DNA of 26,549 nucleotides. Source: a virus. This document shows, one piece after another, positions 1 through 26,549 of the stretch. The stretch lies in IMG/VR virus record IMGVR_UViG_3300030110_001747, positions 1-26,549 of that record; one strand, written 5' to 3'. Numbering within the stretch: position 1 is the first letter of the stretch; each line of letters starts with the position of its first letter. The notes under the pieces were generated by a model. The model was not told the DNA's origin. It made no database searches and saw only the letters and a list, made by a program, of their open reading frames with translations. Both the position numbers and the translations under genes were made by a program.

Positions 1-83
1 TCGTGTGAATCTTTTTGATCTCTGAGGTAATTACCTCTTACCCAACACTCGATTACAGGTATGTTTGCATTTAAATAAGCCAT
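1..83 (-). CDS. Conserved phage protein of unknown function (N-terminal 27 residues, cut by window edge)
   Basis: An open frame begins with ATG at 83 and runs off the left edge. It starts MAYLNANIPV and continues with a basic/aromatic stretch (about residues 14-20, WVRGNYL). The start overlaps the polA stop as TGATG, so translation is probably coupled to the polymerase. I recall similar starts in marine phage proteins, but no function is known to me and no domain can be judged from 27 residues. It is most likely the next gene of the replication operon. Confidence 0.7.
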   Translation of the reverse strand, partial: MAYLNANIPVIECWVRGNYLRDQKDSH

Positions 84-1939
84 CAGTCATTTATCTCCCC
101 CCAATTATCTCCGTGTTCATAGTCAACTTTATTGGGTACTTCTAGTGTAACAGCCTGCTCCATAATTTCAATTATCTTTTTAGCGTGTGCGTCACTCTCG
201 ATTGATAGATCCAACTCATCATGTATTTGAATATGTGGTATAATACCTTCTTTATATAACTCTAACATTGCTTTTTTAGTCATGTCAGCAGCTGATCCTT
301 GTATTAATTTGTTTAATGCTTTGTATGTGTAAGCTCGTTTGATCCCCGGTCCATGTTCCCTGAGTGCATCTTCGTGTGTCATGGCCTTATGCATACCAAA
401 ACTATTAGGTTCCCATAGGTGAAACCTGCACAGTCTGCCAAGCAGAGTTCTTATCTGACCTCTGTCCTGAGCTCTGTTAGATGCTTTTTCCATAAGTTGT
501 TTTACAAACGGTACTCTTGCATGGTACGTGTTAAATAAATCAGCAGCTTTTTCTTTTGTTACTCCAAGCTCTGCCTGTAACTTACCTTTACCCATACCGT
601 AGAACAGACCAAGGTTAATTGTCTTGGCTTGTGATCTAGGAATCTGTGCCATGTCAGCAACTGTTTGGTGGAAGTCTGAATTAGAATCGTTTTGATAAGC
701 TTCAACTACATCATAGACAGACGGAAGCTTGTACAAAGCTGCGTAGTGTACAACAAGACGTGGTTCTTGTTGAGAATAGTCAAAACAGCCCCATTTATGG
801 TCTTTTTCTGGTATAAATAAAGATCTAATTTTAGGTCCAAGATCTTTATTTCTTGCAGGAATTTGTTGTAGGTTTGGATTCTGATATGAAAATCTGCCTG
901 TTACTGTACCACCACCTGCATTTCTTAACTGATTTATCTCTGCATGAATTCTACCTTTGTGTTCGTGACGTAAAATAGAATCTATAAAAGTTGTGTGAGC
1001 TTTGTTAATCTCTCTTGCTTGTGCAATCATCTTTACAACAGGATGCTCGTGTTCTTGTAAAAAGTTTTTTGTAAAACTTGGTGCGCCTGTTTTATCTGTT
1101 CTTGGATATTCTAATCTCAACATATCAAAAACATTTGCTATACTTCTTGCGGCCCAGATTTGAGTATCAATATTTGTTTCACCTTTTATTTTGTGAAGTA
1201 AATCTTTTTCTGCATTATTAAATTCTTTTTTCATTGCATGAGCTTTTTCTACATCTACTCGTACACCTTTGAATCTCATATCAACCAAACAATGAAATAG
1301 ATCTGATTCTAAATCAAACACGTCTTCTAAGTCTTGACTGATAATTTCTTTTTTCATTTCTTGCCATAGACCAAGTGTTGCTTCCGCATCTCTTTCTGCG
1401 TATGCACCTACGTGCATTGACGGAAGTTTATACATTTCAGATTTAGGATCGATGCCCCATTCAGATGCAGCTTCTGCTAAAGCAGATTCGTTTTTACCAT
1501 AACCAAGATAATGCCATGATAAACTATTAAGATCATAACGAAATCTATTTTCATCTGTTAACGCTGCAGCTATCATTGTACATGCAATGTCACCATTTAT
1601 TTTAAATCCCATTGCTCGTAACCAACAGACATCATAGATAGCGTTGTGAAAAACTTTTGTTGAAGGTGCTTCGAGTACATCTTTAAGCCATGCTAAGACT
1701 CTTGCCTTGTCCATGTTACCCCCACCTTCGTGAGCTATTGGAAAGTATCCTTTGTAAAAACTTGTAGCCACAGCAATGCCAATAACTTCACCATTGCCTA
1801 TAACAGAACCAGATCCTTTTTTAATTAGATCAGGATCTTTTGTTTCCAGGTCAATTGCAATCTCATCTACTTGGCGCAGGTCAGGAAATTCTGTTGGCTT
1901 TAACCATTCTGTTGGCGCCTCAAACTTAGGAATTTTCAC
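83..1939 (-). CDS. polA: Family A DNA polymerase with 3'-5' exonuclease domain
   Basis: Replicative polymerase of the phage. The N-terminal DnaQ/RNase D-type exonuclease shows Exo I D30-x-E32, Exo II N99...D103 and Exo III Y180xxxD184, so proofreading looks intact. The polymerase domain shows motif A (D387-YSQQE-x-R394), motif B (R435...K439-TIN-L443-GLFYG) and motif C (H573-D574-E575). At 618 aa it has no 5'-3' exonuclease domain, as usual for phage PolA. Residue 443 aligns with E. coli Pol I Phe762 and is Leu. The start is GTG at 1939, overlapping the stop of the DUF3310 gene as GTGA; the first in-frame ATG would remove Exo I, so GTG is right. It lies near the promoter-distal end of the left operon. 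Confidence 0.97.
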   Translation of the reverse strand: MKIPKFEAPTEWLKPTEFPDLRQVDEIAIDLETKDPDLIKKGSGSVIGNGEVIGIAVATSFYKGYFPIAHEGGGNMDKARVLAWLKDVLEAPSTKVFHNAIYDVCWLRAMGFKINGDIACTMIAAALTDENRFRYDLNSLSWHYLGYGKNESALAEAASEWGIDPKSEMYKLPSMHVGAYAERDAEATLGLWQEMKKEIISQDLEDVFDLESDLFHCLVDMRFKGVRVDVEKAHAMKKEFNNAEKDLLHKIKGETNIDTQIWAARSIANVFDMLRLEYPRTDKTGAPSFTKNFLQEHEHPVVKMIAQAREINKAHTTFIDSILRHEHKGRIHAEINQLRNAGGGTVTGRFSYQNPNLQQIPARNKDLGPKIRSLFIPEKDHKWGCFDYSQQEPRLVVHYAALYKLPSVYDVVEAYQNDSNSDFHQTVADMAQIPRSQAKTINLGLFYGMGKGKLQAELGVTKEKAADLFNTYHARVPFVKQLMEKASNRAQDRGQIRTLLGRLCRFHLWEPNSFGMHKAMTHEDALREHGPGIKRAYTYKALNKLIQGSAADMTKKAMLELYKEGIIPHIQIHDELDLSIESDAHAKKIIEIMEQAVTLEVPNKVDYEHGDNWGEIND

Positions 1940-2175
1940 GAATAGTCCCTTTCTAATATCATTTCAAGATAGTGCATCGCTTTTTTTATGTCTTCCTCTT
2001 TTCCTTTCGACTGGTGTCTACAGATATATTTTATAGCATTGCCCTCTGCGAAAAGCAATTTGTTTTCATTTATAAACTCTGCTGGTTGAATTTTCATTGA
2101 CCGGTAGTGCTTCCCGCCGATCTGATCTTCTAATGAATTGTAAGTTGTTCCTTTAAATAAGTCCTTCGATGTCAT
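1936..2175 (-). CDS. DUF3310 family small phage protein
   Basis: This 79-aa protein carries the DUF3310 signature: DQIGGKHY near residues 17-24, QPAEFI near 31-36, then EGNAIKYICRH and, near the end, KKAMHYLEMI. The family is widespread in phage replication operons and its biochemical role is not settled; it is sometimes labelled nucleotide kinase-like without a Walker motif, and none is visible here. ATG at 2175 is preceded by a strong AGGAGG nine bases upstream, which lies inside the 3' end of the UvrD-like gene. It overlaps polA at its own stop. Confidence 0.88.
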   Translation of the reverse strand: MTSKDLFKGTTYNSLEDQIGGKHYRSMKIQPAEFINENKLLFAEGNAIKYICRHQSKGKEEDIKKAMHYLEMILERDYS

Positions 2176-3661
2176 AGCCCCTGTCCTCCTGTTTAGCTGT
2201 CATAATGTAAAGATTTTGTTTCGTTCTTGTAACCCCAACGTACCATACTCTATTTTCTTCGTCCGCTTTGTCCTGACTTTTTTCTAACGCTTCTCTTATT
2301 GTTTTTGTATTATCTAAAATTAATAAAACATTATCTGCTTCTCCACCTTTGGCAGAGTGTATTGTAGATAATTTTATTCTTGCATCTTGTGATAATTTTT
2401 CATTGTTACGCAGCATTTCACGAATGTATAAACACTCCTCTGGATCTACGGTAAATGCTTCATACCATTCAATTGTTTTAGTTAGACCAAACTCTGTTAA
2501 ATCATACATCCTTTCATCATCTACTTCTACATCTGATCCCATGTAAAATAAAATATCTCTTACTTCAGACAAAGACAATAGGTCATTTTTTTGCCATCGG
2601 ATATAATTTACAATAGTTCTGAATAGAGTGGCTTTGTAACTTTTTCTATTTTTATATTGAAAGTAAAGTGCTCTCTCTTTTAACATAGGTTTTAGTTTAG
2701 AAAGCTTGTCATTATATCTAGCAAGAATCAACCAATTTCCTTCATGAAGTGGCACATCCTCTACATCTGTTATGTAATTAATATTTCCTTCTTCCTCTCT
2801 TGCTTTCCAAGATTTTTTAATTCTTCTGTCGTCTGGTATTCTATCTAAAATTTTATCCGCAATGTTCTGTACAGATTTGGGAACCCTGTAGGATTGTGGC
2901 AGTATTATGTCTTTTTTAGAATCCGCATCTTGAAACCTTTTTACATCTGCACCTGCCCAACCATAGATAGCCTGATCATCGTCTCCAGCGAGTATAATTT
3001 CTTTTGAATTTTTTTTAATAATATCAACCATTTGCCACTGTATTGGCGATAAATCCTGCGCTTCGTCAACGAAAGAAACGTCAAACTTTGGACACAGTTC
3101 TGACACATTAAATTGTTCGATCATGTCTGTGAAGTCTACCAATTTAAACGCATCTTTGTAATTCTCTACCTCTGTTTTTAAAATTTTTAAAATTCTTTTA
3201 TCTAAATCTTGAGAATACATATCTGTGTTATACTCTTCTTCGATACCAATTCCTTTAATCCTTGCAGCATTTATTAAATTAAAAAATTCACTGTCCGAAT
3301 CTACAAACCCAGTTTTTTCTTGACCATCAGAATATACAGTAACTTCAATACCAATCTTTCTACCTATATCTTCGTAGTGTTCTTCTTGCATTACCTGAGC
3401 TTTGTTTAATCCTAGTCTATTAAAAGCTAAAGAGTGCAACGTTCTAAAATATTTTAAATCTTTTCTCTTCCATTCTTTGTTGTAATCTAACATTCTATCA
3501 ATTGCTTCATTTGCTGCCTTGGTTGTAAAAGCAAAGTAACCTATCTTTTCTAGAGGTGTGCCGAGTTTTAAAAATGTTTTTACATAATTTAAAAGCTTAG
3601 TTGTTTTCCCTGTTCCCGGAGGCCCGTATAGTTTACGACTAACCACGTTACGAATAATCAC
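2153..3661 (-). CDS. SF1 (UvrD/PcrA/Rep-like) DNA helicase
   Basis: A 3'-5' superfamily 1 helicase. Visible motifs: Walker A GPPGTGKT (13-20), Ia FTTKAANEA (45-53), Ib-like TLHSLAF (74-80), II DEAQD (199-203), III GDDDQAIYGWAGA (226-238), IV QSYRVP (256-261), V STIHSAKGGEADNV (432-445) and VI VWYVGVTRTK (472-481). At 502 aa it is shorter than bacterial UvrD (over 700 aa). Only 12 residues precede Walker A, so the usual Q-motif is missing. The start is GTG at 3661, overlapping the primase stop as GTGA. The 3' end covers the ribosome site and start of the DUF3310 gene. Probable roles are fork unwinding or recombination. Confidence 0.95.
   Translation of the reverse strand: MIIRNVVSRKLYGPPGTGKTTKLLNYVKTFLKLGTPLEKIGYFAFTTKAANEAIDRMLDYNKEWKRKDLKYFRTLHSLAFNRLGLNKAQVMQEEHYEDIGRKIGIEVTVYSDGQEKTGFVDSDSEFFNLINAARIKGIGIEEEYNTDMYSQDLDKRILKILKTEVENYKDAFKLVDFTDMIEQFNVSELCPKFDVSFVDEAQDLSPIQWQMVDIIKKNSKEIILAGDDDQAIYGWAGADVKRFQDADSKKDIILPQSYRVPKSVQNIADKILDRIPDDRRIKKSWKAREEEGNINYITDVEDVPLHEGNWLILARYNDKLSKLKPMLKERALYFQYKNRKSYKATLFRTIVNYIRWQKNDLLSLSEVRDILFYMGSDVEVDDERMYDLTEFGLTKTIEWYEAFTVDPEECLYIREMLRNNEKLSQDARIKLSTIHSAKGGEADNVLLILDNTKTIREALEKSQDKADEENRVWYVGVTRTKQNLYIMTAKQEDRGYDIEGLI
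2185..2190 (-). promoter_or_regulatory. Strong Shine-Dalgarno for the DUF3310 gene
   Basis: AGGAGG on the minus strand, nine bases before ATG 2175 and inside the upstream coding region. It gives this small gene, and by coupling polA, its own ribosome entry. Confidence 0.75.
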
Positions 3662-5292
3662 ATTATCTCCGTTTTATGTTTTATTTGAGAGTGATGTATT
3701 GGCACTTCTTCAAATTCTTTTATATTTATTTGTATAATATTTTTTGTAGATGAATTGTATTTACCTGCTTCTTTAGATGGGAATCTTTTTTGATCTAAAA
3801 AATCTATCTCACAATCTTTATATATTACTTGCATCATTCTACCTGTCTTATCTTCACTGTGTCTCCAATTTTTAGATTTTAATTTGTCAAAAAATTTATC
3901 AAATTTAAAGAATGCATACTCACCTTCAATCAAAACAGATCCAGTTTTAAACGCTGCATCGTTAGTTGCTTTAGGTCCATTAATTTTTGCGTGCAGTACA
4001 TCGTGTAGTTTTTCTTTTGGTGATGTGCCAATAGGAGGATGAACAACTTTTTGTGTGGTATACAATGCATCCATTACAGCCTGCTCTTCATCACCTTTGA
4101 TTAATGGTGGAAAGAATCCTGCAGCTTTAGATATTGCGTTTCTTCTTTTACGTTGATCATTTAAATGTTCTACCGATCTGCAGTGTACGGTTGCAGTCTT
4201 AATGCCATCTGGTTTTGTTACATCAAATTCATACTCTGGTTCTGGATCTAGATCTATTTTTTTTAGATTAGTTAACAGTGGGTAGGATCCTTTTGATCCT
4301 GCCAAGACTCCAAATTTTTTCTTAACACATATACCCTTTTTACAATGTTCACTCAGCGGACTTTGTGTACACGTGTAACCCTTTGAACTTCTATTCCATG
4401 ATTTTACTTTTTGATTTAAAAATTTTTGATCCCATGCATTTGCATGTACACCTGCAAAATATTTTACTGGTGCATTCATAACTCTTTGTTGCCAGTTGTC
4501 TTGGTATTTCATCTTAACCATGACATGGTAGTTATACATAAACCTGTCTTTACCATCAAAGTCAGGGTTCTTTGCAAGTTTAGATATTGCAGCTAGACAT
4601 GGTGGTCCATCTATAAATTCTTCATTAACTCCCTCCATGCTTTTAGATTCTATTCCTTCGGTTATTTCTTTCAGTCTTTCTTTTGAAACCAGGTTAGCTG
4701 ATATAACCTGCATAAATTCATCCAGGGTAAATGTTTTACCATCTACATTAACAGCCTTACGCTCCTCACCATAGTAAGGTAAATTAATAAATTGACCTGG
4801 CCTTAATTGACCTGTCTCACTGTCTTTTGTTAGCTGAGTTTGTTTTGGAAAAATTTCACAGTCTGGTTTTAAATTAAACAGTGATAATAAATTTGATAAA
4901 AATGATTTAATAATAGATGCCTCTACCATTTTTTCTAAGAATAGAAATAAATGTAGTCCACCACTTTTTGATTCAACAGGTAAGAGTGGCAATTGATATT
5001 GTTGTATAATATCTATGTAATCTTTTTTGCTAAAGTTATCGTAGTCTTTGGGATCAATATCTACAACTCCAAATCTTACTTCTCCATTTTCATTACAAGG
5101 TTGAATACCAATAGATAATTCACCTTTTAAATGTTGTTCGTAAATCTCATCTGTAAGTTCTTCAAAGTTCCATCTGTATACGGGTTTCTTTTTTCCGGTT
5201 TCAGAATCTATGTAGGAGTCTTGATGGTTAAAGTCTGCGATGCCATAGGCATGCCTATATCCTGTAAAAAATTCTATATATCTTTTATCCAT
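3658..5292 (-). CDS. Archaeo-eukaryotic-type primase (AEP) with C-terminal cysteine (Fe-S/Zn-like) domain
   Basis: Likely makes primers for the phage polymerase. The N-terminal AEP-like core shows VVDID (D78, D80), the nucleotide-binding SGGLH segment (110-114) and a conserved EIFPKQ (146-151) followed by INLPYYG (169-175). A second region starts at PPC (C232) and ends with C308, C317 and C322 in the pattern C-x8-C-x4-C. This layout is typical of phage primases related to TOTE-type AEPs and resembles the four-cysteine Fe-S domain of PriL. No helicase domain is fused, so unwinding must come from separate proteins. ATG at 5292 lacks a good Shine-Dalgarno and follows a structured 70-base gap. 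Confidence 0.82.
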   Translation of the reverse strand: MDKRYIEFFTGYRHAYGIADFNHQDSYIDSETGKKKPVYRWNFEELTDEIYEQHLKGELSIGIQPCNENGEVRFGVVDIDPKDYDNFSKKDYIDIIQQYQLPLLPVESKSGGLHLFLFLEKMVEASIIKSFLSNLLSLFNLKPDCEIFPKQTQLTKDSETGQLRPGQFINLPYYGEERKAVNVDGKTFTLDEFMQVISANLVSKERLKEITEGIESKSMEGVNEEFIDGPPCLAAISKLAKNPDFDGKDRFMYNYHVMVKMKYQDNWQQRVMNAPVKYFAGVHANAWDQKFLNQKVKSWNRSSKGYTCTQSPLSEHCKKGICVKKKFGVLAGSKGSYPLLTNLKKIDLDPEPEYEFDVTKPDGIKTATVHCRSVEHLNDQRKRRNAISKAAGFFPPLIKGDEEQAVMDALYTTQKVVHPPIGTSPKEKLHDVLHAKINGPKATNDAAFKTGSVLIEGEYAFFKFDKFFDKLKSKNWRHSEDKTGRMMQVIYKDCEIDFLDQKRFPSKEAGKYNSSTKNIIQINIKEFEEVPIHHSQIKHKTEIM

Positions 5293-5362
5293 AACTTTAC
5301 TGTCGGAGGGCCGTCTACTCTCGCTTCCGGCCCACCTGTGTGCACTTCATTCTCTTAGAGAA
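5293..5362 (-). promoter_or_regulatory. Structured leader upstream of the primase gene
   Basis: This is the only sizeable gap inside the left operon, and it is clearly GC-richer than the DNA around it. On the minus strand it holds a short palindrome at 5349-5363 (7-bp arms around one base), then a hairpin with arms at 5328-5333 and 5308-5313 (GGGCCG with CGGCCC, 14-base loop). The hairpin extends across one mismatch to two more G-C pairs (5335-5336 with 5305-5306). There is no T-run, so it is not a standard terminator. A TATAAT lies at 5362-5367, but no good -35 box precedes it. It may act in translation control or RNA processing; this is inference. Confidence 0.45.
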
Positions 5363-6121
5363 TTATATAATGCTAGCTTCCTTTGGTTTGTCTTCGCCAT
5401 GTTTAGCTTTAACAGATCCTTTAGAAATGTTTTCACTAAACGATTTAGCTTGACCGTATAAGGATTCATCAGTTACTGGACCAACCTTACTTACTTCCCA
5501 ACCAAACCACGTTCCTTTGTCGTTAGACATTTGCGTAGTCTTTAGTTTGTAAATGTGGCTGAAAGATGCTGGCGTGAACAACCCGTTCTTGCCTTTCAAC
5601 TTTATCCCTGACATCATTGAGTTCCACTTTCTACTAATTTTTAATTGAGTAGACTTCATAGAAATCAAAGCTGTCGATGGACTATCTCCCTGTATAATGA
5701 CAAAGTGAGACGCAGTCTTTTCAATATAGTTACCGTTGGGTAGTCTATCTTTATAGTTTGCATCCGGCGTTGTCTTAGACATGATATCAGACGAAGAGTC
5801 ATAGATTGCAACTGGTGCACCTGGACCTTCTCCTCTATCTTTCCATTCGATGTACTCGAGTTTGTAAAAACATGGAATTACATCGATGCCTTTTACTCCG
5901 TCGTATAAATCTCCAGAGACAGAATTATAAATCATTCCTGGCTCTGCACCCTCAACATACTTACCATCACGTTTATTAACTTCTGGTGAAAGTTGTCCTA
6001 GGATTTTTAAAAAAGGCAGGGCTAAGTCTGATTGACTAATTACACCCAAACCTTTTGCTGCATCATCTTCAAACATAGTAGTTGGAAGTGGTGCAGACTT
6101 TTTCTCTGCTACTTGGTTCAT
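5363..6121 (-). CDS. Probable phage ssDNA-binding / replication-associated protein
   Basis: This 252-aa protein belongs to a conserved phage family seen next to primase and polymerase genes. Features: a short N-terminal tail, LPFLKILGQLSPEV near residues 35-48, GAEPGMIYNS near 58-67, then a beta-rich middle (VIPCFYKLEYIEW near 82-94) and a lysine-rich region. It has no catalytic motif I recognise. Position between early genes and the primase, plus family context, suggests single-strand binding, but the strongly acidic tail typical of SSBs is absent (the end is KPKEASII). ATG at 6121 has a clear AAGGAG at 6131-6136. An alternative is an accessory replication or recombination factor. Confidence 0.6.
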   Translation of the reverse strand: MNQVAEKKSAPLPTTMFEDDAAKGLGVISQSDLALPFLKILGQLSPEVNKRDGKYVEGAEPGMIYNSVSGDLYDGVKGIDVIPCFYKLEYIEWKDRGEGPGAPVAIYDSSSDIMSKTTPDANYKDRLPNGNYIEKTASHFVIIQGDSPSTALISMKSTQLKISRKWNSMMSGIKLKGKNGLFTPASFSHIYKLKTTQMSNDKGTWFGWEVSKVGPVTDESLYGQAKSFSENISKGSVKAKHGEDKPKEASII

Positions 6122-6123
6122 GG

Positions 6124-6672
6124 TTATTTACTCCTTGTTACTTTGGTTCTGTTTCCTGAGAACACATTAAAAAGATCAGAGGGCATCTCTTGTCCAGCCT
6201 CTAGACGCTCTCTGACCAATGCTTTAAGTGTCATGGGTTCAACCTTAAGTTTCTGGACAGGTTCATACCCTTGACCTTGCGCAAGTACAGCATAAGTTGC
6301 TGCCTTGTTGTCTTCGTTACGACCAAAAGAAACTGTAATCTCATTTTTAATAAGATCACCGAGGCCGTTTTCTCGAAGCCATGTAAAGGCTTCCTCCTTC
6401 TTTGCAGAAGAGATGGAAGCTCCGTATACTGGTTTTACTTCAACTGAAGAACCATCTGCTAGTTTCAATGTAGAAATATTCATTTCTTGCATCATAGTGG
6501 GAATCACATCCCCTGAAACTATTTCGATGTGTTGTTTTAATTTTTTTAATTCATGCTCTTTTTGCTCAAGTTCGTCCTCTAATTTTTTTAGCTTGACGAC
6601 TTGATCTGATAAGGACTTTGCATCATTTACTGAATTTAAATCCTCTCTTTGATCTTGTTCAAAGTTAATCAT
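6124..6672 (-). CDS. Conserved phage protein with N-terminal coiled coil, unknown function
   Basis: 182 aa. Residues 20-50 are rich in Lys, Glu and Leu in heptad-like spacing and should form a coiled coil. The C-terminal part is more conserved-looking (LADGSSVEVKPVYGASI near 71-87; TLKALVRERLEAG near 148-160). Related proteins occur in marine phage replication regions, but I know of no assigned function. ATG at 6672 has AAAGGAG at 6679-6685. It overlaps the upstream gene by eight bases and ends two bases before the ssDNA-binding-like gene, whose ribosome site lies in its final codons, so the three form a coupled set. Confidence 0.75.
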   Translation of the reverse strand: MINFEQDQREDLNSVNDAKSLSDQVVKLKKLEDELEQKEHELKKLKQHIEIVSGDVIPTMMQEMNISTLKLADGSSVEVKPVYGASISSAKKEEAFTWLRENGLGDLIKNEITVSFGRNEDNKAATYAVLAQGQGYEPVQKLKVEPMTLKALVRERLEAGQEMPSDLFNVFSGNRTKVTRSK

Positions 6673-7021
6673 CTATTTCTCCTTTCTCGTATAGATTAAT
6701 TGAAATTGGATAATATTTTCTCTCTTGCTTATCCCACTTCAATAGATTGTATTTACCGTTTGTAATATCAGATACAATAGAACATGCAACACCTATGATT
6801 GCCGGATCACCGGTCAATAATAAATAATCATCTGGTCTAAAGTCTTTTAAAAGTTTTCTTAATTTAAAAATTAATGGACCAGGTGAAAAAATTATTTGTG
6901 AAAGTTCTGGTAACAACGATTTTACTTCACCGTATTTCATAGCACCTACGATATTTATTTTAGGTGTTCCAGCTTTTGTACCAGGTACATCCTGTATTAA
7001 GTAAACTATTCTTTCTGACAT
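6665..7021 (-). CDS. Small conserved phage protein, unknown function; first gene of the left operon
   Basis: 118 aa when started at ATG 7021. A TTG two codons upstream (7027) is possible, but it would sit almost inside the -10 box, so ATG is preferred. The C-terminal half contains DDYLLLTGDPAIIGVA (about 64-79) and a basic/aromatic end (LLKWDKQERKYY). I recall similar small proteins in marine phages without a function. It has no Shine-Dalgarno, and the predicted transcription start is within about two bases of the ATG, so the message may be leaderless. Confidence 0.75.
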   Translation of the reverse strand: MSERIVYLIQDVPGTKAGTPKINIVGAMKYGEVKSLLPELSQIIFSPGPLIFKLRKLLKDFRPDDYLLLTGDPAIIGVACSIVSDITNGKYNLLKWDKQERKYYPISINLYEKGEIDD

Positions 7022-7049
7022 TGACAACCAATATAATTATGTTTATATG
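7021..7049 (+). promoter_or_regulatory. Rightward promoter for the SNF2-like helicase gene
   Basis: The -35 is TTGACA at 7021-7026, followed by a 17-base spacer and TATATG at 7044-7049 (four of six, weaker). Transcription should start near 7056, giving a leader of about 20 bases with a purine-rich AGAAAGAAG before ATG 7076. It faces and overlaps the leftward promoter. Confidence 0.5.
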
Positions 7050-7057
7050 TATGTCAA
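7030..7057 (-). promoter_or_regulatory. Leftward promoter for the replication operon
   Basis: The -35 is TTGACA at 7057-7052 (a perfect sigma70 match). It is followed by a 16-base spacer and TATATT at 7035-7030 (five of six). The -10 ends eight bases before ATG 7021. It overlaps the opposing promoter of the SNF2 gene almost completely. Confidence 0.65.
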
Positions 7058-7075
7058 CTAGAAAGAAGAAAAATT

Positions 7076-8509
7076 ATGGATTATAAATTTAAGACCCAGC
7101 CATACGCGCATCAACTTAGAGCGTTGGAAAAATCTTGGGATAAAGAATACTTTGCTTATTTTATGGAAATGGGTACTGGTAAATCTAAGGTATTAATAGA
7201 TAATGTATCTATGTTGTACGATAAGGGCAAGATCAATGGTGTCTTAATTGTGGCACCAAAAGGTGTTGTTGGAACATGGTATAATAATGAAGTGCCTACC
7301 CACATGGTAGATCACATTGAACCTACGACTGTGTTGTGGAAATCTTTAATTAATAAAAAACAAAAAAATTATTTAGATAAATTATTTCAAACCGGTGAAG
7401 ACCTGCATATTCTAATTATGAATGTAGAATCTTTGTCTACTAAAAAGGGTGTTGACTTTGCTAAAAAATTTTTAAGCTGCCATAATACTTTGATGGCTAT
7501 TGATGAGTCTACTACAATTAAAAACCCTGAAGCAAAAAGAACCAAAGGTATTTGTGAATTAGGTGCGATGGCAAAATACAGAAGAATTCTTACAGGCTCT
7601 CCTGTAACTAAGTCTCCATTAGATTTATATAAACAATGTGATTTTTTACAACCAGAGCTACTAGGACATAGTTCTTACTATTCTTTTAGAACTAGATATG
7701 CAGTTATGCGTACAGCTAATTTTGGAGGACGGTCTGTACAGATAGTAGTAGGATATCGTAATCTTCCTGAACTGTCAGAAAAACTAAAATCTTTTTCTCA
7801 TAGGGTATTGAAAGACGATTGTTTAGATTTACCTAAAACTACCTACATGAAGAGATCAGTTTCCCTGAGCCCTGATCAATTAAAAGCGTACGACGAAATG
7901 AAAAACATTGCTCTAGCTCACATGAATGGAAAAGTAATGACAACAGCTACTGTTCTTACGCAATTAATGAGATTGCAGCAGATAACTTGTGGTCATTTTA
8001 CAGCTGATGATGGCTCTATTCAAGAAATACCATCTAATAGAATTACAGAACTTATGAATGTTTTAGAAGAGGTAGAGGGTAAGGTTGTAATATGGGCCCA
8101 GTTTCAAAGAGATGTGCACAATATCATAAAACATATACATGAAAAATATGGTGATAAATCTTTTGTAGATTATTATGGACTTACACCACAAGAGGACAGA
8201 CAAAAAAATATTAAAAAATTTCAAGACCCAGATTCTGATGTTCGTTTTTTTATAGGGACAACTCAAACTGGTGGCTACGGTATTACACTTACCGCTGCTA
8301 GTACAATGATCTATTATTCTAATGGATATGACCTTGAAAAAAGACAACAGTCGGAGGCTAGAATAGACCGTATTGGTCAAACAAAACCCATGACCTACAT
8401 AGATATAATGTGTGAAGATACTGTTGATGAAAGAATTGTAAAAGCGTTGAGAAAAAAAGTAGATATAGCTACTCAAATTATGGGAGAAGAATTAAAGGCT
8501 TGGATCTAA
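7076..8509 (+). CDS. SNF2-family (SF2) DNA helicase/translocase
   Basis: 477 aa, the only plus-strand gene. Motifs: an upstream QPYAHQ element (8-13), Walker A GTGKS (33-37), motif II DEST (143-146, where DEAH-type is common), motif III LTGSP (172-176), a C-terminal lobe with TTQTGGYGITLTAAS (395-409) and motif VI Q425xxxR429xxR432xGQ. It is a compact two-lobe SNF2/Rad54-like motor without extra domains. With the UvrD-like protein it may supply fork unwinding or remodelling, since no hexameric helicase is present here. The ATG has only a weak purine-rich leader. The TAA stop (8507-8509) overlaps the TAG of the convergent peptidase gene. Confidence 0.95.
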   Translation: MDYKFKTQPYAHQLRALEKSWDKEYFAYFMEMGTGKSKVLIDNVSMLYDKGKINGVLIVAPKGVVGTWYNNEVPTHMVDHIEPTTVLWKSLINKKQKNYLDKLFQTGEDLHILIMNVESLSTKKGVDFAKKFLSCHNTLMAIDESTTIKNPEAKRTKGICELGAMAKYRRILTGSPVTKSPLDLYKQCDFLQPELLGHSSYYSFRTRYAVMRTANFGGRSVQIVVGYRNLPELSEKLKSFSHRVLKDDCLDLPKTTYMKRSVSLSPDQLKAYDEMKNIALAHMNGKVMTTATVLTQLMRLQQITCGHFTADDGSIQEIPSNRITELMNVLEEVEGKVVIWAQFQRDVHNIIKHIHEKYGDKSFVDYYGLTPQEDRQKNIKKFQDPDSDVRFFIGTTQTGGYGITLTAASTMIYYSNGYDLEKRQQSEARIDRIGQTKPMTYIDIMCEDTVDERIVKALRKKVDIATQIMGEELKAWI

Positions 8510-8982
8510 ACTAAGTCTACAGCTTTACCAGTAATAGGTTTGTATTTAGTTTTTTTATCTTCTCTGTATGCTCTAAGATATTGAGCTCTTGGTTGAAATG
8601 GTATGTAGCTTGCATGTATCCATCCCGAGTTAGGTTCTCCGGGTGTGTAGTATTCGAGGATCAGCTGATCTGTTTGACAGTTGGAATATACCCAATCAGC
8701 AACTTCAGCGTTGTCTACTCCAAGACACTCGAAGTCGACGGCCTCAGCTTTGGCATGCTGCGAATTTAAACTGCTGCCGATTGCAACACACAACTCAGGT
8801 GAACGATAGCCCGAGGTCACCTTTACTCTGCCGAAGTGGTCACGCACTGGCTGTAAAACTTGTTCACAAAGTGTTTTTAATTTTTCTATTTGATCTGCGT
8901 TAGGATTATTATCGATGCCTTTACGTATTGCAGTATCTGATTTGATTAATTCCTGAAGGGAAAAATTTCTGGAAAGTTGCAT
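8506..8982 (-). CDS. Peptidase M15-type endolysin (Zn peptidoglycan peptidase)
   Basis: 158 aa with the layout of Peptidase_M15_3 (D-Ala-D-Ala carboxypeptidase/endopeptidase fold). Zn-site residues visible: H76 and D83 in SQHAKAEAVD, a probable catalytic E110 in LILEYYTP, and H123 in GWIHAS. VTSGYRSPEL (55-64) is the usual preceding conserved stretch. There is no signal peptide, so release would need the neighbouring holin-like protein. It is the last gene of the right operon and probably cleaves host peptidoglycan at lysis; a virion-associated role is possible. ATG 8982 lacks a Shine-Dalgarno. Its stop overlaps the stop of the convergent helicase. Confidence 0.9.
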   Translation of the reverse strand: MQLSRNFSLQELIKSDTAIRKGIDNNPNADQIEKLKTLCEQVLQPVRDHFGRVKVTSGYRSPELCVAIGSSLNSQHAKAEAVDFECLGVDNAEVADWVYSNCQTDQLILEYYTPGEPNSGWIHASYIPFQPRAQYLRAYREDKKTKYKPITGKAVDLV

Positions 8983-8986
8983 AATT

Positions 8987-9175
8987 TTATTTCATTACTA
9001 GGGCAAATATAACGTACGCCATGCCTGAGATTAATGCTCCGGTAGATACTAATAAAATACTCTCCACTCGATTGATTTGATGTTCGAGTTTATGTATTTT
9101 GTCATGAGTCTGCTTTTGCATTATTCTGCAAAGCTTTTCATGATCTTCTATTTTTTGTAATGCGTTTTTAGCCAT
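8987..9175 (-). CDS. Small membrane protein, XhlA/holin-like
   Basis: 62 aa from ATG 9175 (a TTG at 9193 would add six residues). The N-terminal two thirds is charged and helical, ending in HKLEHQINRVE, and is followed by one hydrophobic segment (about residues 38-60) and a final Lys. This layout, a soluble helix plus one C-terminal membrane span, resembles XhlA-type holin-associated proteins. It lies directly before the M15 peptidase, so a holin or lysis-accessory role is likely. The start overlaps the last codons of the 1320-aa protein by eight bases. No Shine-Dalgarno is visible. Confidence 0.6.
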   Translation of the reverse strand: MAKNALQKIEDHEKLCRIMQKQTHDKIHKLEHQINRVESILLVSTGALISGMAYVIFALVMK

Positions 9176-12100
9176 TTGGAAAGAGTGTAGCAAATCGTTG
9201 TGCGTTTGTCGAGTTAGTTTCTTGTACCTGCGAAGACAGAATATTAGGATCTATCGGCGCTGTGTTAACATTTGTTGGTAATGTTGCAGCGTCAGCTCCA
9301 CCTGGTTTTGGTAGTAATGGATTCTCTATGAAAGGAAACTCATCATCTAAATTATACTGTAATAAAAATTGTTGTATGTTTTGAATAACAGGTATTGTTT
9401 TAAGAAAAGGATTTTCTATTGTCATTTTTAATTCTTCAGAAAGTTCCTCTGCATTTGTCTGAAATTTTCTTTGGATTCCTTTTGAAATTGTTAAAGGTCT
9501 AAACACCCCATCAACCAAACCTCTGAGATCACTTTTAGTTAATCTTCCGTCAACAGCTTTTTCAAAGTCTATTCCATCTAGACCCAATAGTTTTGCTGCC
9601 TCTATATCATTTTTCATTTCTTTTCTAACACCAAACAACGCTCTGTTTGCATTTATAAACCCATCAACAATTTCATATGGCTCTATTCGACCACCTTTTA
9701 AAGTATTTGATGTAAATAGTTTTCTAGAATCTCTTACACCATTTTGATAGTCCGCTATTTTAAATGCAATACTTTTACCTGGATCTAGTTCTACTGCTCT
9801 AAATCCAAATAGTCCTGCAAACTCAGGACCAAATTCATACGTTTGACCGTACTCACTGACCACATCATCTCCTCCAATAAGTTTTTTAACTCCAGGAAAT
9901 TTAGTGACAACATCGACCTCTTTTATAGATCTGTCTATTCTTGCTAATTGATTTAATGAAAAAGGCATCTGTGCTTCAACCAAATGTTTCATAATTTTTG
10001 AAGCCTTAGTTCCAGGTAAATCTTCAGCATTAAATACCTCAGATCCTGATCTTGTTCTACCACCTCTTGCAATAAGATCTAATACTGCCTCTGTCCAAAT
10101 AGACTCACTAAGAAATGGCTCACCTATTTCTCTCATACCAATAAATGAACCCAATATAAAATCATCTATCATACCATCATCGTCTTTTTCTCCAGCAGCA
10201 ACTTGATTAATAACAGATTGTATGGGTCTAATTAAAGTATCGTATGCATTAGCATGACTAAAATCTACATATTTAAATTTACCAGTTTCCTTATCTTTTA
10301 TAGGTATAATTGTAGAGTTTTTAGACCAATCAGCTACATATCTTCTAATGGCTTTTAGCTCATCATCGGTTACGTCGTATAGTGTTTTACCTAATTCTAC
10401 AGCACCTGCAGGAACAGCTGCAACAGTTGCACCAAAACCAAACAATCTTTGATACCCTATTCTTTGAAAAGGTTTAATAACTGTGCCATCTGCTTTTGTA
10501 ACTGTGCCGTTAATTTCACTTAAAGCTCTTCTAACAATATTTGTACCGGTTCTTAATATCTCTGCAGGAAAAGATACAAAATTTCCAATCGGTGCTTTTC
10601 TTAAACCTTGTATAAACTCTGATACATAATCATAATTCGGTATATTATTTTTAACAATATCTGCTGCTTCTTCTTTTAAATATCTTTCAAAATTTTTATT
10701 GTTCGGTCTAAACACTCTTTGTACACCGTTTCTATCTGTAAATATTTCTCCTACTTGTAAATTTCTAGCAAGTGCTGCACCTAATCTATCTTTTTCAATA
10801 GCAAAAGAATATATTTTCCAAAAGTCATCTTCAGCTGTGTATAAATCTTGTGACACAGATTTTAATTTTGACAAAGGTTTTAATAATAATCTCATACCTT
10901 TGTCTGTTGTCATAGTAGAACCAAAGTTTACATCTTCCATTAGTCTTGACAAATCTCCAAGTCTAACATTTGAGTTTACAACACCAAGTTCTAGCAGCTC
11001 TTCATAAAATTCATTTTGTTTTCTTGTGCCTTTTAATGGTGTCTGTAATGCTTGATATGCATTTTTAATCGCTTTTGCTTTTAATGGATTTAACGGAAGT
11101 ATACCATTTGCTGCTGCAAATGCACCAGCACTTACGAAATTACGTAAATGTGTTACCGGAGATAAAATTGTTTTTGCAATCTGTGATGTAGCCTTTGGAT
11201 ATAATACTAAATTATTATAAACTTGTGTAAGAAATGTGGGATCTTTTGTTACAGTAGATGTCTCTTCTAATGCATCTGCCACACCTTTTAACGCGTATTT
11301 ACCATTTAATGGGTTAACAACACCAGCTTCTAACTTTTTACCTAAATCAATTTTAATTTGTTTTATATCAGTGCCAAGTGCATCGACAGCCTCATCATAA
11401 GTATCATATATTAAACCTCGTTTGCCACCAGCTTTTAATGCATCTGATTCTTGTATGATGTTATCAAAAAATACATTACGTCTTGATATTACAGACAGCT
11501 TAGATGTGCCTGCTAAAATAGTTTGCATGGGGTTTTTATTTTTACCTAATAAATTTTCAAACACTTCTCTGTCTGCTTGTTTTGTTATGTTAGCTATGTT
11601 GATTGTGCCATTAAAATCTGCAACATCTTTCATGGCAGTTTTGCCTGCAAAGAATGTAGGTATTTTAAAAAATGGATCATTTGGTTTGTCCATCTTAAAA
11701 CCACTAGGAAGTTTAGCAGTATCTATAATTGATTTGACATACCCTTGTGCCTGTTCCCTGGTTACTGTTTTGCCTTGTTGTTTACCTGTTTCAATAAACA
11801 AATCCTCTGTTGCTTTAATTGCTTCTCTTGACGGCGTGTAAGATAAAAATGGTAAAATAGATTTATTTTGAAATACTTCGTACGTTGAACCAAGATAGTT
11901 TTTAAACTTTGTACCAAATAATTTTTTAAACTCTCCTAACTCTTTGTCTTCAAGTCTACCACCTAGTTTAGAAAATAGATCCTGCCATCTATTTCTTATA
12001 GCGTTGATGTTAGCAAATAATTCTGTTTCTACTTCTGTTGCTTTCTTACCATCTAAATGTTTTCTAATAGTGTCAGATACTTTAAATTTTTTCTTTGAAG

Positions 12101-13130
12101 GATCTAAAAATTCAAATGTAACCCTACCTTTTTTATCAATAGTTGGTTTACCTGATGTCAATAAGTCATTTACTTCTTCTAAAAAAATGTTTCTGTTTTT
12201 TGCAGACTGTGCATTAGCCACAGTTCGCCATGCAGGAAATACAGAATCAATTAATCTATCTGTATCTCTAGATATATTTTTAGCAACAATAGTATCTCCA
12301 GATCTTAAACCTTTTTCTGCTCTTTCTAATTTAAAAAACTCTTCTGTTCTTTTACCTCTTGCTCTTAATGCACCACCAATTTTATCATAAAATTTATCTA
12401 ATAAATCATTGCTGTATTGTAGTTCATTACCTCTTTTTGCAAGATTTTTTATTATAGCACCTGTTCCACCAAGCACACCAGTAAACAAAGCACCCTCCGT
12501 TCCAAACTTTACTCTGTTTAAAATATCTTTTAATGCTGCTTCTGATCCTTCTAAGTCTTCTGTTCTATCTAATTCTGTTGGTCCTCCAAGAGATTCTCCC
12601 AGTGTTCCTGCGCTTTCAACATCACCAATAAATACACCTTCTGCAATACCACCAGCTGTTGTGCCTGCAAAAAACTTTGCAGCCTTACCTTTTTTATTTA
12701 ATTCTGCAGCAACATCTGCACCTTTCTTTAATTTTTTACCAGCATCTCCTGTAATTTTAAAATAGTTACCAGCTTTTTTTGCTCTTACTGCAGTGTTTGC
12801 TAGACTAGACCCGATTTTAAAACCTACACCGCCAGGAACACCAACGTTTACTAAAAGCTCTGCAATCTTACCTGCAGTTGTTGCTTCCGCCATTTCATCT
12901 AGTTCTGTTAGATCATCAAAATATTTTTCTACTTCTGCTGCTTTATTTGTATCGTTTGTTAGATCATAGATACTTGCACCAAGAGAGATAACACCTTTTG
13001 GTATTTGTATAAGTCCTGAACCTATTCCTGCAAAGATTGATTGTATTGTACCAATATCTTGGTATTTTTCTGCTTCTGGATTTAAGTTTTCTTCTTTTTC
13101 AACAGTGGGTAATTCACCGAATACCTGCAT
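9168..13130 (-). CDS. Very large virion protein, candidate internal/DNA-ejection protein
   Basis: 1320 aa, the largest protein in the window. It is mostly helical and charged, with several Gly/Ala-rich hydrophobic stretches (about residues 33-55, 90-112, 155-175, 210-230, around 670, around 900) that could insert into membranes. The end is Asn/Pro-rich. No lytic transglycosylase or protease motif is visible. Size, position after small Gly/Ala-rich virion genes and next to lysis genes match internal core (T7 gp16-like in role) proteins of podoviruses, but there is no clear similarity, so the role is inferred. A strong AGGAGGT precedes ATG 13130. Confidence 0.7.
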   Translation of the reverse strand: MQVFGELPTVEKEENLNPEAEKYQDIGTIQSIFAGIGSGLIQIPKGVISLGASIYDLTNDTNKAAEVEKYFDDLTELDEMAEATTAGKIAELLVNVGVPGGVGFKIGSSLANTAVRAKKAGNYFKITGDAGKKLKKGADVAAELNKKGKAAKFFAGTTAGGIAEGVFIGDVESAGTLGESLGGPTELDRTEDLEGSEAALKDILNRVKFGTEGALFTGVLGGTGAIIKNLAKRGNELQYSNDLLDKFYDKIGGALRARGKRTEEFFKLERAEKGLRSGDTIVAKNISRDTDRLIDSVFPAWRTVANAQSAKNRNIFLEEVNDLLTSGKPTIDKKGRVTFEFLDPSKKKFKVSDTIRKHLDGKKATEVETELFANINAIRNRWQDLFSKLGGRLEDKELGEFKKLFGTKFKNYLGSTYEVFQNKSILPFLSYTPSREAIKATEDLFIETGKQQGKTVTREQAQGYVKSIIDTAKLPSGFKMDKPNDPFFKIPTFFAGKTAMKDVADFNGTINIANITKQADREVFENLLGKNKNPMQTILAGTSKLSVISRRNVFFDNIIQESDALKAGGKRGLIYDTYDEAVDALGTDIKQIKIDLGKKLEAGVVNPLNGKYALKGVADALEETSTVTKDPTFLTQVYNNLVLYPKATSQIAKTILSPVTHLRNFVSAGAFAAANGILPLNPLKAKAIKNAYQALQTPLKGTRKQNEFYEELLELGVVNSNVRLGDLSRLMEDVNFGSTMTTDKGMRLLLKPLSKLKSVSQDLYTAEDDFWKIYSFAIEKDRLGAALARNLQVGEIFTDRNGVQRVFRPNNKNFERYLKEEAADIVKNNIPNYDYVSEFIQGLRKAPIGNFVSFPAEILRTGTNIVRRALSEINGTVTKADGTVIKPFQRIGYQRLFGFGATVAAVPAGAVELGKTLYDVTDDELKAIRRYVADWSKNSTIIPIKDKETGKFKYVDFSHANAYDTLIRPIQSVINQVAAGEKDDDGMIDDFILGSFIGMREIGEPFLSESIWTEAVLDLIARGGRTRSGSEVFNAEDLPGTKASKIMKHLVEAQMPFSLNQLARIDRSIKEVDVVTKFPGVKKLIGGDDVVSEYGQTYEFGPEFAGLFGFRAVELDPGKSIAFKIADYQNGVRDSRKLFTSNTLKGGRIEPYEIVDGFINANRALFGVRKEMKNDIEAAKLLGLDGIDFEKAVDGRLTKSDLRGLVDGVFRPLTISKGIQRKFQTNAEELSEELKMTIENPFLKTIPVIQNIQQFLLQYNLDDEFPFIENPLLPKPGGADAATLPTNVNTAPIDPNILSSQVQETNSTNAQRFATLFPNG

Positions 13131-13133
13131 TTT

Positions 13134-13140
13134 ACCTCCT
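13134..13140 (-). promoter_or_regulatory. Strong Shine-Dalgarno for the 1320-aa virion protein
   Basis: AGGAGGT on the minus strand, ending three bases before ATG 13130 and overlapping the TAG stop of the upstream gene. It fixes the start of the large protein and suggests high expression. Confidence 0.75.
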
Positions 13141-14419
13141 ACTGACCGTAGTTAGCTTGGAATTGTAAACCTTTATTACCGTCTGCGTCCTCTTTAACGA
13201 CAAATAATTTAGTTCCCTCAACAACATAATTTCCAACACCAAAATTATCTGGTATGTCTGCTTTAGTGCCGTATCTATCGTCTTTGTCTATGTTTATAAC
13301 TTTATCTGCACCGATCGCAGCTGCAACAGCTGTAAATAAAGATTGATTGTTTAAAGTTCCGTAAGTGCTTTTTGATAAAGCAGTTAAAATATTTTCGTCA
13401 ATTGTTTTTGCACCTCTTGTAAAGATATCTAAATCATTACCTGTTAAACCAATTTGTTGACCAAAATTATATCTTTTTTCTTCAATAGATTGACCGCTAG
13501 CAGTTTTATATTTTTTATTTATTTTTGCTGTAAATTCAGTTAATTCTTTTTTATCTTCTAATAGATCACCTCTTCTTCTTTGATATTTTTTCTCTTCTAA
13601 GCCTGATTCATAATCTTTTAATGCAGCAGCTTGTTTAATTTTATTTGCTTCACTGTAAGGATTTTGAGCGCCTGCAGCAAATGCAGCATCTAAAGCACCT
13701 TGCACTCCACCTTCTGTTAATCCTTGTCTAATCGCCTCTATGAGCTGGTAATTGCCTCTTTTAACGGCTCTATCGTAGCCTAGTTTTTGTAGTAATTCGC
13801 TATCTGCTTCTGGTTTTGCTGCACCGTCATCTGAAGTTTTTGGTTTTTTAGGAGGAATTATAATATCTGCATCTCCCCCTGGAGAACCTCTTCTTAAAAC
13901 ACCCTCTTGCATTTTTGTTATGTAAGTTGGGTTATCTTCAATGTCACTTTCTGTAATTTCTTCTTCAGAAAAAGCAGCACCACCTCCTTTTGGAACTTCC
14001 ATTTTTGGTAGTTTACTTAAAATATCTTCTTTCAACGCTGTAGAAAAACCTGTTTTACCACCAGTAAATAATCTATTAGCTTTATTTCCTTCCATACCTG
14101 CGCCAGCATAATCAAAAATATTATCTGAAAATATAGATTGACCTGGTTTAAACAAATTGTCATAAGAGTATTTATCTGTTACCATTCCATCTTGGAAAAA
14201 GTTTTTTACGTCAGGTCGTAGTATTCCAGGTATTGTAGTCTCACTAGGCGGAGGTGTTACAAACATTCTTTTTATAAAATCGTCGTAATCTTTTTGCGTG
14301 TAAGCACTGGTTCCAAAGGCACCATCTTGATACGCTCTTCTTGGTTCTTCAATACCATCCATGATCCCTTCTTTAATAGGACCACCCATTCTAAACATTG
14401 GTCTATTTAAAGTTTTCAT
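13139..14419 (-). CDS. Virion-associated protein of marine phage type, unknown role
   Basis: 426 aa. The N-terminus has the pattern NRPMFRMGGPIKEGIMDGIE followed by EPRRAYQDG, which I recognise from marine phage structural proteins. The middle is low-complexity and acidic (a Pro/Lys linker near 190-205), and the C-terminal half holds a Lys/Arg/Glu-rich helix (about 265-310) and a compact end. No enzyme motif is seen. It lies between the 296-aa and 1320-aa virion proteins and starts in a TAATG overlap with the former, so it is probably part of the tail or ejection apparatus. Confidence 0.7.
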   Translation of the reverse strand: MKTLNRPMFRMGGPIKEGIMDGIEEPRRAYQDGAFGTSAYTQKDYDDFIKRMFVTPPPSETTIPGILRPDVKNFFQDGMVTDKYSYDNLFKPGQSIFSDNIFDYAGAGMEGNKANRLFTGGKTGFSTALKEDILSKLPKMEVPKGGGAAFSEEEITESDIEDNPTYITKMQEGVLRRGSPGGDADIIIPPKKPKTSDDGAAKPEADSELLQKLGYDRAVKRGNYQLIEAIRQGLTEGGVQGALDAAFAAGAQNPYSEANKIKQAAALKDYESGLEEKKYQRRRGDLLEDKKELTEFTAKINKKYKTASGQSIEEKRYNFGQQIGLTGNDLDIFTRGAKTIDENILTALSKSTYGTLNNQSLFTAVAAAIGADKVINIDKDDRYGTKADIPDNFGVGNYVVEGTKLFVVKEDADGNKGLQFQANYGQ

Positions 14420-15309
14420 TATGTTGGTCTCATTGCTCCATACACATTAGCAAACAAGTTACCAATACCAAGAGCATTAGATAGAGCTGTACCAAAAGGA
14501 TTTGGTGTTTGTGTTGGCATTGAAGGTGCCGCAACTCCTCCAGATAATCCAGTTAAGGCTGTGCCATATCTTTCTAATCTTCCGTATGGTTCAAATGCAG
14601 TTGCTTGTTCTGTTTGTTGTTGTGCTGTTAATCTTGCTTGATCTAATCCCTGTCTTAATCCACCTAAACTTCCTAATGCAGAAATGTCTTGACCTAAACC
14701 TTGTCTCATAAAATTAGATAAACCAAACTGTTGACCAGCTAAACCAGCTCTAGCGTTTGCTAGTGCTTGTTGTTGTTGAAATGCTTGTCCTCTTCGTGCT
14801 GCAGCATCTTGGAAGCCTTGCTGTAATAAACCAGCTCTTAAACCTTCTCTACCCATTAGAGATTCAGCATCGTATTCTCCTAACAACGCTCCTTCTCTAC
14901 CACCACCAAAAGCTCCAGCTGCCACTGCAGCATCTTGAATTGTTTGTCTGCCGCCAGTTCTTGATCTATCAAACTGTCTTAACGATTCATCAATAACTGC
15001 TTGCTGATATGGTGATTGAAAATCTTGTATTGATCCAGCCCCGGTCCCTGCTCCCGTGCCCATGAACTGTTGAAGTCCACCAACATCTTGACCTGCTTGT
15101 GATATCGCTTGTTGAGCTGACTGTAAAAAAGGTGCATAACTTCCAACACCAGCTTGCGCTAATCCTATTGCTTGTGTTTGTAGTGGATCAAGTCCAGCTA
15201 CAAACTGAGGACCCATAAACGTTGCTGGATCTAGTTCTGCACTGTAACTTGCTTTAGCTTGTCGTGCAAAGTCTGTTGTAAAATCTTTTAAATAATCTGG
15301 TAATGCCAT
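14419..15309 (-). CDS. Ala/Gln/Gly-rich virion protein, candidate internal (ejection) protein
   Basis: 296 aa, dominated by Ala, Gln, Gly and Leu, with long amphipathic helices (about 35-70 and 150-230) and a Gly-rich hinge near 80-95 (GTGAGTGAG). The segment AFGGGREGALLGEYD (about 133-147) is typical of a conserved marine phage virion family. The composition resembles small internal/ejection proteins (T7 gp14- or P22 gp7-like in role), which is an inference. It starts at ATG 15309, overlapping the stop of the 290-aa gene as TAATG, and ends in the same way against the next gene. Confidence 0.7.
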   Translation of the reverse strand: MALPDYLKDFTTDFARQAKASYSAELDPATFMGPQFVAGLDPLQTQAIGLAQAGVGSYAPFLQSAQQAISQAGQDVGGLQQFMGTGAGTGAGSIQDFQSPYQQAVIDESLRQFDRSRTGGRQTIQDAAVAAGAFGGGREGALLGEYDAESLMGREGLRAGLLQQGFQDAAARRGQAFQQQQALANARAGLAGQQFGLSNFMRQGLGQDISALGSLGGLRQGLDQARLTAQQQTEQATAFEPYGRLERYGTALTGLSGGVAAPSMPTQTPNPFGTALSNALGIGNLFANVYGAMRPT

Positions 15310-16181
15310 TATGCTACTTTGCTCTCTAGTTGTTTCATAGTGTTATACATTTTTTGTGCACCACGTTCTATGTTTCCGTTGCCTGCACCTCTGACAGCAT
15401 CAGCTGTCATTACAAATTCATTTTTACTTAATCTAGCTGGTACATCATCTGCTTTTTCTTTTGCACCAATTGGAATAAAACCACCGTTAGCTCTTAAATC
15501 CATTTCTCTTCCGCCAAGATCCATTAAGCCACCTTCTTTTTTAGGTGTTCTAACAGAAATTCCTCCGGTTCTATAATCAAATTTATTGTATCCTGCTGGA
15601 GTCGTATAGCCAGGAACTGTAGAACCTGGGACTGGACCACCTTTAGCAGCAAAAAAATTTCTTCTAACATACTCTCCTCTGGGCATGTAAAGTAAATCAC
15701 TACCACCTGTTCTATAATAATCTTTTGCTTGTTCAACTATAGCAGCAATACCTTCTGGTGTTTGTGTATAGTCTATTGCTTCCTCTTCTTCAATTTTAGG
15801 TGCAAACAAATTGGGTGCAACAAACGGTAGTATAGCTCCCGCTGCACCAGCAGTGAAACCTAAATTTTTTAAACTAAAATTTTGACCAAAAGGATTTAAC
15901 GTTGAAAGAAAACTAGGACTTGTTGTTGATCCCGGTAGTGTAGTACCTGGGTTTAATGAACCTAGACCTAGTCTAGAAAACATTCTTGCTTTACTAAAAC
16001 CACCTGGTCCTACTGCCCCTAATCCATAACCAGCGGCAGCCAATAAGGCTAGTTTTCCTATAGGACTTTTAGCAATTTTGCCCACACCTTTAACAGCTTT
16101 TTTAATCGGTTTAGTTATTTTTCTAACTAAACTCCCTAATCCGTACAGCTGTCTTGGTTCTTGCATTCTAGAAATTGCCAT
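15309..16181 (-). CDS. Virion protein with cationic amphipathic N-terminus and conserved C-terminal phage motif
   Basis: 290 aa. After EPRQLYGLGSL comes a strongly basic helix (about 20-43) running into an Ala/Gly/Leu hydrophobic stretch (44-60), a layout suited to membrane insertion. A second hydrophobic stretch lies near 107-125. The middle has YYR (155-157) and DLLYMPRGEYVR (162-173), a motif shared with the 523-aa protein. The C-terminus carries DDVPA then LSKNEFVMTADAVRGAG (251-267), a hallmark of marine phage tail/ejection proteins. A GAGGAG ribosome site at 16186-16191 supports ATG 16181. It probably acts in tail assembly or DNA ejection. Confidence 0.75.
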   Translation of the reverse strand: MAISRMQEPRQLYGLGSLVRKITKPIKKAVKGVGKIAKSPIGKLALLAAAGYGLGAVGPGGFSKARMFSRLGLGSLNPGTTLPGSTTSPSFLSTLNPFGQNFSLKNLGFTAGAAGAILPFVAPNLFAPKIEEEEAIDYTQTPEGIAAIVEQAKDYYRTGGSDLLYMPRGEYVRRNFFAAKGGPVPGSTVPGYTTPAGYNKFDYRTGGISVRTPKKEGGLMDLGGREMDLRANGGFIPIGAKEKADDVPARLSKNEFVMTADAVRGAGNGNIERGAQKMYNTMKQLESKVA

Positions 16182-16185
16182 AATT

Positions 16186-16191
16186 CTCCTC
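16186..16191 (-). promoter_or_regulatory. Shine-Dalgarno for the 290-aa virion protein
   Basis: GAGGAG on the minus strand, four bases before ATG 16181, in the 21-base gap after the 66-aa gene. Confidence 0.65.
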
Positions 16192-16202
16192 AGTATTTCG
16201 TT

Positions 16203-16403
16203 TTACTTTGTTTTTCCAAACAAATCAAGCCTCGGCATGATGACATTGACGTCTCTTCTGATGTCAGTTTCTGGGATATTTTTAGCTTTCCAGTCTTCTT
16301 CAGAGGCGTATATCTCTCCTGTTTTGCTATTACTAATCTTAGTGGTTACCTTAGTTGGCTCAATAATTGGTACTTCTTTTCCGTCTATAATTGTAGTTTT
16401 CAT
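16203..16403 (-). CDS. Small conserved virion-region protein, unknown function
   Basis: 66 aa. It has a Thr/Lys-rich start, then TGEIYASEEDWKAKNI (28-43) and DIRRDVNVIMPRLDLFGKTK at the end, which I recognise as a conserved ending in small marine phage proteins. The ATG at 16403 overlaps the stop of the 117-aa gene as TAATG and has AAGGAG at 16415-16420. Overlapping frames on the plus strand are longer but lack this context and are rejected. Possibly a small head-tail or tail component. Confidence 0.8.
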   Translation of the reverse strand: MKTTIIDGKEVPIIEPTKVTTKISNSKTGEIYASEEDWKAKNIPETDIRRDVNVIMPRLDLFGKTK

Positions 16404-16756
16404 TAATCAACTGTCTCCTTGTTTATATTCATATAACTAATGCCAACAGTCACCGAGTCTGTCGAGCTTATAGTTACCTTTAAAATAGTGTTACCTTCAA
16501 CAACTAAAGGTAATGTAAGTATCTCAGTGCTAGAATTAGCAGATAAAGTTTGAGTATTTACTATATTAAAATTATTATTTTTAATGGTTATTGTTGGTGT
16601 GTTACCAGTGTTGTTTGTTACTCTTAAAGATTTAACAATATACGTTTGATTTATTGTTGGTAATTGACTACCTGCAGCGTCTGTACCAAACATGTTTTGA
16701 TCAGCTGTTGAAGCAATGTCTAATCCAAAGAATTTAAATTGATTTACTGTAGCCAT
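16403..16756 (-). CDS. Small beta-rich virion protein, unknown role
   Basis: 117 aa, rich in Thr, Asn, Ser, Val and Ile, with alternating hydrophobic residues that suggest a beta sandwich (about 38-112). There are no Cys and no catalytic motif. The composition fits a small tail, collar or decoration protein. It is placed between two very small genes and joined to both by TAATG overlaps, so stoichiometric co-expression is likely. Its exact role cannot be read from the sequence. Confidence 0.75.
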   Translation of the reverse strand: MATVNQFKFFGLDIASTADQNMFGTDAAGSQLPTINQTYIVKSLRVTNNTGNTPTITIKNNNFNIVNTQTLSANSSTEILTLPLVVEGNTILKVTISSTDSVTVGISYMNINKETVD

Positions 16757-16923
16757 TATGAATCTAAAAAGAAAGTTCTTGCCTCTATCTCTTGTTTTAA
16801 TTCATCTTGAAAAGACGAATTTAATTTTGTTATTACACCGTCTAAGTCTCTAACTAAAGATTGAAAAGTTCTCTCTTCATATTCTTTACTTGCTCTTGTT
16901 AATGATTGTACAATTTTTGCCAT
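16756..16923 (-). CDS. Small helical phage protein (55 aa)
   Basis: Begins MAKIVQSLTR at ATG 16923 and ends at TAA 16758-16756. It is highly charged and helical, with KLNSSFQDELKQEIEARTFF near its C-terminus, a motif I recognise from small marine phage proteins. Its stop overlaps the start of the 117-aa gene as TAATG, and its start lies two bases after the stop of the 523-aa gene, so it fills the gap exactly. A weak AGGA precedes it. Probably a small structural or assembly protein. Its size makes automated calling likely to miss it. Confidence 0.85.
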   Translation of the reverse strand: MAKIVQSLTRASKEYEERTFQSLVRDLDGVITKLNSSFQDELKQEIEARTFFLDS

Positions 16924-16925
16924 AA

Positions 16926-18497
16926 TTAAAATCCTAGTATTCTAGCTAGTCCTCCTTGATTAAATGGTATACCTATTTTTTCTGCATCTTCTTGTGCATC
17001 TTGAAATGCATCATAAACATTCATTGCAGTTCTAGCATCAATGCCTGCAAGCGCTGGGTTTAACGCGTACAGACCCCCTCTAACTAGTGATCTAACAGCA
17101 GGATTCTCTGATACTGTTTTTACTTTATCTAAAATAGTTTCAGTGCCAGTCATACGTCTTATGTCTACTGGTGTAAAACCTGCGTTAACCATAGCTTGCA
17201 CATCATTTTGTCGATCGCTTCCTCTATCGTCTACAGGACTTGTATCACCGTAACCTCGCTCTGCTCTTTCCTCTGCTCTTTCGGGAGCTCCCATATCGGC
17301 TCCTCCACCTTGAAACCTTACTCTAACTATTCCACCGTCAGCTGGTCCTCCCATCATGTAACCCTGTCTTCCTCGACTTGATTTAGAAGAAAATTGTCCA
17401 CTACCTTCTGATGTTCCTGCTCTATCTGCAGCTGAAGTGCTAAAACCTCCTTGATCATTTGTAAACCCTTGTCTATCAGCACTTTCATATACAACTTGAT
17501 TTTGTGCTCTTGCTCTAGCTGCAGTCTCAGCTTCTCTTGCAACTCTTTCATTAAATGCTGCTTGTTCTTTTGCTCTTCTCTCTATTTTTTTTCCTTGCAG
17601 TTTATTAACATAATCAATTACTTGCAGTCCCTTGAAATTATTTCTTGTTCTTAAAGAAGCTAAAGTTTCAGGATTTAAGTTATAGAGATCCTCTACATTG
17701 TAACCAAAATTTTCGGCTATCTCTTCTATCTCGTCTTGCATACGTTCTTCATAACTAGCGGTGTCACCTAATAAAGTTTGACCACCAGTAAATACACCGA
17801 ACTGATCTCTTTGTGTTCCTTGACCAAAACCAACATTGTCTACTGCATATCTAGATGTATCACTTCTATCTTTATTTCCACCTATTGCAGTGAGTATACC
17901 TGATAAACTAGGTATTTTTGATAAAAGTTCTTGAATGCTGCCCGGAGCTCTAGCTTCTGCATAATTAGACATTGCTCCTCTAGTACCTTTTAAAAAATTT
18001 CTAAAATTTTGACCGGGTATGTTTTGCATTCTAGCATCATACATACCTGCTATGTCCTCTAAAGTTAAACCACCTAAACCTGTTTTACCATCAAATGCTA
18101 TCTGTCCTTTCAAATTAGAATTAAATAGACCTTCGCCTCCAGGAGCTAATTGTCCTTGCATGTAATCTACAGGACCTGCTCTCAAAACTTGCCCTTGTGG
18201 GCCAAATTGAAAACCTAAAGCCGAAGGGTTTACTTCATACATTCCCCCTGGACCGTATTCTGAGGCAGCTGCCATTCCTTTACTATCAAATTTAGGGGTT
18301 ATTCTACTGTAATCAAGATTACCAATGCCACCTCCTCCGCCACTGGTGTTATAAATATTTACAGGAACATCGCTTGTTGGCAAATCTGGTGAATCGTTCT
18401 CGTCCTCGTCATCATAAATTGGAGGGTTTCTTAAATATTCTACTCTAGGCATGTAGAGTAAATCTCTATCTCTGTAATATTGATCAGTAATACTCAT
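16926..18497 (-). CDS. Gly-rich, multi-segment virion protein sharing a motif with the 290-aa protein
   Basis: 523 aa. The N-terminus has YYRDRDLLYMPRVEYLR (7-23), then an acidic Asp/Glu stretch (29-38), a GGGGG linker (54-58), a Gly/Pro-rich central region, a long basic/Ala helix (about 300-335), a Ser/Gly/Arg low-complexity region with YMMGGPADGG (about 385) and a C-terminal helical domain. No enzyme motif is seen. It lies between the tail hub-like gene and small virion genes; TAATG links it to the former. Likely a tail or ejection component; the modular low-complexity build is unusual for a globular protein. Confidence 0.7.
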   Translation of the reverse strand: MSITDQYYRDRDLLYMPRVEYLRNPPIYDDEDENDSPDLPTSDVPVNIYNTSGGGGGIGNLDYSRITPKFDSKGMAAASEYGPGGMYEVNPSALGFQFGPQGQVLRAGPVDYMQGQLAPGGEGLFNSNLKGQIAFDGKTGLGGLTLEDIAGMYDARMQNIPGQNFRNFLKGTRGAMSNYAEARAPGSIQELLSKIPSLSGILTAIGGNKDRSDTSRYAVDNVGFGQGTQRDQFGVFTGGQTLLGDTASYEERMQDEIEEIAENFGYNVEDLYNLNPETLASLRTRNNFKGLQVIDYVNKLQGKKIERRAKEQAAFNERVAREAETAARARAQNQVVYESADRQGFTNDQGGFSTSAADRAGTSEGSGQFSSKSSRGRQGYMMGGPADGGIVRVRFQGGGADMGAPERAEERAERGYGDTSPVDDRGSDRQNDVQAMVNAGFTPVDIRRMTGTETILDKVKTVSENPAVRSLVRGGLYALNPALAGIDARTAMNVYDAFQDAQEDAEKIGIPFNQGGLARILGF

Positions 18498-20677
18498 TAT
18501 CTTCTTCCGTCTGGTTGTATGTCTAACCTAAAAGTACCTAACTTCCAATCCTGTGAGGCACCGGTATTTTTTACGGTCATAGCAATAGATCTTGCACGAA
18601 CGCGAGTATCTATTTTAGTCGTACTTGAGGTTGTTGTAAAGGTTTGTGTTTGAGACGAACTGTTAGGAAAGTCTCTCGTTGTAAAATCTATAGTAGTGGT
18701 TCCAGTCTGAGATATAAAATCAGGTAAAAATCTACGTATTTTCATAATGTATTCACCGTCTCCTCTTATATCGGCCATACCTACAGTCTGCCCTCTTACG
18801 GTTCTTTGAGTAATGTCAAAGTCACCAGAAGTTATAGTCGCAAGTATTGCAGTAGTTGCTCCTCCGGCTAAAACTTGATCGGTCCCTGTTTCGTGTTGAT
18901 AGTATATTGTGCATCCGTCTGCGTTTCCAACAACGTCATAAGATGAATTACTATTAGGATCATATTCTGTTGCATGAGGTTTACCAAAAACAGCTGAGTC
19001 TGCCCAAGCTGCACGATCTAAACTACCCGTCGTCCAGATAGTTCTTTGAGGCCTAGAGTCTAGGTAATTATAAGTAACACATCTATCAACAACATCTGAT
19101 CCATTGGTGCAATAAAACCAGGTTACTTCTCCAAATAAATTATTTAATCCTGCGTTAACAAGATCTCTAGCAGTTGTATTAATATCGTCATAGACAAAAT
19201 CCTCTACTAAACAAGGTAGAGTTTTTAACTGACCGTCGTAACTAAAAAAACCATTCTCTGACATCCAGTATGCAGAACCATCTACTTCAACAGCTGCATT
19301 CTTACCAAGTAGTCCGCAGTTAGTTCCAACCTGTTCAAAGGCAAAAGTAAAAGGTTGGCCTACAAATCTCATGAGAAACAACGCAGTATCTGTCCATACA
19401 TAGATAGCATCCCTACCTCTTATGGCTCCCATAATCATAGAGCCATCGGCCAGTCTTTGTGTACCAGCGGTGTTGTTGGCGGTTACAGTATAAGAATTTG
19501 TTTGATTAATATTTTCTTGATCAGAGAATCTAATAAACATATCGTCTTGTGAATTACTATCTCCAACAATAGTTTCGGTTCCAAAGAATACTAAGTGTCT
19601 ATCCGGAGTGGATACCAAAACATGACGTGATGCTGTTGGTGCATTTGCTATAATTGTTGCTCTATTAGCTGTTGCATTGGTTGGAGAAGAGTCCCATTCA
19701 AAACAAGGTCCATTGTATATTAATGCAATTAGTTTAGTTCCAAAATTATCTAGCACCCAAAGACCTGGGTCTAGCGTTACGTCATCAGAGGATGATTCAC
19801 CCCAAGCAACAAAACTAGAAATGTTGGTAACAGTGGCTCCCGCCGAGTGAGTAGCTGGTGTTGTACCATTAACACCTCTTGCTCCTCCGCTTAAGGTACC
19901 TGTCGCCGTATCGTTATTTGCATACCCAATATCTTCTGAACCTATTCTAATCTCACCAGATGCAGGAAATTGTGTTGAGTCTGCAACGACTACACTTAGA
20001 CTACTCGTGTTAGTTATTGGTGTAGATAACGTAGTGGTAGAGGGACCTGAAACAGTTCCTGACCATTGTCCAGTACCCCAACCAAAACCTCCAACTTGTT
20101 GAGCTGGTCCAACACGATAGTAAAGTTGGGCATCAGCGCTCCCAGTTGTCGTTATGGGTGTACCGGTTTCATTTGTTGCTAAAGTTATTGTGATAGTGGT
20201 TGCCGACGGAGCAGTGGTAACCATAAATTTTGTGTCATTAAAAGTTGCATCATTATATCCAGAACCTGATCCTGTTATACCTGATACGTTTTCAAATCTT
20301 ATAACATCGTCTACTTGTAAATTATGTGATGATGGAAAGGTTACGGTAACAGTGGGCTGTCCAGCTGATGTAGTAAAATTAACTGCGCTTATCGTAGTTC
20401 TAATAGGATGAATGTCATAAAACTGACCTCCTGAATATACATATAATATTCTATTAGTTCCTATAGCTGCGTACTTAATACCAGAATTATTGTCAAAATG
20501 ATGTAATGCTCTTCCTGCACCAGTTAATTTATCGCTACCTAACTGTTGCCAACCACCTATTTTTTCAGGTGAGCCATATCTAAATCTAACATTATCGCCG
20601 TCAAACCACTGGCCTTCTGCTCCAGTTTCTGTAACCTGTTTGTTAAATCCGGGTAAAAATCCTAATTTTTGTAGCAT
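18497..20677 (-). CDS. P22 gp10-like tail hub / packaged-DNA stabilisation protein
   Basis: 726 aa. The N-terminus FLPGFNKQ...TGAEGQWFDGDNVRFRYG..EKIGGWQQ (about 7-45) is characteristic of the marine phage relatives of P22 gp10 (Phage_stabilise). Repeated beta-strand stretches across the length fit a propeller-like tail hub, with Thr/Ser-rich inserted segments (about 95-290). In P22 this protein joins the portal ring to the tail needle and closes the head. Presence here favours a short-tailed phage. A promoter-like sequence lies immediately upstream, and the predicted transcript would begin at or near ATG 20677. Confidence 0.75.
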   Translation of the reverse strand: MLQKLGFLPGFNKQVTETGAEGQWFDGDNVRFRYGSPEKIGGWQQLGSDKLTGAGRALHHFDNNSGIKYAAIGTNRILYVYSGGQFYDIHPIRTTISAVNFTTSAGQPTVTVTFPSSHNLQVDDVIRFENVSGITGSGSGYNDATFNDTKFMVTTAPSATTITITLATNETGTPITTTGSADAQLYYRVGPAQQVGGFGWGTGQWSGTVSGPSTTTLSTPITNTSSLSVVVADSTQFPASGEIRIGSEDIGYANNDTATGTLSGGARGVNGTTPATHSAGATVTNISSFVAWGESSSDDVTLDPGLWVLDNFGTKLIALIYNGPCFEWDSSPTNATANRATIIANAPTASRHVLVSTPDRHLVFFGTETIVGDSNSQDDMFIRFSDQENINQTNSYTVTANNTAGTQRLADGSMIMGAIRGRDAIYVWTDTALFLMRFVGQPFTFAFEQVGTNCGLLGKNAAVEVDGSAYWMSENGFFSYDGQLKTLPCLVEDFVYDDINTTARDLVNAGLNNLFGEVTWFYCTNGSDVVDRCVTYNYLDSRPQRTIWTTGSLDRAAWADSAVFGKPHATEYDPNSNSSYDVVGNADGCTIYYQHETGTDQVLAGGATTAILATITSGDFDITQRTVRGQTVGMADIRGDGEYIMKIRRFLPDFISQTGTTTIDFTTRDFPNSSSQTQTFTTTSSTTKIDTRVRARSIAMTVKNTGASQDWKLGTFRLDIQPDGRR

Positions 20678-20683
20678 TCTTTC

Positions 20684-20712
20684 ACTATATATTAAAATAT
20701 CAACAGTTTCAA
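20684..20712 (-). promoter_or_regulatory. Candidate promoter before the tail hub gene
   Basis: TTGAAA at 20712-20707, a 17-base spacer and TATAGT at 20689-20684 (each five of six to sigma70) fill the 36-base gap after the oxygenase block. The -10 ends six bases before ATG 20677, so the message may be leaderless. Confidence 0.5.
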
Positions 20713-20713
20713 T

Positions 20714-21295
20714 TTATCTGTTATACGTATACCAGCCAGTAATGATATACTTTTCTTTGTCTTTATTTACTACCCCTCTGTGTGTATGGGTAAAAGCAGT
20801 AGGCCAAATAAGGGTTAGCCCTTTCTCACATGGTGTGGTTATATTTTGATTTCTAAACTCTGTGCCAGCATTTTCTACTGTGTTTAAATAGGTCATAAAA
20901 ACTAACACCCTGTTTGAAACATCTGGATTAGCAGACTCATGGTGCCATATTTTAAACCCACCACCAGGCACATAATATTGAATATTGTAATCTATGTTAA
21001 TATTGAACTTAGAATACCGATCAACATCAGGATATCTTTTAACATATTCTTCTAAACATTTTTGTTGATAATCTCTATATTCTTTAAGAATAGGGTCAAA
21101 ATTATGGGGACTAATATATAAATCTTGAGACTCCTTGACTTCTGTATTTAATCCGTGTTTATTTTTATGGACACATTTACCGGTAACAACCTTATCTTTA
21201 TTGTCATGAAATAATTTTATTAAATTATCGCACACCTTTTCGGGTATGTACCAACCCCCGATAAAAGAGTCTAATGGTATTTTAAATTCTTTCAT
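20714..21295 (-). CDS. 2OG/Fe(II)-dependent oxygenase, prolyl-4-hydroxylase-like (HxE type)
   Basis: 193 aa with a double-stranded beta-helix pattern: IWHHES (116-121; H118-x-E120 as first metal ligands), RVLVFMTYLN (129-138), GTEFRN (144-149), WPTAFTHTHRG (164-174; distal H170 or H172) and a final KYIITGWY (182-189). The family uses 2-oxoglutarate, O2 and Fe(II), usually to hydroxylate proteins or small molecules. Glu instead of the more common Asp is seen in related marine phage proteins. It is the last gene of the oxygenase block; TAA and ATG are adjacent to the sulfotransferase-like gene. There is no Shine-Dalgarno. The substrate is unknown. Confidence 0.85.
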   Translation of the reverse strand: MKEFKIPLDSFIGGWYIPEKVCDNLIKLFHDNKDKVVTGKCVHKNKHGLNTEVKESQDLYISPHNFDPILKEYRDYQQKCLEEYVKRYPDVDRYSKFNINIDYNIQYYVPGGGFKIWHHESANPDVSNRVLVFMTYLNTVENAGTEFRNQNITTPCEKGLTLIWPTAFTHTHRGVVNKDKEKYIITGWYTYNR

Positions 21296-21886
21296 TTAAT
21301 ATCCCAGAACTTTATAGTCTTGATAGTAATAATTTTTAATATAATTAACCTGATTTTTATTTAATTCAATATTAAATTTTATATCAATACCATTAATAAA
21401 ATAATCAGAAGATAATATTTCACTTTTAATCCGTAGGTCAAAAGTATCAGTTAGCCATTTAAAAAAACTATCCTGTAATCCATCTTCAAATCTCCATAAC
21501 TTTGTCTTATGATCTAAAAATTTAATCTGCGGCACAAACCAATTACCTACATTGTTTTTATCAATAAGTGCGTTATTGATAAACTTGTTTAAAGATTCCT
21601 GGTCCCTGAGTATAGATCCAACTTTATCTTTAAATACAGAACTTCTTAATTGACTAACGAACCTAGTAACCGGATCTCTAGTTACTGCAAACTTATTATC
21701 TATAGATCTATTTAAATAATCTTCATAATCAGGAAAAGTTAGATGAGGTATTTCTCTGTATCTATATAATTTACCTAAATCAAAATCTGCATATTCACAC
21801 AAATGTTCTCTAGATAAGGCTTTGTAAATGTAGCGTCCACCCGTCCTTGGAATGTGGGCAAAATAGATGTCTTTATTTATCAACAT
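21296..21886 (-). CDS. Sulfotransferase-like protein (PAPS-dependent family)
   Basis: 196 aa from ATG 21886, which overlaps the upstream stop as TAATG; an upstream TTG at 21901 is less likely. The 5'-phosphosulfate loop is AHIPRTGGRY (10-19, Arg14 where Lys is usual), and the 3'-phosphate motif is VTRDPVTRFVS (68-78). WFVPQIKFLD (116-125), LWRFEDG (130-136) and the end YYQDYKVLGY match the usual order in the Sulfotransfer_2 group. It would move sulfate from PAPS to a sugar, lipid or Tyr hydroxyl. It lies within six oxygenase-like genes. The K-to-R change could weaken or alter catalysis. Confidence 0.8.
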   Translation of the reverse strand: MLINKDIYFAHIPRTGGRYIYKALSREHLCEYADFDLGKLYRYREIPHLTFPDYEDYLNRSIDNKFAVTRDPVTRFVSQLRSSVFKDKVGSILRDQESLNKFINNALIDKNNVGNWFVPQIKFLDHKTKLWRFEDGLQDSFFKWLTDTFDLRIKSEILSSDYFINGIDIKFNIELNKNQVNYIKNYYYQDYKVLGY

Positions 21887-22536
21887 TATATTTTTACCCA
21901 ATGATCTTTTAATTCTATTACCGTGTTATTATTGTACGCCTCCTCAGTTCTAATATCAAAGGCAATTGTAATTCTTTCAAAATCATTCTCTACCTTGTCT
22001 GTCCAGTGTGGTAACCATGACGGAAACAAGGTTACTTTACCTATTTCATTTAAACTTGCAAAAGGTTCTTTGTAATAAGGGCTCTCATAGTATGTATTAG
22101 TTTTTTCTACATTAACACATATGTGACCACTTAAATAATAATTGTTTGATCTAGCGTGTTGGTGTTTTTGTATCTGCTCTCCTTTTCTCATTACATTAAA
22201 CCAACATTGAACATAATAGTTTTTTTCTGGCTCTAGTTTTAATAGTTTTAAAAACCTGTCATGCACATCTTTAATGTATTCTTTTAGAAAAGCAGTCTCT
22301 GTAAAATTTAACAAGTTGTAATGTATAAACCTGCTGGTCAGACTATTACTGCCTAAATTAGTGTAACCATCGATACCTGGAGGATATTTTTTTAATATTT
22401 CTTTTTCTTTATCTAAAAGATACTCAATAAATAAATCACGTTCAGTAAGATATATAGTATCCTCAGCCATGAAATAAGAGTATTGAGGATTAAAAGGATT
22501 TTTTATTTTTTCATTTATAAAATTTATTATCTTCAT
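21886..22536 (-). CDS. 2OG/Fe(II) oxygenase-like protein (2OG-FeII_Oxy_5 type)
   Basis: 216 aa from ATG 22536, chosen because it overlaps the upstream stop as ATGA; an ATG at 22557 would add seven residues. The C-terminal half carries QCWFNVMRKGEQIQKHQHAR (110-129), LSG (135-137), LFPSWLPH (170-177) and RITIAFD (188-194), the pattern of the 2OG-FeII_Oxy_5 group. The first metal motif is H125-x-H127, not HxD, with distal H177 and R188 for 2-oxoglutarate. The N-terminal 100 residues are helical and unrecognised. Part of the coupled block; no Shine-Dalgarno. Confidence 0.75.
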   Translation of the reverse strand: MKIINFINEKIKNPFNPQYSYFMAEDTIYLTERDLFIEYLLDKEKEILKKYPPGIDGYTNLGSNSLTSRFIHYNLLNFTETAFLKEYIKDVHDRFLKLLKLEPEKNYYVQCWFNVMRKGEQIQKHQHARSNNYYLSGHICVNVEKTNTYYESPYYKEPFASLNEIGKVTLFPSWLPHWTDKVENDFERITIAFDIRTEEAYNNNTVIELKDHWVKI

Positions 22537-22868
22537 TTTGGTATAACTATGTTCCATTCTAATTCTTTAAGTAAACTTTCAATTCTTAATACTGTTTTTT
22601 TATTTTCTTTTATGTATTGAATGACTTCTTTGATATCTAGAACCACCCAATTACTTATTTCTTCAATAACTAATTTATCTGCTTTTGTATGTATGCTGGT
22701 TTTTTTAGCGGGCTCTCCTGTTGTGTGTTCAAACATGGGTCTGATATCAAACTTTAAATTTTCGTTTAATCTATCTTTAAGAACACCTGATACATCCCAA
22801 AGTTCTTTTTCTTTTTGTTCATCTGTTGCATGAGTTACTTGATCTAAATACTTTAGAAAAGATTTCAT
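22533..22868 (-). CDS. Small conserved phage protein, unknown function, inside the oxygenase block
   Basis: 111 aa, helical at the N-terminus (MKSFLKYLDQ, then ELWDVSGVLKDRLNENL at 22-38) and C-terminus, with FDIRPMFEHTTG near 40-51 and a Lys-rich middle. No catalytic motif, membrane span or Cys. It overlaps both neighbours by ATGA junctions, which argues that it is a real gene belonging to the block. Similar small proteins occur in marine phages as far as I recall, without function. It could be a regulator or an adaptor for the neighbouring enzymes, but nothing in the sequence proves that. Confidence 0.75.
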   Translation of the reverse strand: MKSFLKYLDQVTHATDEQKEKELWDVSGVLKDRLNENLKFDIRPMFEHTTGEPAKKTSIHTKADKLVIEEISNWVVLDIKEVIQYIKENKKTVLRIESLLKELEWNIVIPK

Positions 22869-23434
22869 TTATTTTTAGCAAGGTTAAAAGATATTGTTAT
22901 CCTTTCCTCTTGAGAAGAGTGAGGTAAAACACTATGTAGTAACCAACTAGGAAAAAGAATTAGGGTATTTGGTTTAGGACCAACTTTCCAACGAGAAGAA
23001 TTGTGAACTGTAGCTTGTTCAAAACAAGGGAAAGACCAATCATATTCCATAGTAGACCAGGCAGGATGAGTAAACATTATCTCTCCTTCTTTTATATTAA
23101 CATAGAATACTCCTGACACTACACAGTTAGGGTGATGATGTTCTACATTATAGTCTTTGTATCCATTAATATTTATCCAAATGTTATCTATTTTTAATGG
23201 AAATTTATATTTAATAATTTTTCTATATTCTTCTGCTAGGTCTAAAATAGCATTAAACAAAGGATTTAAGATTGGGTGTTCTCCCTGTAAACCAGGTGAT
23301 TGCCATCCTCCTACATTACTTATTTTTGCACTAGGTGTATTATTTTTAGTTTCTTTACAATAATCTGCTATTTCTTTTATATTTAATTTTAAATCTGTAA
23401 CCTGGATGGGGACTGGAAAAAACTCATGTATCAT
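22865..23434 (-). CDS. 2OG/Fe(II) oxygenase-like protein (2OG-FeII_Oxy_5 type)
   Basis: 189 aa. Pattern of 2OG-FeII_Oxy_5: an early GGWQS (42-46), IWININGYKDYN (85-96), HHHPN-xx-VSGVFYV (99-112), then IMFTHP, LILFPSWLLH (158-167) and RITISFN (178-184). Ligand candidates are H99-x-H101 and H167; R178 should bind 2-oxoglutarate. It covers nearly the full family length. The ATG overlaps the upstream stop as ATGA. It is a tandem relative of the next oxygenase upstream, sharing the HPNxxVSGVxY core but little else, so an old duplication or separate acquisition. The substrate is unknown. Confidence 0.82.
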   Translation of the reverse strand: MIHEFFPVPIQVTDLKLNIKEIADYCKETKNNTPSAKISNVGGWQSPGLQGEHPILNPLFNAILDLAEEYRKIIKYKFPLKIDNIWININGYKDYNVEHHHPNCVVSGVFYVNIKEGEIMFTHPAWSTMEYDWSFPCFEQATVHNSSRWKVGPKPNTLILFPSWLLHSVLPHSSQEERITISFNLAKNK

Positions 23435-24048
23435 AGCACTAGTTCCGTAAGATCTGAATTGTTACCCATTTTACCTTTAACAAAAACATTAAAAGCTAAA
23501 CTTATTCTTAAATTATTTTCTTTTTTAATTTGAACAGAATGTGTTGTGCTAGATGGAAACAATAAAAGATCTTTTTCAGCTACATTAAACCACCACCTTT
23601 TAGAGTTATATTGCGTAAATTCTTTTGGTGGTATTTGAAACTGATTAGGAATAGTATCATAGAACTCTATCATATCATTTTGTGCATCACATTTTATATA
23701 TAGAACACCGGACACTATGGAGTTTGGGTGAGAATGCATGTGATGAAATTCTTTTTCTCTAGTATAATTTAACCAAGACTGAGTAATGTAAGGTGTAATT
23801 GTTTCTTCTTGAGGCTTAATAATTTTATCAAAATAATCTTTAATTATAGTATCTAAATCATTTTTTAAATTTACAAATATCTTTTCGTTTAAAATATAAT
23901 TATTTGTGGTGCTATAGTTAGAAACATTTTGAACACTTTTGTTTTGGTGTTTGTTTATTTCTTCCATTTCTTCAGAACTAAATTCTCTATTTAATTGAGT
24001 TGCATAAACAGGTACTCCAAACAATCTATGTATTACAGGTTCTATCAT
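23431..24048 (-). CDS. 2OG/Fe(II) oxygenase-like protein (2OG-FeII_Oxy_5 type)
   Basis: 205 aa. The N-terminus VIHRLFGVPVYATQL (5-19) and the core QSWLNYTREKEFHHMH (90-105), SHPNSIVSGVLYI (106-118), LLLFPSSTTHSV (161-172) and RISLAFN (181-187) fit 2OG-FeII_Oxy_5. Ligand candidates are H105-x-H107, H170 and R181. A short Asn/Thr/Leu tail follows. The stop TGA overlaps the next ATG, and its own ATG directly abuts the previous TAA. No Shine-Dalgarno. One of three such proteins in the block. Confidence 0.82.
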   Translation of the reverse strand: MIEPVIHRLFGVPVYATQLNREFSSEEMEEINKHQNKSVQNVSNYSTTNNYILNEKIFVNLKNDLDTIIKDYFDKIIKPQEETITPYITQSWLNYTREKEFHHMHSHPNSIVSGVLYIKCDAQNDMIEFYDTIPNQFQIPPKEFTQYNSKRWWFNVAEKDLLLFPSSTTHSVQIKKENNLRISLAFNVFVKGKMGNNSDLTELVL

Positions 24049-24534
24049 TTAAAAATAATTTATGTTCATTAATATTCGTCTATCTACATCTGTTTGACTA
24101 ATCATTTTATGTTCTGTGGTAGCAGGAAATATAACAATTCTGTTTGCTTTAGTGTTTATTTCTTCTACGCCTTTATCTGTTTTAAATAATGTCTTACCAT
24201 TACAATCGTTAAAATATAAAATAGCGGTCGTACAATCAGGATAAACGTAATCAGTATGCCACTCAGATTCATACGGTTTATCTTTTGCAGTGACTAGGTT
24301 GTTTGTTATTCGAACTAAGGATCTATGATTTAAAGATGGTTGTTGCAAAATAAACTCTACGTCATAAAAGTAATTTGTTCTTGGTCTATTGTGACTGTAA
24401 AAACAATGGTTAAAATAATGACAATCGGTAGCCACCATGTGTGGTTCATAATACCATTCAAAATTTCTATCAAACAATATAGATTTTACTTTATTAAATT
24501 GTTCTAGAGTTAAAAAATTATCTATTACTTTCAT
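24049..24534 (-). CDS. 2OG/Fe(II)-dependent oxygenase with canonical HxD
   Basis: 161 aa from ATG 24534, chosen because it forms TAATG with the upstream stop; ATG 24540 and TTG 24546 are alternatives. The beta-helix core shows EWHTD (H93-x-D95), TTAILYFND (102-110), NRIVIFPATTEHKM (131-144; distal H142) and RRILMNINY (152-160; Arg for 2-oxoglutarate). All ligands are intact. The short N-terminus begins MKVIDNFL, usual for stand-alone phage oxygenases of the prolyl-hydroxylase-like superfamily. It sits mid-block with no ribosome site of its own. Confidence 0.83.
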   Translation of the reverse strand: MKVIDNFLTLEQFNKVKSILFDRNFEWYYEPHMVATDCHYFNHCFYSHNRPRTNYFYDVEFILQQPSLNHRSLVRITNNLVTAKDKPYESEWHTDYVYPDCTTAILYFNDCNGKTLFKTDKGVEEINTKANRIVIFPATTEHKMISQTDVDRRILMNINYF

Positions 24535-25106
24535 TACCATGCCCAACTGACAAAAGAATAACGTTCTCCTTTAGTCACAGGTTCTACCTTATGGGGGTAT
24601 AAAAACACAGAAGGAAACAATAATAGATCTCCGGATTTTATTTTAATTTCATAGTCATCAAACATTATAAACTCTCCACCTTCATAATTATCATTTAGCC
24701 CTCCTAAAATACTTATAGTAGGAATTCCTTTTCTTTCACCGTCAAACACGTCATGTATATGATCAGCATGTTTTGACATAATTTGACCTACTCTATATCT
24801 ATTAAATCTTATTTTAGTAAAACCTTGCCAGCCTGATATTGATGGCCCTTTAGGTTCCTCAACAAAATATCGGTATAAACCTTTCCAAACTAAATCATGT
24901 AGTTCTTTGTCATAAGTTAATGTTGGATACTCATAAGTAACATCTAATTCTTTGTCTCCATTTTTAGAACCATGTGTTCCTGTTTCAACATATCTATATT
25001 CGTGTTTTCTCCATTTAGCTAAACCTAGTTCTTCTACCGTTTTATTTACAATATTTTCTGGCATCCATTTTTTTAAATGCAAAACATAATCTTTTAACTC
25101 TTTCAT
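24534..25106 (-). CDS. 2OG/Fe(II)-dependent oxygenase, PiuC/P4H-like
   Basis: 190 aa. The C-terminal half is a clear P4H-type domain: FNRYRVGQIMSKHAD (101-115; H113-x-D115), IPTISILGGLNDNYEGGEF (128-146), SGDLLLFPS (158-166), YPHKVEPV (170-177; H172) and ERYSFVSW (181-188; R182). The N-terminal 90 residues are charged and may select the substrate. Related enzymes include YbiX/PiuC and phage hydroxylases. It is the second gene of the block, overlapping the upstream stop as ATGA and the next start as TAATG. Confidence 0.88.
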   Translation of the reverse strand: MKELKDYVLHLKKWMPENIVNKTVEELGLAKWRKHEYRYVETGTHGSKNGDKELDVTYEYPTLTYDKELHDLVWKGLYRYFVEEPKGPSISGWQGFTKIRFNRYRVGQIMSKHADHIHDVFDGERKGIPTISILGGLNDNYEGGEFIMFDDYEIKIKSGDLLLFPSVFLYPHKVEPVTKGERYSFVSWAW

Positions 25107-25798
25107 ATCTTATCCATTCTATATTTTTTTAACCTACTAAATGTTTTTATCAAGAAGTTTTCTTTTTTATCAATTGTTTTGTATTTAAATTTAATAGATT
25201 TATCTGTTAAAAATGTAATATAAGCCAGTGGATCTCCTTTTCGTATAATAAAATTTTCTTGTTTGTTAGATATAAGAAAAAAAATATTTAAATTTAATTC
25301 TTGATTTTTTGTTAAAACACCTGGGCATGCTACTAGTTGTGGAAAATGCCAAAATGGGTGACTTAAAAACATGTGTGATGTGCATTTATAATACATATTA
25401 CTTTTAAATCTCAAAACACATCTAACATTATTTCTCATAGACTTGGGTGCATATTTTAAAAATTGTTCTGGTGGGTGTATATCTATAAATTGATTTGCAT
25501 CTACGGGAAAGGAGCCTAAATTAAAATAAAGTTTATTATCTTTAAATCCAAATTGCATATCAAAGGGTGAACAAAAAACAACGGATCTTTTAAATAAATT
25601 AATTATTCCAGCGCAACTTTTTATTGTATTTTTAGACATGTCATAACCGTTAAATTTTTCAGAATATATATTCTTAGGTATGTCTTTAAAATAATTAGGT
25701 AAATTTTTAGGAATGTGTTGAAAACATTCTTTCATTTCATCAACGGTAAATATATTCTTTTCAGAATATATTTCTAATACTTCTTTAAAAAAATTCAT
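25103..25798 (-). CDS. Conserved phage protein of unknown function (DUF6065-like pattern), first gene of the block
   Basis: 231 aa. It has TIKSCAGIINLFKRSVVF (58-75), a SPFDMQF core, HPPEQF (108-113), FLSHPFWHFPQLVACPGVL (144-162) and IIRKGDPLAYITFL (184-197). This order (K-x-C-x-G, SPFD, HPxxQF, IxKGDPLA) recalls a phage family of unknown function found near oxygenase genes, which I remember as DUF6065-like; I am not certain of the label. It is very Lys/Phe/Asn-rich with a basic C-terminus. It begins just after a perfect hairpin and a candidate promoter, so it probably heads the block transcript. Confidence 0.7.
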   Translation of the reverse strand: MNFFKEVLEIYSEKNIFTVDEMKECFQHIPKNLPNYFKDIPKNIYSEKFNGYDMSKNTIKSCAGIINLFKRSVVFCSPFDMQFGFKDNKLYFNLGSFPVDANQFIDIHPPEQFLKYAPKSMRNNVRCVLRFKSNMYYKCTSHMFLSHPFWHFPQLVACPGVLTKNQELNLNIFFLISNKQENFIIRKGDPLAYITFLTDKSIKFKYKTIDKKENFLIKTFSRLKKYRMDKI

Positions 25799-25799
25799 A

Positions 25800-25824
25800 T
25801 TATCTTTCTTTAAAAGAAAGATAA
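25800..25824 (-). repeat. Perfect 11-bp inverted repeat before the oxygenase block
   Basis: Arms TTATCTTTCTT (25800-25810) and AAGAAAGATAA (25814-25824) around a 3-base loop. It overlaps the candidate -10 box and ends one base before the ATG at 25798. AT-rich stem, no adjoining T-run; could be an operator or an RNA hairpin hiding the start. Confidence 0.6.
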
Positions 25825-25846
25825 ATTATATAAAATTAAATGTCAA
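25818..25846 (-). promoter_or_regulatory. Candidate promoter of the oxygenase block
   Basis: TTGACA at 25846-25841 is a perfect -35. With a 17-base spacer the -10 would be TATCTT (25823-25818, four of six), inside the inverted repeat. A better TATAAT at 25830-25825 is only ten bases from the -35. It lies in the 51-base gap between the 149-aa gene and the block. Confidence 0.45.
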
Positions 25847-25849
25847 TAT

Positions 25850-26299
25850 TTATTCGTTAATATTATTAGGTGTAGCCGCCACCCAAGATGTAGTGGCTTC
25901 GTCCCATTCTAGTAGAGTTGGGTCTCCTTCTGGTAAGGGTGTAGGTGGTTCCCACATTCCTATCGAAGTATTTAAAGTCCATGAATTACACACTTGTCCA
26001 TTTATAACAGGTCGTGGTGCATAAAAAGCATCAGCACTTTCATCATATGTCCAATTTCTTCCTGGAAAATTTAATCTAAATGCTTTTGATTGATCTTCAG
26101 ATGGAACGGGTCCAACATCTGATTGAGTGTAATGAACACCTTCTCTAGTGTTGTATGAACATTGTTTCCAAACATCGTTTGTACTATACAATTTATTTAA
26201 AAAAGCTTCGCCTTTTGCTTCTGTTGCAGCAGCACCATCAGCCACTCTTTCAACAGTTACTACTTTATTATCAGTATCTATTTTTGCAAAATAAGCCAT
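25850..26299 (-). CDS. Small virion/tail-associated protein (MAYFAKID-type)
   Basis: 149 aa starting MAYFAKIDTDNKVVTVERVAD. Further features are GEAFLNKLYSTNDVWKQCSYN (30-50), NFPGRNWTYDESADAFYAPRP (about 77-97) and repeated Trp-turn segments (SWTLN, GMWEPP, LLEWDE, SWVA). This layout is widespread in marine myo- and podophages, usually near tail fibre genes, and is thought to be structural or fibre-associated. It begins two bases after the Gly-rich fibre gene ends and lacks a Shine-Dalgarno. The repeated Trp motifs suggest a small beta-rich domain. Confidence 0.75.
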   Translation of the reverse strand: MAYFAKIDTDNKVVTVERVADGAAATEAKGEAFLNKLYSTNDVWKQCSYNTREGVHYTQSDVGPVPSEDQSKAFRLNFPGRNWTYDESADAFYAPRPVINGQVCNSWTLNTSIGMWEPPTPLPEGDPTLLEWDEATTSWVAATPNNINE

Positions 26300-26301
26300 A
26301 G

Positions 26302-26549
26302 TTATGCGTCTATACTACCACTTCCAGTAAATTGCAAAATGGTATCAGAACCTTGTGTTGTTACTGTAGGGGATCCTGTAACTCCTCCTAACAATTCATA
26401 ATTAACAGTAGGCATACGAACAACAACTAAACCTGTTCCGCCTGTTCCGCCTTGTCCTCCGTAAGGTGGAGTACTATCTCCTCCTCCAGAGCCACCGCCG
26501 CCTCCTTGGTTTGTTCCACCAGCTTGGCCAGCATTACTTGTTCCAGCAT
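26302..26549 (-). CDS. Gly-rich tail fibre/adhesin protein (C-terminal 81 residues, cut by window edge)
   Basis: The frame enters from the right edge and ends at TAA 26304-26302. It begins with Gly/Asn/Thr-rich sequence including GGGGGSGGGD and GGQGGTGGTG, then GLVVVRMP and a beta-rich end finishing in FTGSGSIDA. A Gly-rich domain followed by a G-(L/V)-V-V-V-R strand is typical of marine phage fibre and adhesin ends. It probably recognises the host surface. Its start lies outside the window. The poly-Gly part may form polyglycine helices as in T4-type adhesins; this is by analogy. Confidence 0.75.
   Translation of the reverse strand, partial: AGTSNAGQAGGTNQGGGGGSGGGDSTPPYGGQGGTGGTGLVVVRMPTVNYELLGGVTGSPTVTTQGSDTILQFTGSGSIDA

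Follow-up and report, generated by a model that had tools for sequence, protein, structure and literature searches.

In an HTVC023P-type ocean phage, the content of an enzyme-rich island of nine genes tracks the fibre side of the locus and not the adjoining hub gene, which is apparently a new finding. The window is the whole stretch of 26,549 nucleotides. The island occupies positions 20714-25798 on the minus strand, where nine tightly packed ORFs (Table 1) are separated by successive gaps of 0, -16, -25, -4, -4, 0, -13 and -4 bases. Six DSBH proteins, one sulfotransferase-like protein and two unknowns (D and I) had been proposed here in an earlier note made from the sequence, and this composition was confirmed by the ORF coordinates, Pfam and PHROG profile searches and conserved motifs. 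The same note placed the island between the fibre and hub genes. The hub border is correct; at the fibre border, however, gene J intervenes. The island genes are packed within the structural gene run. Their GC content is about 28.7%, that of the remainder mostly 32-40%. At the nucleotide level the island region had no match in the phage collection.

Table 1. Features of the island and of its flanks in the window
Feature	Coordinates	Strand	Description and matches
Hub	18497..20677	-	hub / stabilization-type virion protein, 36 bp from island; phrog_3287 2.7e-96
A	20714..21295	-	prolyl-4-hydroxylase-like 2OG oxygenase (predicted); PF13640 (2OG-FeII_Oxy_3) 3.2e-7, above cut-off; phrog_61 1.2e-36
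B	21296..21901	-	sulfotransferase-like (Sulfotransfer_2 / galactose-3-O-sulfotransferase type); phrog_3347 6.5e-12
C	21886..22557	-	2OG-FeII_Oxy_5-type DSBH, HxH...H; PF13759 1.9e-11, 44.7 bits (cut-off 27)
D	22533..22868	-	111 aa, predicted PD-(D/E)xK-like fold; AF2 pLDDT 92
E	22865..23434	-	2OG-FeII_Oxy_5-type DSBH, HxH...H; PF13759 3.2e-21, 76 bits (cut-off 27); TIGR02466 above cut-off
F	23431..24048	-	2OG-FeII_Oxy_5-type DSBH, HxH...H; PF13759 4e-19, 69.3 bits (cut-off 27)
G	24049..24546	-	small HxD...H...R 2OG oxygenase (predicted); phrog_274 2.9e-39; PF13640 23 bits, below cut-off
H	24534..25106	-	PiuC-like 2OG oxygenase (predicted), HxD...H...R; PF13640 (2OG-FeII_Oxy_3) 6.6e-13, above cut-off
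I	25103..25798	-	unknown; phrog_7084 1.3e-12; no Pfam match
J	25850..26299	-	149 aa, between fibre and island; phrog_7759 2.7e-24
Gly-rich fibre	26302..26549	-	C-terminal 81 aa; gene truncated by contig end

Judging from its proteins, the window phage belongs to the HTVC023P-type group, which infects SAR11 bacteria. Its DNA polymerase is 62.8% identical to that of pelagiphage HTVC027P, its hub protein is about 44-48% identical to those of three HTVC023P-type members, and the gene run flanking the hub resembles that of these phages, with the core genes and gene order of the group. HTVC023P-type phages are reported (PMC12753301) to be the most abundant pelagiphages known.

Proteins A, G and H are predicted 2OG-Fe(II) oxygenases, having a DSBH with the HxD/E...H triad and a basic residue for the 2OG carboxylate. 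In A the motif is HxE...H, with E read in the window's own protein and Lys 10 residues past the distal His; in the family alignment both H are conserved in 20/20 sequences and K in 17/20. The corresponding columns are H 47/47, D 45/47, H 47/47 and R 45/47 in the G family, and H 64/64, D 63/64, H 64/64 and R 64/64 in the H family. The latter is found in 43 of the 46 complete islands of relatives, and H matches the solved PiuC structure 9ghl at 1.7e-8. The PHROG label for the family of G is 'DNA endonuclease V'.

The 2OG-FeII_Oxy_5-type proteins C, E and F are not of the HxD type. Instead of the HxD/E...H triad they contain HxH...H, yet all three match PF13759, 'putative 2OG-Fe(II) oxygenase', and the three His are invariant within the families (19/19 for C, 23/23 for E, 63/63 for F). 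The F profile matches the solved structures 2rg4 and 3bvc at about 4e-18. These belong to the same family as E and F, and 2rg4 has HxH where aligned; they are, however, not phage records and were deposited merely as uncharacterised proteins with no assigned function.

The score of B against PF03567 is 18.5 bits, under the curated cut-off of 22, and a sequence search of solved structures with B gave no match. The PAPS motif is present: the 5'-PSB H-I-P-[RK]-T-[GA]-G-R and the 3'-PB residues R75, P77 and S83 are invariant in nine aligned sequences. The supply of PAPS as sulfate donor is uncertain, since SAR11 bacteria lack assimilatory sulfate reduction, as stated for Pelagibacter in passages of PMC5069961. 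A P-loop kinase-like gene adjoining the island in two relatives, L088 and L090, was considered as an APS-kinase and rejected. Among its NCBIfam matches, which all score far below the cut-off, seryl-tRNA kinase ranks first, and therefore no APS-kinase supply of PAPS is claimed.

The modelled structure of D has I-Ssp6803I (2ost) as the best Foldseek match (E 0.04, prob 0.98), and 15 relatives of D occur in islands with varying neighbours. D is possibly a homing-type endonuclease. Protein I is a remote relative, at 16-21% identity, of proteins from four other islands (L060, L080, L045, L068), which look DUF6065-like; its one confirmed relative in the viral scan is in L088. As for a natural-product or RiPP gene cluster, neither the Pfam and PHROGs matches of the window island nor the labelled sister-island genes include a core peptide or scaffold synthase, in a search of all but very short ORFs.

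With the hub protein as the anchor, the loci of relatives were collected. In most of those with a complete island, its position is shared: a fibre-side gene lies on one flank and the hub gene on the other. J marks the island boundary and is present in 33 of the 46 complete islands, which contain 0-8 DSBH genes each in 43 distinct gene orders. The order of the window recurs only in three close relatives. Sister islands also carry FAD halogenases, which match the VirX1 structure 6qgm at 4e-48 (Trp_halogenase family), as well as carbamoyltransferases, a second type of sulfotransferase and methyltransferases. Some phages without Gly-rich fibres retain two DSBH genes at the island site.

Given such variation in order and content, the island is therefore a variable collection of tailoring enzymes rather than a single fixed pathway. 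With so many distinct orders, a fixed biosynthetic pathway was rejected, and a set series of steps in which hydroxylation is followed by sulfation is not supported. As for the possibility that relatives carry random single members without conserved order, the arrays themselves are conserved, but the gene order is not. Nor are six DSBH genes exceptionally dense, considering their range among relatives, and the statement that one or two are common in marine phages is too low, because in ten marine phages of the T4-like kind the number per phage is 7-19.

Linkage to the fibre is seen when the window is compared with L088. The fibre C-terminus and J are both 84% identical at the amino acid level and the island is 87% identical at the nucleotide level over 5.1 kb (about 87% DNA identity for fibre tip and island), whereas the hub is only 60% identical at the amino acid level; the fibre tip and the island were transferred together. 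The fibre homologues in L088 and L089 are complete (315 aa) and are 84% and 83% identical, respectively, over the window's 81 aa. The reverse is seen in L008, whose hub is 86% identical to that of the window, yet whose labelled island genes are only 24-30% identical (amino acids), the island being unrelated.

In partial Mantel tests on 31 loci, island similarity correlated with J given the hub (r=0.25, p=0.008), but showed no correlation with the hub once J was accounted for (r=-0.12, p=0.85). The pair of island genes nearest the hub likewise tracks J (p=0.02). Without L088, L004, L005 and L093 these signals are weaker, at p=0.06 for the whole island and 0.09-0.10 for the hub-proximal genes. 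Islands with J contain more DSBH genes (median 5 vs 2, MWU p=3e-4), and this association persists when the hub tree is taken into account by PGLS (p=1.7e-4 at ML lambda, 0.014 under Brownian motion). Taken by itself, Gly-richness predicts little (PGLS p=0.04-0.08), and on the hub tree the pairs informative for the treekit independent-pairs test were too few. Fibre Pro content did not differ with the presence of the P4H-like gene (p=0.39 and 0.74). Fibres accompanied by a halogenase or sulfotransferase gene showed an excess of Tyr (p=0.012; n=6, one of two tests). For halogenases it was not repeated in a larger set of 42 fibres (p=0.53); for sulfotransferases p was 0.16 in an under-powered set of 5 fibres only.

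A similar tendency was observed in T4-like phages. In the ten marine genomes, which are related, 24 of 119 2OG genes are no more than 5 kb from the main Gly-rich locus, where 6.7 would be expected (p=5e-5), and 95, the majority, lie farther away. The suggested tie of the enzyme array to the fibre is supported by the common site, by island content that tracks the fibre-tip gene instead of the hub, by the joint transfer of fibre and island, and by this enrichment. In P-SSM7 a sulfotransferase and 2OG genes occur in the hub-to-fibre stretch, and in S-T4 a sulfotransferase and a carbamoyltransferase are close to the fibres. The T4-like cyanophages and pelagimyophages (among them P-SSM7, S-T4 and HTVC008M) share with the islands the PF13640 and PF13759 families, the 'ferrochelatase' and 'DNA endonuclease V' labels, halogenases and carbamoyltransferases, some of them near fibres (passages of PMC9146016 and PMC10436341). 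However, their 2OG genes are scattered over genomes of 141-233 kb, whereas those of the window are compressed into one 5-kb block.

The best reading, with slightly less than an even chance of being correct, is that the islands encode late enzymes that chemically diversify the Gly-rich adhesion fibre. The region would then be a swappable tailoring island, whose DSBH enzymes and sulfotransferase-like protein may add small groups (hydroxyl and sulfate; in relatives also halogen, carbamoyl and methyl) to exposed residues, or glycans, of the adjoining fibre. With active enzymes, and with attachment as the trait that selection would act on, the attachment surface of the virion could be altered by swapping of enzymes as well as by change of the fibre sequence, and the nuclease-like gene D may help to move the cassette. 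The shuffled gene sets at one site in relatives suggest, without proof, that these phages chemically decorate their own attachment fibres. More tentatively, at least two unrelated marine phage groups may diversify their fibres by exchangeable oxygenases, halogenases and sulfo-, carbamoyl- and methyltransferases, which would be a second, faster way of changing attachment compared to fibre sequence change. A link to the fibre would offer many genes that are currently classed as metabolic a function open to testing, and would yield halogenases and 3-His DSBH proteins as candidate enzymes for which a protein substrate is proposed.

It is unlikely, though conceivable, that the enzymes act on glycans of the host surface or made by the phage, for instance in a superinfection block or receptor change, and lie near the fibre as both answer the same surface. 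B resembles galactose-3-O-sulfotransferases, sister islands contain carbamoyltransferase domains of the NodU/CmcH type (Pfam), which has sugar specificity, and both HTVC027P and HTVC023P have glycosyltransferase genes downstream of the hub. On the other hand, sister islands encode tryptophan-halogenase-type enzymes, a class acting on aromatics; no glycosyltransferase occurs among the labelled island genes, which are all but a few; and island content tracks the fibre-tip gene. Passive accumulation of mobile genes in an insertion hotspot, with the fibre association due to physical linkage, has the lowest probability. The low GC content, nuclease-like D and shuffled order are consistent with it, but most of the genes encode enzymes of the tailoring type whose catalytic motifs are conserved, and even the two hub-nearest genes go with the fibre side and not with the hub, although less strongly in subsets.

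Publications on these phages assume that such genes are auxiliary metabolic genes (AMGs) directed at small metabolites of the host. This is improbable, as island content and order change very quickly and the genes are positioned beside the fibre. Such a role is suggested by the AMG label and 'ferrochelatase' partners in HTVC023P-type phages (passages of PMC9599517) and by an iron-linked discussion of HTVC027P gp73 (passages of PMC12753301). However, two of the 'putative ferrochelatase' proteins of relatives (K_211, a family of sister islands) have no Pfam domain, hence no chelatase domain, and for the AF2 model of K_211 (pLDDT 92.8) all 50 Foldseek matches listed are 2OG oxygenases, the top one among them being the Pseudomonas putida prolyl-4-hydroxylase bound to EF-Tu. 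By its modelled fold K_211 is itself a 2OG oxygenase; neither a ferrochelatase domain nor a ferrochelatase fold is seen, and the mistaken ferrochelatase story is removed. The EF-Tu complex could point to counter-defence, or to action on nucleic acids or host proteins (AlkB-like repair, translation-factor hydroxylation), as could the DNA repair proposed earlier for cyanophage 2OG genes (passages of PMC9146016) and the matches of PADLOC CRISPR-associated 2OG models to four island proteins. Such roles are slightly more improbable still: the island contains no defence or repair genes and its position follows the fibre. Any protein of this fold could give such generic PADLOC matches, and the island was rejected as a defence system.

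The island has partial parallels in known systems. The gp38 protein of S16-like phages is an adhesin with a polyglycine domain; compared by description, the likeness is that the putative partner is a Gly-rich protein of the tail-fibre tip. To our knowledge, there are no modification enzymes near gp38. VirX1 of cyanophage Syn10 is of the same family as the sister-island halogenases, but this type is absent from the window, and for VirX1 neither a natural substrate nor a gene cluster is listed in the passages of the review PMC8407142. For HTVC023P-type phages, multiple 2OG genes, several non-orthologous ones per genome and in variable order, have already been published together with their ferrochelatase partners, in passages of PMC9599517 that mention neither a fibre link nor a halogenase or sulfotransferase. 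There the 2OG genes are close but non-adjacent, whereas those of the window are adjacent and occupy a fixed site beside the fibre.

The region between the hub gene and J, a 149-aa gene next to the Gly-rich fibre gene, is a real, variable, fibre-linked tailoring island. Nine genes, all on the minus strand, fill positions 20714-25798. The intergene gaps, in order from A to I, are 0, -16, -25, -4, -4, 0, -13 and -4 bases. The GC content is about 28.7% in the island and mostly 32-40% across the rest of the window. All nine genes of the earlier note, including the six encoding double-stranded beta-helix (DSBH) proteins, are present, and the latter are indeed of at least four types.

Genes of the island and its borders
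Gene	Positions	Assignment
Hub	18497-20677	tail hub
A	20714-21295	DSBH, P4H-like
B	21296-21901	sulfotransferase-like
C	21886-22557	DSBH, 2OG-FeII_Oxy_5
D	22533-22868	small PD-(D/E)xK-like protein; confident predicted model; best fold match I-Ssp6803I (E 0.04, prob 0.98)
E	22865-23434	DSBH, 2OG-FeII_Oxy_5
F	23431-24048	DSBH, 2OG-FeII_Oxy_5
G	24049-24546	DSBH, small HxD
H	24534-25106	DSBH, PiuC-like
I	25103-25798	16-21% identity with a set of unknown proteins of other islands
J	25850-26299	149-aa protein
Fibre	26302-26549	C-terminus of Gly-rich fibre

Metal-ligand columns are conserved inside each DSBH family. The pattern HxH...H in C, E and F is a three-His arrangement, and the solved but uncharacterised structure 2rg4 also has HxH where it could be aligned. 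B is sulfotransferase-like: both PAPS-loop motifs are invariant in nine sequences, although the Pfam score is below the cut-off. The predicted model of D is no more than suggestive of a fold like that of the homing endonuclease I-Ssp6803I. D-type proteins occupy varying island positions, and D may mobilise the cassette.

Searches seeded with the hub profile and with B yielded 92 related loci; in their gene maps the array is flanked by J on one side and by the hub gene on the other. The 46 islands judged complete contain from zero to eight DSBH genes, so that six, which the earlier note called dense when combined with a sulfotransferase, is high-normal for the group. The gene order is distinct in 43 of these 46. 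Other contents are tryptophan-halogenase-type FAD enzymes, carbamoyltransferases, Sulfotransfer_3 proteins and methyltransferases. The richest island is that of L096, where about fourteen tailoring-type genes follow one another (L096:4639-13310). They include two Sulfotransfer_3 genes and one Sulfotransfer_2-like gene, as well as one halogenase gene, one methyltransferase gene and one partial carbamoyltransferase gene. A further scan was seeded with the halogenases of sister islands, a seed biased towards the HTVC023P-type lineage; among its 35 loci of at least 8 kb, 33 have at least three DSBH genes and 31 a Gly-rich protein.

Several single genes of the relatives deserve mention. Two Trp_halogenase genes lie side by side at L046:7218-9865, the second matching the family in part only. 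The unk175 family (L079:4506-5009 and similar), found beside J, is DSBH-like, but none of its His residues reaches 80% conservation among the 16 members; it is possibly a pseudoenzyme of the Oxy_5 type. In two close relatives a P-loop kinase-like gene, perhaps of the APS-kinase or seryl-tRNA-kinase type, lies between the island and the hub (L088:7197-7583, L090:908-1294). When L088 was aligned with the window by BLAST, no match covered this gene.

The content of the island follows its fibre side. Between the window and L088, the fibre C-terminus and J are each 84% identical at the amino acid level and the island is 87% identical at the nucleotide level over 5.1 kb, whereas the hub is only 60% identical (aa). 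Conversely, the hub of L008 is 86% identical (aa), but its labelled island genes are just 24-30% identical. Over 31 loci, island similarity tracks J given the hub (r=0.25, p=0.008), whereas no association with the hub given J was observed (r=-0.12, p=0.85). Taken by themselves, the two genes closest to the hub likewise track J (p=0.02). With L088 left out, the association of the whole island with J has p=0.02; with L088, L004, L005 and L093 left out, p=0.06 for the whole island and 0.10 for the hub-proximal half. The median number of DSBH genes is five in loci with J vs two in loci without it (MWU p=3e-4; PGLS p=1.7e-4 at ML lambda and 0.014 under the Brownian model). For an independent-pairs version of this comparison, the tree offered too few pairs that were informative. 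Gly-richness alone is a weaker predictor of the DSBH number (p=0.04-0.08).

In ten T4-like marine phages, the number of DSBH genes per genome is 7-19. Of the 119 DSBH genes in total, 24 are no farther than 5 kb from the main Gly-rich locus, the densest one, chosen by eye once per genome, vs 6.7 expected (circular shift, p=5e-5, which is optimistic because the genomes are related). In P-SSM7 a sulfotransferase gene directly follows gp5, and 2OG genes then extend as far as the fibre genes. Genes for a sulfotransferase and a carbamoyltransferase are also located near the fibres of S-T4.

The leading reading, to which we give slightly less than an even chance, is that the enzymes modify the fibre by some putative chemistry. 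Behind it stand action on a glycan or on a host-derived metabolite, both also named in the earlier note, a role in countering the host, and a passive hotspot. Against the leading reading, Pelagibacter is described in PMC5069961 as lacking assimilatory sulfate reduction, which makes the PAPS supply uncertain. As for the fibre residues themselves, an association of Tyr with the halogenase was not repeated, and no association was seen for Pro composition.

Two families appear to be misannotated. K_211, found in sister islands (L005:10289-10909, L004:12054-12710), is annotated as "putative ferrochelatase" in HTVC023P, 023Pt_psg01, HTVC033P and many cyanophages; about 150 phage records match it (154 by tblastn). 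No ferrochelatase domain was found in the two proteins scanned, HxD...H is invariant (56/56), and the confident model (pLDDT 92.8) has 2OG oxygenases as all 50 Foldseek matches listed, the top one being the P. putida prolyl-4-hydroxylase. Judged by its motif and its predicted fold, K_211 belongs to the 2OG oxygenases and is not a chelatase. PMC9599517 claims 2OG genes with ferrochelatase partners, and this partner claim should be revised. Similarly, the phrog_274 "DNA endonuclease V" proteins, G and the P-SSM7 protein at 22719-23297 (locus L100), contain HxD...H...R; they seem to be 2OG oxygenases, and the label seems wrong.

The DNA polymerase shares 63% identity with that of HTVC027P, 61% with that of 023Pt_psg01 and 55% with that of HTVC023P, and the hub protein is about 44-48% identical to those of the same three phages. 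Judged by these identities, the window is from an HTVC023P-type phage.
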